From: Lentisphaerota bacterium
GTDB lineage: Bacteria; Verrucomicrobiota; Lentisphaeria; Victivallales; Victivallaceae
Length of the DNA: 64,000 nt
Reading direction: 5' to 3'
Assembly: GCA_015061885.1 (NCBI GenBank)
Contig: SUVS01000002.1
Location: forward strand, 1-64,000
The notes below the pieces were generated by a model. That model ran no database searches and was not told where the DNA came from. It saw only the letters and a program-made list of their open reading frames with translations. Below, piece after piece: positions 1 to 64,000 of this stretch. How positions within the stretch are numbered: the first letter of the stretch is position 1; each line of letters opens with the position of its first letter. The translations under genes and the position numbers were made by a program.

Positions 1-148
1 TCAGTGGTTTTCTGATTGAAATTTATTTCAAATCAGAAAAGCAGTGTAAGCTCGTCAAGCGGACTTTTTACTGTCGTTTGCACAAAAAAAAGCGACCAGC
101 TGACTCTGATCGCTTAACATCAAAAATAGTACGCCCACGGGGACTCGA
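1..148. repeat. Direct repeat, left copy, with a tRNA-Lys 3' fragment
   Basis: Copy 1 of a 148-bp direct repeat whose second copy is at 264-411. The two differ at one base by eye (A128 against G391). It holds an AT-rich inverted repeat (about 8-40), a terminator hairpin (about 83-115) and the last 22 nt of a tRNA-Lys (127-148), where the encoded CCA end has become CTA on the minus strand. The tRNA fragment stops abruptly at 148, so no functional tRNA is encoded. The window starts at the repeat's left edge, so its true left boundary is not visible. Confidence 0.9.
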
Positions 149-263
149 CAAGGCGGCACCTGCCGCCGAAGAGCCAGCCGGTTTATCCGGCTGGCAACCC
201 CCGCAAAAAAGTCCGCGTAAAGGGCGGATACATCCGCTCTTTACAGCGAAGCGACAGAGCTTA
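149..263. other. Hairpin-rich spacer between the two direct repeats
   Basis: This 115-bp segment separates the two direct repeats and has no convincing gene. It contains three successive inverted repeats: GGCGG..CCGCC, GCCAGCCGG..CCGGCTGGC and GTAAAG-GCGGAT..ATCCGC-CTTTAC. The style resembles the intergenic repeats elsewhere in the window, but the sequence is not the same. It may be a fragment of a small non-coding mobile element or an insertion that accompanied the duplication. Confidence 0.5.
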
Positions 264-411
264 TCAGTGGTTTTCTGATTGAAATTTATTTCAAATCAGA
301 AAAGCAGTGTAAGCTCGTCAAGCGGACTTTTTACTGTCGTTTGCACAAAAAAAAGCGACCAGCTGACTCTGATCGCTTAACATCAAAAATGGTACGCCCA
401 CGGGGACTCGA
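264..411. repeat. Direct repeat, right copy, overlapping intact tRNA-Lys
   Basis: Copy 2 of the 148-bp repeat at 1-148. Its right end lies inside the intact tRNA-Lys gene and covers that gene's last 22 nt (390-411). It includes a near-perfect AT-rich inverted repeat (about 271-303) and the tRNA terminator. A duplication that ends within the 3' part of a tRNA is the usual footprint of site-specific integration at a tRNA, but no integrase is visible in this window. Confidence 0.9.
346..378 (-). terminator. Rho-independent terminator of tRNA-Lys
   Basis: Read on the minus strand, a stem with AAGCGA and TCGCTT arms is followed by a run of eight T, starting 11 bp after the tRNA CCA end. The same structure is duplicated at about 83-115. 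Confidence 0.8.
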
Positions 412-465
412 ACCCAGGACCCAATGATTAAGAGTCATTTGCTCTACCAACTGAGCTATGGGCGC
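390..465 (-). tRNA. tRNA-Lys (anticodon CTT)
   Basis: A 76-nt cloverleaf can be folded by eye. The acceptor stem is GCGCCCA with TGGGCGT and encodes its own CCA. The D-arm contains AGCTCAGTTGGTAGAGC. The anticodon stem AATGA/TCATT encloses the loop CTCTTAA, so the anticodon is CTT, reading the lysine codon AAG. The T-arm contains GGTTCGAGTCC. A terminator follows directly. Confidence 0.95.
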
Positions 466-642
466 ACATAAATCGTATTCCTTATGTGGAACACTTCTTT
501 AATTTACTGCTGAAAATGACTTTTGTCAAGTTCTGTAATAAAAAAAGTTCTTTTTTTTCTGCTTTTTGCAGATTTTTACCTGCCCGGGAAGTTTTTTGGT
601 GTTATATTAAATGCAGAAATAATATCAAAAACAGGTTTTTTT

Positions 643-2001
643 ATGGCTGAAGCATTGATTCAGGATTTTACACGGGGTGATTTGTTCAAGCCCATGCTGA
701 AATTTTCCATACCGTTCATGCTTTCCAACGCTTTGCAGGTGTTGTACAGCATGACCGATATGCTTATTGTCGGCAAATTTACCGGCAGTGCGGGGATTTC
801 GGCAGTCATGAGCGGCGGTTTTCTGGTGATGTTTCTGACTATGACCGGAATGGGAATGGCTACCGGCGGACAGGTCATGGTTTCGCAGCTTATCGGTAAG
901 GGCGAAAAATCACGCCTCAATATTGCCATCGGTTCGCTGTTGACTATGAGCATGATAACGGCTTTGATAATGTCGGTTTTATCGGTGATTCTTGCCCCGG
1001 GGCTTATGAAACTTATGCAAGTGCCTGCCGAAGCATTTTCCGGCGGCACGGCGTATCTTTATATTTGCGGCGGCGGACTGTTTTTTATTTATGTATATAA
1101 TGCCGCCAGTGCAGTTCTGCGTGGTGTGGGCGATTCCATACGGCCGTTCAAATTTATTGTTATATCGGCAATTTTGAATGTACTGCTTGACCTTCTGTTT
1201 GTGGCGTATTCCCGCTGGGGTGTGGCGGGTGCGGCGGCGGCCACGGTCATCAGTCAGGCAGTGGCGATGATTCTGGTTCTTGAATATATTTACCGGTGCA
1301 GAAGCGTTTTCGGCTTTGAATTCCGGACAAAAAACTTTGTGTGCGACAAAGCTGCGACCTGGGCGTTGATAAAGCTGGGCATACCATTTGCTGTAAGGTT
1401 CGGGGCGATCAATATTTCCATGATCTTTGTGGCGTCGCTGATAAATTCGCTCGGCGTGGCGGCTTCGGCGGCATTCGGCATTGCTTTGCGGCTTGACGAA
1501 TTTGCCAATAAGATCTCGCAGGGCGTGATGATGGCGGTATCGACCATTGTCGGGCAGAATATCGGTAGCGGCAATATAGAACGCATCCGCAAAGGCGTTT
1601 ATTATGCCTGGGGTATCTGCGGCGGATTTTTTCTGGCATACGGTTTGATAATGTACTTTTTCAACCGCGAACTTTTTATGCTTTTCACCGGCGATGAAGA
1701 AGTTTTGAATCTGGCACCGGCGATCGTTGCCATGCTTTTACTGCACTACCCGGCACTGCTGATAATGAAAGGCACCAACGGTTTTGTGCAAGGTATCGGC
1801 AACGCGGTCTTCGGGCTGGTGATCGCGTTGCTGGACGGTTTTGTCTGCCGGATATTTTTCAGCTGGTTTTTCGGGATCAAACTCAACATGGGCTTGACCG
1901 GTATGGTGTTGGGATATGCCCTGGCCACTTACAGTACGGCATTGCCGAATATGTTCTACTTTTTCTTTGTACCGTGGCACAAAAGAAAAACTGTGATATA
2001 A
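643..2001 (+). CDS. MATE family multidrug/Na+ efflux transporter
   Basis: A 452-residue polytopic membrane protein of the MATE family, which exports drugs or metabolites in exchange for Na+ or H+. Typical family segments are the first helix region (MLSNALQVLYSMTDMLIVGK), NAASAVLRGVGDS near the middle, and GVAGAAAATVISQ, with a second half that mirrors the first. An in-frame upstream extension to 523 exists. ATG 643 is preferred because it puts the conserved start of the family (DFTRGDLFKPMLKFSIP) close to the N-terminus. It stands alone between the tRNA and the sigma factor gene. A second MATE gene is at 59305. The substrate cannot be told from sequence. Confidence 0.9.
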   Translation: MAEALIQDFTRGDLFKPMLKFSIPFMLSNALQVLYSMTDMLIVGKFTGSAGISAVMSGGFLVMFLTMTGMGMATGGQVMVSQLIGKGEKSRLNIAIGSLLTMSMITALIMSVLSVILAPGLMKLMQVPAEAFSGGTAYLYICGGGLFFIYVYNAASAVLRGVGDSIRPFKFIVISAILNVLLDLLFVAYSRWGVAGAAAATVISQAVAMILVLEYIYRCRSVFGFEFRTKNFVCDKAATWALIKLGIPFAVRFGAINISMIFVASLINSLGVAASAAFGIALRLDEFANKISQGVMMAVSTIVGQNIGSGNIERIRKGVYYAWGICGGFFLAYGLIMYFFNRELFMLFTGDEEVLNLAPAIVAMLLLHYPALLIMKGTNGFVQGIGNAVFGLVIALLDGFVCRIFFSWFFGIKLNMGLTGMVLGYALATYSTALPNMFYFFFVPWHKRKTVI

Positions 2002-2064
2002 AATTACTTTAGTGCAACAATAAAACCGCTCTGACCGGCATTAAATATAGTGGAAAAATTGATT

Positions 2065-2646
2065 ATGGGCAATATAGAAACAGGCAATAATGCTTCACCG
2101 CCAGTGGCTGACGATGTGTTGATCGCCGCCGCAAAAAATGGTGATGAACGAGCGTTGGAAATGCTTTTTGAGCGTTACCGACGGCCGGTTTATGCCTTTA
2201 TCAGCCGGATGCTCAATGGCGACAGCATGACTGCCGATGATGTTTTTCAGGATCTGTGGATCAAAGTGATGAACAAATTGTCTGCATATCGTGAGGACGG
2301 TAAATTTGCCGCGTGGCTGTTCCGTATAGCCCGCAATCAGGTGTTGGAACACTTCCGGCGGGAAAAGAGCCGCTCAAAGATCGGACGCGTAACTGAAGAT
2401 GGCGAACTGCCGGAGATGATGACAAACAGCGAAAGCCCGGTTTCGGCACTGGCAGAAAAGGAGTTGAGCGAAAAACTTGAACAGCTCCTGAAGGAATTGC
2501 CGCCGGAAACAAAAGAAGTCTTTATAATGCGTCAGAACAATTTAAGTTTTAAGGAAATTGCCGAAATACAGAAGTGCTCGATCAATACGGCATTGGGCAG
2601 AATGCACAACTGTTTGAAATTTTTAAGGCGTAATTTGAGCCTGTGA
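2065..2646 (+). CDS. ECF-type RNA polymerase sigma factor
   Basis: An extracytoplasmic-function sigma factor of about 193 residues. Region 2 is clear (ALEMLFERYRRPVYAFISRM, then DDVFQDLWIKVM and FAAWLFRIARNQ), as is region 4 (LPPETKEVFIMRQ, then FKEIAEIQKCSINTALGRM). Region 3 is absent, as expected for ECF factors. ATG 2065 is chosen over an in-frame GTG at 2050, which has no ribosome-binding site. The following gene, an anti-sigma candidate, begins a few bases after the stop, and a Spy-like gene follows. This arrangement suggests an envelope-stress regulon with autoregulation, which is inference. Confidence 0.9.
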   Translation: MGNIETGNNASPPVADDVLIAAAKNGDERALEMLFERYRRPVYAFISRMLNGDSMTADDVFQDLWIKVMNKLSAYREDGKFAAWLFRIARNQVLEHFRREKSRSKIGRVTEDGELPEMMTNSESPVSALAEKELSEKLEQLLKELPPETKEVFIMRQNNLSFKEIAEIQKCSINTALGRMHNCLKFLRRNLSL

Positions 2647-2654
2647 GGTCATAT

Positions 2655-3185
2655 ATGGAAAAGTGTGAAAAAAAGATTTTTTCGTGCAGTGATTGCGAAA
2701 TGGCGATCATTGCCGGAACCGCCGCCGGTGATCCGGCAGCAGTGGAGCATCTGCAAAACTGTTCTGCCTGCCGGGAGTTTGCGGAGTTTCAAAAAAGCGT
2801 TCTCGCCGCAGAACCGGTGATAAACAACGATATTCCCGGCTTTGCCCGGATCTGCTCGATGCGGAAACACCAGCAGAGAATGCGTTTCAACTGCCTGAAA
2901 TTTATAGTACTGCCCACGGCAGCGGCGGCGGCATTGCTTCTGACTGCCGCCGGGGTATTTTTTCACTGGCAGACCGACCGGGAAGTTCCGGTACTAACGG
3001 CAGAATATACCATATTTGACGATGCCGCGAGCTTTGCGGCGATGCTGGAAGAAAGCTCCGTAACTCTGGCATGGGATCAGGCCGCTCCGCGGGAAAATGC
3101 CGCCCGCAATCTGATGCAGGACATTCGGAAAAGTGCCGATTGGAATATTGAAATGTTCAACATTTATAATGAGGATCTGTTATGA
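2655..3185 (+). CDS. Probable zinc-binding anti-sigma factor (membrane)
   Basis: A 176-residue protein not assigned by name. Near the N-terminus it has H32-x3-C36-x2-C39 (HLQNCSAC), the core zinc motif of ZAS-type anti-sigma factors, with further cysteines at 4, 11 and 14. A single hydrophobic segment (IVLPTAAAAALLLTAAGVFF) would place the C-terminal half in the periplasm. The start at 2655 has GAGG seven bases upstream; a GTG at 2643 overlapping the sigma stop is the alternative. Position straight after the ECF factor supports the role of binding and holding that factor at the membrane. Confidence 0.75.
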   Translation: MEKCEKKIFSCSDCEMAIIAGTAAGDPAAVEHLQNCSACREFAEFQKSVLAAEPVINNDIPGFARICSMRKHQQRMRFNCLKFIVLPTAAAAALLLTAAGVFFHWQTDREVPVLTAEYTIFDDAASFAAMLEESSVTLAWDQAAPRENAARNLMQDIRKSADWNIEMFNIYNEDLL

Positions 3186-3703
3186 AAAAAACCATTTGTC
3201 TGCTGTTGTTTTCGGCAACACTGTTTTCGCTCTATGGCCGTGAACAAACTCCCGTACCCCGTCGCGGCGAACGCGATATGCCGCAACGCCGCCCGGTAAT
3301 AAAACATGCCCAGCCGGTCTATGCACCTAAAGTTGAAGAGAAACCGGCGGCAATAACTCCGGAACAGCGGGCGGGATTTGCCGAATCCCGTAAGCGGCGT
3401 TTTGAAATAATGGTGCTGATAAATGCCTATAAGGTCATGCCCGCCGAACAGCGGCAGGCATTGAAAGATGAATTGCTCAAACGCATCGAAGCGGATTTCA
3501 ACGCCACAGTAAAATTGCAGAAAGAGCAGATCGCCAAAGCTGAAGCTGAATTGAAAAAACTGCGTGCGGAACTCGCCGAAAAAGAGGCCAATTCCGCCAA
3601 ACTTATCGAAAGCGAGCTGAAACGGCTGCTGAAAATGCCCATGCCGGGCCGCCGGGGTCCCCGCCCGAACAAAAACAACCCAAAACAGCCTGCGGCAAAA
3701 TAA
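3182..3703 (+). CDS. Periplasmic Spy/CpxP-like protein, third gene of sigma cassette
   Basis: A 173-residue secreted protein. It has a signal peptide (MKKTICLLLFSATLFSLYG), then a basic proline-rich stretch, then a long charged amphipathic helix or coiled coil (about 85-155: LKDELLKRIEAD, LQKEQIAKAEAELKKLRAEL) and a basic C-terminus. The layout resembles small periplasmic metal/envelope sensors of the Spy/CpxP/ZraP type, but no LTxxQ motif is seen. It overlaps the anti-sigma gene by four bases (ATGA), so translation is probably coupled. Acting as a sensor or target of the ECF pathway is inferred from position. Confidence 0.6.
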   Translation: MKKTICLLLFSATLFSLYGREQTPVPRRGERDMPQRRPVIKHAQPVYAPKVEEKPAAITPEQRAGFAESRKRRFEIMVLINAYKVMPAEQRQALKDELLKRIEADFNATVKLQKEQIAKAEAELKKLRAELAEKEANSAKLIESELKRLLKMPMPGRRGPRPNKNNPKQPAAK

Positions 3704-3716
3704 AACAAAAAGTTGA

Positions 3717-3754
3717 GGAGATTTCAAAAGTCATTCAAAACAAAGGCAAAGAGC
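3717..3754. repeat. 38-bp dispersed repeat, copy 1
   Basis: A sequence beginning GAGGAGATTTCAAAAG and ending AAGGCAAAGAGC recurs at 37378-37416 with one visible change. Here it is followed at about 3797-3820 by a partly inverted version (GACTTTTGAGGAGTTTTGAAAT), so the whole 3717-3820 stretch is a loose palindrome and may be a MITE-like remnant. Confidence 0.75.
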
Positions 3755-3841
3755 AAAACCTTGAGTCCGGTGAAAGGAACGAAGGTTATGCTTTTGACGA
3801 CTTTTGAGGAGTTTTGAAATTAATTCAGTTTTATTATAATT

Positions 3842-3884
3842 AAGTCCCCTGACTGCATATATATTGTTGTCAGGGGACTTTTTT
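3842..3884 (+). terminator. Strong Rho-independent terminator
   Basis: A perfect 12-bp stem (AAGTCCCCTGAC with GTCAGGGGACTT), a 15-nt loop and a run of T. It closes the sigma-factor cassette and insulates it from the restriction-modification locus. Confidence 0.9.
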
Positions 3885-3957
3885 ATCATCTTGTAAAATT
3901 AAATACCATCTTATGCACAGTGCTTTGCAGTTTTCAGTTTTTTCTTCAATAAATGAT

Positions 3958-3979
3958 ACTTATAGTCTGTGGACATAAG
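3958..3979 (+). promoter_or_regulatory. C-box operator of the restriction-modification system
   Basis: The sequence ACTTATAGTCTGTGGACATA is an inverted repeat (CTTATaGTC..GACaTAAG) with a central TGTG spacer. It matches the general form of controller-protein boxes (ACTTATAGTC-GTGGACATAAG type). It lies 47 bp upstream of the controller gene and overlaps the -35 element, as expected for an operator that activates and then represses its own promoter. Confidence 0.8.
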
Positions 3980-3998
3980 CTCATCTTTCTGTTATATT
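3970..3998 (+). promoter_or_regulatory. Promoter of controller-endonuclease operon
   Basis: TGGACA (3970-3975), a 17-bp spacer and TATATT (3993-3998). The weak -35 sits inside the right half of the C-box, which fits dependence on bound controller protein. Confidence 0.65.
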
Positions 3999-4025
3999 AC
4001 ACTTAATAAAACCGGAGATTTTTTA

Positions 4026-4235
4026 ATGGATATTTGCAAAAAATTTGGAATCAGAGTCCGTAAATTACGGATTGCTCAAAATTTATCCCAGGAAGTTTTA
4101 GCCCAAAAATCAGATTTACATCGAACTTATATAGGCGGAATCGAGCGTGGAGAACGCAATGTAAGTTTAGTAAATATACAAAAAATCGCCAATGCTCTGA
4201 ACATATCATTACACGAAATTATGAAAAATCTATAA
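4026..4235 (+). CDS. Restriction-modification controller (C) protein, HTH-XRE
   Basis: A 69-residue helix-turn-helix protein of the XRE family that fits C proteins of type II restriction-modification systems in size and sequence. The HTH is QNLSQEVLAQKSDLHRTYIG, followed by GIERGERNVSL and a closing helix (IQKIANALNISLHEIM). It should bind as a dimer to the C-box at 3958, first repressing or sparing, then boosting transcription of itself and the endonuclease so that methylation comes first. The start at 4026 has GGAG upstream; an in-frame GTG at 3969 would fall inside the operator. The endonuclease gene follows 58 bp downstream on the same strand. Confidence 0.88.
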   Translation: MDICKKFGIRVRKLRIAQNLSQEVLAQKSDLHRTYIGGIERGERNVSLVNIQKIANALNISLHEIMKNL

Positions 4236-4293
4236 CCCCTTAAACAGGGAGATGCAACTACCCAAAGTATGTCGCATTCAAGGAGAGTACAAC

Positions 4294-5082
4294 ATGACCT
4301 CATGGGAAAAATTTGAAATCAACAGTACTGATTATTTGAATAATACCTTTGGGCAATATGCCGGTTTCAGGCATTGTGGCGGTACTGATTCAACAAAATC
4401 AGACATAAAAGTTATCACAAAAAGCAAAGATGAGTTTTATATAGAAGCTAAAGAGTGCCCGGCTCAATGCGGTCAGTTTGTCCTGTTGCCTGATATTGAA
4501 AGCGGCACATTCGCTTACAGTAAACAAAATACTACGCCTTTAAACTCTCACGCTTCTGCCATTATAAATCATATGAATGATTTTTTTGAAGAATATAAAG
4601 AAGCGGGGACTGCCGGTAAAGATATTTATTTTACAGATTGCTCACAGGTCTTTACAGACTGGATCGTTCAACATTACAAAGATAAAAATGTCCGGTTTAT
4701 AATCACCAATAACAATACAATATTGCATACAGAAAAATTCGCAGATTTTTTTATTGTTACGGCAAAATACCGGACAAAACGAAGTGGTTCCGCAACTGTC
4801 GGAAAAAAAATAATGCCACTGGTTGAAAAATACTTGCAAGATAACTTTTCCGTAATGAATATTTTGTATGAAGGCAGAAATTTGTTTATTTCATCCAATG
4901 ATGATTTGCATAATCAGCGGTTTGTTATTGCTGACCGAGAATACAGGCTCTCCCGCAGTGGAAATAGGTACGAAATACGCAAATTATCAAATACATTCAA
5001 CGCCAATGTTATTTTCTCCATCAATATAAAATCAGGCGTACAAGGTTTGAGTATTCCGGAATTCATTGCCTGTCTGAAGTAA
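4294..5082 (+). CDS. Type II restriction endonuclease, PD-(D/E)XK type
   Basis: A protein of about 262 residues, identified as the endonuclease partner from context and a visible nuclease core. GGTDSTKSDIKV (about 29-40) supplies the acidic residue D37, and FYIEAKE supplies E51-x-K53, the D...ExK pattern of PD-(D/E)XK enzymes. It then reads CPAQCGQFVLLPD. ATG 4294 has AGGAGAG seven bases upstream; an ATG at 4252 would lack one. It is probably expressed from the controller promoter. It ends two bases from the convergent methyltransferase gene. The recognition site cannot be read from sequence. Base composition is AT-richer than the neighbours, suggesting transfer. Confidence 0.85.
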   Translation: MTSWEKFEINSTDYLNNTFGQYAGFRHCGGTDSTKSDIKVITKSKDEFYIEAKECPAQCGQFVLLPDIESGTFAYSKQNTTPLNSHASAIINHMNDFFEEYKEAGTAGKDIYFTDCSQVFTDWIVQHYKDKNVRFIITNNNTILHTEKFADFFIVTAKYRTKRSGSATVGKKIMPLVEKYLQDNFSVMNILYEGRNLFISSNDDLHNQRFVIADREYRLSRSGNRYEIRKLSNTFNANVIFSINIKSGVQGLSIPEFIACLK

Positions 5083-5083
5083 A

Positions 5084-6124
5084 TTATTGAAAATCCAAAT
5101 TAAGTACTTGCTGTTTGTATATAATGGATGGTTTTTCAATTACGCTCTTGCCTTGCAGGGCTTTGCCGATTTCGATTGCTATAAACTGCAAAACATCAAC
5201 TACGACTGAATTACCAAACTGTTTATACGCCTGATTAGTTTTCCGGGCTATTATGTATGTATCTGGATACCCCATGATTCTGGCACATTCACGGGGATGA
5301 AGTTTCCGCGGAGAGCCATTTACCAGATAGCCTCCGGTTTTTGCAAATGCTCCGCCCCCATTGGCTGAAAGAGTTACAGCTATTCCTTTAGTGCTGTAAA
5401 TCCGTTCGCCTTGACCGCCTTTATTAACGATTCCCAACCGGATCGATGAAGTGCTGTAACGATCATCTTGAACCTCATTATAGAAAGTATCAGGTCTTTT
5501 TACATAAAGCGTCTCAACTGCTGATTCATCTGTAAGGAGAAAATCCTCAACATGCTTTGTGAGAGGAAAAGGTTTGGGAAAATCAAACTGCCTGATCACA
5601 ACATCTTTTCTGAAACAGACCATATAAATTCTTTCCCGCTTCTGCGGAATACCATAATCTACCGCATTCAACACCTTGCAGAAAAAGTTATACCCCAATT
5701 CGCTCATGGTTGCCTTGACGACTTGTAATGTTTTACCATTGTCATGCATTGCAAAGTTTTTTACATTTTCCATAAAAACAACTTTAGGTCTTTTTTCTTT
5801 TACAATGCGTGCAACATCAAAAAAAAGAGTCCCGCGGCTGTCTTCAAACCCCCGTTGTTTGCCACTTATAGAAAATGCCTGACATGGGAACCCGGCACAT
5901 AAAATATCATGGTTCGGAATTTTCTTTTCATCAACTTTCGTAATATCACCTTCAGGAACATCGCCGAAATTAGCAGCATAAACTTCCTGGGCATGAATAT
6001 CCCACTCATTGGAATAAATACACTTTGCCCCCAAAGACTCCAATGCGAGTCTGAACCCGCCGAGTCCGGCAAACAAGTCAATAAAAGTATATCCTTGTAA
6101 TGATAAATCTTTAATTTCGATCAT
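5084..6124 (-). CDS. DNA cytosine-5 methyltransferase of the R-M system
   Basis: A 346-residue C5-cytosine methyltransferase that protects host DNA from the adjacent endonuclease. Family motifs appear in order: I (FIDLFAGLGGFRLALE, 14-29), IV with catalytic Cys81 (GFPCQAFS), VI (MENVKN, 118-123), VIII (QKRERIY, 161-167), IX (RKLHPRECARIMGYPD) and X (QFGNSV, 302-307). The target recognition domain lies between VIII and IX. It converges on the endonuclease gene, has its own consensus-like promoter (6238-6266) and a GGAG ribosome-binding site. Its leader just upstream of ATG nearly matches that of the controller gene. Confidence 0.95.
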   Translation of the reverse strand: MIEIKDLSLQGYTFIDLFAGLGGFRLALESLGAKCIYSNEWDIHAQEVYAANFGDVPEGDITKVDEKKIPNHDILCAGFPCQAFSISGKQRGFEDSRGTLFFDVARIVKEKRPKVVFMENVKNFAMHDNGKTLQVVKATMSELGYNFFCKVLNAVDYGIPQKRERIYMVCFRKDVVIRQFDFPKPFPLTKHVEDFLLTDESAVETLYVKRPDTFYNEVQDDRYSTSSIRLGIVNKGGQGERIYSTKGIAVTLSANGGGAFAKTGGYLVNGSPRKLHPRECARIMGYPDTYIIARKTNQAYKQFGNSVVVDVLQFIAIEIGKALQGKSVIEKPSIIYKQQVLNLDFQ

Positions 6125-6237
6125 TCAAAAATCTCCGGTTCAGCATTGCAATTTTGCAGTTTTATAAAGCATCGTTTAAGCTCTGCGGCTCTGCCGGATT
6201 TCTTCCATGCTACTATTCTTTATAAGTGACAGGATTT

Positions 6238-6266
6238 AATATATTGTATAAACAACAAATTGTCAA
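6238..6266 (-). promoter_or_regulatory. Constitutive-looking promoter of methyltransferase gene
   Basis: On the minus strand, TTGACA (6266-6261), a 17-bp spacer and TATATT (6243-6238). No C-box is visible here, so methyltransferase expression should not need the controller protein. The leader is about 110 nt. Confidence 0.75.
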
Positions 6267-6346
6267 ACACTATCGCAAGATTTAAGCGGTATTTTTCTCA
6301 TAAGAAATAATATGATGCAACTGCCGAAAATATATTGCATCTAACA

Positions 6347-7108
6347 TCAATCGAAGAATACTCTTTTTTTGCCGGTTGATGTGGTTTCTACTGTTGTCGG
6401 GGTGTTGTAAATTTTGCTTAACAGTTCGCTGTTCAGGAGTTTTTCTGCTTCTCCGGAATAAAAATTGCCGGCTTTATCCAGCAGTAACAGCATCCCGCCG
6501 CCCCGGCAGGGCATTGCCAGATCATGCGTGATCGCCAATACGGTGTGGTCTTTGGCGTATTCTGCCAGAAAATTATAAACCAGATTGCGGTTTGCCGGAT
6601 CCAATGCACTGGCTGGTTCATCCAAAAGCAGTATATCCGGCTCCAGCGTTGCCGCCGCCGCCAGCACAAGCTGTTGTTTTTCGCCGCCGGAAAGCGTACT
6701 GAAAAGCTGTTGGCGTTTTTCCAGCAGGCCGAAGCGTTCCAGATTGCTGTAAATGAGTTGTTTATCGCTTGCAGTGATATTTCCGAGCCGGGGAAAGCGT
6801 GCCGAAGAAATTATCTGCACCATTTCCTGTACGCTGAAATCCAGTCCGGGATCTGTGGACTGCCACACCACCCCCATACGGCGTGAACGCTCGGCAGAGG
6901 AATATTCTTCAATAGCTTTGCCGTCAAGTTTTACACACCCGTTCTGCGGTTTTAGGTAATTGCACATGATTTTCAGCAAAGTGCTTTTGCCGCAGCCGTT
7001 GGGCCCGGCGAGCGAATAAAGTCTGCCGGGAGTCAATGTTACGGAAATATCCGAAAAAAGCCGCCGTCCGTTATATCCGAAAGCAAGATTTTCTGCGGTC
7101 AATATCAT
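6347..7108 (-). CDS. ABC importer ATPase (BtuD/FecE type)
   Basis: A 253-residue ATP-binding subunit of a cobalamin/iron-chelate class importer. Visible motifs are Walker A (GPNGCGKSTLLK, about 35-46), Q-loop (VVWQST), signature (LSGGEKQQLVLAAA), Walker B (DILLLDEPASALDP) and the switch histidine (LAITHDLA). It is the last of three overlapping genes: the permease overlaps it by four bases and the permease is likewise overlapped by the binding-protein gene. It would power uptake through the permease at the inner membrane. Confidence 0.9.
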   Translation of the reverse strand: MILTAENLAFGYNGRRLFSDISVTLTPGRLYSLAGPNGCGKSTLLKIMCNYLKPQNGCVKLDGKAIEEYSSAERSRRMGVVWQSTDPGLDFSVQEMVQIISSARFPRLGNITASDKQLIYSNLERFGLLEKRQQLFSTLSGGEKQQLVLAAAATLEPDILLLDEPASALDPANRNLVYNFLAEYAKDHTVLAITHDLAMPCRGGGMLLLLDKAGNFYSGEAEKLLNSELLSKIYNTPTTVETTSTGKKRVFFD

Positions 7109-8058
7109 AACTGCCTCCGTCTGAAATTGAGTATGTATATAAACAAGCCGCCGCCGACCGCCGCAGTCAGCACCCCGATCGGCAGTTCGTGAACTTTATG
7201 AACAATGCGTGAAAGCCAGTCGCACAGTACCAGAAACACCCCGCCCCATAACGCGGTCGGGATCACTGTCCGGTTGTGGTCACTGCCGTAGCACATTCTG
7301 ATAAGATGCGGCACGATCAATCCGGCAAAAGCGATGATCCCGGCTAATGCCACGGTCTGTGCCGCCAGCAGACTGGCTGTTACGATAAATAAACATGTGT
7401 AACGTTTGCTGTTTACCCCCATGCCCCATGCCATTTCATCGCCCATTGCCACGGCGTTGAGTTCGCGGGCGGTAATGCGGAAAACAGCTGCCATAAGCAA
7501 TGTGAAAAATCCGGCACACTTCAGCATTGATGTATCTACGCTTTGCAGATCGCCCAGCATCCACCATGTTATCGAAGCAAGATCTTCCTTATCGGCAACG
7601 CTGACTATATACATCAACACCCCCGATGCGGCAGTACCGCCGATGACTCCGCTCAACAGCAGATTTTCGGCACTTTTATTTCCGGCTGTCAACAGTACCA
7701 GTACCAGCATCAGCAACGCTCCCGCTCCCGCCATTGCCGGTACTGCCGGAAACCATATAAGCTGTAAATCAAGCACTATTGCCACTGCCGCACCCACCCC
7801 GGCACCGCCGGAAATCCCCAGCGTAAAGGGTTCGGCAAGAACATTACGCAGTACCGCTTGCAGAACCAATCCTGCCAACGCCAGCGATGAACCTACGGTC
7901 AACGCTCCGGCGATCCGCACCAGACGCAGTTCAAAAACTGCATCATGCGTTAAATTCTGCCAATTGATTTGGGCATTGCCGCAAGTCAGGCTCAAGAGCA
8001 TTGCCGCCAGCAGAACAAGCAATGGCAGAATTATTTCAAAAAATACACTGCGTTTCAT
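7105..8058 (-). CDS. FecCD/BtuC family ABC importer permease
   Basis: A 317-residue inner-membrane permease. Family features include VRIAGALTVGSSLALAGLVL near the N-terminus, AEPFTLGISGGAGVGAA, the ATPase-coupling region MGVNSKRYTCL, and the C-terminal GLIVPHLIRM and PIGVLTAAVGG. It would form a dimeric channel for a metal chelate or corrinoid delivered by the adjacent binding protein. Four-base overlaps on both sides show tight co-translation. Confidence 0.9.
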   Translation of the reverse strand: MKRSVFFEIILPLLVLLAAMLLSLTCGNAQINWQNLTHDAVFELRLVRIAGALTVGSSLALAGLVLQAVLRNVLAEPFTLGISGGAGVGAAVAIVLDLQLIWFPAVPAMAGAGALLMLVLVLLTAGNKSAENLLLSGVIGGTAASGVLMYIVSVADKEDLASITWWMLGDLQSVDTSMLKCAGFFTLLMAAVFRITARELNAVAMGDEMAWGMGVNSKRYTCLFIVTASLLAAQTVALAGIIAFAGLIVPHLIRMCYGSDHNRTVIPTALWGGVFLVLCDWLSRIVHKVHELPIGVLTAAVGGGLFIYILNFRRRQL

Positions 8059-8867
8059 TTTTCGGCCTTATAAAAAAGTTCTATTTTTTTTCTCAACGCT
8101 TTGACCGACGGCATAAAACGCGGCCCCGGACGGCAGATCGGGTCATCCATTGCCAGCAGAATGACCCGTTTGTTTTTTACGGCTGATATATTCCGCAAAA
8201 AGCCGCCGGTCTTTTCCGGCGTACCGGGTACGCTCCAGATCATCAGATCCACTTGTGCGGTTGCCAGCCATTCCGCCGAACAGCGGAAATACTCTTTTTC
8301 CACACTGCCGGCGGCATTTTCGACCTTTACACTTCTCAATACGCTGTCGGGCAGACTGCCTTTGCCGCAAACGATCAATGGTTTGGCATTGACCACCCAC
8401 AACACTTTCAGCGGCAGCGGGGAGAGGCCTTGCAGAAACTTTTCGTCCTGCCGGAAAACTTTTTCCGCCGCTTGTGCCTGCGACATGAGATTGAGTTTAC
8501 TGCCGATGAGTTTGAGCCAGTAAATGTAATCTTCTGCCGTAGCGATTTGAGCAATATCCACTGCAATTCCCTGCTGACGGAGTTTTTTTATTGCATTGTT
8601 GTTGGCAAAGGAGTTGCCGATCACCCATTCTGGCTTCAAGGCAACGATCCGTTCGATTTCGGGCAAGCCGAATTTTCCGGCAACGGGCAATTTTTTTACA
8701 CTTTCGGGGTAATCACACGCCGAACATCTGCCGACAAGGTATTTTTCGCCGCCGAGATGCGAGATCGTTTCCGTCAAGGCCGGAGATAACGATACCACCC
8801 GGAAATCTGATGCACTGCCGGAGCAATATAAACTTGAAAACAATATCAACAGAAAAAGTTTTTTCAT
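8055..8867 (-). CDS. Periplasmic corrinoid/metal-chelate binding protein (BtuF-like)
   Basis: A 270-residue secreted binding protein with a signal peptide (MKKLFLLILFSSLYCSGSAS). RVVSLSPALTETISHLGG and CSACDYPESVKKLPVAG resemble BtuF more than siderophore-binding proteins, as does LPEIERIVALKPEWVIG. This favours cobalamin or a cobinamide as ligand, but heme or an iron chelate is not excluded. No cobalamin riboswitch was recognised upstream. The gene begins three bases after the stop of a pseudopilin gene, so it may be read from a promoter above that gene. Confidence 0.8.
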   Translation of the reverse strand: MKKLFLLILFSSLYCSGSASDFRVVSLSPALTETISHLGGEKYLVGRCSACDYPESVKKLPVAGKFGLPEIERIVALKPEWVIGNSFANNNAIKKLRQQGIAVDIAQIATAEDYIYWLKLIGSKLNLMSQAQAAEKVFRQDEKFLQGLSPLPLKVLWVVNAKPLIVCGKGSLPDSVLRSVKVENAAGSVEKEYFRCSAEWLATAQVDLMIWSVPGTPEKTGGFLRNISAVKNKRVILLAMDDPICRPGPRFMPSVKALRKKIELFYKAEK

Positions 8868-8870
8868 AAC

Positions 8871-9653
8871 TTACTCCCGGTCAAAGTGTTTGTCGGCATC
8901 GTCCTGGTTGCCGAACCAGCCGAGATTATGTTTTTTATAATTATCGTTGAGCGAAAACGAAAGTTTTTCAGTCGTAACATGTCCGTCCAGCCAACCGGCA
9001 ACTGCGTGTTGGCTGTGGCGGAAATTCATATCCGGCGAATACGCCATGCCTGGAGCGGTAATGCTGTACATTTCTGTAAATGTGCCGTTATTTTGCATAT
9101 AAAGCGAATCAGCAAAGGCAATCGTATCGTCCGGGTTGGCTATCGAACTTATATGTGCTGATTTATTTGGTGCAGAGTAATGTTCCGGCGTGTTGCCAAT
9201 ATAAGAAATATTGTAACCGTAACCGCCGTTGCCTTTGTTGTAAATATCGTTTTCATCAAGTACCTGTGATAATTCCGGGCAGGATTTTGCCGTTTGGCTC
9301 TCTGCCATATAATCCATGATACCGCCCTGCGGCTCTATTTTACCGTTGATATTTTTTCCACACCATATCAACTGCCACGAACTGTCGAGATAGCCTGGTA
9401 CGCACCAGTCGTTATTGTTTTCAATATAAAGCAAGTGTGCCAGACCAAGCTGTCTGACATTACTCCGGCAAACCGCAGTACGCCCCGAAGCTCTGGCACT
9501 GGATAACGCCGGCAAAAGCATTGCCGCAAGTATGGCAATAATGGCTATTACCACCAGCAGTTCGATCAGAGTAAAATGCTTTTTATTGCAATAAAAAGCC
9601 ATGCCGTTAAGGCGGTGTATCATACTGTAAAAAATCATTTTACCCTTCTGCAT
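8871..9653 (-). CDS. Prepilin-type H-X9-DG pseudopilin
   Basis: A 260-residue protein of the pseudopilin family that is abundant in PVC bacteria. After a 27-residue leader comes the prepilin peptidase site and helix ([20 protein letters not shown]), then a globular domain. The C-terminal H-X9-DG motif is [16 protein letters not shown]. It has AGGAAG five bases upstream of ATG 9653. It probably sits at or passes the cell surface after processing, but its role is unknown. It lies directly upstream of the BtuF-like gene and 16 bp below another family member, so all five genes may be co-transcribed. Confidence 0.85.
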
Positions 9654-9669
9654 ATTGCTTCCTGAATGT

Positions 9670-10491
9670 TTAATATTGCGGATGAAACCGCTCGTATCTG
9701 CCGTCTTCGTCGTTTGTACATGGAAAGCCCAGAAGCATTTCTTTGTATTTATCAGAACTGCTTTCGATCATCGGCAGACCTTCCACATGGCCATCGCACA
9801 ACACACTGTTTGCCAGATTGTTATGCCTGAAATGCATTGACGGTGCCGGCCCCCAGGTGTCGGGCGGTTCTATACTTGAACTGTATCCCAGACCGCCATC
9901 GCCGTAATTTCCGCCGCCGTACACAGTAATTGCCGAGTCCGCAAACATTATCGTTTTGGCCGGATCATCTATCTTGTGCAACGGGAATCCGGAAGCAAAA
10001 TCAGCCCAATCCCAGCCATCCGGACGAAGTTTTCCGATAAGCGTATTGATCCCGTAACCGCCACAACCGCGTTCAAAGCCCTGGTCTTTCTTTTCCACAA
10101 GAAATGCCTGACAGTGATTCACCAGTCCGGTTCCGCCCAGATACTCTGCCAGCGGCCCTTTGCCGGGATCGTAATCGGCATCAGAACCATTGCTTGATTT
10201 TTCGCTGGTTCCGTGCCACCGGGTTTTGTTTGCCCCCATCATATCTATTGCGTAGGGAACCAGCAAACTTTTATTGGCATCGCTGTAAAGTATGTTTGCC
10301 AGACCAAGCTGTTTGAGGTTACTGGTGCAATTTGCACTCCATGCGGCGGCTTTGGCACTGGATAACGCCGGCATCAGCATTGCCGCAAGTATGGCGATGA
10401 TGGCGATCACTACCAGCAGTTCAATCAGCGTGAACCGGAACTTCCGGTGCAAAAATATTGCACCCCGACGGACTCTTTTACAAGTCTGCAT
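9670..10491 (-). CDS. Prepilin-type H-X9-DG pseudopilin
   Basis: A 273-residue paralogue of the neighbouring gene. The leader and helix read [20 protein letters not shown], followed by [16 protein letters not shown], and the C-terminal motif is [16 protein letters not shown]. The start at 10491 is chosen because AGGAAAA lies eight bases upstream and the leader length then matches the family. An in-frame start at 10575 would overlap a hairpin repeat. Function is unknown. In this group such genes often occur in many copies beside sugar-degradation genes; here the context is a corrinoid-type importer. Confidence 0.83.
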
Positions 10492-10572
10492 CGTAAAATT
10501 TTCCTTTTGTGTTACGTGCACAATTGTACCCGGCAGGGATCCGGCTCGCTGTTGCAAAGGGTATGTGGGGCA

Positions 10573-10727
10573 CACTTGGGGAAAAGGAAAAAACCTTTTC
10601 AGGAAAGGTTCTTTTCCTCTGTACCAACTTGTCCCGCCATAGCTTTATGCGGCGGCGGAACCCCATCACCTTTTTCCAAACCTTTTATTGTCATTTATTT
10701 ATTTGCAACGCAAATAAATAAATGACC
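10573..10727. repeat. Two-hairpin dispersed element, copy A
   Basis: A non-coding element related to 51108-51227. Its first part can form a stem from GGAAAAAACCTTTT and AAAGGTTCTTTTCC. A shared linker reads CCCCATCACC-TTTTCCAAA and CCTTTTATTG. The second hairpin (about 10691-10727) is a perfect 17-bp stem (GTCATTTATTTATTTGC with its complement) around an AAC loop. Relative to copy B it carries an extra stretch of about 35 bp between the first stem and the linker. The surrounding 10492-10902 contains no gene. Confidence 0.8.
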
Positions 10728-10902
10728 TTAAGATTGGAAAAAAATTCTGTTCTCAATGGTTAGAAAAGAATTTTTTTTCAACAGCTCACGGTTGCACGAC
10801 AGTTCCAGATTTTCACTGGATTCACCTGCAGTTCCGGGCAATAAATTTTTCCGAACTCCCCTTGACGGGCGAAAGAACGGCTTTTATTAATATATCACGG
10901 GG

Positions 10903-11334
10903 TCAATTCTGTGTCAAGAATTCCGGGGCGGAAAAGGGCATGTAATTTTCGTGCAAAGCAATATCATGCAAATGTTTTCCATCATAGATGACTTCCACCA
11001 GATCAAAGCGTTTGCTTATATCATTACTTATGTGCTTAATACGGCAATAGCTTCTTGCACCCCGCAAGATACGCTTTTTCTGTTCCGGAGAAAGGTTGGC
11101 TCCCGGCAGATAATTATCCAGTTTGCGGCGGGTTTTGACTTCGGCAAAGACCAGTGTTTCGCCGTCAAACAATACTATATCCAACTCGCCGGAGCCATCA
11201 TGTGCGGTACTGTTCCGCCAGTTGCGGGCTATGATTTCGCAATTACGCTTTCGGTAGAGTTTGACTGCCAACGCTTCGCCCCTGCAGCCCAGTTTCAGAT
11301 GTTTGGCTTTTGCCCGGGCAAAAAAATCCATCAT
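10903..11334 (-). CDS. yraN: YraN family (UPF0102) nuclease-fold protein
   Basis: A 143-residue YraN-family protein with a restriction-endonuclease-like fold. Family motifs are GCRGEALAVKLYRKRN at the N-terminus, then GELDIVLFDG and LVFAEVKTR, which carry the D and E-x-K residues of the nuclease core. The biological role in bacteria is not settled; it is often linked to DNA processing. It overlaps the end of folP by four bases and closes the gyrA-folP-yraN operon. Confidence 0.85.
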   Translation of the reverse strand: MMDFFARAKAKHLKLGCRGEALAVKLYRKRNCEIIARNWRNSTAHDGSGELDIVLFDGETLVFAEVKTRRKLDNYLPGANLSPEQKKRILRGARSYCRIKHISNDISKRFDLVEVIYDGKHLHDIALHENYMPFSAPEFLTQN

Positions 11335-12185
11335 TTACCCGCCATTTCTGCGGCGACGGTAAGGGCAGCAACGGTCATTGCCGCATCGTGTACCCGCAAA
11401 AGTGATACATCTGCATCGGCGAGTTTTACCGCCAACGCCAGCGAACCTGCTATGCGTTTAGCCAGTGTATCCGGCTCGCTTTTCAGCAGACTTTTTCTTG
11501 ATACGCCCCAGCAGAACGGCAAATCGAACTCCTTTTCCAAAGTTCCGGCGTTCCGCAAAAGTTCGTAATTTCCCGCCCGCGTCTTGCCGAAACCGATACC
11601 AACGTCGAGCATGATCTGGGAAGATTTTATATTCTGCCGGGAAGCATTTTCCAGAATTCCCCCCAAGCCCAGCCGGACGGTTTTCAGCGTATTACCGGCT
11701 ATAACTGTACCGCTTGTCTGCATAACTTCCGGTACGCCTGAAGAATGAGTGAGAATACATCCGCAGCCGTATGCGGCAATCACTTCTGCCATATTGCGAT
11801 CAAAAGTCAAACCGCTGACATCATTGATGATTTTTGCCCCATTTTGCAGAGCTTTTTCCGCTGTTGTGCTGTGGCGGGTATCTATGCTGATTATTGTTCC
11901 GGGGCGTTCAGACAATATGCCCTGCAATACAGCTTTTATCCGCTCCCACTCCGCGTCCGGCTCAACTTCCGCCGCCCCCGGCCGGGTGGATTCACCGCCC
12001 AGATCAATAATATCCGCCCCTTCGTCGAGCAGCTGCAAAGCGAACTTTATGCGTTCAGCGTGATCCAGAGTGCCGTGCCGGTCGGAAAAACTATCCGGCG
12101 TGGCATTGACTATCGCGGCAATAAGCGGGCGTTTTCCCCGCAGTGGAGCCAACAGCTCCCGCCAGGAGAAAACGCCCTTATTCAT
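11331..12185 (-). CDS. folP: Dihydropteroate synthase
   Basis: A 284-residue enzyme that condenses hydroxymethyl-dihydropterin diphosphate with p-aminobenzoate in folate synthesis. Signatures are IVNATPDSFSD (pterin/Mg binding), DEGADIIDLGGESTRPGA, SIDTRHSTTAEKAL, IINDVSG, LDVGIGFGKT and the closing RVHD. One departure is LTHSSG where most enzymes have LMHMRG. The gene starts 19 bp after gyrA and overlaps yraN. Confidence 0.93.
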   Translation of the reverse strand: MNKGVFSWRELLAPLRGKRPLIAAIVNATPDSFSDRHGTLDHAERIKFALQLLDEGADIIDLGGESTRPGAAEVEPDAEWERIKAVLQGILSERPGTIISIDTRHSTTAEKALQNGAKIINDVSGLTFDRNMAEVIAAYGCGCILTHSSGVPEVMQTSGTVIAGNTLKTVRLGLGGILENASRQNIKSSQIMLDVGIGFGKTRAGNYELLRNAGTLEKEFDLPFCWGVSRKSLLKSEPDTLAKRIAGSLALAVKLADADVSLLRVHDAAMTVAALTVAAEMAGK

Positions 12186-12204
12186 ACCGTTACAACCTTA
12201 CTTT

Positions 12205-14865
12205 TCAGTCTTCGGTATTATCCGTCACTTCGGCGGAAGATTCCGTCACTTCTCCGTCATTTGAGCTTGTTTCGGCAATGACGGCATCCGTCACATTGCC
12301 GTCATTGGCAGTTTCGGCATCGTCTTTTTCTTCGCCCTTGACTTCGATCAGAGCCACGGCACCGGTGATACGGTCGCCATCGTTGAGGTTCATGATCTTG
12401 ACCCCTTTGCTGGCTCTGCCGACGGTGCGGATCTCGTCAAGCGGAATACGGGTGAGCTGACCGCGTTCGGTGGTGATGAGCAATTCATCGCCATCCTGTA
12501 TCTGAATGGTATTGACCACCTTTTCGTTTTCACGCAGTTTGATGCTGACCACACCTTTGGCTCCGCGGCGGGTCTTGCGGTAGGTCGATACCAGCGAGCG
12601 TTTACCCATACCGCCGTCGGAAACGACCAGCACCTGCGGGCCGGAGGCATTTTCGATGATTTCGCCCTCATCGGCAGTTTCGGTTTCCACGATTTCTGCA
12701 TCGTCTTCGAGGGCTTCTTCGTCATCGAGTTTTTCGCGGACAACGGTCATCGCCACCAGATAGTCGCCTTCGATCTTGAAACGCATACCCGTTACACCGC
12801 GGGCGGTTCTGCCCATCGGCCGGAGTTCTTCGTCGCTCAAGGTAAAGCGGCACGCCATACCGTTGGCGGTGGAAAGCAATACTTCGTTGCCGTTTTCGCA
12901 AATGGCGGCACTGATAAGGTCGTCGTCATCTTCAATGACCAACGCACGCAAACCGACCCGACGCAGGTTCTTGAAGAGGTTGAGCGGCATCTTTTTGACA
13001 AAGCCGCGACGGGTACACATGAGCATGAATTTGTTTTCTTCGCTCAACTCTTCGGGCTTGACCGTCAGCATGGCACGGATCTTTTCGCCCGGTTCGATCT
13101 TGATCATATTCACGATCGCCTTGCCGTTGGAACTGCGGCTGGCTTCGGGTATTTCGTACACATTCAGCCAGTACATGAAGCCACGGTCGGTAAAGAAGAA
13201 GATCAGATCGTGGCTGTCAGCATTGAAGAGATGTTCAACATAATCTTCATCTTTGGTCTTCATGGCAATGATGCCCTTGCCGCCGCGATGCTGGGTCTGA
13301 TAGGTTGCCGCCGGAACACGCTTGATGTAACCGGTGTTGGAAACGGTTATCACGCAGCTGTGGCGTTCGATCAGGTCGGCAATATTCAGATCGCCGTCGG
13401 CAGTGGTGATTTCGGTGCGGCGGGGATCGGCGTATTTATCACGCACTTCGATCAGATCGGCACGGATCACGCCCAGACGCATTTCGCGGCTGGCGAGCAA
13501 TTCGTTGTAGTATTTGATATTAGCACAGAGTTCGGCGTATTCGGCATCGAGTTCTTCGCGGGCGAGGCCGGTGAGCTGATGCAGACGCATTTCCAGGATC
13601 GCCGCCGCCTGCAGTTCGGAGAAACCGAACTTGTTCTGCAAGGCTTCGTTGGCTTCCGGCTTGGTCTTGCTTTCGCGGATGGTATTGACAACTTCGTCGA
13701 TAATATCCAGAGCCTTGAGGAAACCTTCAACAATGTGGGCTCTTGCCTGGGCTTTGGCGAGGTCGAACTTGGTTTTGCGGATCAATACTTCCATGCGGTG
13801 ATCCAGATATGCCTGCAAAACCTGTGCTAAATTCATCACCCGCGGGCGGTTGTGATCGACCACCAGCATGGTACAGGGGAAAGTCGTTTCCAGCTGGGTG
13901 TGAGCAAAGAGCTGATTCAATATCACGCTCGCCATCACGCCGCGTTTGACATCTATAACGATGCGGACACCGGCTTTCATGCTCGATTCGTCGCGGATAC
14001 CGGTAATGCCCTGCACGCGTTTATCACGCACCAGATTAGCGATGCTTTCGACCAATGTAGCCTTGTTGACGGCGTAGGGTATTTCGGTAATGAGGATCTG
14101 TTCTTTGTTGTTGTCTTCGATGATTTCGGCACGGGCACGCATCTTGATCGAGCCGCGGCCGGTCTGATAGAACTGGCGGATCGAAGAAATACCGCGGATG
14201 ATCGCCCCGGTCGGGAAGTCCGGCCCGGGCAGATGCCGCATGAGTTCTTCGACACTTGCCTTGGGATTGTCGAGCAGAGCTACAGTGGCGTTGATGACTT
14301 CCGCCAGATTGTGTGTGGGAATACTCGTAGCCATCCCCACCCCGATACCGGTGGTACCGTTGACCAGCAACTGGGGGAAACGGGCGGGCAGAACTGTCGG
14401 TTCGACATTGGATTCGTCGAAGGTGGGCATCATATCAACAGTATCTTTTTCCAGATCCACGAGCATTTCTTCAGCGAGGCGTTCCAGACGGCACTCGGTG
14501 TAACGGTAGGCGGCGGCGGGGTCGCCGTCAATACTGCCGAAGTTACCGTGACCATCGACCATCGGCTGACGCAGTGAGAACGGCTGTGCCAGACGCACCA
14601 TGGCATCGTAAACGGAGCTGTCGCCGTGGGGGTGATAGTTACCGATAACTTCCCCGACGACCTTTGCACTCTTGGTGTAGCCGTGGGATTTGGTCAAGCC
14701 GAGTTTTTTCATAGCGTAAAGGATACGGCGGTTCACGGGTTTGAGCCCGTCGCGGACATCCGGGATGGCACGGCCGACATTGACACTCAAAGAATACTGC
14801 AGATAAGCAGTATGCATGATGTCCTGAATATTGATTGGAAAATCGTGATGTTCTATTTCACTCAT
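12205..14865 (-). CDS. gyrA: DNA gyrase subunit A
   Basis: An 886-residue DNA gyrase A subunit, which breaks and rejoins DNA to introduce negative supercoils. Numbering matches E. coli at key points: Ser83 and Asp87 of the quinolone region ([10 protein letters not shown]) and catalytic Tyr122 (AYRYTE). The C-terminal domain has a GyrA-box variant QHRGGKG, which separates it from ParC. It carries an acidic insert of about 35 residues between C-terminal blades ([20 protein letters not shown]) and an acidic tail of about 45 residues. First gene of an operon with folP and yraN; no gyrB is in the window. Confidence 0.95.
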
Positions 14866-15077
14866 GCGTTCACCATAAAGCGTTTAAAAGTTGATTTTTC
14901 ACCTATAAATATACATGAAAGAAATATACACCCGAAAGCCGTTTTTCCCAAATAAAAAAGCCCTTTTTCAAGCAAAAAAACCAACTTTTTTTCGCCATTT
15001 CCGTTGCATACAGTTTGCCTCCGCTGATACTTCGGTGCGGCAGGCGGCCGGCAGTATAAAAACTGCATAACGGAGTG

Positions 15078-15107
15078 TAACGGTAATTAACGGTAATCAA
15101 CGGATTT
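15078..15107. repeat. 10-bp tandem repeat between gyrA and gspK-like gene
   Basis: TAACGGTAAT occurs twice in tandem (15078-15097), followed by a degenerate third copy CAACGGATTT. The surrounding gap 14866-15184 (319 bp) holds the gyrA leader and no gene. About one-turn spacing could suit a regulatory protein, but it is 213 bp upstream of the gyrA start. Confidence 0.5.
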
Positions 15108-15184
15108 TGCATTGCCGCCGGATGCTGTCAGCTGGCATTACACCGCATACGCCTTTTACCACCGCCATCTGCGGTATGGTTTTA

Positions 15185-18094
15185 TCAATCAGGGTTTACT
15201 GTGTAGCACTCAAGCACCTGCACATTTTTTGTGCAATCTGTGCTGTGCTGACCCCACAGACAACTCTTGCGGATTTTATTATTGTCAGATGTTTGACACT
15301 GGATCGTCCGCCGGATGCGTGCCACCAGATAGGTTTCGCTGGTTATCATATCCACATTGGCATCCCATCTTCCGGCTGTTGCACTGTAAGACTGCAAGTT
15401 GCCGCTGTTATTGTAGCGATAGATCGTGCCGCCGAAATCTTTGATAGTCTGTGCTACGGCAAAAACGGTGTAATACTCGTACATTTCGCCGAAACGCACC
15501 AGCGGCACGATCTTGGCAACCAGCTCTTCGATCGCCGCATCGGTCGGATTGGTTCTTATCGGCGAATGAGTCGAATTCAATGCCCAGTCGGTTATAACAT
15601 TGACCACTTCGCTGTGGCGTACATAACGGTTGTAACACTCTGCGGTATTGGCAGTCGGGTTATCACCTCCGGCTTTATAGCACTTGTTGGCAAGCCAGAG
15701 CCGCAAATCCCGCTTGGCATTATCATCGAGCGTGGTCTTGGTCAAACCGGGCAGAGTGTTGTACTCCAAACCTTCAACCAGCGGAGCAAACGCCCCGGTC
15801 ATGTTCGCCGGGTGATTGACATTGAACCTGGGGGCATCGTTTACCGTACCGAACCGATAACGCTCCAATATCTTGGCATCCTGCAAATAAGTCAGTTTTT
15901 CCGGTGTTGCAGTGTTCAAATCCGGATCAGCCGGAGTGCTTCTCAAGTTAAAAGTCTGCCACGGCTTGCCGCGGTGGATCAAACCGAACTCAAAAATCGA
16001 CGCCATAGCTCCATTGCGGATATAAGCTCCGGAGATCTTTGCCGGATCTTCCTCCGGTTCCAGATCCTGCTCTTTGGTCAAATCGTCATTTTGGGGCTTG
16101 GAATTCTTATTTTTTCCTCCCAAAGCCAATTCAGTATGTTGAGTTACGGCGGCTTTGTCCTTGACAAAGTCTATTTCCCAATTATCTCCGGTTAAATTGC
16201 AACGGGGGTCATTGACCTGAAAGTCAGCATAAGCTGTAGATGTCATTGTAGAAGTACTGCCGGTGAATACCCAGGCATTGCGATGATCCGGCGTAAGCGG
16301 ATCATCCGTTTCCACTGTTCCGATAAAATTGCGTTCGCCATCCGGCACGGTCATACCTTTGACAAAATCAAGACCGTTGCCGGCTTTATCCAGCAATACA
16401 GCACGCTCAAATTTGAAGTCCTTGACTTTCAAATTAACATCTGCCGCCGGAGTAACACTTGTTGACATATCCCGTGTATCGCTGACGGCGGCAATTGAAC
16501 CACTGAAGGTAACATCAGCCGCCACAACAGCATAGCCGTTGGCAGATACAGTTATGTCGGTGTCGTCTCCGGTAGAGATTTCAATCTGATCCTTACTGAA
16601 AGTCTGAGAAATTTCCCCGCTGTTGTTGTCGCCGGTCGTAGCCGGTGCAAATACAGTTCCCGACGCAGTACCCCAGCGAACTTCACCTTTAAGTGCAAAA
16701 GACACATCTTTTATTACGATTTTACGGACATTGCTCAAATCTTCGGGATAAATATTTATCAGTTCCACATATATTTTACCCTTATGTGTAAAACTTAATT
16801 TCCGGGTAACGGACTGCATACCATCTGCCGCAGAACCCTTTTCTTCAGTATATTTACCGGTCAGCTCAAACGCCGGTACTATCTGGTTGATATACGGTGT
16901 TTTTTCGTTACCGGTGTAAGTCGGGTGTGTTGTTGTCGTATTCCAACTGGCTGCCGCCACATTCGAAGTCGGGATATTGTCCGCATCAATATAGTCCACA
17001 ATGTTGGCGGCAACCTGATTGGCTTGATCTCCGGTAATATCAAAGTTAGTGGTTATAAATGTTTCCCAGACAGAGTGTGTTGCCTCGGACGGAAAAATCT
17101 GCAAAGTTGTACCGGTTTTCTGACGGTCGGTTTCGTCGTAAGCTCTTGCCGGATACTCCTGGTCATCGCCGGTCAGGAAAAGCGTGGCAAACTCCCGGTA
17201 ATCTCCGGGAGTTGTGTTGCTGTTCATAACTCCACCCAGCGAACCGGAAAAGAAGTTTTTGACCGTATTGCCGGAGTTGATTATATCCAACTGGGCAAAA
17301 TTAAAGTTACCGTTGGCAGAATTTGTGGTATTGTTCACTGTTGAACTGTTTGAATACAATCCGGGGTTCCCCAACAATATATCCGGCGAAAGCCAGTTAG
17401 TTAGACGGCTCAAACGGCTCCTGCCGTCAGCGGTCAGAAATGCGTCCTGCGGCAGTTCGTCATAATACACGCCGTTGCGGTCATTGCCGGAACCGAACTG
17501 ACTTAAATTCAGCCCCAGATTTGGAATCACCACATAAGCCATTCTGCCGGTCAGATAATCATTACTGCCGCCGTCGTTTGAACGCTGATAGTAATATATC
17601 CATTCCGGATAGTACATATTTGGGGCCCCCGTTCCCTGCGGCAGCCAGTTGCTCCATTCCCAGTTATCTTCCACATTGCCGGAGGTATCAGGCCCGAAAT
17701 ACTTTTTCAGCAGCGGCTTCAATGCTTTGTAGGCATAACGGGGGTTACCGTTGCTGTCAGTAACCGATGCTGCCGGTTCACTGCCCGAGCGGTTCGGAGT
17801 ACCGATATTGCTTATGGAAACCAGCGGTGTCATGATATTGGCTTCCGACGAGCCGTTGCGGATAAAAAGCATATCATCAGTAGCATTCCGCAACTGTGCC
17901 AGTACACGCACCATGGCACTGCGGGCGAGCAGACGCGAACCGACATCATCGCGGTAACTGTATGCTATACGCTGTTCAAGTATGCCTGAAGCCAAAAAAC
18001 CGATCAGCATTATCAGCAGCAATGCCAGCATTGCCAATGCAAATATCAGAGCCACACCATCTTCGGACGGTCTTCTGCTGTAAAATCTTTTCAT
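15185..18094 (-). CDS. GspK-like minor pseudopilin, unusually long
   Basis: A 969-residue protein with a GspK/PilX-type N-terminus: a short basic leader, then DGVALIFALAMLALLLIMLI and a membrane-anchored helix ending in YRDDVGSRLLARSAMVRVL. It lacks the Glu5 found in major pseudopilins, which is normal for GspK. The family is usually about 300-350 residues, so the periplasmic part here is about three times longer and rich in Asn, Thr and Asp. It is the last gene of a G-H-I-J-K series and would form the tip of a pseudopilus. Confidence 0.75.
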   Translation of the reverse strand: MKRFYSRRPSEDGVALIFALAMLALLLIMLIGFLASGILEQRIAYSYRDDVGSRLLARSAMVRVLAQLRNATDDMLFIRNGSSEANIMTPLVSISNIGTPNRSGSEPAASVTDSNGNPRYAYKALKPLLKKYFGPDTSGNVEDNWEWSNWLPQGTGAPNMYYPEWIYYYQRSNDGGSNDYLTGRMAYVVIPNLGLNLSQFGSGNDRNGVYYDELPQDAFLTADGRSRLSRLTNWLSPDILLGNPGLYSNSSTVNNTTNSANGNFNFAQLDIINSGNTVKNFFSGSLGGVMNSNTTPGDYREFATLFLTGDDQEYPARAYDETDRQKTGTTLQIFPSEATHSVWETFITTNFDITGDQANQVAANIVDYIDADNIPTSNVAAASWNTTTTHPTYTGNEKTPYINQIVPAFELTGKYTEEKGSAADGMQSVTRKLSFTHKGKIYVELINIYPEDLSNVRKIVIKDVSFALKGEVRWGTASGTVFAPATTGDNNSGEISQTFSKDQIEISTGDDTDITVSANGYAVVAADVTFSGSIAAVSDTRDMSTSVTPAADVNLKVKDFKFERAVLLDKAGNGLDFVKGMTVPDGERNFIGTVETDDPLTPDHRNAWVFTGSTSTMTSTAYADFQVNDPRCNLTGDNWEIDFVKDKAAVTQHTELALGGKNKNSKPQNDDLTKEQDLEPEEDPAKISGAYIRNGAMASIFEFGLIHRGKPWQTFNLRSTPADPDLNTATPEKLTYLQDAKILERYRFGTVNDAPRFNVNHPANMTGAFAPLVEGLEYNTLPGLTKTTLDDNAKRDLRLWLANKCYKAGGDNPTANTAECYNRYVRHSEVVNVITDWALNSTHSPIRTNPTDAAIEELVAKIVPLVRFGEMYEYYTVFAVAQTIKDFGGTIYRYNNSGNLQSYSATAGRWDANVDMITSETYLVARIRRTIQCQTSDNNKIRKSCLWGQHSTDCTKNVQVLECYTVNPD

Positions 18095-18112
18095 TTATCC
18101 TGTCTCCTCTCC

Positions 18113-19048
18113 TCAAAAAGCCATGCGGTTTACCCAGTATGTTCTGGTAAATCTGCGGGAGTGTTTATTAAAATACGCTTCCCGTTCAGCCGCAGAAACA
18201 CTATTATCATTGACCATATCCCGGTATTCATTGAGTTTTTCCACCGGCATCATGGTCAGAGTCAGCCGCAAAACATCCACATTGCTCATACCGTCATTGG
18301 AAGTAGTACTGACTGCGGAAAATGTCCGGCTGGAAGAATTGTAACTGTAAGGATCAAGCCGGAATTCAATTATTCCGTCAGCCATCTGAACCGCAGTTGC
18401 CGTATTGTACGACGGCATGGCTCCTTCGTAAAAGTTTTGCAGACTCCGCCCGCCGGAGAGATAGTGACTGCCGCTTTCCAGACCGGTACTGTTGACATTT
18501 TCATTGACATATCCGCGTACCAGCACACCGTTATTGGCTCCCGGTATATTATTACTGCTGTTGAAAGGGGCATTGCCGCTTAATGCCGGAGGATAGAATA
18601 CATACACCACTTTGCAGATATTGGAATGATCCAAATTCATACTATCGGTTGTGCTGACACTGCCGGCAGTGCCGCTTTGAGCGATCTGCATATCGGTCCG
18701 CGTAACCATGCCGATACACCAGCCGAATGTGGCGTTACTGCCGTAAAACGGATTACGCATCCAAGTATATGTTACATTGTTCAAATGCGATGAATAAAGC
18801 GGTATGGCAACTTCGCTGGTGGTCGTTGCCTGCGACACGGAGCGTCTGTAAAGCATATTGGATATATCGCTGTTGAGCTGTGCCATGATCATCTTGGCAT
18901 CGTTGTAAACTTCGGATTGCTCCGCTGAATACTTCCAGTAATCAGTGGTCAGCACCAGTGTCCGCAACAGCACGACCGCCAAGATCACCAGCAACCCGAC
19001 TGAAATCAGCAATTCAAAGAGTGTAAAGTTTTTTCTTTGCATTTTCAT
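18113..19048 (-). CDS. GspJ-like minor pseudopilin
   Basis: A 311-residue prepilin-type protein. The leader MKMQRKN precedes the cleavage site and helix FTLFELLISVGLLVILAVVL with Glu5, and the helix continues into YWKYSAEQSEVYNDAKMIM, as in GspJ/PulJ. The C-terminal domain is larger than usual. GGTG lies a few bases upstream of ATG 19048. It sits between the GspI-like and GspK-like genes with 18-21 bp gaps. Confidence 0.75.
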   Translation of the reverse strand: MKMQRKNFTLFELLISVGLLVILAVVLLRTLVLTTDYWKYSAEQSEVYNDAKMIMAQLNSDISNMLYRRSVSQATTTSEVAIPLYSSHLNNVTYTWMRNPFYGSNATFGWCIGMVTRTDMQIAQSGTAGSVSTTDSMNLDHSNICKVVYVFYPPALSGNAPFNSSNNIPGANNGVLVRGYVNENVNSTGLESGSHYLSGGRSLQNFYEGAMPSYNTATAVQMADGIIEFRLDPYSYNSSSRTFSAVSTTSNDGMSNVDVLRLTLTMMPVEKLNEYRDMVNDNSVSAAEREAYFNKHSRRFTRTYWVNRMAF

Positions 19049-19069
19049 AATTCACCACTCTTCCGTTTA

Positions 19070-19765
19070 TCAGTTGACATCAAAACTGTAATATGTTTTA
19101 CTGCGGGCGGCATACTCTTTGGATAATGGGTAACTCAACTCCATATGCACTGTCCGGATATTGATATTGTTATTTACAGTGTAATTACTCTGACTGCCGG
19201 GGTCGCAGTTGCAATCGGTTCCGGCGGCATGGCTGCCGGAGTTGTGATTGTTCAACGCCATATATCTGACCGGAGTCGTATCGCTCCATACCCGCAGTGC
19301 CCCGGAAAATACTACATTGGTTTCCGGCTCGCCGTCAACAATTTCTGTATTGCCGATAACGATCACATACACCCCGTCGCTGGGGGTGTAACGGTAAACT
19401 CCGTGAATACCGGTAGCCTGAAAATTGTTCGGCACACTGGAAACTTCATTGGGGGGAAGCCCGCCGGAAGAAGGCTGACTGCCGGCAATAAGCCGCATAT
19501 AATTATCGACAATATTGCTGTTGTCAAGTACACTGTCAGCCGCTCGCGATGTCGGTACATGACTTGTCTGGTTATTGATGCTTGCCTGCTGCAGATACTG
19601 CCCGGTCTGCTCCATGACTTCTGAAGCATAACTCAATGTGGCAGTGTTGCGTGCCGCACTCAAACCTTTGGGAAGCATACCGAGAATAAGTGCCACACCA
19701 AAGGTTATCACTGCAACTGTCAGGATAATTTCAATCAAATTGAAATGATAAACTCTGATTTTCAT
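19070..19765 (-). CDS. GspI-like minor pseudopilin
   Basis: A 231-residue prepilin-type protein with leader MKIRVYH and helix FNLIEIILTVAVITFGVALI, which carries Glu5. The following LGMLPKGLSAARNTATLSY resembles GspI/PilV. It lies between the GspH-like and GspJ-like genes in an apparent operon. It would belong to the tip complex of a pseudopilus. Confidence 0.7.
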   Translation of the reverse strand: MKIRVYHFNLIEIILTVAVITFGVALILGMLPKGLSAARNTATLSYASEVMEQTGQYLQQASINNQTSHVPTSRAADSVLDNSNIVDNYMRLIAGSQPSSGGLPPNEVSSVPNNFQATGIHGVYRYTPSDGVYVIVIGNTEIVDGEPETNVVFSGALRVWSDTTPVRYMALNNHNSGSHAAGTDCNCDPGSQSNYTVNNNINIRTVHMELSYPLSKEYAARSKTYYSFDVN

Positions 19766-19791
19766 AAATACTACTTCCTTTATCAGTTTGG

Positions 19792-20436
19792 TTAATTCTC
19801 AATAAACTTTGAAGTTATCCTGCCGGTGTACGGATTGACCGATATTATATAATACGGGGAGTCTGCCGTAATTGAATTCTGCTGTGTACTCCCGGCAACC
19901 ACACTTATTCCGAAACCTCCATTGTACACGGAAAGATTCCGCTGATAGACCACCCGTCCCATCCGGTCAAAAACAATACATGCCGTAGTATCCGGTGCCC
20001 GTGTGGCAGAATTGTAGAGATTGTTGAAGCTGCCTGGAAAATCAAAGGTTATGCCGACCGGCATCCGGTGCCAATCTTCAAAATCCATATATCCGGTACG
20101 GGTACCGTTGCTTTCGCAATAATAAATTCGTGCCGCCGCGGCGTTGGGATAGGGATTCGGATCATTGCTTGCACTGTCAGATGCCAACTCCGTTGAAGGC
20201 GACGAACTGCCGTTGGTGGAAAGCAGGATCCCTACATTGGTACGCTCGGCAATGGCCTTGGAGCGTGCCAGATTCAGCAACGCACTCAACTCCCGTGCCG
20301 CATTGCGGGTTTTTGCCTGACTGCCGGTACCGACCCAGGCGGCGATCGCCATGGAAAGGATTATCATAAACACGGCTATGACCATCATCATTTCAACGAT
20401 GGTATAGTGCATCCTGTTGATTGGATTCTTATTCAT
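19792..20436 (-). CDS. GspH/FimT-like minor pseudopilin
   Basis: A 214-residue prepilin-type protein: leader MNKNPINRMH, then YTIVEMMMVIAVFMIILSMA with Glu5, then ARELSALLNLARSKAIAERT, the arrangement typical of GspH/FimT. A conserved C-terminal end (ISVNPYTGRI) matches the family's strand before the stop. AAGGA is seven bases upstream of the start. Confidence 0.75.
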   Translation of the reverse strand: MNKNPINRMHYTIVEMMMVIAVFMIILSMAIAAWVGTGSQAKTRNAARELSALLNLARSKAIAERTNVGILLSTNGSSSPSTELASDSASNDPNPYPNAAAARIYYCESNGTRTGYMDFEDWHRMPVGITFDFPGSFNNLYNSATRAPDTTACIVFDRMGRVVYQRNLSVYNGGFGISVVAGSTQQNSITADSPYYIISVNPYTGRITSKFIEN

Positions 20437-20451
20437 GGTTATATCCTTCTG

Positions 20452-21039
20452 TTACTGGGCAAGGGGTTCAAGCTCGCCGTAATTTTCTATATCGCCGTTT
20501 GAATCTTCTATGGAACACAGGTAAAAACCGGACTTTAAATTATGGTTTCTGTCGCCGACCGGCAGATAGATTATATCGTCATCACCGCCCCATTCACCAT
20601 TTTTGCCCATGCTCATAATGGCAAAACTGTTGGTGTTGCCGTACGGGAAAACATAATAAAGTGCATGGTAATTCCCCGGCGGTTTGGGCCCGAAGTCATC
20701 GTACAGTGTTACCGTGTTGGAGCGTTCATAACTGTACGGGGCTCCCGCCTGAAGCAGATCGGCAGCGAGTTTGGCGATCGCCGGATCGGAACTGTTGGCG
20801 GCAAAACGCAAATACCCGCCAGTGCCGCTATTCCAGCTTTGTACCGGATAAGTATTATTTTCCAGCATGTATCTATCCAGTGCCAGATGTGCCGCCTTCA
20901 TGGTCGCTACGGTGTTTTTGCTTGACCAACTGCGGTACACGCCGTTATAAGCTACTACGATCAGTGCCGCTATCAGGCAGATCATGCCGGTTACCATCAA
21001 TATTTCTACAAGTGTAAAACGCTTAATTTGCTTTTTCAT
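20452..21039 (-). CDS. GspG-like major pseudopilin
   Basis: A 195-residue prepilin-type protein, first of the G-H-I-J-K series. Leader MKKQIKR and helix FTLVEILMVTGMICLIAALI carry Glu5. The C-terminal part has the GspG-like pattern (LALDRYMLENNTYP, then MGKNGEWGGDDDIIYL), where acidic residues near the end bind calcium in known GspG proteins. ATG 21039 with GGGAG upstream is preferred to an in-frame ATG at 21069. No secretin, ATPase or assembly-platform gene lies nearby. Confidence 0.78.
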   Translation of the reverse strand: MKKQIKRFTLVEILMVTGMICLIAALIVVAYNGVYRSWSSKNTVATMKAAHLALDRYMLENNTYPVQSWNSGTGGYLRFAANSSDPAIAKLAADLLQAGAPYSYERSNTVTLYDDFGPKPPGNYHALYYVFPYGNTNSFAIMSMGKNGEWGGDDDIIYLPVGDRNHNLKSGFYLCSIEDSNGDIENYGELEPLAQ

Positions 21040-21252
21040 GCGTTTCTCCCATCGCTTAAAGTCTATCACTCCAACCTAATGTAAACTGCATTTTTTCTGC
21101 TGTCAAACCTCAAAAGCGTAATTTTGGTACTTTTTTTTAAAAAAAATGCTTTTTACAGCTTTAAAATTGCTTTTTTTACCTTGAATATACTTTTTTTGGT
21201 GTTACTTTATTGTGGAAATTGCAATCTTAACCGCTGTAAAGGAGTTGATTTT

Positions 21253-21585
21253 ATGAAACAATATTACAAACTTGATTTCTATGTACCCGCCACTCAAGCC
21301 GCCACTGTCCGCAACGCTGTTCTCGAAGCCGGTGCCGGGCGGCTTGGTCATTACACTCATTGCTCGTGGGAAACTGCCGGACGGGGTCAGAGAATGGTTC
21401 CCGGAGTTTTCGGCAATCCCGGCAGTGTACTTGCCGCCGATGAAGTCAAGATCGAAGTCATCGTAGCCGATGATCTCCTGCAAAGTGCCGTTGATGCTTT
21501 GCTTGCCAAGCATCCCGCCGAACAGCCGGTGTTCTGCTATTACCCGGTCGGAATCGGTTTTCCGCCGGATGACGATGCTGAATAA
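21253..21585 (+). CDS. Standalone YqfO/NIF3-insert domain protein (CutA-like fold)
   Basis: A 110-residue protein resembling the PII/CutA-like domain inserted in YqfO-type NIF3 proteins, here encoded alone. The conserved features are YKLDFYVPATQAATVRNAVL, GAGRLGHYTHCSWETAGRGQ and HPAEQPVFCYYPV. The fold usually forms trimers; the ligand is unknown. GGAG lies eight bases upstream of ATG 21253; an in-frame start at 21124 would put an unlikely hydrophobic extension in front. It opens a plus-strand group with an M50 protease and xseA. Confidence 0.8.
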   Translation: MKQYYKLDFYVPATQAATVRNAVLEAGAGRLGHYTHCSWETAGRGQRMVPGVFGNPGSVLAADEVKIEVIVADDLLQSAVDALLAKHPAEQPVFCYYPVGIGFPPDDDAE

Positions 21586-21599
21586 GGTCTTGAGCAGCA

Positions 21600-22220
21600 A
21601 TGAATTTATTTATTACAAATATATATAAAAACCCTCTGCTCTTTTTTTCGGTGATAATCGCCGTGGGTTTTTCGGTCTGTGTGCATGAGTTCTGCCACGC
21701 CTGGATGGCGAAAAAGTGCGGCGATACTACCGCCGCCGATGCCGGACACCTTACACTGAACCCGCTCAAGCAAATGGGCGTTATCAGTATAATCATGCTG
21801 TTGATTTTAGGTTTCTGCTGGGGAGCAGTGCCGGTGAATCCAACTGTTTTAAGCAAACGCCAACGCATTGCTGTATCGCTTGCCGGACCGGGGGCTAATC
21901 TGGGGTTGTTCCTCTGCGGTGTGATCGCTTTTCTGATCGCCGGAAAACTTGATCTGGATTTTGTTCTGCCGTTTACACTGATTTTTGCCCAGCTCAATTT
22001 AGTCTTGTTCTGCATAAACATTGCTCCGGTGCCGGGGTTTGACGGCGGAAGCGTGATCGCCGAACTCCTGCCCATGCACAAAGTCTATTCTTCGGAAGTG
22101 GGCAAAGGTTTTATGATCGGCATGGTTTTACTGCTCTTTTATTCGGTCGATTACATCTTTTTGTGGTCAAATAAAATAACCGTGGAAGTTTTAAGATTTT
22201 TCTGGAGCATTATCGCATGA
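21600..22220 (+). CDS. Site-2 protease (M50) family membrane metalloprotease
   Basis: A 206-residue intramembrane zinc protease-like protein with about five hydrophobic segments. The zinc motif is HEFCH (VCVHEFCHAWMAKK, about 25-38), and the second metal-site segment is NIAPVPGFDGG (about 140-150), as in compact M50B proteases. These cut membrane-embedded substrates. The short form lacks PDZ and CBS domains. It overlaps xseA by four bases (ATGA). The substrate is unknown; no obvious partner lies adjacent. Confidence 0.85.
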   Translation: MNLFITNIYKNPLLFFSVIIAVGFSVCVHEFCHAWMAKKCGDTTAADAGHLTLNPLKQMGVISIIMLLILGFCWGAVPVNPTVLSKRQRIAVSLAGPGANLGLFLCGVIAFLIAGKLDLDFVLPFTLIFAQLNLVLFCINIAPVPGFDGGSVIAELLPMHKVYSSEVGKGFMIGMVLLLFYSVDYIFLWSNKITVEVLRFFWSIIA

Positions 22221-23410
22221 ACCGCAATGAACCCATCTGGAGCATTACCGAAGTCAACGCCGCCGTGCGGGAGCTGGTGGAAAACAGCCTGATGCCTTTC
22301 TGGCTCGGCGGCGAAATCGGCACGATGAATATTTACAGTTCCGGGCATGTTTATTTAACGCTCAAAGATAAAAACTGTCAGCTCAAATGTACCTTTTTCA
22401 ACGGTGCAAACCTCGCCCGCAGAATGAATTTAGCTATCGGTATGCAGATCGAAGCATACGGTAAACTTTCGGTTTACGCCCAGCGCGGCGAATACCAGTT
22501 CAACATAAAAAATCTGCGTATTGCCGGGGCCGGAACCCTTCAGCATCAGTTTGAAGAAATCAAAAACCGCCTCGCCGCCGAAGGTCTGTTCGAGCAATCA
22601 CGCAAACTGCCGCTGCCGAAAATGCCCCGCACTGTGGGCGTTATAACCAGTGCCGACGGAGCTGCGATCCGCGATTTTGTCAATATAATCAGCCGCCGGG
22701 CTCCTTATGTACATGTAAAAATATACCCGAGTCAGGTACAGGGCAACGGCTGTGATGAGTTTGTCATGCGGGGCATAGAGTTTTTCAACCGCCCCGGCAA
22801 TGAGCCGGATGTGCTGGTGATAACCCGCGGCGGCGGCTCCATGGAAGATTTGTGGGGGTTCAACTCCGAAGCCCTCGCCCGGAGCATCGCCGCCAGCCGG
22901 GTGCCGGTAGTCAGTGCCATCGGGCATGAAGTGGATTTTACCATTGCCGACTTTGTTGCCAGCTTGCGGGCTCCCACGCCCAGTGCGGCGGCGGAATTGA
23001 TCGCTCCGGAACTTGGTGTCATACAAGACGGTCTTGACCGCAAATTTCAGCAGCTCTGCCGCCGCTGGGAATATATTTACCTCAAGCAGAGCCGCCATAT
23101 TGAAGAAATCGCCGGGCATAAGATGTTTCATAATCCGGAATATATTCTGCAAAATAAATTTCAGAAACTTGACGATATATCCATGCAACTCGAACACGCA
23201 TGGCACAATTATATATTGCGTACCGAAAAACGCCTCGATGCCGTTCAAGCCAAAATCGACACCATGGATCCGATGAATGTCCTGAAACGGGGTTTTGCCA
23301 TGATCTTCAAAGCCGACAACACCGTTGCCGATGTCAAAAGCAAACTCACCCGCGGCGAAAGGGTTCAGGCTCATCTGGCAGATGGCAAAGTCGATATGAT
23401 CGTGGAGTGA
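22217..23410 (+). CDS. xseA: Exodeoxyribonuclease VII large subunit
   Basis: A 397-residue large subunit of exonuclease VII, which degrades single-stranded DNA from both ends. The N-terminal OB fold is clear (ITEVNAAVRELVE, then LGGEIGTMNIYSSGHVYLTLKD), followed by the catalytic domain (VGVITSADGAAIRDF, then RGGGSMEDLWGFNSEALARS and SAIGHEVDFTIADF). The C-terminal coiled coil precedes PMNVLKRGFAMI. The small subunit gene xseB is not next to it and was not found in the window. Confidence 0.93.
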   Translation: MNRNEPIWSITEVNAAVRELVENSLMPFWLGGEIGTMNIYSSGHVYLTLKDKNCQLKCTFFNGANLARRMNLAIGMQIEAYGKLSVYAQRGEYQFNIKNLRIAGAGTLQHQFEEIKNRLAAEGLFEQSRKLPLPKMPRTVGVITSADGAAIRDFVNIISRRAPYVHVKIYPSQVQGNGCDEFVMRGIEFFNRPGNEPDVLVITRGGGSMEDLWGFNSEALARSIAASRVPVVSAIGHEVDFTIADFVASLRAPTPSAAAELIAPELGVIQDGLDRKFQQLCRRWEYIYLKQSRHIEEIAGHKMFHNPEYILQNKFQKLDDISMQLEHAWHNYILRTEKRLDAVQAKIDTMDPMNVLKRGFAMIFKADNTVADVKSKLTRGERVQAHLADGKVDMIVE

Positions 23411-23416
23411 ATTTTC

Positions 23417-24157
23417 ATGCGGCTGCTGGTGTATAATATAGCCTACGGAACCGGTTCGCCGGGCAGCAAGTGGCAGTTGATCGCCGGAGCCGCCAGTTAT
23501 TTGCGGACTTCCGACCGCTATTTCAACGCCATAGTCCATCTGGTACGGCATTATTCACCGGATGCGGCGGGTTTTCTGGAAACCGATAACGGCAGTATGC
23601 GTACCGGTGGAAAAAGTCAGGTCGCCGAACTTGCAAAGCTGCTTCAAAGTCCGCTCAACGGCAGATTTTACACCAAATACGCCCCCGGTTCATATTTATC
23701 CAAACTGCCATACTGCCGTCATCAGACCAATGCCTTATTTATCCGTAACGGAGCCGCACAGCGTGAAGAAGCAGATTTTATGCCCTGCGGAGCCAAACGG
23801 CTGATACTTAAAAGCGTATATAACAATATAAATATAATGCTGGTGCATCTGGCATTGACCGCCGCAGTCCGCAAAAAACAGCTTGAATATCTGGCAAATC
23901 AAATCCAACCGGGAGAAAAGTACATTATTTGCGGCGATTTCAACACCTTCAGCGGCAATAAAGAATTGACCCGTTTTCTGCGGAAAACCCGCCTCCGTAC
24001 CGCCAATAAATCACATCAGAACACCTATCCGGCACGCAATCCGGCAAAGGAACTGGACTATATATTGTATTCGCCGGAATTACAACTTAAAGATTTCAGG
24101 GTGATAAAATTTCCCGGCAGTGACCATCTGCCGCTGTTCGCCGAGTTTGAAGAATAA
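23417..24157 (+). CDS. Endonuclease/exonuclease/phosphatase (EEP) family protein
   Basis: A 246-residue cytosolic EEP-superfamily protein, a fold shared by nucleases, phosphodiesterases and lipid phosphatases. Motifs are LLVYNIAYGTG, GFLETDNG (metal-binding Glu), HLALTAAVRKKQLE, ICGDFNTF and the closing SDHLPLFA with catalytic His. There is no signal peptide. It begins six bases after xseA, so it is co-transcribed. The substrate is not predictable. A secreted relative lies at 55178. Confidence 0.8.
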   Translation: MRLLVYNIAYGTGSPGSKWQLIAGAASYLRTSDRYFNAIVHLVRHYSPDAAGFLETDNGSMRTGGKSQVAELAKLLQSPLNGRFYTKYAPGSYLSKLPYCRHQTNALFIRNGAAQREEADFMPCGAKRLILKSVYNNINIMLVHLALTAAVRKKQLEYLANQIQPGEKYIICGDFNTFSGNKELTRFLRKTRLRTANKSHQNTYPARNPAKELDYILYSPELQLKDFRVIKFPGSDHLPLFAEFEE

Positions 24158-24236
24158 GTCCACCGCATACGGTTCGTCTTCGTTATCCTACGCCGAGGCA
24201 AGCGGGCGGCATACAGGTGTACCATACCGGGTTCTT

Positions 24237-25400
24237 TTATTCCACGGTAAAGGTAAATTCACTCAAATTATCGTGTTTCCATGCCAGATGCCGCGTGGAG
24301 GGCGAAATTGCGAACAGGGGCGAAAATGTGCGGGCTTTGACCGTCTTTTTGTCGGGCATGAATTCAAGCAATCTCAACCAGCCGTCGCCGCCGCTGCCGT
24401 GCCAGCCGCCGCCGATGGCTTGCGTATTGAACGCCATCTGGGCAACGCTTTTGCCGGAAGCATTTTTATCCATGGAAAAAGAGATGCCGCGTTCCCATTT
24501 GTCAGGCGATGCGATGTGGCCGCAAACTACCATGCGGATATTTTTTGCCGGATAAACCAGTTTCCGGAAAATTTCTTCGCCGCTGTTGCCGCCGTTGTTG
24601 CTTAAAACATATTTTTCTTTCTCAATGCGTTTGCCCGTCCATGCCAGATAAGAGTGGGTCAGCACAATGCCGAAGTGATTGGCAAAGCGTTTCTGATCGG
24701 CAATTTTCTTTGCCCAGGTCAAAATTTCATCGGTGGGGGCAAACTGCAAGCTGAAGACCAGAAATTTGCGGTTGTCCGGATGCGGAGCGGTAAATTCATA
24801 AGCCGCATTTTCCAACGTTGTTATGCCGAATGAGTTGGATGCACACGCCACCAGCTGCCGGCGGGAAAGCGGATTGCGGTCGGTGGGGAAATATTTGCTC
24901 ATAAAGCAGTTGCGGTTTTCTGCCGAACGCTTGCCGTAATCGTGATTGCCGGTGCAGAGAATGTATGGCACTTCGCCGTCAAGTCTTTCGACGGCTCTGG
25001 AAAACGCCTTCCACTGTTCATCACTTATCAGGTCATTTCTGCCGGGTTCCACCACCTCAAGGTCGTTGCGGTTGGTCAAATCGCCGGTGAACAGCACTTG
25101 CTGAATATTCATCTTTTCGCGGTTATCCACGATCCAGGCATTCATGATTTCCATAATGCCGTAATTGCGGCGGAGTTTGCTGTACCCCTGCACATCGGGC
25201 ACTACGACCATTGTCCAGGAGTTGGCATTTTCCAGTCTGGGAGCCCGGTATTTAACTTTCTCTGCTTTGGGAACTGCCTTGGCCGGTGCGGATTGGATGA
25301 CGGGGACAGTTTCACTTTTACCACATTCAAACAAATTACATGCTGTAAAAAATTGTACCGTTGCCGTGGCAATACCCAACAGTAAAAGTTTATGTTTCAT
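24237..25400 (-). CDS. Calcineurin-like metallophosphoesterase lipoprotein
   Basis: A 387-residue exported phosphoesterase. The N-terminus is a lipoprotein signal with lipobox FTAC. Metal-binding motifs follow the calcineurin order: VVVPDVQGY (about 69-77), LFTGDLTNR, LCTGNHDYG, then HSYLAW and VCGHIASPD. The substrate is unknown; close relatives act on phosphomonoesters or diesters outside the membrane. It lies 67 bp below the LptE-like gene and may be the last gene of that group. Confidence 0.82.
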   Translation of the reverse strand: MKHKLLLLGIATATVQFFTACNLFECGKSETVPVIQSAPAKAVPKAEKVKYRAPRLENANSWTMVVVPDVQGYSKLRRNYGIMEIMNAWIVDNREKMNIQQVLFTGDLTNRNDLEVVEPGRNDLISDEQWKAFSRAVERLDGEVPYILCTGNHDYGKRSAENRNCFMSKYFPTDRNPLSRRQLVACASNSFGITTLENAAYEFTAPHPDNRKFLVFSLQFAPTDEILTWAKKIADQKRFANHFGIVLTHSYLAWTGKRIEKEKYVLSNNGGNSGEEIFRKLVYPAKNIRMVVCGHIASPDKWERGISFSMDKNASGKSVAQMAFNTQAIGGGWHGSGGDGWLRLLEFMPDKKTVKARTFSPLFAISPSTRHLAWKHDNLSEFTFTVE

Positions 25401-25467
25401 AAATAAAAACTCCTTGGTTGTTTGTAAAAAAATCTATTCTTTGAGGTAATTGAATTTTTCTGCGATC

Positions 25468-25986
25468 TTACCAGCCTTCGGTTATGGACTGGATGATTTT
25501 CTGTGCGGTCACATAAGATACTTGACGGACTGCCCGCAGACGGCCGCTTTCCACATCAGCTCCGGCTTGAAAACGGATATGCCCCTCTTTTCTGCCCGAA
25601 AGCAACGGTTTTCCCTGCCCCGGCACAATGAGTTTGTAGGTAACAATCATCAATGCCCGCCATTCATCGGGGCGGTATTCAACTTCATTTTCAACCGTTG
25701 CCCGGACAGCTTCGCCGAAAGCGATATTCTGAACTGTTATGTAGAGTATGGCATCGGCACGACGCAAATCGGAAAGTTTGTATGTGCCGTCCTGCATGAT
25801 GGCTTCGCTCATCATCATACGCATGTCAGATGCGGCATTGTAGATTTCGGTTTCATTTATCACCGGGGCTACTGCTATACTGTCAAGCTGCGGATGTTTG
25901 ATAAAGCCGATCTTGTATCCGCAACCGGCAGTCGCCGCCGCCAGAAACAATGCACAGGATAATATACTGAAAAAGCGGAACATCAT
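25468..25986 (-). CDS. LptE-like LPS-assembly lipoprotein
   Basis: A 172-residue lipoprotein with lipobox TAGC after MMFRFFSILSCALFLAAA. The mature start GYKIG, then DSIAVAPVINETEIYNAASD, and the closing VRQVSYVTAQKIIQSITEGW follow the LptE family pattern. LptE plugs the LptD translocon for lipopolysaccharide in the outer membrane. AAGGAGAAG lies just upstream of ATG 25986. It overlaps the BamD-like gene by four bases and lpxK is divergent nearby, which supports an envelope role. Confidence 0.75.
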   Translation of the reverse strand: MMFRFFSILSCALFLAAATAGCGYKIGFIKHPQLDSIAVAPVINETEIYNAASDMRMMMSEAIMQDGTYKLSDLRRADAILYITVQNIAFGEAVRATVENEVEYRPDEWRALMIVTYKLIVPGQGKPLLSGRKEGHIRFQAGADVESGRLRAVRQVSYVTAQKIIQSITEGW

Positions 25987-27059
25987 TTCTTCTCCTTGTT
26001 CAGATTAAGGTCATAGATCGGCAACAGGAATTTGCCGTTGCTGTTTTCCGGAGCCAGTAACAGTTTACGCGGTTCTTCCGGAAATTTCAGCGTTTCATAT
26101 TTGGGATATTCCGGAGCGACTGCCGGAGCAACTTTTTCCGGAAAATAATTCTTGTCTATTTGCGTAAGCAATTTTTCGCTTTCGGCGGCAGGCTTGGTAT
26201 CCGGGAAACGCCGCATAACTTCCATCAAATACGCCGCCGCCGGTTCATCACGCCCTTCACGATGATAAAATGCCGCAATATTATGCAGCCGTTGAGCATA
26301 AGCGTTACGGGCTTTGGCTTCGCTGTGTTTGACCCATTCGTTTTCCGAAAGATTGGGGTATTTTTCTTTGAATTCTTTGAAAATACTCATCGCTTCGTCA
26401 AAATGTTTACCATCGCCGTCGCCGGCAAGCGACATTTCACTGAACGCATTGCCCAGTTCCAGCATGGCATAACGGGCGGCTTCGGTATCAGGATAAATAC
26501 GGATTATCTCTTTGAGCAAGGTAAGAGCTTTATCATTTTTATCGGCTTTCAGACATCTGACTGCCAGCCGCAACCGGGCCGTTGCTCCGGCGGGGGCGAA
26601 CGGAGCGTGTTTCAACGCCGCTTCGTATATTTCAAACATCCGGTCTTTATCGGTCAGGAACGGTATGAAACGCAAACTCCAGAATGCCGGATCGGCATAA
26701 CCGTGAAAATAGGCATCGCCCAGTGCAAATTCCCGATCCACAAGTTTCTTATAATCAATATGCCCCGGATAACGGCGGATGACTTTTTCGATAGCATCAA
26801 ATTCTTTGCCCCGATAACCGGCCTTGCGGTAGCTTTCCACCTCCCGCAACGCCGCTTTGAGCTTCAGATCCACACTGTCGGCCTTATTTTCCGCCTTGGC
26901 AAAAAGTTCGGCGGCATCCACATAATCCTTATCGTTGAACGCTTTCAATGCCTCTTTGAAAATTGACGAACTTTCTGCATCATCGGCACGCAACGGAACC
27001 ACTGCCGCCACAGCCAACAGCAATATTATCAGCAACACTCCTGATATATCAAACCGCAT
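25983..27059 (-). CDS. Exported TPR protein, BamD/YfiO-like
   Basis: A 358-residue exported protein with an N-terminal hydrophobic signal (GVLLIILLLAVAAVVPLRAD) and repeated helical pairs of TPR type, e.g. EALKAFNDKDYVDAAELFAK, ALTLLKEIIRIYPDTEAARY, EAMSIFKEFKEKYPNLSENE and AAAYLMEVMRRFPDTKPAAE. This resembles BamD-like outer-membrane assembly proteins but is longer and has no lipobox cysteine. ATG 27059 with AGGG upstream is preferred over a TTG at 27092. It is coupled to the LptE-like gene. Confidence 0.7.
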   Translation of the reverse strand: MRFDISGVLLIILLLAVAAVVPLRADDAESSSIFKEALKAFNDKDYVDAAELFAKAENKADSVDLKLKAALREVESYRKAGYRGKEFDAIEKVIRRYPGHIDYKKLVDREFALGDAYFHGYADPAFWSLRFIPFLTDKDRMFEIYEAALKHAPFAPAGATARLRLAVRCLKADKNDKALTLLKEIIRIYPDTEAARYAMLELGNAFSEMSLAGDGDGKHFDEAMSIFKEFKEKYPNLSENEWVKHSEAKARNAYAQRLHNIAAFYHREGRDEPAAAYLMEVMRRFPDTKPAAESEKLLTQIDKNYFPEKVAPAVAPEYPKYETLKFPEEPRKLLLAPENSNGKFLLPIYDLNLNKEKK

Positions 27060-27167
27060 AAAAAATCCCTGTTCTGTCGTTATATGCTCCAAACAATTGT
27101 CTTACATATAATGTAACGCCATTTATACAAAATTACAAGCATCCTTAAAACTTATTTTGCATAACAT

Positions 27168-27196
27168 TTGAAATCCCCGCATTTTGCGTGTATATT
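27168..27196 (+). promoter_or_regulatory. Promoter of lpxK
   Basis: TTGAAA (27168-27173), a 17-bp spacer and TATATT (27191-27196), 43 bp upstream of the lpxK start. It matches the spacing of the methyltransferase promoter. Confidence 0.7.
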
Positions 27197-27238
27197 AACT
27201 GTAATCACTCTTTTTTTTGATTTTACAAGGAACTTATT

Positions 27239-28417
27239 GTGAGCCTGAAAAACTTCCTGGAAAACCGCGAAAGATATTTTCTGGAGCTGATCGAAGGCAA
27301 ACGCCACACCCGCAGTGACCGCTTTGTACTGGCGTTTCTCTTTGTTGCATCACGCTTCTACCGCATGGCGGTTCAATTCCGGCTCTGGCTCTACGACAAA
27401 CGCTTTATCCGCAACCACGCCATCGGGTGTCAGGTCGTCAGCATCGGCAATGTCAGTTGCGGCGGCACCGGCAAAACCCCTGTGGTGGAAGTCTTTGCCA
27501 AAAGTTTAAGCAAACAGGGCAGAAAAGTTGCCATTTTAAGTCGCGGTTACCGCAGTAAAGAACAGCGGAGTTTTTTTCAGAAAGTTCAAGGATTTTTCAG
27601 CACCCGCAAACGGGAAGTCATGCCGCCGCGGGTGGTTTCTGACGGCAAAAACCTCCTCTTGCAAAGCGATGCCGCCGGCGACGAACCATACATGCTCGCT
27701 TCCAACCTCAAAGATGTTGCTGTCCTCGTCGATAAAGACCGCGTCAATGCCGGACTCTATGCCATCGACGAATATGCCACCGATACCCTGATCCTTGACG
27801 ACGGCTTCCAATATCTGCGGCTCAAAGCTCATGTCAACATCGTTCTGGTCGATTCCACCGCCCCGTTCAGCAATCACCATGTTCTGCCTCGCGGTGTATT
27901 ACGCGAACCGATCAAAAACCTCCGCCGTGCCGACTACATATTCCTGACCAAATCCAATGGCGGCAGTCATTTACGCCACCTGAAAACCTTTATCCGCAAG
28001 CACAACAGCAGAGCCGAAATCATTGAGTGCTGCCACAAACCCATGTATCTGGAACGCGTCTTTATGCGGGGTACTCAACAACCGCTTTCTTCCCTGAAAA
28101 ACTGTAAAGTCGCCGCTATTTCCGCCATCGCCAAGCCGGAAAGTTTTGAAGCCTTCCTCAAAGACTATGGTGCCGAAATAGTTCACACCGCCCGTTATGC
28201 CGATCATCACCGATATTCCGAACAGCAAATCATCGACTTTGCCAAACAGGCCAAAAAAGCCGGTGCCGAAATCATTGTAACCACCGAAAAAGATGCCGTA
28301 AGAATACCGAGAATATTGCACGAAGATATTAACTTCTTTTTCCTCCGCGTAGAAATCGACATATTAAGCGGTCAGGAAAACTTCGACCAGTGTATCAAAA
28401 GAATCTGTTTTATCTGA
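27239..28417 (+). CDS. lpxK: Tetraacyldisaccharide 4'-kinase (lipid A synthesis)
   Basis: A 392-residue LpxK kinase that phosphorylates the 4' position of the lipid A precursor at the inner membrane. The N-terminal hydrophobic helix is followed by the P-loop region VVSIGNVSCGGTGKTPVVE (about 62-80), VAILSRGYRSK, VLVDKDRV, LILDDGFQYLRLKA, LPRGVLREP and TEKDAVR near the end. It begins with GTG, with AAGGAAC upstream. This gene shows that the organism makes lipid A. Confidence 0.92.
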   Translation: MSLKNFLENRERYFLELIEGKRHTRSDRFVLAFLFVASRFYRMAVQFRLWLYDKRFIRNHAIGCQVVSIGNVSCGGTGKTPVVEVFAKSLSKQGRKVAILSRGYRSKEQRSFFQKVQGFFSTRKREVMPPRVVSDGKNLLLQSDAAGDEPYMLASNLKDVAVLVDKDRVNAGLYAIDEYATDTLILDDGFQYLRLKAHVNIVLVDSTAPFSNHHVLPRGVLREPIKNLRRADYIFLTKSNGGSHLRHLKTFIRKHNSRAEIIECCHKPMYLERVFMRGTQQPLSSLKNCKVAAISAIAKPESFEAFLKDYGAEIVHTARYADHHRYSEQQIIDFAKQAKKAGAEIIVTTEKDAVRIPRILHEDINFFFLRVEIDILSGQENFDQCIKRICFI

Positions 28418-28499
28418 CGGAGCGATATTGCGTGTAGGCAACTGATGCCGCCAAGTGCTGTTGGCAGGCTGTACGCTGGGTACTGCTTGCAGGGGCATC

Positions 28500-28572
28500 G
28501 CGTCAACCGGCTGTCGGCGGGCTTTGCCCGCCTCCCATACTTTCCCATACTCTCTCATACCATCCCATTTCC
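28500..28572. repeat. Hairpin plus CCCATACT-type short repeats
   Basis: After lpxK, a GGCGGGC-TTT-GCCCGCC hairpin is followed by repeated CCCATAC units (28529-28567), such as CCCATACTTTCCCATACT. A related stretch, CCCATACTCTACCATA, occurs at about 53121-53138 after another plus-strand gene. The surrounding gap 28418-28592 contains no gene. It may act in transcription termination. Confidence 0.45.
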
Positions 28573-28592
28573 ATCGGGGCGGCACACTGGCA

Positions 28593-29816
28593 TCAGTATT
28601 TGAAAGGATACGGATTGTTTTTATCGTAAATAAAGATCGGATCGACAAACTTGCGGTTGTGTTCGCCGCCCAGCCAGAAGTTTTTGATCTTGCCTTCAAG
28701 TTTGCACAAGGCTATTACTGAATAAGCGTTGGTTCGCATTTGTGTGCAAGTACGCGGATCATCTTCTGCCGTATATGGCATACCTTCAAAGGCCCCGTTC
28801 AGCAGCGGGTCTTCGCTGTCGAGTATCTGCATATCCAGCAATTTATTGAAGGTGCGTTCTGATGCCTCCAGCAACACTTCGTCATTGTAATATCTGCCCA
28901 GCTCATCAAAGTACATCAACGCTATGGGCACGGCACTGGTAACATGTTTTACCCCGTTGAAGAAGTTGCCGTCCTGTTGCTGATGACGCACCAGCCAGTG
29001 ACAGAACTTGCGGGCCTGATCGCGGTATTTATCGTCTTCAAAAATATCCGATGCCGCCATCAGCATCTGATTGCCGAAGTCATCGTTGAATGCGTGCATA
29101 TCCAACTCCACAACATCCTTGCGTTCGCGGATGACTTCTTTGTTGTTGAACACGCCTATTTCGCGGATAATGCCGCCATCAGCATAGAAAAAGTTTTCGA
29201 TATACAAGTCGGCAATAGGCTTCAAACCCTGATCTATATACCGCGGATCATTGGTGAATAAAAACAAGTCATGGTAAAAAAGTCCGGTGCCGGATTGGAA
29301 CGAACCTTTGTTGTAGAAATTGGTGTTGTCTTTATCCATCATCATTGCCCACATGGGCCAGTTGCCGGACATGGCGTATTTCAAATGCCAGTCGGCAAAC
29401 AGCACCGCCCGGTCAAGATATTCGGCTTTGCCGGTGGCTTCGTAAAGCCAGACCAGACACCACGCCGCAGTAGTTGCATCCCGCGGCAGACACTCCATGC
29501 TCTGGGGTGTGGTTTCGCGGAACATGCCGTAATGACGCATATCGCGGCTGTCGAGATACTGCAGACTCATGATGTATTGGGCGGCATATTCGGCCCGCTC
29601 AAGGTATTCGGCTTTGCCGGTGCGTTTATACATAGCGATCAAACACGCCATGAATATGCCCGTACACCAGTTGCCGGTATAAAGTTTCATACCGGTTCTG
29701 GCATTGTAATCACGCAGAGTTCTGCCGCTGTTGGCATCCAGCCGGTTGATGATCTGTCCGGCGATCATGTTGTCAACAGCACGGGTTATACGATCGGGAA
29801 TAATTTCTTTGTTCAT
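28593..29816 (-). CDS. Putative (alpha/alpha)6-barrel glycosidase-like protein
   Basis: A 407-residue cytosolic protein, not assignable to a named enzyme. Repeated helix-hairpin units with GKAEYLERAEYAAQYIM, GKAEYLDRAVLFADWHLKY and YRDQARKFCHWLVRHQQQDG are typical of six-hairpin glycosidase or lyase barrels (families such as GH88, GH105 or GH127). Aromatic and acidic residues cluster near GNWCTGIF, PRDATTAAWCLVWLYE and FNDDFGNQML. It follows the GH36-like gene by 17 bp, so both likely act on the same imported sugar. Confidence 0.6.
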   Translation of the reverse strand: MNKEIIPDRITRAVDNMIAGQIINRLDANSGRTLRDYNARTGMKLYTGNWCTGIFMACLIAMYKRTGKAEYLERAEYAAQYIMSLQYLDSRDMRHYGMFRETTPQSMECLPRDATTAAWCLVWLYEATGKAEYLDRAVLFADWHLKYAMSGNWPMWAMMMDKDNTNFYNKGSFQSGTGLFYHDLFLFTNDPRYIDQGLKPIADLYIENFFYADGGIIREIGVFNNKEVIRERKDVVELDMHAFNDDFGNQMLMAASDIFEDDKYRDQARKFCHWLVRHQQQDGNFFNGVKHVTSAVPIALMYFDELGRYYNDEVLLEASERTFNKLLDMQILDSEDPLLNGAFEGMPYTAEDDPRTCTQMRTNAYSVIALCKLEGKIKNFWLGGEHNRKFVDPIFIYDKNNPYPFKY

Positions 29817-29833
29817 ACCAATATGATCCTTCC

Positions 29834-32311
29834 TTAAACCGTGGGCGGCGGATAATCTTCCGGATTGGGCAGTTCAATGATTTCTGCCATGGGGAAACCA
29901 TCCGGATACTGCGGTATAACAATATCTTTTTCCAGCCAGTCGGGCTGCCATTGACGTTTGACTGCCTCGCGGGAAGGTGCATAGCACCCGGAAACGCTCA
30001 ACTTTACCTGATCGTATGATTTAATGCCCTTGAAGAACAGCGAATAATATGCTTCGCCGCCTTCTGCGGCAGGAATCGAAAACAATCCGGCGGTCAGCGG
30101 AACGACTGTTTCGGGATTCTTCCGGATACCGTGCCCGGGCACACCTTGCGAATAACGGGTAACAGGCTGTTCGTAACAGCTGCCGGCATCGGCGGCATAA
30201 CGGGAAACTCTTGCCCGCAGCTCCACCTTATCAGGGTCTTCGGCGGCAAGGGCCACATTGATCGTGGTGTTACGCATACGGTAGGGCAGACGCAGACGGA
30301 AAAGCACTTCAAAGCCGTCTTCGATCTCTTTCATTATTTTCCACTCGACTTCGGTCGAACCGATGCGGTAGATTTCGCCGACCATGGGCTGAACTTTATT
30401 ATTGACTGCCAACTGGGTGGGGAAACGGAATTCCAGCCCGGAACCGGTTTTTCCGGCGATCTGGAACGGCTGTTCATACGGCAGAGCAAGTTTGCGTTTG
30501 CTCAACACAACAACCTTGACTTCGTGCGGAGCAAAAATGATCTTTTCGCCGGCGGTGTAACGGGCAAAATACGGATAGATCCATACCCCGGAACGCTTTT
30601 CGCCGCTCCAGAGATATTCCTGCGGCATGACAGAAGGATTACGCAACATGCAAATCGCACTGCCGTCGGGCTGATCGTAGCGGAAACCGTAAATTGCTCC
30701 GGCATTGGGATTGCCGCCGAACATCTTGGAGCGGCCGCCGTAGAGTTTTTTGCCGTAGGCATCGGCAAAATTGAGTGTATTGCGTAAAATTTCCGCAAAC
30801 CACGGTTCCAGAGCTTCGGGCTGGAGTTTCAGCGGCAGATAACTGCATCCACGCATTACTGCCAGCATGGCGATATTGGCAACCGTTCCGGCTTCTTCGT
30901 GGAAAGGATTACGCAATGCGTGCGGAAATTCGTGATTGTCGATGGCATCCAGCGGGAACGCACTGTTGTCGCGGTTGAAGTTGCAGTAATAGACCGTGTC
31001 GCGGCAGGTTGCCGCCGAATCCCGCTGGGTACGGGAGGGCAGTGTGGCAAATTCCGAATCGCCGCTGTCGGAGAGAAAAATGTGATGATTGTGTTTGAGC
31101 CACCACGGACTCGGCCACCAGCCGTAACGCATCATCAAATCACCGTTGACCTGACGGATGCGTTGGGAAATACGGATAGTTGCATCAATGGAGCCTTCGC
31201 GTACATGGTCGCGGGTGGGATATTTTTCTTTATACTTTTCATTGACGGCACAATCGTTGTCCCAGTCGAGCTTAAAGTGCAATGCTCCGGCTTTGGCAAG
31301 TTCCACAAAGCGGTCGCCCAGAACCTTTTCGTAATCTTTATTGAGCAATACGCCGTAACCATCACCGCAATAGGTACTGCTTTCGCCGGAACCGACATCG
31401 TAACCGGCTTCTTTCAGATATTCCGGAGCAATACCCATCGGGCCGTTGTGCGAAAGCCACAACCCGAGTCTGCTGCCGCGTTTGCGGATATGTTTATCGA
31501 GTTTATCCAGACCGGATTGACCGCCGAAAGAGGGTTTGGGCTCAAAGATGCTCCGGCGATCCTGCCAGCCGGCATCAAGTGTGTAAACTGTCGGCCGCAG
31601 ACCGAGTTTGTAAAAGGCATCGACAAAACTCTTGTAATTTTCGGGTGCGATCAGATACTCATAATTGCCGATATAGGGGTCACTCCAGAAACTGCACAGC
31701 GACACCATCGGCGATGTCCGCGGTGCAATGCGGATCGTATCAACATAATCGCGGAAAGCCTTTTCCGCATTATCCGCCCAGCCGAGGATTACCGGAGCCA
31801 GCTCAATGGTGTTGTTTTCGTCCCACACCGGGTGCTGGGTAAGGGCATATTCAGCACTTTTCTCTGTAACGCTTTCCACCGTGGCGAACGCCGCGGGGTG
31901 TTCGATCCCGGCATAGAATTTTTTACCGATCAGCGGATAACCGCAACCGGGCATCAGCGAGCCGCCGGCTTCTTCCGCCTGGGGTCTGCCGGTAACGAGG
32001 GTCGAAGCCTTATAACCTATGCGTTTCAGTTCCGGATCAGCGACTTTCTGGCGGTCAACTTCCACCCAGTCCGGAGTGGCAAGTTCTTCAGATGCAGAGA
32101 GTTTAACATACTTGCGGATCAGATTTTCTGATACCATTTCCACAGTTACAACTGCAGTAATATCTCCCTGGGTATATTCTCTGGTCAGCGGAGAAACTGC
32201 TCTGCCTTCGCCGGAAAATTCATAAACTTTTGAGTTGATACTTAAACGGACTGCCGGAAACGCAAATTTCTTATTACCGGCAATCAAATTACCTTTTTGA
32301 ATTTTCAACAT
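29834..32311 (-). CDS. GH36-like (clan GH-D) alpha-galactosidase-type hydrolase
   Basis: An 825-residue protein without a signal peptide, resembling clan GH-D alpha-galactosidases. The TIM barrel carries YTLDAGWQD, LGLWLSHNGP, HFKLDWDND with candidate nucleophile D349, MMRYGWWPSPWW, and FLSDSGDSE with candidate acid/base D415 or D418. An N-terminal beta-sandwich (1-190) and C-terminal beta domains flank it. The substrate may be a galactoside, but related enzymes vary. It is separated by a terminator from the small secreted protein upstream and is followed closely by the (alpha/alpha)6-barrel gene. Confidence 0.72.
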   Translation of the reverse strand: MLKIQKGNLIAGNKKFAFPAVRLSINSKVYEFSGEGRAVSPLTREYTQGDITAVVTVEMVSENLIRKYVKLSASEELATPDWVEVDRQKVADPELKRIGYKASTLVTGRPQAEEAGGSLMPGCGYPLIGKKFYAGIEHPAAFATVESVTEKSAEYALTQHPVWDENNTIELAPVILGWADNAEKAFRDYVDTIRIAPRTSPMVSLCSFWSDPYIGNYEYLIAPENYKSFVDAFYKLGLRPTVYTLDAGWQDRRSIFEPKPSFGGQSGLDKLDKHIRKRGSRLGLWLSHNGPMGIAPEYLKEAGYDVGSGESSTYCGDGYGVLLNKDYEKVLGDRFVELAKAGALHFKLDWDNDCAVNEKYKEKYPTRDHVREGSIDATIRISQRIRQVNGDLMMRYGWWPSPWWLKHNHHIFLSDSGDSEFATLPSRTQRDSAATCRDTVYYCNFNRDNSAFPLDAIDNHEFPHALRNPFHEEAGTVANIAMLAVMRGCSYLPLKLQPEALEPWFAEILRNTLNFADAYGKKLYGGRSKMFGGNPNAGAIYGFRYDQPDGSAICMLRNPSVMPQEYLWSGEKRSGVWIYPYFARYTAGEKIIFAPHEVKVVVLSKRKLALPYEQPFQIAGKTGSGLEFRFPTQLAVNNKVQPMVGEIYRIGSTEVEWKIMKEIEDGFEVLFRLRLPYRMRNTTINVALAAEDPDKVELRARVSRYAADAGSCYEQPVTRYSQGVPGHGIRKNPETVVPLTAGLFSIPAAEGGEAYYSLFFKGIKSYDQVKLSVSGCYAPSREAVKRQWQPDWLEKDIVIPQYPDGFPMAEIIELPNPEDYPPPTV

Positions 32312-32326
32312 AAAATAATCATCCTT

Positions 32327-32356
32327 AAAAAAAACCGGGAAAACAATTTTCCCGGT
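32327..32356 (-). terminator. Rho-independent terminator
   Basis: On the minus strand a perfect 10-bp stem (ACCGGGAAAA with TTTTCCCGGT), a 3-nt loop and eight T. It lies directly after the small secreted protein gene and ahead of the GH36-like gene, so the former may be expressed far more strongly. Confidence 0.88.
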
Positions 32357-32371
32357 ATCATTTCACTATTC

Positions 32372-32890
32372 TCAATCGCAATCAAGAGCTTCCACCTCTA
32401 CATCGCAGATTTCGACGGTGCCGGTGGCCTTGTTGGCGTAGAAAGTCAGAGCAACGAGCTTTTTGTAATCGGGAGTGGTATAAATTTCTTCATACTCCTT
32501 CCAGTTTTCGGTAACGGTCAGTTTTTTGTTGCCGTTGCTCAAAGTCCAACCTTCGTTGATAAAGATCATGCCCAGCGTTACGGCTTTGAAGTTTTTGCCG
32601 CGGATCTTGTAACTTACTTTGTATTTGGTATTGGGTTTCAAAACTTTAGTCATGAGCTGGCGGAAAGTGAAATTACCAACTTCCGGCAGATTGAAAGTAA
32701 CCGAACCGCCATCGGGGGCACCGCTGGTGACCGCCTTGAAACTGCCGCTTTTCGGCACACTGACAGTCCAGCCGACCGGCACACCTTTGGCATCGAGTTT
32801 TTTGAACTCGCCATTCTTAAGTAGATCGTCCGCCACGGCGGCAGTTGCAATACCAAACACGATAGTCAACAGCAAAGTAAATTTTTTCAT
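32372..32890 (-). CDS. Small secreted carbohydrate-binding-like (CBM4/9-like) protein
   Basis: A 172-residue exported protein with signal peptide MKKFTLLLTIVFGIATAAVA. The mature part is a single beta-sandwich module that starts LLKNGEFKKLDAKGVPVGW and ends VEICDVEVEALD, a pattern typical of CBM4/9-like domains. The same pattern appears inside the 1762-residue protein (NGNFEKFDAKNNPVYPDKW, about 426-444). There is no catalytic domain. It is followed by a strong terminator. It may capture sugars at the surface, which is inference. Confidence 0.65.
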   Translation of the reverse strand: MKKFTLLLTIVFGIATAAVADDLLKNGEFKKLDAKGVPVGWTVSVPKSGSFKAVTSGAPDGGSVTFNLPEVGNFTFRQLMTKVLKPNTKYKVSYKIRGKNFKAVTLGMIFINEGWTLSNGNKKLTVTENWKEYEEIYTTPDYKKLVALTFYANKATGTVEICDVEVEALDCD

Positions 32891-33124
32891 TTTTCTGACC
32901 TTTCTGAATTGATAATTTACCTCAAAAACTTATTGTTTGATTAAAGATAGTTCAGCAAACAGATATTGCAACTTTTAAAGCACTTTTATCCGGAAAAAAA
33001 AGCGAAAAAAAACATGTCAGTTCAGGATATTTCAGACAAATATTCAGCAATACCCTTCTTCATAAATCAAACTGCATGTTTAACGGTAATGAAGTTAATA
33101 ACAGTAAAATCTTTTTTTGCCGTT

Positions 33125-33925
33125 TTAAGCATCAACCGGCAGGGAATGTTTTTTGCGGTATGCTCCTGGAGCCAGACCGGTATTATTTTTGAAAAATCGT
33201 GAAAATGTATATACATTGTTGAAATGCAGCATATCGGACAATTCCCCTATTGAAACATCGCTTCCGCACAGATGTTTGATTGCACTTGAAAGCAGTTCAT
33301 TTTTTATGAACTGCTGCGGACTTGAGAACCTTGACCCCGGAGCAAGTTCCAGCATAGCCTTTCTGAATTTACGCCGGAATTTATATACATTCATACCCAA
33401 TTCTTCTGCAAGGACATTGACATTGCACCGGGCACCGTACCGGGCGATATTCTGCCGTATTTCATGCAACAGCGGCGGTTCCGGACGGAGCTGATTATTC
33501 ACTTTTAAATGCTCCATCAAAGCAGAAAGCAGTACATGCATGATTTCAAAAGATGCGGGCGATACGCTGTACTTGTGATTGCGGATGATTTCCCGGAAAT
33601 TATTGATGACCCAGTGTACAAAAAGATCGTTTGGCACTTTGAACAGCCGGGACGGCATGGAGTATTCTTCGTCGGATTGAATTTTGAAACTCAAATATTC
33701 CAGATCGCTGCTGTGTTCAAAAAAACAGTGTTCCACATTCATCGGCACAACGATGATTTCGCCGGCAGTAAGCTGTATATCATCTTCGGCATTTTTGCAG
33801 CGGCGGCGGCCGTTCAATATGATCTCGATTTGGGTGAAGCCGTGTTTGTGCAGAGCAATTTTTTCATTTTTACGACCGGGTCCATGCCCCCAGAAAAGTA
33901 TTTCCATAACCTTATATTGCTCCAT
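33125..33925 (-). CDS. AraC family transcriptional regulator
   Basis: A regulator of about 266 residues with an N-terminal cupin sensor (LHKHGFTQIEIILNGRRRC, then LTAGEIIVVPMNVEHCFFEH) and a C-terminal AraC DNA-binding domain of two HTHs (VNVLAEELGMNVYKFRRKF and SIGELSDMLHFNNVYTFSRF, then GLAPGAYRKKH). ATG 33925 is chosen because the predicted promoter excludes the longer frame from 33997; ATG 33907 is also possible. It is divergent from the oxidoreductase gene and probably controls it and the nearby sugar genes. Confidence 0.85.
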   Translation of the reverse strand: MEQYKVMEILFWGHGPGRKNEKIALHKHGFTQIEIILNGRRRCKNAEDDIQLTAGEIIVVPMNVEHCFFEHSSDLEYLSFKIQSDEEYSMPSRLFKVPNDLFVHWVINNFREIIRNHKYSVSPASFEIMHVLLSALMEHLKVNNQLRPEPPLLHEIRQNIARYGARCNVNVLAEELGMNVYKFRRKFRKAMLELAPGSRFSSPQQFIKNELLSSAIKHLCGSDVSIGELSDMLHFNNVYTFSRFFKNNTGLAPGAYRKKHSLPVDA

Positions 33926-33951
33926 ATTGGTAAAAAAAAATCTAAATTTGC

Positions 33952-33986
33952 TATTTACAATATAACACTTTTGTGGTATAATACAA
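33952..33986. promoter_or_regulatory. Overlapping divergent promoters, AraC gene and oxidoreductase
   Basis: Plus strand: TTTACA (33952) and TATAAT (33977-33982), with slightly long spacing. Minus strand: TTGTAT (33986-33981), 18 bp and TATATT (33962-33957). The elements share the same 35 bp, so transcription in the two directions should compete. Confidence 0.55.
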
Positions 33987-34035
33987 CATACACACAAAAA
34001 TTTGTTAACATTTTATTAAAAAGGAAATTGTTTTT

Positions 34036-35220
34036 ATGAAAGTGGTAAATGTCGGTTTTATCGGAGCGGGGGCGTTTATTTCAGCAACGCATTTGAAAAC
34101 TGCCGGAGCAACTGATTTTATCAATATTGCGGCGATCGCTGATTTGAGCGAAGATATTCTGAAAGCTCATTGCGAAAAGTATCAGGTGGGCTACACCACT
34201 ACTGATTATAAAAAAATCCTGCAGGACCCGGCCATTGATATTGTTGTGATCGGCACCAAACAGGAACTGCATGCCAGATTGATCGTCGAAGCTCTGGATT
34301 CCGGCAAGTGGGTGTGGTGCGAAAAACCCATGTGCGAAACCGAAGAAGAAGCCGCCGCGATCCTCGCCGCCGAAGAACGCAATCCCGGCAAACTTGCCAT
34401 CGGTTTCAACCGCCGGTTTGCTCCGGCTTATACCGCAGCTTTGGACGCATTGAAAAAACGTCCCCGTCCGTGGTTTGTCACTTACCGGGTACAGATGGAT
34501 AATTACCAGAAAAAGCACGATAAAAACAATTTTTATTTTCACCGCCCCGCTATTGTTTACGAAGGCTGCCATTTTACTGACTTTGCCAGTTTTATTTTCG
34601 GCGAAGCACCCCGCCGCGTTTATATGAGCGGCCCCGCCAATGCCGAAAATGACTGTGTTATTCTGGAATACGCCGATGGTTCGCGTTTTCAGCTGTTGAC
34701 CACCAACACTGCCGGCAACGGCGGCCTGGGTAAAGAGTTTGCCGAGTTTTTTGCCGCAGACCTGGCTTTGGCAGTAGATAACTTTGTGGACTTTAAACTG
34801 CGGGGCGATTACGAAAGTTTTGACCGGATATTCCCGCCGGCATGGGGGCGTTTTGCCGAAGAGGTGAAAATGTACGGATACGATTTTCTGGAGACCTTGC
34901 GTGCCCGACTTGCCCAGCCGGAACGCAGTATTTACGAAGAAAAAAATCTGACGCTGGCACCCGTAAAACGCGGTTACAGCCATCGGCCCTACGAAGAAAA
35001 AGTTGCCGAAATCTATGAAGAGATGAAAGATCTGGATTGGCGTCAGCGCGGTATATTGGAAGATAAAGGCTGGGAAGCTGCGTTCCAACACTTCTGCCGG
35101 GCATATCTGGAGAATACCGAGCCTTTGAACGCCAACGGCAAATCCGGCAAACTCGCCAACGATATATCTTTTGCCTTGCTCAAATCCAAAGCAACCGGTC
35201 TTCCTGTGGAAATGAAATAA
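34036..35220 (+). CDS. Gfo/Idh/MocA family oxidoreductase
   Basis: A 394-residue NAD(P)-dependent sugar oxidoreductase. The Rossmann motif is GFIGAGAFISATHL (8-21), and the conserved WCEKPMCETEEEA (about 94-106) carries the family's EKP lysine. NRRFAPAY and YEGCHFTDFASFIFGE, with its H-x3-D, complete the active-site region. The family oxidises sugars, inositols or glycosides. It is divergent from the AraC regulator and is the only plus-strand gene of the carbohydrate locus, ending in a bidirectional terminator. Confidence 0.85.
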   Translation: MKVVNVGFIGAGAFISATHLKTAGATDFINIAAIADLSEDILKAHCEKYQVGYTTTDYKKILQDPAIDIVVIGTKQELHARLIVEALDSGKWVWCEKPMCETEEEAAAILAAEERNPGKLAIGFNRRFAPAYTAALDALKKRPRPWFVTYRVQMDNYQKKHDKNNFYFHRPAIVYEGCHFTDFASFIFGEAPRRVYMSGPANAENDCVILEYADGSRFQLLTTNTAGNGGLGKEFAEFFAADLALAVDNFVDFKLRGDYESFDRIFPPAWGRFAEEVKMYGYDFLETLRARLAQPERSIYEEKNLTLAPVKRGYSHRPYEEKVAEIYEEMKDLDWRQRGILEDKGWEAAFQHFCRAYLENTEPLNANGKSGKLANDISFALLKSKATGLPVEMK

Positions 35221-35245
35221 ACTGTTTTTCTGCTTTCGAAAAAAA

Positions 35246-35290
35246 AAGATATTATGAGAGACCTCTTGTGTCTCTCATAATATCTTTTTT
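35246..35290. terminator. Bidirectional terminator between convergent genes
   Basis: A 17-bp AT-rich stem (AAGATATTATGAGAGA with its complement) around a 9-nt loop, flanked by A-run and T-run, so it can act for both the oxidoreductase and the convergent secreted protein gene. Confidence 0.85.
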
Positions 35291-35302
35291 ATGTAAGTGA
35301 TT

Positions 35303-37312
35303 TTACTTTATCGTGAAGACGGAGAGGGTGTAGCAATCCATCTTGTGCGGCAGGATCGCGGTGTTGTTTTGCCAATTGAATGAGATTTTTTTCCAGACAC
35401 CATCCGGAGTCAGCATTTCGATACTGCGGGGTTTTTCTGCACAACGCAATGCCAATTCTTCTACCGGTTCAAAGTTTATATTGCAGACGGTCAGAACGGT
35501 GTTGCCCGCTTTGTCGTCACGGGTCAGAGCTACAAAGTTCTGTTCGTTGGCAACAGTTACCGGTAACCGTTTGCCGTTGAGTTTATCCAGCACGGCAAGC
35601 AGCCACTCTTTACGCGGCGGATTGTGTATGGTGTGCGGCGAAACCGACATGTGGAATCCGGTGGTGCAGATATATCCGCCCAACGAATTCTTCACAAACA
35701 CAGTTGCCGGGGCCGCTATTTCCAGATCTGTGGACGAAGCAAACGGCGAATAGAGGTAGTTGGTAAAGATTTCGGCATTTTTGTCTGTTACGGTAATGAA
35801 CGGCACCAAAGCATCTTTGCTCATAATAAGCGGCCGGTTGTCGGCATAGCGTTCTCGGTTGAAGCGGAAATCTTTTGCTTCGGCAGTTACCCCCAGATAT
35901 TGGGCAAAGCCGCGTTTGGTCAATGCTGTTGCCGCCGGACCATCCACAAGCAGTTTGCGGGAAAGCAGCTGTTTGATTTCTGCATCGGAAAATCTTGCCA
36001 CCGATGCTGCTCCGGAAAGCAGGTAAACGCCATCTTTGTTTAAATCAAACGAGCATTGGAACGGTATGCCGAAAGTTCCGCACATATAGTCCGCCCAGTT
36101 TTTGAACTCCACAAAAAATTCGCCGACCGCAGTAAAGTGCCAGTTGGGGAAATTTTTGTGGCATGGTAAAATCATACCGGTCATTTCAGAATCGCGGGCA
36201 GTGCGTGCCAATTCCTGATAGAAATTCTTGTATTTACCCAGAATCGCGGTGTAATTACGCGGTACGGTATATGAACTCTTGCGAGCGTTGACATACCATA
36301 TTTTGGCACCGGTCATGCCGGACATGATGCTGGTGCAGAGTTTTGCGTGCATACTTACGCTTGATTTGCTGTAAAGACTGTGCGGACAGGTATCGGCTTC
36401 GTCCAGCACCGCGATCGAGGGATGAGCCGCCCGCAATGCCTGTGAACGCAAAACTATGTAAGGAAAGGTTCTTTTGCAGTCAAGTTCCAGATAATTGGAG
36501 TTGCAAACTCGCATCACGGGCGTTTGACCTTTGGTGGCAAACGCTCTGGCGGTCTGATCGTTGAAACGGAATTCGCCGCCGGGCATACAACTGCCTGCCG
36601 GGATGGTTGGATCGACCGAATCTATCGCCTGACGCATCAGGGCGGCAACGCCGTTGACCGTATCTCGCTGAAGCTGAAGAAAAGCGTTGAAAATCTCATC
36701 GCCGGGACGGGATTTTTTCACCGCTTCGCGTAAGGCATCGGAAGTGAAATTTCTGCCGGAACGCTTGTTGAATTCGGCTGTATGGCGGAAGCAGAAACAT
36801 TCCGCTTTGGGCGAAAAAGCTCTTATATCGTCATCGCCCATGATGAAAACGGGTTTTTCCAGTGCGATCTGGCGTGTTACATATTTTATATACTCCCGGT
36901 AGTCCGGATCGAGCGGACAGAAGCGGGAAGTCTTGCCTTCGATATTGATCGTGCGGGTCCATTTTTCTTCATCTTTATCCACCCGCGGCCAATGCCCGAT
37001 GATGCTCTGGATCAATACGCCCAGTTTGACCTTGCTGCCGGACAACTCTTTTTTGAGTTGGCGGTAACTGGCAATAAGTTCATCGGCTTTTTTGCGGGCG
37101 GGGAAGCCTTCCGGGTGGATGGTAAGACTGTAAAGCACAATATCATTGCCGGTGATTTGCTGATATTCGATCATATCTTTTGCCGTCAGGGCTTCTTTCC
37201 CGGCGGCAAACGGCACGATGTTATAGAAGGTAAACGGCTTGTTTTCTGCAGAAATAACTGCCGTTGAAGTCATGGCTGTCAGCAGCAGTAACGGGTAAAA
37301 AAGTTTTTTCAT
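35303..37312 (-). CDS. Secreted GH42-like putative glycosidase
   Basis: A 669-residue exported protein (signal MKKLFYPLLLLTAMTSTAVI). FCPLDPDYREYIKYVTRQIA (131-150), then VFIMGDDDIRAF and CFCFRHTAEFNKRSG resemble the first half of GH42-like TIM barrels, with the cysteines forming a likely metal or disulfide site; AVLDEADT may hold a second acidic residue. The remainder looks like trimerisation and beta domains. The usual GH42 acid/base Glu is Asp here (GDDD), so activity is unproven. It is a shorter partner of the 1762-residue protein next door. Confidence 0.55.
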   Translation of the reverse strand: MKKLFYPLLLLTAMTSTAVISAENKPFTFYNIVPFAAGKEALTAKDMIEYQQITGNDIVLYSLTIHPEGFPARKKADELIASYRQLKKELSGSKVKLGVLIQSIIGHWPRVDKDEEKWTRTINIEGKTSRFCPLDPDYREYIKYVTRQIALEKPVFIMGDDDIRAFSPKAECFCFRHTAEFNKRSGRNFTSDALREAVKKSRPGDEIFNAFLQLQRDTVNGVAALMRQAIDSVDPTIPAGSCMPGGEFRFNDQTARAFATKGQTPVMRVCNSNYLELDCKRTFPYIVLRSQALRAAHPSIAVLDEADTCPHSLYSKSSVSMHAKLCTSIMSGMTGAKIWYVNARKSSYTVPRNYTAILGKYKNFYQELARTARDSEMTGMILPCHKNFPNWHFTAVGEFFVEFKNWADYMCGTFGIPFQCSFDLNKDGVYLLSGAASVARFSDAEIKQLLSRKLLVDGPAATALTKRGFAQYLGVTAEAKDFRFNRERYADNRPLIMSKDALVPFITVTDKNAEIFTNYLYSPFASSTDLEIAAPATVFVKNSLGGYICTTGFHMSVSPHTIHNPPRKEWLLAVLDKLNGKRLPVTVANEQNFVALTRDDKAGNTVLTVCNINFEPVEELALRCAEKPRSIEMLTPDGVWKKISFNWQNNTAILPHKMDCYTLSVFTIK

Positions 37313-37377
37313 AATAATAACTCGCTTTAAAATCAAGTTTAAAAACTTATAAAAAATCATCATTTCTTTATCAATAG

Positions 37378-37416
37378 AGGTGATTTCAAAAGTCATTCAA
37401 AACAAAGGCAAAGAGC
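37378..37416. repeat. 38-bp dispersed repeat, copy 2
   Basis: GAGGTGATTTCAAAAGTC followed by ATTCAAAACAAAGGCAAAGA, matching 3717-3754 apart from one base, in the same orientation. It lies upstream of the secreted GH42-like gene. Confidence 0.75.
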
Positions 37417-37505
37417 GGCTTAACTTATCAACTTATTCGATATGATAGACCTTGCACATCCCAAGGGGGCATTGCATTGTCCCCTTGGAACCCCTTGCCC
37501 GGTCG

Positions 37506-37703
37506 GCAGCAATATCCAGTGCAAGTTACCTGGCGATTTTTAATTAGAGCGGCGGCATACGCCGCCTTAAGCGATTTTGAGCAAAGCTCAAAATCGTCCT
37601 CAAACGCCGGATGGCTCCGCTCAACACCGGAGATGCTTCGCGGAACATTTCCGCTCGGTTTGCCGGAATGTATCCGGCAAACTGCCTTCCCATGCGTTCG
37701 CGG
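37506..37703 (+). repeat. 198-bp dispersed repeat, forward copy
   Basis: A 198-bp sequence matching the reverse complement of 60723-60920 with about 11 differences counted by eye. It contains hairpins GCGGCGGCATACGCCGCC, GATTTTGAGC-AAA-GCTCAAAATC and CCGGAATGTATCCGG. The gap 37313-37808 holds no gene besides these repeats. Confidence 0.88.
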
Positions 37704-37808
37704 GGCTGACCGCCCTATCGCGGCGTGCCGCCGCGTGAGCTGTTGGCAAACAGCATCAACATTTTTGCAACAGCCCCCTTACATCCATGTTTTTGCCTGT
37801 AACTTGGG

Positions 37809-40800
37809 TTATTTTACAGTTACCAGACGGTTGCTCTTTTTGCCGCTGGCGGCGTGGGTGAAGACCAGATTCCACTTGCCTTTTTCTGCATTGTAGGGGA
37901 TCTGGAAGCTGAAAACAGTTTCTTTGTTTTCAGACACCTGATTTTTGCTGTAAAGCGGCTGTTTTTTGCCGTCAGGTGTGTAAACTTCCATCCGGAAGAC
38001 GCTCTTGTCGGCGGCGCCGTCGGCACTTACTTTGACCGAGCAGACCGAACCGGCTTTGACCGACGGCGGCAGTTGGGTCTTTACCGCAGTGATTTCGGCG
38101 GGCAGCACAGCAAAGAGCTGACCGTAACCGGCGGGCAGCGTGGTTTTGAACTTGTTGCCTTTGCCGAGCTTGACGCCGCGGCGTACATCGTAGATCACGC
38201 CGGAGATGGGCAGTTCAACCGTTACCGGAGTAGCGTTTTTGAAGTCGATCCGGCCGGGGATCTTTTCGGAGAGCAAATCGCGGTACATGATGCCGAAGTA
38301 GTAATTTTCGCCATTCTTACGCAGAACGCTTTCGCTGGGAGCGAGCCTGCCTCTGTTGTCTTTTACCACCGCATAGACTTTCAACCCGGCATCGGTCATG
38401 ATCTTGCTGACAACGGTACGCAAGGCGTTGCAGTACTGTTCGGTACCGGTGGTGCTGGTGGAGTGTTCGCCGCCGACACCGCCGAGGGTCAGGGTCTGAT
38501 AAGCATCGAAGATGATGTTCAGCAGAACCGCTTTGCCTTTGCCGACATTCCTGACCGTGTAAACCGGCAGTTCGGGTTCGGCGATCAGGAAACGGCTGGT
38601 AAGATCGCCCTGTTTGATGTCTTTGCTCAACGGAGCAAGCTCTCTGGTGTTGGCGGGGAAGAGTTTATCCAATACCGTATTGGCGGCACGGGCACCGTGT
38701 TGATCGAATCTGCCCGGAGCGGCGTCGGCGATGACCGTACCACCGGCTTCGGTGAATTTTACCAGTCTTTCGCGTTCAGATTGCGAAAGACTCAATGCCA
38801 TGGGCAGCACGATGACCTTGAAACGGCTCAAATCGAATTTGCTGTCGGCAAGCTGTTCGTAGGTGATGAATGTGGCATCATACTTGAGGTCGCGGAGCAT
38901 TTCATCCCAGCCGGTCTGGGTGTGCATCCAGCGGACAAGCTGGAACGAGGTACCCATGGCGGCAAAAAGCGAACTCTGACTGTAAAGGATGGCGATTTTG
39001 GGATCGCGTTTTTCGGCAGTCAGCAACATCTTGGCAATACCGCTTTTCAGGACATTGAACTCTTCGGAATAGACCTTGAAGTTTTCAGTAGCGGTTCCAT
39101 CGCCGAGAATTGCACTGCCGTGCCAGTGGAAACAGCTGTTGGCACCCTTCATAAGGTTGCTCCAGTGGTCGGAACGCTGATAGGCGTCGTAAAGTGCATG
39201 CGGCCCCACATAGCCGCCGCCCCATTCACCCATGATGATTCCGGGTTTGGCAAAGTCGCAAATCAGTGTACGCTGAATACCCGCATAAAATGCCAGACAG
39301 TCAAATTGCTTCATCAGCTGTGCCCAGTCGTAGCTGTAACCGGGAACCTGCGTGCCGGAAAGACCGACCTGGGCTCCGGGAATACTCTTTTTGACTGCTT
39401 CCACGCGGATGCCTTGAGCCTTATGAGCATAAACTTTGTTCATAAAGGTTTTGTGCGAGATCCACGGAGCAAGGTTGCCGTGCTTTTGGGCTTCAGCGAG
39501 CTGCATGGGCATAACTTCGCTGAAACTCTTGAAGGAAGTGTTCCAGTTTTTGTTGAGTGCATCAATGGTCTTGTACTCGGCTTCCAGCTCTTTGCGGAAG
39601 TCTTTCAGGCAGTGTTCAGCGTAGCAGACCATGCTGCCGAGGAACATTTCGTCGCCGAGCATGTGGTAGTAACCGGCATAGTAATCCAAACTGGTTTTTT
39701 CGATCTGGTCGGAGATCTTCTTCTGGGTATCAGCATTCAAAGCGGCGTCGGAGTAGCACGGATTGCGTACCGGGTCGCTGGGGCGGTCGGTACGGTAGTT
39801 CAAACCGTTGTGGTTGTTATACAAGCCAATGTTCAGCACCAGCGGGTACATGTTGAGGTTGGCGGCGTTGGCGAGCAGACCGTTTTTGATATTTGAGCTT
39901 CTGCCGTCGATGGAAACAAGTTCAAAACCGAGGTTTTTATAAAGCTGGGCAAGGATACGGCGGCCCGCCCAGATACCGGCGTGGAAGTCGGTGGGGTCGA
40001 GTTTGGTCGGCACGCTGACTTCGCCCATACTGCGGGCAACGACTTTGCCGGCTTTTTCCATTCTTACAAGAATACGGTAGAGCAGAGTACGCGGCACCTG
40101 CGGCTTGAAGTCGATCCTGACCGACTTGGCGGCTTTGAATTTATGGGTTTGAACAATGCGGAATTCGGTATCTTCCACATCTACATAAATGGTATCACCG
40201 GCGGCGGGGTCGTTGCAGTTGATAACGATTTCGGAACTCTTGTCCGCCGGCAGGATGCGTTTGGCATTGGGGTAGGTCAAAGTGAGCTTGACCGGTTCGG
40301 GCGTGGCAAAATTCATGGCACCGGCATCGTAGATACCGCCTTTGCTGTCGAGCAAATAGAAATATGCCAGATGATCGCCGCCGGGCAATTGCGGCAGCTT
40401 GAGCTGAACTTTGTTGGCACCGGCTGTCAGGTTCACTTCGCTGGAAACACTGCCGTCATCAAAACGGTTGAAGTTTTTGAAGTTGCAGAGAACTTTGACT
40501 TTTTCGGCTCTTTTGGCATCAAGCGTAAGTTCCAGCGTATCGCCGGAGTGGTTGAACCGGCTGAAAACAGCCGGGGTATCGCAGGCACCGGCTTCACGCA
40601 CGGCCTTCAAAAGCGGCAGGAAGCGGTATTCCCAGAAGGGGAAATCTCTGCTGACATACGACGGGCTGAAATTTGCCCGCTCTGCATACGGCGTGCTGGG
40701 GAAATCGCTCAAACGGATGTACTGCACATCGCCGTAGTTGAACGCACTGGCTTTTTCGTATTTCTGAACATGAGCAGCCCATTGGGCGGCTTTGTTCATC

Positions 40801-43097
40801 AGCGGTACAAGTTTCCAGCTTTCCGGCAGTGCAACTTTTTTGCCGGTCAGTTCAACGGGGATATTTTTGCAGTCAACAAACACCAGATTGCTTTTTTTCT
40901 GGATAGCCTGCAAGGTTTTGGTGAAACGCTTGTTTTTGTCGTAGCGGGCAAAGTCAAGCCCCTGCACCATAGTGACTTTGGGGATCGCTTTAAGTTCGTC
41001 TATTCTGACAAACACATAATCGTCGATCACATCTTCCAGGAGCTGTTCATATACGCCGAAGCCATGACCGGGACGGACGGTGCCGCGGGTTTTGGGCAGC
41101 AGCGGGATGAATTCGTACTTGAAATCCATGCGTTGAGCCATTTCCACAATGTTACGGCGGTGAATATCGCCGGGATTGTGCAGAATTACAGAAAAATAGA
41201 GCATGTCAGGCATGGCAGAAGCCGCCGGTTTGAACCATTTTTCGTGCGGAGTGACCAGTTCGTGGCTGATTTTTTCGAGTATATCAATGGGTTTGTAACC
41301 GGAACGGATGATCGCTTCTTTGGCCAGTGTGAGTTTGCTTTTGGGCACAAATTCAAAGTCAACGGGTTTGACCGAAATATTATCCACCCACATGATGTTG
41401 TCCGGCCCGGACTGGTGCAACTGGAACCCGACCGTCATAAAACGGGCATTGGCGGGCATCATGTATTCGCCGGAAAAGCGTTTCCATGCCGTGCCGCCTT
41501 TGCCGCTGAAGAAGGTCTGGCGGCTTTTGGGGATGAATTTGTTTTTTTCGTCGCACAAATGCACAAAGGCAAACACCGGAGTGCGGTTGAGGTTGTCACA
41601 GCGGATGTCGGCGGAAACTTTATAAAGCCGGTTGGGTTCCACAGGGAAATCCATCGAATAGACCGCAACATTTTTGCCGGCTTTCTTGAGTTTGATGCAG
41701 TTCGAGCCGTCGGGGCCTTCTTTGACCATAGTCATCACTTTTTTGCTGATGGTATTTTCCCACCGCCATTTATCCGGATAGACGGGATTGTTTTTGGCGT
41801 CGAATTTTTCAAAATTGCCGTTGATCACGAGTTCCGGCTCACTGGCATCCAGTGCCGGAGATTTCTCACCGGTCTGCGGAATCACCCGCACGGTGGTGAG
41901 GTTTCTGCCGAAATACTGCAAATTGCGTATATCGCTGTAAAGATTGTTTTTGATGGTAGTGCGAGTACCCAGCGTGGGACGGGCACCCGGAACCTTGAAG
42001 AGCAGCAGATTGGTTTTGCCGTCAAGTTTTTTTACATTCACCGGCAGGGGATTGCCGTGATCGATCACGCCGTTGTAAACTTCGTAAACGGCAGGATTTT
42101 CCAGCTTGATATTGCCGGGGATACGCACCGCACGCACACTGTCGTTAAAACCGCGGGCAACGGTGAAATCGGCGGAGTTGGCATGTTTGGGCATCTGACC
42201 ATCCAGCGGAGTCTTGAGCTGCGGCAGGCCTTTGGCGTTGAAAAATGTAATGGGTCTGCCGTCGCGGGCAGTGATCTTGGCTTTCGGATTCTTTGCCATG
42301 CGTTCGGCAGTCTGGATGGCTTTGTCGGAAATGTTGACAGATATGGTAAAGCTGAATTTGCCTTTAGCAGGAATATCCATTTCTCTGGTGAGGTATTCAA
42401 GGGAACGGACAGCGGGTTTGCTGTTGCCGAGCCAGCCGTAAAATCCGCCCAGCAGATTGCCGGGAGTAAAGTTCATAACACAGCCGGAAGATTTTTCGCC
42501 CACACCGGCGATCGCGGCAATACCGTAAGCGGGGTCGGCAATAAAGTTATCTGTAAGTGGGTTGCCGGGATTGATAAGTTTGGTCATGCCGCCTTTGGTA
42601 TCCGGCATAAAGACTTCGTTCAAACTGCCGGTGGGGTCGTAGTTGCAGAATGTGGTTTTAACCCACAGACCGGCAGACATGGGTTTGTCAGCAAGGTTTT
42701 CGACGGTGTAATCCACCGAAAAAGCGGGCTTGTTATAGACAAAATTGTAAGTTTTGGTAACTTTTATATAGTCAAACGCGGCAGTACCGGATGCACTCAA
42801 AGTTATGCTCTGAACGGGGTAGTTATCTTTCTGGCTGACAAGTTTGTACTCCAGGCTGCTGAATTCTTCGCTGGGGGCAGCCGGATCACCGGCAATGAAT
42901 ACCCGTTCAGTAAAAGTGGTTTGAGTAGGCGTAGTGAAGATCTGTTTGTCGCTGTTACGCACAACTTCCACCAGTCTGCCGCCCTGCAGATTCAGCTTGG
43001 CGGTGTAGAACTTGCACTTTACATCAATTTCCGCAGAGAACACCGGCAAAGCTGCCAGCACGGCTCCCAGAAAGCACAAAAAGGGTTTATTCAACAT
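37809..43097 (-). CDS. Giant secreted multidomain GH42-like protein
   Basis: A 1762-residue exported protein (signal MLNKPFLCFLGAVLAALPVF). Visible modules are an N-terminal beta-sandwich (about 25-270), a CBM4/9-like module (about 420-580, starting PELVINGNFEKFDAKNNPVY), an alpha/beta module (about 625-760), a beta linker, and a GH42-like TIM barrel (about 1030-1360) with candidate catalytic E1150 (YHMLGDEM) and E1291 (IIMGEWGGGY). A Rossmann-like domain as in GH42 trimerisation regions follows (VIVLPMALSLSQSERERLV), then a C-terminal beta domain. It probably acts on a plant or mucin glycan at the surface; the substrate is unknown. Confidence 0.7.
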   Translation of the reverse strand: MLNKPFLCFLGAVLAALPVFSAEIDVKCKFYTAKLNLQGGRLVEVVRNSDKQIFTTPTQTTFTERVFIAGDPAAPSEEFSSLEYKLVSQKDNYPVQSITLSASGTAAFDYIKVTKTYNFVYNKPAFSVDYTVENLADKPMSAGLWVKTTFCNYDPTGSLNEVFMPDTKGGMTKLINPGNPLTDNFIADPAYGIAAIAGVGEKSSGCVMNFTPGNLLGGFYGWLGNSKPAVRSLEYLTREMDIPAKGKFSFTISVNISDKAIQTAERMAKNPKAKITARDGRPITFFNAKGLPQLKTPLDGQMPKHANSADFTVARGFNDSVRAVRIPGNIKLENPAVYEVYNGVIDHGNPLPVNVKKLDGKTNLLLFKVPGARPTLGTRTTIKNNLYSDIRNLQYFGRNLTTVRVIPQTGEKSPALDASEPELVINGNFEKFDAKNNPVYPDKWRWENTISKKVMTMVKEGPDGSNCIKLKKAGKNVAVYSMDFPVEPNRLYKVSADIRCDNLNRTPVFAFVHLCDEKNKFIPKSRQTFFSGKGGTAWKRFSGEYMMPANARFMTVGFQLHQSGPDNIMWVDNISVKPVDFEFVPKSKLTLAKEAIIRSGYKPIDILEKISHELVTPHEKWFKPAASAMPDMLYFSVILHNPGDIHRRNIVEMAQRMDFKYEFIPLLPKTRGTVRPGHGFGVYEQLLEDVIDDYVFVRIDELKAIPKVTMVQGLDFARYDKNKRFTKTLQAIQKKSNLVFVDCKNIPVELTGKKVALPESWKLVPLMNKAAQWAAHVQKYEKASAFNYGDVQYIRLSDFPSTPYAERANFSPSYVSRDFPFWEYRFLPLLKAVREAGACDTPAVFSRFNHSGDTLELTLDAKRAEKVKVLCNFKNFNRFDDGSVSSEVNLTAGANKVQLKLPQLPGGDHLAYFYLLDSKGGIYDAGAMNFATPEPVKLTLTYPNAKRILPADKSSEIVINCNDPAAGDTIYVDVEDTEFRIVQTHKFKAAKSVRIDFKPQVPRTLLYRILVRMEKAGKVVARSMGEVSVPTKLDPTDFHAGIWAGRRILAQLYKNLGFELVSIDGRSSNIKNGLLANAANLNMYPLVLNIGLYNNHNGLNYRTDRPSDPVRNPCYSDAALNADTQKKISDQIEKTSLDYYAGYYHMLGDEMFLGSMVCYAEHCLKDFRKELEAEYKTIDALNKNWNTSFKSFSEVMPMQLAEAQKHGNLAPWISHKTFMNKVYAHKAQGIRVEAVKKSIPGAQVGLSGTQVPGYSYDWAQLMKQFDCLAFYAGIQRTLICDFAKPGIIMGEWGGGYVGPHALYDAYQRSDHWSNLMKGANSCFHWHGSAILGDGTATENFKVYSEEFNVLKSGIAKMLLTAEKRDPKIAILYSQSSLFAAMGTSFQLVRWMHTQTGWDEMLRDLKYDATFITYEQLADSKFDLSRFKVIVLPMALSLSQSERERLVKFTEAGGTVIADAAPGRFDQHGARAANTVLDKLFPANTRELAPLSKDIKQGDLTSRFLIAEPELPVYTVRNVGKGKAVLLNIIFDAYQTLTLGGVGGEHSTSTTGTEQYCNALRTVVSKIMTDAGLKVYAVVKDNRGRLAPSESVLRKNGENYYFGIMYRDLLSEKIPGRIDFKNATPVTVELPISGVIYDVRRGVKLGKGNKFKTTLPAGYGQLFAVLPAEITAVKTQLPPSVKAGSVCSVKVSADGAADKSVFRMEVYTPDGKKQPLYSKNQVSENKETVFSFQIPYNAEKGKWNLVFTHAASGKKSNRLVTVK

Positions 43098-43149
43098 GTT
43101 TTTTCCTTTGTTGTTATTTATTCAGTTAAATAATTTTATGATATTTTTA

Positions 43150-43917
43150 TCAATCGTATTTGGGAACCGTCCAACCGTCTTGGGCCTCGGTGCCGAATCT
43201 GTCGCCGCTGCGGTTGCTGGGATTCCAGAATACACCGTATTTAGTGCCGGTCTGGGTGGTCGGGATTTCTGCTTTACCGTACCATGTTGCGTGCCAGTCG
43301 GCGTGGAGTACATTGGCACCGTTTTTGTGGCGGTAGGTGAAAGTGTTGGTAGAATCATAGCGGATATTATGATTGCTGGGGCCGCCGGTGCTGTCCATAA
43401 ACACCATAAGCTCGGAGGGGAAGTTGATCTGCGATATGTTCGGCGGATTGCCCCAGTAATTTTTATGACCGTTGGCATCTGATTTGCCGAATCTGCCGTC
43501 GTTCAGGCAGTAGTTCTGGCTGTAACGGTAGTAAACACCTTTGGTTGTGGTTCCGACTTCTTCGGCACTCGGACAGGTGAAGGGGCCGGTAGTAACCTTG
43601 CCGTTGTCATCTACATAATGTCCGGAGGTAACAATATATGTATAGCGGCCGCCATCATTTGAGTAAGACATGTAAGGCCCAAGCGTTCCTGATCCGATGT
43701 CAGCCGGACCGTAGAACGGATTGGCGGCCAGACGATTGGGGGTGGTGTACTGACTGCTCAGACAAAAACTCATGTAACCATGATTATCGTCAATATACAT
43801 GGCGTAAGCTGTGCCGTAGGATTTGAGATTCCCGAGGCAGTTGCTGGTTCTGGCACTTTCGCGGGCCGATGAGAGTGCGGGCAGAAGCATTGCCGCCAGA
43901 ATTGCGATGATGGCGGG
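43150..43917 (-). pseudogene. 5'-truncated H-X9-DG pseudopilin
   Basis: The frame keeps [20 protein letters not shown] and a C-terminal domain with [19 protein letters not shown], close to H-X9-DG but with DWH for DGH. It has lost the start codon, leader, FTLIELL cleavage site and first half of the helix. Upstream, the frame runs at once into the TAA that ends the GntR-type gene. An internal ATG at 43890 would give a protein with no export signal. The break falls within a sequence conserved between family members, so deletion or a misassembled join are both possible. Confidence 0.75.
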
Positions 43918-43923
43918 GTTATA

Positions 43924-44979
43924 TTAAAAAAATGTTGAATCTCTTTTTACCAGTCTGGTTGCCACCCGAATAACATCCGGGGTTTTATTGTTGGTGCGTA
44001 CCCGCTCCAGTAATTGCGGCAAAAGCATTTTCATTTGCTCTTGACGCATCAGATCCACGCTGGTCAGGTGTTTGCCTTCCAGCGGCAGAAAGCCGTAATC
44101 TTCGTTGTTGCCGTTGCCGCTTACGGCAAACTCGCCCGGTTGCAGCCCCCGGTCAAGAAAAGCCCGGTAAAATCCGGCGGCAAGCACATCAGAATCGCAC
44201 ACATAAAATATCTCTTTATTGGCGGGCAGGGTCTGACCGATACGGTAAGCCTCCATCAAATTGGTTTTACTGCGGACAAATTCGCACTCATCTTTCTGCC
44301 AGCCTGCGATCATTGCCGCCGTATGATAGCAGTCGTCAAACGAAATATTATCATAGTAGAAAACCAGTTTTTTGACACCCGCCAGCCGGGCCTTACGCAG
44401 CATATCCGGCACCGAACTCATATAATCGGGCAGAAACTGGCACAACGGATCATGATAAAACGAGGAACTGCCGATAAAAAAGCCCGGTTTGCCGCACTCG
44501 CCGATCATCTGCCGGGTGTTGGCATCGCTGAATCCGCGATCGGCTATTATACAGTCGTACTTATGGAAAAAGCGGGAGCTGAAATTGTTACGCTGCAAAT
44601 CATAATACGATATAATGTCGTATTCGCAATCAGTACACTTGTCGAGTTCCGCAAGAATGGCATTGATGTAAATCGGCCCCGCCGACCAGTGTTCCTGATG
44701 GAAAAAGTTTGAAGCAAAAGGCGTCAGCAGACAGGCGATCCGGATTTTTTTATGAGAATGAACCGCAAAAGTACCGCTCCCGGCTTTACGCACCACTTTG
44801 CCGGTCGCCGCCAATATACGCAGAGCGTGGTCGGCAGTACGCATCGCCACCGAAAACTCTTCTGCGATTTCGCGGGCAGAAGGCAGCAAGCCGCCCCCGG
44901 TAAAATCACCGGAGTCCAACTGCTTTGCCAATTCGCAAGCTATATAATAGGATTTGCTTTTGCGTTGTACTGCTGCCAT
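43924..44979 (-). CDS. GntR-type regulator with LacI-like sensor domain
   Basis: A regulator of about 351 residues. The N-terminal winged helix reads LLPSAREIAEEFSVAMRTAD and ILAATGKVVRKAGSGTFAV, as in GntR proteins. The rest is a periplasmic-binding-protein-like sensor (IRIACLLTP, then YDCIIADRGF, VSGNGNNEDYGFLPL and LTSVDLMRQ), as in LacI/AraR regulators. It probably responds to a sugar. ATG 44979 with AAGG upstream is preferred over TTG 44985. The following truncated pseudopilin begins in its stop region. It may control the giant secreted gene downstream. Confidence 0.8.
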   Translation of the reverse strand: MAAVQRKSKSYYIACELAKQLDSGDFTGGGLLPSAREIAEEFSVAMRTADHALRILAATGKVVRKAGSGTFAVHSHKKIRIACLLTPFASNFFHQEHWSAGPIYINAILAELDKCTDCEYDIISYYDLQRNNFSSRFFHKYDCIIADRGFSDANTRQMIGECGKPGFFIGSSSFYHDPLCQFLPDYMSSVPDMLRKARLAGVKKLVFYYDNISFDDCYHTAAMIAGWQKDECEFVRSKTNLMEAYRIGQTLPANKEIFYVCDSDVLAAGFYRAFLDRGLQPGEFAVSGNGNNEDYGFLPLEGKHLTSVDLMRQEQMKMLLPQLLERVRTNNKTPDVIRVATRLVKRDSTFF

Positions 44980-45123
44980 TATCAAGCCTTTTTTGAATAA
45001 TTTGCCCGTGGGGTAAATTTAAACAATTTTGTACCAAATGTCAAGGCTGATATTTTAATATTATTGCAAATATTATACAAGTTATGCACATAAGCTATGC
45101 ATTTAAGACAACAGTACTATTTT

Positions 45124-45945
45124 TTACTGCGGATAACTGAAACCATCGGGCAGCTGTGTATCAAAACTTGTCCACTCCATAGCCTTTTCAAACTTGAAAA
45201 ACGCTTCGGTGATATTTTCCGCTTTGACCGTTTCGCCCATATCTTCCCACGGCATAGTATGCGTGGCACTGTCCAGCAGATTAAGCGTTACCGGACCGGG
45301 GATCCTGTAGGGTTTTACAGCCGATATATTGCCGAGGGCGGCTTTGACTTTTTCATAAATAAGTTCACAGGAGGCAGCGGGGATCATTGAACATGCCTGA
45401 TAGGGCGAAAGGGCCTGTTTGACTTCAGCAACGGTAATACCGGGGATTTTTTCCGCCAGTTCGGCAGTAACTTTGTCGTCGCCGGAAACCATCACCGCCG
45501 GCACATTCAGATCACCGGCGATCGCCGCCGCCATAGCTCCTTCGCTCAAATAAAATTCGCCATCATTCACCACCCAGCAGGTGTGCGGAGTTATACTGCA
45601 AGCAGTGCCGCCCATAGCGTGCATACCGATCAGAAGCATGGCATCAAAGCTCTCATCGAGCATCGGCAGCCAATGCGGGCCGCTGCAATTTTTGCCGTGA
45701 ACGATGCGGCAGCGGGGATCGAGTTCCTCAAAAATTATATTGTAACCACTGCCGTGGCTGTCGTTGACTACAACTTCGCTTGCACCGGCATCAAAAGCGG
45801 CTTTTACGGCGGCATTGACTTCGGCAGTCAGAAGTTTATACATTCTGTAGCGATGATTTATAACTTCGTAATCACGGCTCCGGCGGTTTTCAAAAAAACA
45901 GAATCCGGCGACGCCTTCAATATCGGTTTGCACATAGACTTTCAT
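45124..45945 (-). CDS. M55 family D-aminopeptidase (DppA-like)
   Basis: A 273-residue zinc aminopeptidase of the DppA family, which cleaves D-Ala-D-Ala type or related peptides. Candidate metal and active-site residues are D8 and E10 (VQTDIEGVAG), H64 (NDSHGSG), H109 (IGMHAMGG) and E135 (LSEGAM), all in the family's order. ATG 45945 has AGGAGC five bases upstream, while an upstream in-frame start at 45981 lacks one and would disturb D8 numbering. Cytosolic by sequence; it may recycle peptidoglycan peptides. Confidence 0.88.
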   Translation of the reverse strand: MKVYVQTDIEGVAGFCFFENRRSRDYEVINHRYRMYKLLTAEVNAAVKAAFDAGASEVVVNDSHGSGYNIIFEELDPRCRIVHGKNCSGPHWLPMLDESFDAMLLIGMHAMGGTACSITPHTCWVVNDGEFYLSEGAMAAAIAGDLNVPAVMVSGDDKVTAELAEKIPGITVAEVKQALSPYQACSMIPAASCELIYEKVKAALGNISAVKPYRIPGPVTLNLLDSATHTMPWEDMGETVKAENITEAFFKFEKAMEWTSFDTQLPDGFSYPQ

Positions 45946-46083
45946 AGAATGCTCCTGTTTGAATAAAAAAGTGTTTGCCATAATCTACGCTGTCGGAAAA
46001 TTATTGCAAATTCTCTTTAAAATTACCTCTTTACTTAAAAAAACAATATCACCTGCGTTTTTTGCCGTTGCACTGAAACTTTT

Positions 46084-46956
46084 TCAGGCGGTAAAAACTC
46101 TGAAATCACTGTGTTTGCCCTGTAAAGTTTCCTGTGCCTGCAGCATGGTTTTGCGGTCGCCGAAAAGAGCAAAAAGCGTCGGCCCGCTGCCGGTCATCTG
46201 TACTGATAACGCACCATTGGCAGAAATTTCCCCGGCAAGCATCTCCAATATCGGATATTTATTGAAAACTCCCGGCTGTAAATCGTTGAAAATCAATTTA
46301 CCGAGCTTTTCCGGATCGTTTGTCTGCAACGCAGAAAGTATATCTTTCCGCAGATTTTCATCCATAGCAGAGATTTTTTCCGGCAACATCAGGCGGTAGC
46401 CTTCGGCTGCCGTTACCGGAAATTGCGGCGAAAGCAAAAGTATATTCATTGCCGGAACTTCAAACTCCAATGGCGAAGCCACCTCACCGATACCGCTCAT
46501 AATTGCCGCCTGCGGTTCCAGAAAATACGGCACATCGGCCCCCAGCTCCAGGGCGGCTTCCGCCAACTCCTTACTGCTCAAAGGATCACCGTAATTACCG
46601 TTCAAAAGTTTCAAGACCGCCGCCGCGTCGGACGACCCGCCGCCCATACCGGCGGCAACCGGAATATTTTTGACAATATTTATATCCCAATGCGGCACAT
46701 GACCGCACTTTTTTGCCCAGAGTTCAGCGGCTTTTCCGGCAATATTATTCGTTCCGCCGGGCAGCATTATATCCGAACAGCCCACTGTTATTGCTCCGGG
46801 CAGGGCATCGCAGTCAACGGCAATATCGTCGGCAACCCCGGCAAGCGGCAGAAAAAGACTCTCAAGCTCATGATAACCGTCAGGGCGTTTGCCGGTAACT
46901 TTAAGATAAAGATTTATCTTACCGGGAGCAGAAGCACACAAGAGTCCGTTTTCCAT
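46084..46956 (-). CDS. ispE: 4-diphosphocytidyl-2-C-methyl-D-erythritol kinase
   Basis: A 290-residue GHMP-family kinase of the MEP isoprenoid pathway. Motifs are APGKINLYLKVTGKRPDGYHELESL at the N-terminus (split here as APGKINLYLKV and RPDGYHELES), the ATP loop PVAAGMGGGSSDAAA (about 99-113) and the C-terminal MTGSGPTLFALF. It feeds isoprenoid precursors used among others by uppS at the end of the window. It is four bases below the CobS-like membrane protein gene. Confidence 0.93.
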   Translation of the reverse strand: MENGLLCASAPGKINLYLKVTGKRPDGYHELESLFLPLAGVADDIAVDCDALPGAITVGCSDIMLPGGTNNIAGKAAELWAKKCGHVPHWDINIVKNIPVAAGMGGGSSDAAAVLKLLNGNYGDPLSSKELAEAALELGADVPYFLEPQAAIMSGIGEVASPLEFEVPAMNILLLSPQFPVTAAEGYRLMLPEKISAMDENLRKDILSALQTNDPEKLGKLIFNDLQPGVFNKYPILEMLAGEISANGALSVQMTGSGPTLFALFGDRKTMLQAQETLQGKHSDFRVFTA

Positions 46957-46960
46957 AGCT

Positions 46961-47734
46961 TCAACCGATCAATATGGCATAGATAAAAAGCACGATCAGT
47001 TCCAGCATATAACCGGTCATGGTCATATCGTTGGATTCAATTCTGCCGTCACTGCGGAGAAACATATTCATCAGCACCAGCACCACCGCCGCCGACACCC
47101 CCACGGCAATCAGCGTTGCCAGCGGCAGATATATCAAATTGAAAAGCAGGAAAAATCCCACCGTCATTACAATATATTCGGTCTTTGCCGAACTGCAATA
47201 CCCCGGCATATTGACTGCCGCCGGTTCCCCGGCTAAAAACCCTTCGGCTCCGGTTGCGATCAGCCACGCGGCACCGATAACTCCCCAGTTGCCGCTTTTC
47301 GCCGCCCAGTACAACGCAAAAAAGCGGCATCCGGCAAACGCCGCCGCCAACAGCAGCGGAACCAGTCCGGTAATATCCCGCAAATCGCTCTGCCGCAACA
47401 TGCGGCTTTCGGCAAACTTTTTGCCATAGATGAATTTTTCCAGAAAACTCACACTCAATGCCATGCCGCGGAAAGTGGTACGCATTTCGCTGACCACCAG
47501 CAAAACCAGTGCAAAGACCAGTGCCGCACCGTTTACCGGCAGCAGCCATGCCAGAAATCTGCCGGACAATCCGGCAATGGCCGCTCCCGCCGCCGCCCAC
47601 AGCGGCAGCAGATAAAGCGGATTACACAAATAGCCGGATTTACCTTCCGGAGAAACGGCTTTGAACAGAGGCAGATCGCAGACCAGATCCCAACTGTCGG
47701 TCAGAGTGCGTTTGAGTGATGAACTGTTTTTCAT
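46961..47734 (-). CDS. Polytopic membrane protein, possibly CobS-like
   Basis: A 257-residue membrane protein with about six hydrophobic segments. It may be a distant relative of CobS (adenosylcobinamide-GDP ribazoletransferase): MALSVSFLEKFIYGKKFAES, KSGNWGVIGAAWLIA and the C-terminal DGRIESNDMTMTGYMLELIV sit where that family has its kinase-product-binding and G-x-TGD-like regions. The usual DG and TGD motifs are not clear, so this is tentative. It precedes ispE by four bases. A corrinoid-type importer elsewhere in the window would fit cobamide salvage. Confidence 0.35.
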   Translation of the reverse strand: MKNSSSLKRTLTDSWDLVCDLPLFKAVSPEGKSGYLCNPLYLLPLWAAAGAAIAGLSGRFLAWLLPVNGAALVFALVLLVVSEMRTTFRGMALSVSFLEKFIYGKKFAESRMLRQSDLRDITGLVPLLLAAAFAGCRFFALYWAAKSGNWGVIGAAWLIATGAEGFLAGEPAAVNMPGYCSSAKTEYIVMTVGFFLLFNLIYLPLATLIAVGVSAAVVLVLMNMFLRSDGRIESNDMTMTGYMLELIVLFIYAILIG

Positions 47735-47951
47735 TATATTGCCGAACCTTTTTACAAGTATTTTGAAAGTTGTTCCGCACTAATATATGCTGTAAAAACT
47801 GATTTCGCAAGATTTAAGTAAAAGAAAAAAGCTCAATTTGCGTTAAAATATTGACAAAATGAACAGAAAACAGTTGAAAAATCACCGTTTGGTGCTAATT
47901 TATGCCTTATATATTATATACAGACAACAATTTTCAAACAGGAGATTTATC

Positions 47952-49097
47952 ATGAAAGTTTTTGTAGGTGTCGGTCTTGGTCCCATCCAGACGGGTATTT
48001 TTATGTCGGGAGCATGCCGCGGCGGTTTTGACCGCATCGTTATTGCGGAAGTCGATGATAAACTGCGTAACGCCATAAATGACAACGGCGGCGTGGTAAC
48101 GATCAACACTGCTTATGCTGACAGCATCAAGGTCGAAGTCATCAAAAATGTGGAAGTCTATAACCCCAACACCCCCGAAGGTAGAGAAAAACTCGTGGAA
48201 GCCGCCGCCGAAGCGTGCGAACTTGCCACCGCCCTGCCCAGCGTAAAATTCTTTGCCTACTGTGCCCCGTGGATGGTGGAAGGTTTCCGCAAACAGCCCG
48301 ACCGCGTGCGTTTTATCTATACGGCCGAAAACAACAACCGTGCCGCCGAAGAACTCGAAGAAGCCCTCGGCGAAAAATTCCCCAACACCTACTGCCTCAA
48401 CACCGTAGTCGGCAAGATGTCCGGTGTGGTGCCGGAAGCTGACTGTGCCGCCCGCGGCGTGGAAAAACTCGCTCCGGCTGCCGACCGTGCCCATCTGGTG
48501 GAAGCATTCAACAAGATCTATATCTCCAGCTGCCCCGGAATCGAAAACCGTGCGGTGGAAAATCTTTATGTGAAAAACGATCTGCTGCCTTTTGAAGAAG
48601 CCAAACTCTATGGTCATAACGCCATCCACTTCCTGCTGGGTACTTTCGGCAAGACTGCCGGTTGCGAATATATGAGCGATCTTACCAGACACCCCGAACT
48701 CATCGCCCTTGCCCGCGAAGCGTTCATCAATGAATCCGGGGCGGCTCTCTGCAAAAAATATGCCGGTTTTGACGAACTCTTTACGGCGGAAGGTTTCAAA
48801 GCCTACGCCGAAGATCTGCTTGAGCGTATGCCGAACCCCTTCCTGCAGGATGCCATTGCCCGCATCACCCGCGACCTGCCCCGCAAACTTTCGTGGGAAG
48901 ACCGGGTGGTCGGTACCATGCGGCTGGTTTTGAGCCAGAACGAAGTGCCCCGCGTTTTCGCCAAAGGTGCGGCTCTGGCGGCAAAAGAAGAATTCGGCAG
49001 CGATGCCGCCGCAGTCAAAGCCGGTTTGCAGGCTCTCTGGGGCAAGTGGGATGACGAAGCGGTAAAAGTCTGGGAACTTATCGAAAAAAATCTGTAA
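47952..49097 (+). CDS. Mannitol/polyol dehydrogenase superfamily protein
   Basis: A 381-residue protein resembling mannitol-1-phosphate dehydrogenases and related polyol dehydrogenases. The N-terminus is a Rossmann fold with GVGLGPIQTGIFMSG (a variant of G-x-G-x-x-G) and IVIAEVDDK. The catalytic region KLYGHNAIHFLLGTFG matches the K-x5-HN pattern of the family. AGGAGA lies ten bases before ATG 47952; the upstream frame from 47859 overlaps the leader. It stands before clpP. The substrate cannot be fixed from sequence. Confidence 0.68.
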   Translation: MKVFVGVGLGPIQTGIFMSGACRGGFDRIVIAEVDDKLRNAINDNGGVVTINTAYADSIKVEVIKNVEVYNPNTPEGREKLVEAAAEACELATALPSVKFFAYCAPWMVEGFRKQPDRVRFIYTAENNNRAAEELEEALGEKFPNTYCLNTVVGKMSGVVPEADCAARGVEKLAPAADRAHLVEAFNKIYISSCPGIENRAVENLYVKNDLLPFEEAKLYGHNAIHFLLGTFGKTAGCEYMSDLTRHPELIALAREAFINESGAALCKKYAGFDELFTAEGFKAYAEDLLERMPNPFLQDAIARITRDLPRKLSWEDRVVGTMRLVLSQNEVPRVFAKGAALAAKEEFGSDAAAVKAGLQALWGKWDDEAVKVWELIEKNL

Positions 49098-49118
49098 TAC
49101 CTTTGGAGTTATCTGAAT

Positions 49119-49736
49119 ATGAACTTTTCTGAAAAAGATGCCAAACCCCGTGCCCAGCTTGTCCCGATGGTCGTGGAACAGACCGGGCATGGTGAACGCG
49201 GTTACGATATTTATTCGCGTTTGCTCAAAGACCGCATCATATTGCTGGGTACGCCCATTGATGATGATGTGGCAAACCTGATCGTGGCACAGCTTCTGTT
49301 TCTGCAAGCCGAAGACCCCAAAAAGGATATTGATCTGTACATCAACAGTCCCGGCGGATCATGCACAGCGGGTCTGGCGATCTACGATACTATCCAGAGC
49401 TTGAGCTGCGATGTAAAAACTTACTGCATCGGGCAGTGTGCCAGTATGGGTGCGGTGCTGTTGGCGGCGGGTACAGCCGGCAAGCGTTTTGCTCTGCCGC
49501 ACAGCCGCATCATGATCCACCAGCCGTGGGGCGGAGCCCAGGGTACCGCCAGCGATATAAGTATTCAGGCCAACGAAATACTGCGTACCAAAGCCACCTT
49601 GAATGGTATTCTGGCAACCCACACCAAACAGACTTTGAAGAAGATCGAAAAGGATACCGACCGCGACTTTTTCATGTCTGCCGAAGAAGCCGTGGCATAC
49701 GGTCTGGTGGATCAGGTCGTAGGCAAACGCAAGTAA
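49119..49736 (+). CDS. clpP: ATP-dependent Clp protease proteolytic subunit
   Basis: A 205-residue ClpP serine protease with full catalytic triad Ser109 (GQCASMGAV), His134 (IMIHQP) and Asp183 (DTDRDFFMS). The handle region ([20 protein letters not shown]) and N-terminal loop [19 protein letters not shown] are normal. It assembles as two heptamer rings and works with ClpX, encoded 18 bp downstream. Confidence 0.96.
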
Positions 49737-49754
49737 GAAGGATTTTTACTCAAC

Positions 49755-51095
49755 ATGAGCAAAGATAAAAACAAACATTGTTGTTCATTTTGCGGCAGAC
49801 CGGTCGATGACGGCAGTGCCGGCAAAGTCATTGCCGGTATGGATAACAGCCTGATCTGTGAGCATTGCGTAGCTGTTTGCAGTGATATGCTCAACGGCGA
49901 CAACAAAAAGGAGAGAAAACCCGCCGACGGTGCCGCTCCCGGCAAAACCCCCGAAGTGGAAAAACTCATCCGCGAGCTGAACGTGCCCGCCCCCGCCGAG
50001 ATCAAAGCTGAACTGGATAAATATGTTATCGGGCAGGACGAAGCCAAAAAAGTCCTTGCCGTGGCGGTTCACAACCACTACCGCCGCTTGCAGAGCCAGC
50101 TGGAAAATCCCGATGAAGCCGGTGAATTTGCCGATGTGGAACTTGAAAAAAGCAATGTGCTGCTGATGGGGCCCACCGGCAGCGGTAAAACACTGCTTGC
50201 CCGGACATTGGCAAAAATGCTGGATGTACCGTTCTGCATTTGCGACGCAACTACTTTGACCGAAGCCGGTTACGTTGGTGAAGATGTGGAAAATATCATT
50301 CTGCGTCTGGTGCAGAACGCCGATTACGACATCGCCCGTGCCCAGATCGGGATCATCTATGTGGACGAAATCGACAAGATCGCCCGCAAGACCGACAATG
50401 TTTCCATCACCCGCGATGTATCCGGCGAAGGTGTTCAGCAGGCTCTTTTGAAGATCCTTGAAGGCACGGTTGCCAATGTTCCGCCCAAAGGCGGCAGAAA
50501 GCACCCCGATCAGCAGTATCTGCATGTCAATACAGCGAACATACTCTTTATTGCCGGCGGTGCATTCGTCGGATTGGATAAGATCGTACAGCGTCGCGTC
50601 GGCAAACAGGTTCTGGGCTTCAACCGCCTGACCGATGACGGCAAAGCCGAGCAGAAAGCCGCCGAACTGGAAGCCGAAGAAGCACTCCATCAGAAACCCG
50701 AACCCGAAGATCTGGTGCGTTTCGGCTTGATCCCTGAATTTATCGGCCGTATGCCGGTAGTCGTGGATTTGGGCAAACTTACTGCCGATGACCTCAAACG
50801 CATCCTTTCCGAACCGAAAAATGCTCTGGTCAAACAGTATCAGAAACTCCTGAAAATGAACAATGTAACGTTGGAATTCACCGAAGATGCCATCGCCGAA
50901 CTTGCCATGCAAGCCGAGAAAAAAGGCACCGGTGCCCGCGGTCTGCGGTCTTTGATGGAAAATCTGATGACCGATGTAATGTATCAACTGCCCAGCCCCG
51001 GCATTAACAAATGCACAGTTGACGGAGCCGCAGTACGAGGCGAAACCCCGGTCAAACTTTCCAGCAATAAAACAAAAAGCAGAAAAAAGGCTTGA
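49755..51095 (+). CDS. clpX: ATP-dependent Clp protease ATP-binding subunit ClpX
   Basis: A 446-residue AAA+ unfoldase that feeds ClpP. The N-terminal C4 zinc domain is CSFCGRP with [10 protein letters not shown], followed by a linker and the AAA+ core: Walker A GPTGSGKT, pore loop GYVGED, Walker [12 protein letters not shown], then [14 protein letters not shown] with the sensor arginines, and [12 protein letters not shown] with an IGF-loop region just before. The C-terminal small domain has [12 protein letters not shown]. It forms an operon with clpP. Confidence 0.96.
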
Positions 51096-51107
51096 GGTGT
51101 GAGCGGT

Positions 51108-51227
51108 ACTTGGGGAAGCGGGAAAAACCTTTTGAGGAAAGGTTCTTTCCCGCTTCCCCAAACCCCATCACCCTTTTCCAAACCTTTTATTGGCACTTAT
51201 CTTTTTGCGATGCAAAAAGATAAATGC
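51108..51227. repeat. Two-hairpin dispersed element, copy B
   Basis: It starts 13 bp after clpX. Hairpin 1 has arms TTGGGGAAGCGGGAAA and TTTCCCGCTTCCCCAA extended by ACCTTT/AAAGGT around GAGG. The linker CCCCATCACC and CCTTTTATTG is shared with copy A (10573). Hairpin 2 pairs TTATCTTTTTGC with GCAAAAAGATAA and differs from copy A in both arms so that pairing is kept. It may terminate clpPX transcription. Confidence 0.85.
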
Positions 51228-51274
51228 CCTCAAATTTGAAAAATTGTTCATAATTTTTGAGGAACAGTTGGATA

Positions 51275-53080
51275 ATGAATTTTTTATATCGTTTACTGCC
51301 AATTTTCTGCATAGCCTTACTGCTTTGTAGTTGCGGCAGGAATGATACTCAACTTAATACTGTGCATATAGCCACCGCTACTCTGGTCAAGACTCTTGAC
51401 CCGGCACTTGCTGATGATCTGGCGAGCCGGAATATGGCGGGGGCGTTGTTTGATACGCTTCTGGAGTATGATTATCTGGCAAGACCGTACAAGCTCAAGC
51501 CTTCCATGCTCAAAACGATGCCGGAAGCACTCAACAACAATCAGAGTTTTCTTTTCACTTTGCGTGATGATTTATACTTTGCACCGGATAAATGCTTTGG
51601 CAGTAACGATTTAAGCGAACGCAAGGTCAAAAGTTCCGATGTGGTGTTTTCGCTGCTGCGGATAGCCGACGGCAGTCTGCACAGTCCGGTGTATTGGCTG
51701 TTGCGGGGCAAAGTCAGAGGTATTGAGCAATTCTATTCAGCTACGGCAAACGAAAAAGCTCAAACCAAACGCTTTGAGCTTTATAAAAAAGGCGTACCTG
51801 GCTTGGAAATCATTGATGATAAAAAGTTTATCATTCATCTGAACAATCCGGATGTGCGTTTTCTCTACAATCTTGCCATACCTTATACCGGGATCGTATC
51901 GGAAAAGGCGGTCAAATTTTACGGACAGGAAGCGATGGCAGATCACCCGGTCGGATCGGGGGCGTTCAAGCTCGGCGAGTTCAAACGCGATTACTCCATA
52001 ACCTTGCTGAAAAATCACGAATACCGCGAAGAATACTTCAGTGCGGCGGAAAATCCTTCAGACCGCACCCGCCGTCTGCCGCTGGCGGACAGGATAATCT
52101 GCTCGAACATCCGGCAGAATTTATCGGCGTGGCTGTTGTTTCTGCAAGGCGAACTGGAGTTGAGTGCCCTCAATAAAGACAATGCCGATCTGGTCTCCGG
52201 CGGCAAAACGCTTTCAACAGCATTGAAAAACCGGCAAATATCGCTGATCGAAAACCGGGAGTTTGAAATTCAGTATGTGGGTTTCAGCTTTACCGACGAA
52301 AAACTCAAAAACAACCTGAAGTTGCGGCAGGCACTCACTGCGGCATACAATCTGCCGTTGCGGATAAAACACGCCAACGATCTGGCGATCCCCGCTATCG
52401 GGCCGATCCCGCCGGGAGTGGCGGGTTACGATGAGCGTTTGGCAGAAAAAGTGATAAAATACGATCTTGCCCACGCGAAAAAACTGCTCGCCGAAGCCGG
52501 TTACCCCAACGGCATTGATCCGGCCAGCGGCAAACCGCTGGAAATAAGTTTTGACCAGTCCGGCAACAGCACCCGCCACCGTCAGCATGGCGAAATGACC
52601 GCCGCCGACTGGGGCAAACTGGGCATAAATGTAAAAATAAATCTGAACAACGCCGCCCGTTTCTATCAGAAATTACGCAATGGCGAAGTGCAGACCTTCC
52701 GCCTGTCGTGGATCGGCGACTACCCGGATGCCGAAAACTTTCTCCAACTCTTTTACAGCAAAAATACCGGCGGCTCCAACCGGGCGGCGTTCAGCGACAA
52801 AAAATTCGATGAAATGTTTGAAAAATCCCTGGCCATGCCCGACTGCCCGGAACGCACCGCATTATACAAAACCATGGCAGCATATCTGGTGGAACGCGTG
52901 CCGTGGATTTTTGAGAGCCAGCCGATAAGTTTCCAGCTCAAACACGCATGGTTGGAAAATTACTACGCCCACGATTTTGCCTGCAGCCGCTGGAAATTCT
53001 GGAGCGTGAATCAAGAGAAGAAAGAAGCTCTGCGGCAGACTTTCAAACCATTAAGTTTGAAAGAACTGCAAACTTTTTAA
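51275..53080 (+). CDS. Family 5 ABC extracellular substrate-binding lipoprotein (DppA/OppA type)
   Basis: A 601-residue lipoprotein with lipobox LCSC (Cys20). The binding domain follows the SBP_bac_5 pattern: TLDPALADDLASRNMAGALF, the FTLRDDLYF strand, KVKSSDVVFSLLRI, PVGSGAFKLGEF, VGFSFTDEKLKNNLKLRQAL, and LLAEAGYPNGIDP near the end. It would bind peptides or similar solutes. No permease or ATPase gene is adjacent, so the rest of the transporter is elsewhere. ATG 51275 is preferred over an in-frame TTG at 51257. Confidence 0.88.
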   Translation: MNFLYRLLPIFCIALLLCSCGRNDTQLNTVHIATATLVKTLDPALADDLASRNMAGALFDTLLEYDYLARPYKLKPSMLKTMPEALNNNQSFLFTLRDDLYFAPDKCFGSNDLSERKVKSSDVVFSLLRIADGSLHSPVYWLLRGKVRGIEQFYSATANEKAQTKRFELYKKGVPGLEIIDDKKFIIHLNNPDVRFLYNLAIPYTGIVSEKAVKFYGQEAMADHPVGSGAFKLGEFKRDYSITLLKNHEYREEYFSAAENPSDRTRRLPLADRIICSNIRQNLSAWLLFLQGELELSALNKDNADLVSGGKTLSTALKNRQISLIENREFEIQYVGFSFTDEKLKNNLKLRQALTAAYNLPLRIKHANDLAIPAIGPIPPGVAGYDERLAEKVIKYDLAHAKKLLAEAGYPNGIDPASGKPLEISFDQSGNSTRHRQHGEMTAADWGKLGINVKINLNNAARFYQKLRNGEVQTFRLSWIGDYPDAENFLQLFYSKNTGGSNRAAFSDKKFDEMFEKSLAMPDCPERTALYKTMAAYLVERVPWIFESQPISFQLKHAWLENYYAHDFACSRWKFWSVNQEKKEALRQTFKPLSLKELQTF

Positions 53081-53183
53081 TAAACTGTTCGCCGCTAACG
53101 GGTTTTTCTTGCCGCCATCCCATACTCTACCATATCTGCGGTGTGGCATGTAAGATTTTTTAACGCATTTTAACTTTTATTAT

Positions 53184-53211
53184 TTGCAAAAAACAAAATA
53201 TGCGTTATATT
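53184..53211 (+). promoter_or_regulatory. Promoter of tRNA-Met
   Basis: TTGCAA (53184-53189), a 16-bp spacer and TATATT (53206-53211), ending 18 bp before the tRNA. Confidence 0.75.
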
Positions 53212-53229
53212 AAATGGTATATGGTTTGC

Positions 53230-53305
53230 GGCGGGTTAGCTCAGTCGGTAGAGCAGCGGAATCATAATCCGCCTGTCGCTGGTTCGATCCCGGCACCCGC
53301 TACCA
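53230..53305 (+). tRNA. tRNA-Met (anticodon CAT)
   Basis: A 76-nt tRNA with acceptor stem GGCGGGT / ACCCGCT, discriminator A and encoded CCA. The D-arm is GCTCAGTCGGTAGAGC. Anticodon stem GCGGA/TCCGC encloses ATCATAA, giving anticodon CAT. The T-arm is GCTGGTTCGATCCCGGC. The position-1 to 72 pair is G-T, so it is not the initiator type with a 1-72 mismatch; a lysidine-modified tRNA-Ile is less likely. Confidence 0.92.
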
Positions 53306-53315
53306 CGATTTTTCA

Positions 53316-53351
53316 AAGAACTGTTGTTCCAAGCAACGGTTCTTTTTTTTT
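53316..53351 (+). terminator. Rho-independent terminator of tRNA-Met
   Basis: AGAACTGTTG and CAACGGTTCT pair (one G-T) around a 7-nt loop and are followed by about nine T, eleven bases after the tRNA. Confidence 0.88.
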
Positions 53352-53424
53352 GTATTGCTTGGGCATAGAAAAACTACCGGCAAATGGCACACGGGATGCG
53401 AACGAATACAATCATACGCTGTTT

Positions 53425-54393
53425 TTAATCGGCTTTGCGGTATTCGCTGCTGGTGCGGCAACGGACTTTTTTTACCGGATATGCCAGAGCATTGCGGAAA
53501 AGTGATGCCATTTCCAATGCCGTCAGACGCCCATCGGGATAAGTTGTCCCTAAATAACGCCCCGCAAAAATATCCAGTTTGGTCAGCACCAGATACAGCG
53601 GCAGAGTATCCACTTGCAAGTGTTCGCAGAGTATGTTCAGAAACATACCGGTCTTTTCTCCGGCCTCGTAAAGTGCCGGGGCAAGCTGCAATTCAGTTAC
53701 CGGTGCGGTCAAATTCTGTTTTTCTGCTAATTTTGCCAGATTAAGCGACAGCCGGAAGTTGGGGTAAAGACGGCTGATATTGGAAATGGTTATGATTTTC
53801 TCTTGATAAAGCTCTTTGAGGTTTTCCGGCAGTAAACGGGTTATTTCAGCACTGCTCAAAAGCAGTTTGCTACCGGTAGTGTTTTCGCTTGCCGGCAGCG
53901 GCGGAGCCGTCGGCAGAGTGCGGTGTTCGTAATAGCGGGCAAGCTCCAGATAAAGTGCCGGCGAGGCACTGCTGATATTGAGCTGACGCAGGGAATCGAC
54001 CACCTTTTCCGCCAATTTTTCCGCCAGCGGCTCCTGCACGCCCAAATGCCGGATTATCAGCGAAGTTGCATCGCTTTTGTTGGCGTCCAATGTTATATAC
54101 AAATGGCTGTTGGAGCGGCGGAATACCTGGGCTACATTGGCGTAACCGGCATTTTCCAGAATCCGCGTTACGGCGGCATCGACTTCGCTCTGGGTGAAAA
54201 TGCGTTCACTGCGGAAACTCTCCGCCATTGCCGCTTCCACCGCACAGGCAATATCTTCCGCCAGATAGCCGTTGGAATTGCCGGAACTGTCGAAGGCTTC
54301 CTGCAAAGAGCTTTTGAGTTTATCCACATCAAAGAGCTGTTGTCTGCCTTCGGAATCTATTACATAAAGGAAATTGTCGGTAATGGAAAGCAT
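53425..54393 (-). CDS. ATP-cone domain protein next to nrdR, function unknown
   Basis: A 322-residue protein. The N-terminal 95 residues match the ATP-cone fold of nucleotide-reductase regulators: GRQQLFDVDKLKSSLQEAF, DIACAVEAAM, IFTQSEVDAAVTRILENAG and VAQVFRR. This aligns by pattern with the ATP-cone of NrdR next door. The rest (about 100-322) has mostly helical, leucine-rich segments such as LYLELARYYEHRTL and LNLAKLAEKQ, and no family was recognised. It starts 13 bp after nrdR. It may sense dATP/ATP with NrdR or act on ribonucleotide reductase, which is inference. Confidence 0.65.
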   Translation of the reverse strand: MLSITDNFLYVIDSEGRQQLFDVDKLKSSLQEAFDSSGNSNGYLAEDIACAVEAAMAESFRSERIFTQSEVDAAVTRILENAGYANVAQVFRRSNSHLYITLDANKSDATSLIIRHLGVQEPLAEKLAEKVVDSLRQLNISSASPALYLELARYYEHRTLPTAPPLPASENTTGSKLLLSSAEITRLLPENLKELYQEKIITISNISRLYPNFRLSLNLAKLAEKQNLTAPVTELQLAPALYEAGEKTGMFLNILCEHLQVDTLPLYLVLTKLDIFAGRYLGTTYPDGRLTALEMASLFRNALAYPVKKVRCRTSSEYRKAD

Positions 54394-54406
54394 TGTCGGG
54401 AAAAAC

Positions 54407-54853
54407 TTACTTGAGTGATCTTATTTCGTTGATAAATTCTTCAACATCATGGAATTTGCGGTAAACGCTGGCAAAGCGTACATACGCCACCTGATCGAGT
54501 TGTTTCAGGGCGGTCATCACGCGGTTGCCGATTTCACTGCTGGCGACTTCGCGGTCAAAATCCCGCTGTAAAGACTGACTTACATCGTCGATGACCCGAT
54601 TGATCTCTTCGGGGTCGATCGGGCGTTTGTAGCAGGCATTTTCAATACCTCTGCGTAATTTATCGGCATCAAAGTCTTCACGCTCATTGTTGCGTTTGAC
54701 TACTTTGAGTTCGCTTTGGATAATACTTTCATAAGTGCTGAAACGGTGCGAACAAGCCAGGCACTCCCGGCGGCGGCGTACCCCGAAACCTTCTTTTATC
54801 ACCCGCGAATCAATAACTTTATCATCCTGAAAACCGCATACCGGACAACGCAT
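54407..54853 (-). CDS. nrdR: Ribonucleotide reductase transcriptional repressor NrdR
   Basis: A 148-residue NrdR repressor. The N-terminal zinc ribbon is CPVCGFQDD with CLACSHRFSTYE, and the ATP-cone contains REDFDADKLRRGIENACYKR and SSEIGNRVMTALKQLDQVAY. It represses ribonucleotide reductase genes when dATP is bound. No nrd reductase genes are in this window. The downstream gene encodes another ATP-cone protein. Confidence 0.95.
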   Translation of the reverse strand: MRCPVCGFQDDKVIDSRVIKEGFGVRRRRECLACSHRFSTYESIIQSELKVVKRNNEREDFDADKLRRGIENACYKRPIDPEEINRVIDDVSQSLQRDFDREVASSEIGNRVMTALKQLDQVAYVRFASVYRKFHDVEEFINEIRSLK

Positions 54854-55054
54854 AAACCCAACCTCTCAATTCCACAGCAAACAAAAAAATTCAATTCCTG
54901 ATCCGCTTTCAAAAACTCATTTCCCCAAACGGAAAAGCGATCAGAAAAATCTTGAAAACATCTCACTGTTATAATATGCAGTAATATTTGCTGAAATGCA
55001 ATTTTTTCAGGGGCAAAACACCTGATTTTTCGGCACTTTTTTTTGTGCGGTTGC

Positions 55055-55083
55055 TTGAAAAAATATACAATAGAGTGTATTTT
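55055..55083 (+). promoter_or_regulatory. Promoter of the secreted EEP gene
   Basis: TTGAAA (55055-55060), a 17-bp spacer and TATTTT (55078-55083), about 95 bp upstream of ATG 55178. The gap 54854-55177 otherwise holds the nrdR leader on the minus strand and no gene. Confidence 0.6.
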
Positions 55084-55177
55084 ATACAGACTGTCGGGCA
55101 AAACAGTTGCTTTTTACGGTATCTTTCAGCAAGACGCAACCTGTTTATCCCAAATTGAGAAACAGGAAATCTTATAT

Positions 55178-56044
55178 ATGGCATCCTTGAAATTTTTTAT
55201 GGCGATCATCACGCTTTCCGTCTGTTCGGGAGTTTTCCATGCGGCCGAAAAAACTGTGACCAATTATCCGGCTGATCTGCAACGCGAAAAAGGCACCGCT
55301 TTGCGGGTGCTTTCGTACAACATCCTTGCCCAATGCTGGAACCGCGACATGCGTAAAGCCGGAGAGCGTTCAGCTGATGTTATCGAAATTATCCGCAATA
55401 TTGCTCCGGATGTCGCCGGCTTGCAGGAGCTTGATCCGATCTGGTACACTCTCCTTGACGGCAAGATCGAGCCGTGGAAATTTGCCCGCAACCCTTACAA
55501 CACAAATATGTGTGCAGTTATTTACGACAGCCGCCGGTTCCGCCAGATAGACGGCGGCGTGATGAAATACACCGACTTGAGAATACGCTGTTTACGCTGG
55601 ACTTTGCTGGAAGAGATCAAAACCCAACGCAAACTCATTATCACCAACACGCATTGGGATTTGACTGTGCCCAAAAGAATGGCAAATTCGCAGTTGATGG
55701 TGCAATATATTGCGGAACTCCAAAAGCGTTTTCCCGACGTGCCGGTCATCTGTACCGGAGATTTCAACAGCACGGTTGAAAGTACCGAACTCAAAGAGCT
55801 TCTGCAGAAAACTTCCTTGCTAGACAGCGTGGATATCGCCGGAAAAACCGAAAATAAATTCACCGGCAGTTATGCATCTCCCAAGTTGGGGGTGCCCCAC
55901 TCCGGCAAGCGGCACATAGACCATATTTTAGTTCCGAAGGGATCAACCGTATTGGGTTCAAAACTGCTGTATGGTAAAGTTATCATGCGGGCCTCCGACC
56001 ATCTGCCGCTGCTGGCAGATATAAAACTTGAGGAACAGGAATAA
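55178..56044 (+). CDS. Secreted endonuclease/exonuclease/phosphatase family protein
   Basis: A 288-residue exported EEP-superfamily protein with signal peptide LKFFMAIITLSVCSGVFHAA. Motifs are VLSYNILAQCWNRDM, GLQELD (metal Glu), TNTHWDLTVPKRMANSQ, ICTGDFNST, KRHIDHILVPKG and SDHLPLLADI. The pattern is near CCR4/Nocturnin-like and secreted nuclease or phosphodiesterase members. AGGAAA precedes ATG 55178; an upstream in-frame start at 55043 lies in the promoter. It shares the fold with 23417-24157 but is exported. Confidence 0.82.
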   Translation: MASLKFFMAIITLSVCSGVFHAAEKTVTNYPADLQREKGTALRVLSYNILAQCWNRDMRKAGERSADVIEIIRNIAPDVAGLQELDPIWYTLLDGKIEPWKFARNPYNTNMCAVIYDSRRFRQIDGGVMKYTDLRIRCLRWTLLEEIKTQRKLIITNTHWDLTVPKRMANSQLMVQYIAELQKRFPDVPVICTGDFNSTVESTELKELLQKTSLLDSVDIAGKTENKFTGSYASPKLGVPHSGKRHIDHILVPKGSTVLGSKLLYGKVIMRASDHLPLLADIKLEEQE

Positions 56045-56089
56045 TCAATCCAAAAATACCAAATCATCAATTTTTTGAGGATATTTTTT

Positions 56090-57163
56090 ATGAAGGACGA
56101 AGATTTACAGAAATTACGCACCGAAATCGACTCAATCGACGCCGAACTCATTGATCTTCTGAACCGCCGCTATAAGGCGGTTGAAGGCATCGGCGAGTAC
56201 AAACGCGAACGCCATCTGCCGGTTTACGACCCCTCCCGTCAGCGTAAACTTATGGAGCGTTTGCAGGAACTCAACAGCGGCCCCATGACTCCGGAAATCC
56301 TCAACGCTGTTTACCGCGAGATCATGTCCGGCTCGTACCGGCTTGAGCGTTCGCTGAAAGCGGCGTTCCTCGGCCCGCTGGGGACATTTTCGCATCAGGC
56401 GACTCTGGAGATTTTCGGCAACGGAGCTGAACTTTCGCCGGAAAAAACCATTCCGGAAGTCTTCCGTGCCATCGAGTGCGGCAGAGCCGACTACGGCTGC
56501 GTGCCAATCGAAAACTCCGCCGAAGGGGTCATCAACTATACTCTGGACTGGCTGGTGCGTTCCAGTGTCCGGATCACGGCCGAAAAATACTGCCGCGTGC
56601 ATCACTCGCTGATGGCAAAGTGCAAGCGTGATGAAATCAAACGCATTTGCAGTCATCCGCAGGTGCTGGGACAGTGCAGAGCATATCTGCTGGAAAACTT
56701 TCCCGGCGTGGAACTTGTGGAAATGACCAGTACGGCGTTTGCCGCCGAGCGTGCCGCCAACGAAGAATTCACCGCCACGCTGGGCAGTCCGGTAGCAAGT
56801 GAGCTTTATAAACTTGCCATTCTGGAAGAAAATGTGGAAGATTCCAGCTTCAACACCACCCGTTTTCTGGTGATCGGCAATCAGATGACCAGCCGCAGCG
56901 GCGACGACAAGACCAGTTTGTGTTTTGTGGTCAAAAACCGTCCCGGTGCTTTGTACGAGGCTCTGGATCCGTTCCGCCGTTCCGGTTTGCAGCTGACTAT
57001 GATCGAAAGCCGTCCGTGGCAGCAGCAGTCGGGTTGGGAATACTGCTTCTTTGTCGATTTGCTGGGGCACCGTGACGATCCTAAAGTCGCCGAAGCATGT
57101 GCCGATCTGGAAAAAGTATCAGCTTTCTTCAAGATCCTCGGCAGTTACCCGCGTATGGGATGA
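56090..57163 (+). CDS. pheA: Bifunctional chorismate mutase / prephenate dehydratase
   Basis: A 357-residue enzyme for phenylalanine synthesis. The AroQ chorismate mutase domain comes first (LQKLRTEIDSIDAELIDLLN and RYKAVEGIGEYKRE), then prephenate dehydratase (AFLGPLGTFSHQATLEIF, PIENSAEGVINYTLDWL and SSFNTTRFLVIG), then an ACT regulatory domain (KTSLCFVVKNRPGALYEAL, then LTMIESRPW with the Phe-binding ESRP). GAGG lies eight bases upstream of ATG 56090. Confidence 0.95.
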   Translation: MKDEDLQKLRTEIDSIDAELIDLLNRRYKAVEGIGEYKRERHLPVYDPSRQRKLMERLQELNSGPMTPEILNAVYREIMSGSYRLERSLKAAFLGPLGTFSHQATLEIFGNGAELSPEKTIPEVFRAIECGRADYGCVPIENSAEGVINYTLDWLVRSSVRITAEKYCRVHHSLMAKCKRDEIKRICSHPQVLGQCRAYLLENFPGVELVEMTSTAFAAERAANEEFTATLGSPVASELYKLAILEENVEDSSFNTTRFLVIGNQMTSRSGDDKTSLCFVVKNRPGALYEALDPFRRSGLQLTMIESRPWQQQSGWEYCFFVDLLGHRDDPKVAEACADLEKVSAFFKILGSYPRMG

Positions 57164-57190
57164 TTACCAATTTAACAGGGAAGTTTGAAA

Positions 57191-58174
57191 ATGGTTAAAG
57201 AATATCTGCGGAAAGTAGTTTTTGCAATCGTTGCTCTGGCGTTTTTTATTGTGCCGTGGGCGGTTCCGCAAGTGCGTAATTACGCTCCGGGCGTAGCAGT
57301 GATTGCCGGGATAATTTTTGCTGTAAGCTGGGGGAATCCTTTTGCCGGACTTACCGGCAAATTTTCTTCGACACTGCTGGGTCTGGCGATCGTCGGCATG
57401 GGTGCGGGCATGAATCTTGATAAAGTGCTTGCCGCCGGACTCAACGGCTTTGTTTATACATTCATCGGTATAGCTCTGGGGCTGGGATTGGGTTCGTTGC
57501 TGGGCAAACGGCTCAAGATCGACAAAAACTGTTCCTGGCTGGTCAGTGTGGGTACCAGTATCTGCGGGGGCAGTGCCATTGCCGCCGCCGCACCGGCATT
57601 GAAAGCCAAAGCCGGCGATGTGGCATTAGCTTCGGCAACGGTGTTTACGCTCAATGCGGTGGCGTTGCTGATCTTTCCGTGGATCGGGAAAATGCTGAAC
57701 TTTTCGCAAACTGAATTCGGTTATTTTGCGGCTCTTGCCATTCATGATACATCCAGTGTGGTCGGAGCAACATTCCAGTACGGCGAAGAGGCTCTGGAAA
57801 TCGGCACGACCGTAAAACTTGCCCGTGCATTGTGGATAGTACCGGTAACGCTCTTTATCGCCACTTTTGTTGCGGATAAAGAAGAAGATGGCGAAAAACG
57901 CAAATTCAAGCTCAAAGTGCCGTGGTTCATTCCCGGATTTCTGATTGCGGCGGCGATCGTTACCTATCTGCCGTGTACGGCGGCAGTGGGCGGATTTTTT
58001 AAAGAGATCAGCAAATACCTTATGGTGTTTACTTTGTTTATCATCGGTGCGAACCTTTCGCGGGAAAAACTCAAAGAGCTGGGCATCCGGCCTCTGATCC
58101 ACGGCGTACTGCTCTGGCTGATACTTTCCACGGTCTGGTGCCTTGCCATTTACTTTGACTGGGTGAAAGGTTGA
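57191..58174 (+). CDS. YeiH/UPF0324 family putative sulfate exporter
   Basis: A 327-residue membrane protein of the YeiH family, with about ten hydrophobic helices. Conserved signatures are LLGLAIVGMGAGMNLDKVLA, GTSICGGSAIAAAAPALKAK and AIHDTSSVVGATFQYGEEAL. Some members are linked to export of sulfate or sulfite from organosulfur breakdown. Its stop overlaps the start of the cysteine desulfurase-like gene by one base. ATG 57191 is preferred over TTG 57185. Confidence 0.88.
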   Translation: MVKEYLRKVVFAIVALAFFIVPWAVPQVRNYAPGVAVIAGIIFAVSWGNPFAGLTGKFSSTLLGLAIVGMGAGMNLDKVLAAGLNGFVYTFIGIALGLGLGSLLGKRLKIDKNCSWLVSVGTSICGGSAIAAAAPALKAKAGDVALASATVFTLNAVALLIFPWIGKMLNFSQTEFGYFAALAIHDTSSVVGATFQYGEEALEIGTTVKLARALWIVPVTLFIATFVADKEEDGEKRKFKLKVPWFIPGFLIAAAIVTYLPCTAAVGGFFKEISKYLMVFTLFIIGANLSREKLKELGIRPLIHGVLLWLILSTVWCLAIYFDWVKG

Positions 58175-59301
58175 TGATCTACTTTGACCACGCCGCCGCC
58201 ATGCCGGTTCTGCCGGAGGTGATTGCCAGTTATCCGGGGCTGCTGGAAAAGTATTCCGGCAATCCGGAGGCGGCACACCGGCTTGGGCACACTCTCAACA
58301 AAGAGCTTGCCGCATTGGGCGATATGCTTTTTGAAACTCTGCTGCCGAAGGCAAAAACAGAAGAGAAAGCATGTTTTTTCGGCAGTAACACAACGGAACT
58401 GCTCAATATCATCTCTTACACTCTGGGCGATAAAACCGCCGTTTGCTGCGGTTCAGCACTGGAACATATTTCTGTTCGGACGCAACTTGCAAGGGCGTTT
58501 GGCAGAGTGGAAAATTTTTCTCTGGATAAATGCGGGAAAATCGCCGGTATGCCCGGAAATATTGCCGAAAGTTGCTTGATTGTAATAACTCATGTACAAA
58601 GCGAGATCGGTGTCAGACAGGATCTGCCTCTGTTGATGAAAAAACTGCGTCAGGCCGCACCGCAGGCGGTGATATTGCTCGACATGGTACAGTCAAATAT
58701 GTTTTATGCGTATCCGGCAAATGCTGTACTGCCTGACATGTTATTGATTTCCGGAGCCAAAACCGGAGCCGGCGGCGGAGCGGCACTGTTGGCAATGAAC
58801 TCAACAGCAGCATTGCTGAAAGAAAAAATCAATATATTGCGGAAAAAAGAATACCTCATCGGCAAAAGCAATATCGTGCAGGCCGCGGCATTGGTGCTTT
58901 CGGTACAAGTCAACAGTATAAAACAAATTGAGAGTATTGAACAGGTGCGTCAGGTGAATGATTTTCTGCGGCAAAGACTTGACGGTATGCTGCTGCCGAA
59001 CGGCAGAAAGTGCGTATTTACTGTGCCGGAAAAGGATAGTGCCGTCAATATACTGCATTTTATTCTTCCGGGGTATCAGGCTGGCGTGCTGGTGCGGATG
59101 TTCAGTGCCGCAGATATAATGCTTTCATCGGGCAGTGCCTGTCAGTCGGAAAGCGATGAACCCAGTGCCGTATTGCAGGCATTGAATTACAGCAAAAGCG
59201 ATTCTTACAGCGGCATAAGACTTTCGTTTTCCGGCAAAAACACTCTGGAAGAAGCGGAAATTTTTGTGCAGAAACTGGAAAAAATCCTGAAAGATTATTG
59301 A
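58174..59301 (+). CDS. Cysteine desulfurase-like class V aminotransferase
   Basis: A 375-residue PLP enzyme of the NifS/IscS type. Visible residues are stacking His98 (LEHISV), Asp170 (LLDMVQS), PLP lysine K196 (SGAKTGAGGG) and active-site Cys323 (SSGSACQSES). The residues around the lysine differ from standard SGHKxxGPKG, and the N-terminal YFDHAAAMPVLPEV has the usual start. It lies between the YeiH-type exporter and a MATE pump with overlapping ends. It likely mobilises sulfur from cysteine or a related amino acid, but a dedicated selenium or other role is possible. Confidence 0.8.
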   Translation: MIYFDHAAAMPVLPEVIASYPGLLEKYSGNPEAAHRLGHTLNKELAALGDMLFETLLPKAKTEEKACFFGSNTTELLNIISYTLGDKTAVCCGSALEHISVRTQLARAFGRVENFSLDKCGKIAGMPGNIAESCLIVITHVQSEIGVRQDLPLLMKKLRQAAPQAVILLDMVQSNMFYAYPANAVLPDMLLISGAKTGAGGGAALLAMNSTAALLKEKINILRKKEYLIGKSNIVQAAALVLSVQVNSIKQIESIEQVRQVNDFLRQRLDGMLLPNGRKCVFTVPEKDSAVNILHFILPGYQAGVLVRMFSAADIMLSSGSACQSESDEPSAVLQALNYSKSDSYSGIRLSFSGKNTLEEAEIFVQKLEKILKDY

Positions 59302-59304
59302 TAT

Positions 59305-60651
59305 ATGATCGGCAAACCCATGACCGGCGGTTCGCCGTGGCGGCACATACTTAAATTCACATTCCCGGTATTGACCGGCTCTTTACTGCAGCAGCTTTAC
59401 CAGACTGCCGATGCTGTAATTGTGGGTAATTTTACCGGCGAGCGGGCATTGGCGGCAGTCGGCACGACCAACACGCTCTGTTTTCTGCTGCTTGCCATAG
59501 CCATTGGGTTTTCGGCAGGTAACGGAGTAGTATCATCACAGCATTTCGGGGCGGAAAAACTCGACTGTGTGCGTAAAGACGCTTCTACGGGGATTCTTTT
59601 TCTCGGCGGACTGGGGGCGGCGGCAACTGTTGTCAGTATAGCGTTTTCCCGCGTGGCGTATGAGTATGCAGTCGGCGTGCCGCAGGATATATTGCCGGAA
59701 ACGCTGACCTATTTCCGTATATATTCGATGGGGTTGATCTTTCAATACTTATACAATGCATTGGCGGCAATACTGCGTTCGGTGGGCGACAGTGCGTCAA
59801 CACTTTACTTTCTTCTGATCGCTTCGGTAATGAATATCTTGCTGGATCTGCTGTTTGTGGGCGTTTGCCGATGGGGAGTTGCCGGAGCGGCGTGGGCAAC
59901 AAATACAGCTCAAGCATCGTCGGTATTGGCGGCGTGGTATTATATGCACAGAAAGTACCCGGTATTCCGCTTCAGACTGCGGGATCTGCAATGGAGCCGT
60001 GCCGCCGCCGGTGATACCTTCCGGGTCGGTTTGCCCATAGCGTTGCAGCTGGTTTTTGTAGCATTGGGTCTGACCTTTATCCAGCGGGCGGTGAACGGGT
60101 TCGGTCAGGCGATGACCGCCGCCTTTGCCGTAAGCCAGCGGATAGAAATGTATCTGCATTTGCCCTGCAACGCCCTGCAAACTACATTGGCGACCTTTAC
60201 CGGGCAGAATGTGGGGGCTAAACGCATGGACAGAGTAAAACTGGGTGCGTATCAGGGGGTGTTGATTTCGGTGATTTTTACAATGATATTATCTGCCATA
60301 GTGTGGTTGAGTGCTGATACTCTGCCGGGATTTTTTGCCTTGAGCGATAAGGCGGCGGACTATTGCGAAAGTTACCTGCAAACGATTGCACTGACGGTGA
60401 TAGTTTTGTCGCTCTATGTACCATTGTTCGGATTTTTTCAGGGGACCAAACACAGTCTGATACCGACAGTTGTGGCATTGTGTGCCCTGGGGTTGCGGGT
60501 GGCGGTAACATATTTATTCAAAGAGAGCGGATACTTCGGGCACACAATAATCTGGTGGAACACCATCTTCGGCTTCGGAACCGGGTGCATATTAAGCTGG
60601 ATATTTTATGCAAAGACCTGTTTCCGGTGGCGGTTGATAAAATGTCGTTAA
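59305..60651 (+). CDS. MATE family efflux transporter
   Basis: A 448-residue MATE protein with about 12 hydrophobic segments, e.g. PVLTGSLLQQLYQTADAVIV and YNALAAILRSVGDSAST, and GVAGAAWATNTAQASS, as expected for the family. It starts three bases after the cysteine desulfurase-like stop and may share its transcript. It differs from the MATE gene at 643. The substrate is unknown. Confidence 0.9.
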   Translation: MIGKPMTGGSPWRHILKFTFPVLTGSLLQQLYQTADAVIVGNFTGERALAAVGTTNTLCFLLLAIAIGFSAGNGVVSSQHFGAEKLDCVRKDASTGILFLGGLGAAATVVSIAFSRVAYEYAVGVPQDILPETLTYFRIYSMGLIFQYLYNALAAILRSVGDSASTLYFLLIASVMNILLDLLFVGVCRWGVAGAAWATNTAQASSVLAAWYYMHRKYPVFRFRLRDLQWSRAAAGDTFRVGLPIALQLVFVALGLTFIQRAVNGFGQAMTAAFAVSQRIEMYLHLPCNALQTTLATFTGQNVGAKRMDRVKLGAYQGVLISVIFTMILSAIVWLSADTLPGFFALSDKAADYCESYLQTIALTVIVLSLYVPLFGFFQGTKHSLIPTVVALCALGLRVAVTYLFKESGYFGHTIIWWNTIFGFGTGCILSWIFYAKTCFRWRLIKCR

Positions 60652-60722
60652 AACCCTGCCCCTGCGGCGGAACGCCGCAAGCGCGGTCAGCGCCCGCCTT
60701 CATTACAATACGGCGTGGCAAG

Positions 60723-60920
60723 CCGCGAACGCATGGGAAGGCAGTTTGCCGGATACATTCCGACAAACCGAGCGGAAAACTTCCGCGAAGCATCTCCGGT
60801 GTTGAGCGAAGCCTTCCGGCGTTTGAGGACGATTTTGAGCTTTGCTAAAAATCGCTTAAGGCGGCGTATGCCGCCGCTCTAACTAAAAAACGCCAAGTAA
60901 CTCACACTGGATATTGCTGC
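60723..60920 (-). repeat. 198-bp dispersed repeat, inverted copy
   Basis: This is the reverse complement of the repeat at 37506-37703, the same 198-bp length, with about 11 differences. In this copy the GATTTTGAGC/GCTCAAAATC stem has one mismatched base. The surrounding gap 60652-60991 also holds smaller hairpin sequences (GCGGCGG type) and no gene. Confidence 0.88.
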
Positions 60921-60991
60921 AAAATGAGCAAGGGAGGTCGAGGAGGGGATTGCTTTCCCCACTTATCAATCAATATCGGGGGCAGAGCAAA

Positions 60992-61900
60992 TTACTTCAT
61001 ACGGTTTTTGGCTATGGCGGCGAAAATCGCTCCTGATATGTTGTGCCATACGCTGAATACGGCTCCCGGCAGAGCGGCACTTATGCCGAAAAGATTTTTG
61101 GATAATGCCGCCGCCAAGCCGGAATTCTGCATACCTACTTCAATAGCCATCGTTACGGCGATTGATTTATTGAACTTCAGAAGTCTGGCACAAAAATATC
61201 CTGCCGTCAAACCCGCAAGGTTGTGCAATATCACCGCCAGCAGAACTTTTATACCGCAATCTTTGAGCGTTCCGGCATTCAGCGACATGATTATACCGAT
61301 CACCAGTACGATGCCGAGTGCCGACAACAGCGGACAGAACTTCAGCAGAATATCCTGCCGCTTTTTCAGCAATTTATTTATCAGCAGCCCCAGCGTGACC
61401 GGCAGTGCCACCACCAGCAATATGCTTTTGAACATCGCCCACGCCGGAACTTCCACTGTCTGCTGCAGATAAAGCATACTTATCAGCGGCGTAAGCACGA
61501 TCCCCGCTACTGTGGAACAGGCAGTCATGGTTATGGAAAGAGCCACATCGCCCCCCGCCAGATAGGTTATCACATTCGATGCCGTGCCGCCGGCGACCGC
61601 CCCGGTCAGTACCAGCCCGATAAACATAGCTTCCGGCAGTTCCAGCAGTTTGCCGATAACAAATGCACACATCGGCATTACTGTAAATTGCAGTATCATA
61701 CCGGTCACTACAGCTTTCGGGTGTTTGACTGCCGGTAAAAAATCTTTGATCGAGAGCGTAGAACCCATCCCCAGCATAATGATTGCCAGAAGCGGCACAA
61801 TGGCACCGTCAAACCGCCCCAGTACGCCGGGGAAAAAATAGGCAAATGCTGAAATAATTACCGCACACAGCGGAAAAAGTTTGACCGTCAGCGTTGCCAT
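60992..61900 (-). CDS. BASS-type bile acid:sodium symporter family transporter
   Basis: A 302-residue membrane protein of the bile acid/sodium symporter superfamily, with nine or ten helices. The family motifs are LLAIIMLGMGSTLSIKDFL, LTGAVAGGTASNVITYLAGG and VGMQNSGLAAAL near the C-terminus, which carries the sodium-site residues. Bacterial members import a range of organic anions, such as pantoate or bile acids. It lies eight bases below the DAACS gene. Confidence 0.88.
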   Translation of the reverse strand: MATLTVKLFPLCAVIISAFAYFFPGVLGRFDGAIVPLLAIIMLGMGSTLSIKDFLPAVKHPKAVVTGMILQFTVMPMCAFVIGKLLELPEAMFIGLVLTGAVAGGTASNVITYLAGGDVALSITMTACSTVAGIVLTPLISMLYLQQTVEVPAWAMFKSILLVVALPVTLGLLINKLLKKRQDILLKFCPLLSALGIVLVIGIIMSLNAGTLKDCGIKVLLAVILHNLAGLTAGYFCARLLKFNKSIAVTMAIEVGMQNSGLAAALSKNLFGISAALPGAVFSVWHNISGAIFAAIAKNRMK

Positions 61901-61908
61901 AAAATCAA

Positions 61909-63144
61909 TTACTTTTGCTTCACAGTTTTATCGACTATGGCACACACGCAGGAATCACTCCAGACATTTACTGCCGTTTCGATCATATCAATAACCGCAT
62001 AGACCGGCAGAATCACGCCCAACACCCCTATGGGCATGTTGATACCCGCCATCAGCGAGAGGGTCAGGAAGTAACATCCCATCGGCACGCCCGCATTGCC
62101 CACGGCAGAGATCACCGCGATCAGCACCCATACGGCAATGGTACTTAAAGTAAGCGTAACGCCGCCATTTTGCATAACAAACAGACTCGTTACCATAATA
62201 AATGCCGCACAGCCGTTCATATTGATCGTACAGCACAAGGGCAGAACAAAGCGGGCGACTTCCGGTTTGGCAGAGAGATTATTTTCTGCCGAAGCGATCG
62301 TTACCGGCAGCGTTGCCGCCGAACTTTTGGTGAAAAGTGCCATCAGCACCGCCGGCAGCATACCTTTGAACACCCTGACAGGATTGATTTTACGCATAAG
62401 CAGAAACAAGGGCAGTATCACAAAAAACTGCAATATATTCCCGGTCAGCACCACCGTTACATATTTGCCGAGTTCGCCCACACTTTCGCCCGTTGACATT
62501 TGTGCTGTAAGCTGACCGGCAAAAGCCACGATCCCCAGCGGCAACGCCCAAATCAGAGCCTTGATGACAATAAAAAATATCTCCTGCAAGCCGTTGACCG
62601 CTTTGAGCAGAACCTGTACATTTTCTGAATTTCTGCCGGCGGCAAGAGCCAGTCCGACTGCCGCCGCCACGAGCAATATACTCAAAACATTGCCGGAGAA
62701 AAACGGAGTTATAACATTGTCGGGTATCACCGCAAGAATGTGGTCATAAACGCTCACGGGAGTCAGATTCTGTCCGGAAGCGGCACTTTGAGCCTGTTTG
62801 ACCAGTTCCAGCGGCAGATTGCCCGGAGCGATCACCAGATAAAGCACCACCCCCACCACTGCCGCCACCAATGTGGTCAGCACAGTGTAAACGATCGTGT
62901 GCAAAAAGATCCTGCCGGTATTGCGTTCAGCCCCCAGCATGGCAAGCGTGGCAGTTACCGCTAAAGCAATGGTCGGCACTGCCACAAACTTGAAAAGCCG
63001 TGTATAAGCCGATGCCGTAAAGTTGAGAAACTCATTGACCGCATTGCAGTTGAGCATCCCCAAAGCTCCACCGAGCAGGAGTGCCGCCAGCCAGATAATC
63101 ATTTGCCTGCTGTTGAAGGCACGGTTTTTTTCGATTTTTTCCAT
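61909..63144 (-). CDS. Dicarboxylate/amino acid:cation symporter (DAACS)
   Basis: A 411-residue Na+/H+-coupled transporter of the GltP/SstT type. Clear segments are KFVAVPTIALAVTATLAML, FTKSSAATLPVTIASAENN (substrate hairpin HP1), TINMNGCAAFIMV (NMDGT-like, here NMNG) and NAGVPMGCYFLTLSLMAGI (HP2). The NMNG in place of NMDG is notable. ATG 63144 is preferred; TTG 63153 is the alternative. Three 11-bp repeats lie 55-87 bp upstream. Confidence 0.88.
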   Translation of the reverse strand: MEKIEKNRAFNSRQMIIWLAALLLGGALGMLNCNAVNEFLNFTASAYTRLFKFVAVPTIALAVTATLAMLGAERNTGRIFLHTIVYTVLTTLVAAVVGVVLYLVIAPGNLPLELVKQAQSAASGQNLTPVSVYDHILAVIPDNVITPFFSGNVLSILLVAAAVGLALAAGRNSENVQVLLKAVNGLQEIFFIVIKALIWALPLGIVAFAGQLTAQMSTGESVGELGKYVTVVLTGNILQFFVILPLFLLMRKINPVRVFKGMLPAVLMALFTKSSAATLPVTIASAENNLSAKPEVARFVLPLCCTINMNGCAAFIMVTSLFVMQNGGVTLTLSTIAVWVLIAVISAVGNAGVPMGCYFLTLSLMAGINMPIGVLGVILPVYAVIDMIETAVNVWSDSCVCAIVDKTVKQK

Positions 63145-63198
63145 AAATAACAACCTATTGATTTTTATTGTTTTGAAACAGTTTCTGCTGAATAATCA

Positions 63199-63231
63199 AT
63201 CCGTCAAATATCCGTCAAATATCCGTCATTT
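63199..63231. repeat. 11-bp tandem repeat upstream of the symporter gene
   Basis: Three tandem units: ATCCGTCAAAT twice and ATCCGTCATTT. On the minus strand each reads ATTTGACGGAT or a variant, giving repeated TTGACG, a -35-like sequence. A further ATCCGTCACTT begins at 63256. The unit is close to one DNA turn, consistent with cooperative binding of a regulator. Confidence 0.7.
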
Positions 63232-63260
63232 ATTGATTTTTGAGCGTAAAACAACATCCG

Positions 63261-63980
63261 TCACTTTTTTTCTATTCCGCCGAAACGGCGGTTGCGGCTG
63301 CTGTATGCTTCAAGAGCTTTTTTTAATTCATTGCAATCGAAATCCGGCCACATTACATTGCTTATATAAAGTTCGCTGTATGCCATTTCCCACAACAGAA
63401 AGTTACTTATCCGCAATTCGCCCGATGTCCTTATCACCAGATCCGGGTCGGGCAGTTCCGGGGCGTACAAAAATTGCTGAAAAGTTGTTTCATCAATTTC
63501 TTCCGGAGCGATTCTGCCATCTTTTACCGCCGCGATCAGTTTTTTTGCCGCATCGACTATTTCTGACCTGCCGCCGTAATTCAATGCCAATGTCAGTACG
63601 CCGCCGGTGTTATTGGCGGTCGCTTTCATTGCTCCGAGCAGACTCAAGCGGGCGGCTTCGGGCAGATCGTTCAATCTGCCGATAGCATTCAGACGCACAT
63701 TTTCTTTCTGCATAAAAGGCAGTTGTTTGAAGATAAACTCCTGCAGAAGTTTCATCAAAGCACCCACTTCGGCGGCAGGGCGTTTCCAGTTTTCGGTACT
63801 GAATGCGTACAAGGTCAGATATTTTATATCAAACTCTTTTGCTGCCTGCATTATTTTCAATACATTATCCGCCCCTGCCCGGTGTCCGGCGGTGCGTTCG
63901 AGATTTCTTGCCTCCGCCCAGCGGCCGTTGCCATCCATGATTATTGCCAGATGATTGACTTTGCCGGAGATTTTACTCAC
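63261..63980 (-). CDS. uppS: Undecaprenyl diphosphate synthase
   Basis: A cis-prenyltransferase of about 239 residues that makes the C55 lipid carrier for peptidoglycan and LPS. Motifs are LAIIMDGNGRWAE (catalytic Asp16), TAGHRAGADNVLKIM, YAFSTENWKRP, LNYGGRSEIVDA, DLVIRTSGELRISNFLLW and the end region WPDF. GTG 63980 with GGAG upstream is chosen; a TTG at 63998 extends it by six residues. It lies close to the window edge, so upstream genes are unknown. Confidence 0.93.
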   Translation of the reverse strand: MSKISGKVNHLAIIMDGNGRWAEARNLERTAGHRAGADNVLKIMQAAKEFDIKYLTLYAFSTENWKRPAAEVGALMKLLQEFIFKQLPFMQKENVRLNAIGRLNDLPEAARLSLLGAMKATANNTGGVLTLALNYGGRSEIVDAAKKLIAAVKDGRIAPEEIDETTFQQFLYAPELPDPDLVIRTSGELRISNFLLWEMAYSELYISNVMWPDFDCNELKKALEAYSSRNRRFGGIEKK

Positions 63981-64000
63981 AGTACAACGCTCCTTCAACA

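Follow-up and report, generated by a model that had tools for sequence, protein, structure and literature searches.

NrdR is described as a near-universal, one-protein regulator that reads ATP and dATP through its own ATP-cone and represses the synthesis of DNA building blocks. ATP-cones serve as oligomerisation interfaces both in NrdR and in ribonucleotide reductases (RNRs). In Streptomyces coelicolor NrdR, nucleotide binding, oligomer state and DNA binding all depend on residues V48, K50, E56 and K62 (PMC9110341), and mutants of these residues are impaired in all three (PMC9110341, PMC12176259). A precedent for a degenerate cone is found in the class Ib reductase NrdE of Bacillus subtilis, whose truncated cone lacks the A-site residues and builds a dimer interface (PMC6572854). 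No protein partner of NrdR is described in the open-licence literature covered here. PDB entry 9a6n is an integrative model of a Soj-NrdR complex, which suggests that NrdR can have protein contacts; no paper describing this entry was found in the same literature.

The window analysed here (the whole 64,000-nt stretch of DNA) belongs to a Lentisphaerota genome of 2.96 Mb in 98 contigs, estimated to be 89% complete. Its nrdR product is a typical NrdR, scoring 178.9 bits against TIGR00244 of NCBIfam (cut-off 124.65, E 5.7e-53) and matching Pfam PF03477 (9.9e-25) and PF22811 (6.3e-20). The first-pass annotation had reported a gene 13 bp past nrdR. The open reading frame, its ATG start and the 13-bp gap from the nrdR stop are all present; the coordinates given for it, 53425-54853, mark the right region but span both genes (Table 1). 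The product is referred to here as X.

Table 1. Features of the nrdR-X locus, in window coordinates
Feature	Coordinates	Strand	Description
nrdR	54407..54853	(-)	148 aa; Zn-ribbon and intact ATP-cone (equivalents of K50, E56 and K62 all present)
X, undescribed nrdR-linked protein	53425..54393	(-)	322 aa ORF, ATG start
X residues 10-89, ATP-cone fold without nucleotide-binding residues	54127..54366	(-)	Pfam, Foldseek, residue counts
X residues 97-322: three-helix segment, linker, alpha/beta C-terminal domain	53428..54105	(-)	AlphaFold2; no known family or solved fold
tRNA-Met (CAT)	53230..53305	(+)	ARAGORN; convergent with X, downstream bound of the nrdR-X unit

Like NrdR, X carries an ATP-cone fold, and its N-terminal position is shared with the cones of the RNR subunits NrdA, NrdD and NrdB. 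The cone assignment, made initially from the sequence, is borne out by a PF03477 match above the Pfam cut-off (29.1 bits against 25.8, E 1.5e-6) and by the AlphaFold2 model of the full-length protein (pLDDT 90.6), which matches the cones of NrdR (9fxk/7p37) and NrdB (5olk) with a Foldseek probability of 1.00; Foldseek matches to RNR cones also include 8p28 and 9d3x. The model superposes on 9a6n with an rmsd of 2.3 Å over 96 columns. PF03477 was matched at E<=0.01 in 53 of 81 X relatives, and in some relatives the cone falls below Pfam detection. Unlike NrdR, X has no Zn-ribbon: neither its CxxC pairs nor a match to TIGR00244 or PF22811 was found, placing X outside the NrdR family. Unlike the cone-bearing RNR subunits, it has no catalytic or radical-generating domain.

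The main departure from both groups lies in the residues that, in NrdR, contact the nucleotide. In the X of the window, K50 is replaced by D and E56 by Q, with K62 kept (S. coelicolor NrdR numbering). Among the neighbouring NrdRs (n=49), K50 is conserved in 49, E56 in 46 and K62 in 48, and the K and R of the ACxKR motif are each present in 49. The corresponding counts in the long form of X, to which the window protein belongs, are 2/82, 7/82 and 8/83 for K50, E56 and K62, and 2/83 and 1/83 for the ACxKR K and R; no long-form protein has both K50 and K62. In the short form described below, K50, E56 and K62 are each found in 0/26, the last being Trp in 26/26. The X cone has thus kept its fold and lost its nucleotide-binding residues in nearly all X proteins. 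The first-pass annotation had taken X to carry the same sensor as NrdR, a reading which the loss of these residues does not support. The truncated NrdE cone is similar in this respect, but is part of a reductase, whereas X is a stand-alone protein encoded beside nrdR.

The remaining ~230 residues of X, another difference from NrdR, were initially described as ~220 residues of no recognised family, and this description holds. Residues 97-322, modelled alone with a pLDDT of 93.1, have no credible match in Pfam, NCBIfam, PHROGs or PDB sequences; the PDB sequence profiles gave matches only to designed helical proteins and to a single zinc-finger protein. Foldseek comparison with the PDB detected no solved fold, the best matches being to AAA+ proteins (E 6.5e-3, TM 0.21). 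The linker, at about residues 160-176, is poorly conserved. A second ATP-cone at residues 100-160, considered on the basis of its helix pattern, is not claimed because hhalign gave only weak matches (E 1.6e-4 to the short-form cone and 0.03 to the protein's own cone). A likeness to NrdD seen by eye (LPExxxLYxxKIIxISNISxLFP) found no support from hhalign or from the C-terminal fold search.

X is present in 57 of 61 close relatives of the window's genome, and its long form in 178/198 Lentisphaeria genomes (80/82 of the high-quality ones). The family searches covered the Verrucomicrobiota, many of whose genomes are metagenome-assembled (MAGs), and full-length coverage by the long-form profile was confined to Lentisphaeria. 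One match outside this class, in genome G166, led to a short form of X: a protein of 186 aa encoded directly after nrdR. With this single sequence as query, the short form was matched in 163/236 genomes of a second Verrucomicrobiota class; nrdR lies directly upstream at 30/30 inspected loci, with a gap of >100 bp in one (L176). A plasmid search for the short form found none. The N-terminal pseudo-cones of the two forms are homologous (hhalign E 2.4e-15). An iterated profile search from the C-terminal domain drifted onto the cone, and therefore supports only cone homology. In further Verrucomicrobiota lineages, the gene after nrdR encodes a diverged protein of ~190-225 aa, most of which aligns co-linearly with the short form (E 7e-7) and which is more weakly similar to the long form (E 6e-4 for the C-terminal half and 4e-3 for the N-terminal half). 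By a count made by eye, an X-like frame is directly downstream of nrdR in 14 of 19 non-Lentisphaeria loci that have nrdR. Two other loci (L235 and L244, families f41 and f21) have an ORF of ~165-172 aa between nrdR and a HIT-like gene; it shows no detectable similarity to X and is possibly a further diverged X.

The conserved pairing thus spans Lentisphaeria and one or more further classes of Verrucomicrobiota. The dN/dS values among eight proteins closely related to the short form are 0.04-0.19, and by this measure X is under strong purifying selection. Given these ratios and the presence of the family in most genomes of the class, X is a real gene and not a chance ORF. The loss of the nucleotide site in a protein that is under purifying selection speaks for a pseudo-cone that retains a function rather than for a decaying one. 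X is best explained as an undescribed Verrucomicrobiota family that combines a distinctive C-terminal domain with a pseudo-ATP-cone, long in Lentisphaeria and short elsewhere. The open-licence titles and abstracts found on ATP-cones or NrdR in connection with Verrucomicrobia, Akkermansia or anti-repressors do not describe it.

Apart from the G166 protein, the ATP-cone-only matches outside Lentisphaeria whose sequences were examined are five ATP-cone/kinase-like proteins of 458-665 aa. Verrucomicrobiota of other classes (L142-L144 and L146, from G094, G099, G176 and G208, and L141, from G115) have a protein of ~450-500 aa in which a phosphoribulokinase/uridine-kinase (PRK) domain is joined to an ATP-cone that looks intact (VKRDGN); one member matches the Pfam ATP-cone at 3.5e-23 and PRK at 5.1e-16. 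No mention of this fusion was found in the paper search. It may act as a nucleoside kinase gated by nucleotides.

The nrdR and X genes are adjacent in 25 of 30 relatives. At 90 non-redundant loci, the start of X lies -14 to +79 bp from the nrdR stop, and in 37 of these the two frames overlap by 1 or 4 bp, an arrangement often seen with translational coupling. The gene order in Lentisphaeria is often ymdB-nrdR-X, extended to rny-ymdB-nrdR-X in family f8. At the G166 short-form locus (the one such locus with neighbours listed), the next gene after nrdR-X is HIT-family-like and is neither rny nor ymdB; nrdR is therefore the neighbour common to both classes. There are exceptions to the linkage. 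In genera g8 (Victivallis, including V. vadensis), g16 and g36, X and nrdR are on different contigs, and in one g16 genome X directly follows a dapB-like gene. In g40 and g22, a ClC channel gene lies between the two. In family f8, one genome (G055) has ymdB-nrdR-X and two (G043 and G050, 96% and 95% complete) have ymdB-X, with no NrdR found anywhere in either assembly; this is an apparent clean loss of nrdR, with X intact, in two of the three genera of the family. Contig splits and missing genes could be effects of MAG assembly, although whole genera agree. X had been proposed as a co-regulator with NrdR: the pairing is conserved and the frames often overlap, but an obligate co-regulator is made less likely by the genera in which X is unlinked and by the two nrdR-less genomes that keep it.

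In the window's genome, a single RNR was seen, a class III NrdD preceded by an nrdG-like reading frame; because the assembly is incomplete, it may lack a further RNR. Two NrdR-box-like palindromes with 32-bp spacing precede nrdG-nrdD on contig C32 (L181:4329-4344 and 4361-4376). Four NrdR-box matches were obtained where 0.28 were expected, and 0/200 shuffles reached this number. On the basis of this two-box element, NrdR in this genome probably represses nrdGD. Autoregulation of nrdR-X was also considered and set aside: no NrdR-box pair occurs near these genes in the window, and they are under no recognisable NrdR box. RNR classes differ among X-bearing genomes. G043 and G050 both still carry an RNR; that of G050 is a cone-less class II enzyme (NrdJ), no full NrdD was found there, and X is the sole ATP-cone detected. 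With nrdR absent and only this cone-less RNR present, neither proposed cone partner of X was found in G050. In a g40 genome (G164, L112:4526-12166), nrdR, the ClC channel gene (clcA) and X are convergent with trxB, nrdD and nrdG; its nrdD has a C-terminal glutaredoxin-like extension, and a single NrdR-like box (12163-12178) overlaps the nrdG start.

Given the loss of its nucleotide-binding residues, X probably grips another protein and is not an ATP sensor. The reading we favour, tentatively and somewhat short of even confidence, is that X is an undescribed ATP-cone protein, blind to nucleotides, which takes part in NrdR or RNR control through protein contacts. X would be made together with NrdR, and its cone would be a surface for docking, independently of nucleotides, in the cone assemblies of NrdR or RNR. 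By pairing with an NrdR cone (or an RNR cone), it would shift the NrdR oligomer responsible for repression of the nrd operon, acting as either an anti- or a co-repressor, and the C-terminal domain may be the effector or a second contact. The conserved adjacency, the frame overlaps, the lost residues, the two-box nrdGD target and the g40 arrangement of nrdR-clcA-X convergent with trxB-nrdD-nrdG are all consistent with such docking. Against it stand the lack of an NrdR box near nrdR-X in the window and the unlinking of X in g8, g16 and g36. The main counter-evidence is that X is kept in G043 and G050, both lacking NrdR and the latter with no cone-bearing reductase detected; this raises the standing of the alternatives. 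The narrower proposal, that X is the first dedicated NrdR partner, a decoy cone that joins NrdR (or RNR) assemblies and determines, irrespective of ATP and dATP, how the repressor responds, is conceivable but doubtful.

X may instead bind RNR itself and tune its activity or assembly independently of NrdR; co-expression with NrdR would then reflect the role of both proteins in dNTP control. Such direct modulation of the reductase is possible: X persists without NrdR in two genomes that retain an RNR, it adjoins the nrdD operon in g40, and cones are the activity switch of RNRs (PMC5794259, PMC11226230). It is nevertheless an unlikely account of X, which normally lies beside nrdR and not beside RNR genes; G050 has only the cone-less NrdJ, and one conserved RNR contact is not obvious given the differing RNR classes of X-bearing genomes. 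A function unrelated to dNTP control, for instance with the rny-ymdB RNA-turnover genes upstream, would make the place of X after nrdR inherited synteny. The recurrence of the rny-ymdB-nrdR-X block in Lentisphaeria, the ymdB-X pair that stays when nrdR is missing and the retention of X when moved, as in the g16 genome with the dapB-like gene, all point this way, but the domain represented by the X cone is found mostly in dNTP control, and at the G166 locus nrdR-X is followed by neither rny nor ymdB, so that we regard an unrelated function as improbable. It is less probable still that X senses a nucleotide at a non-canonical site. The fold is intact, F58, part of the adenine-pocket lining, is retained in 74/83 long forms, and B. 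subtilis NrdE binds dAMP in its truncated cone (PMC6572854); however, the phosphate and adenine contacts tested are lost, the K62 position is uniformly Trp in the short forms and the cone is beyond Pfam detection in some relatives. Finally, a degenerate reductase, in which the cone would be joined to remnants of an NrdD or NrdA catalytic barrel, can be dismissed as very improbable: RNRs do rank first in the Foldseek search of full-length X, but with the TM of ~0.2 and rmsd of ~20 Å expected from superposition of the cone only, no RNR is among the 50 best fold matches of the C-terminal fragment, hhalign against NrdD is negative (probability <1%), no catalytic-barrel or glycyl-radical segment was found and the C-terminal part matches no solved structure or sequence family.

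The presence of a conserved pseudo-cone beside NrdR makes the question of whether NrdR has a partner directly testable, and the genomes G043 and G050, in which X has outlived NrdR, are a natural test of X acting alone. If the decoy-cone reading is true, the Verrucomicrobiota would control dNTP synthesis by a two-protein switch.
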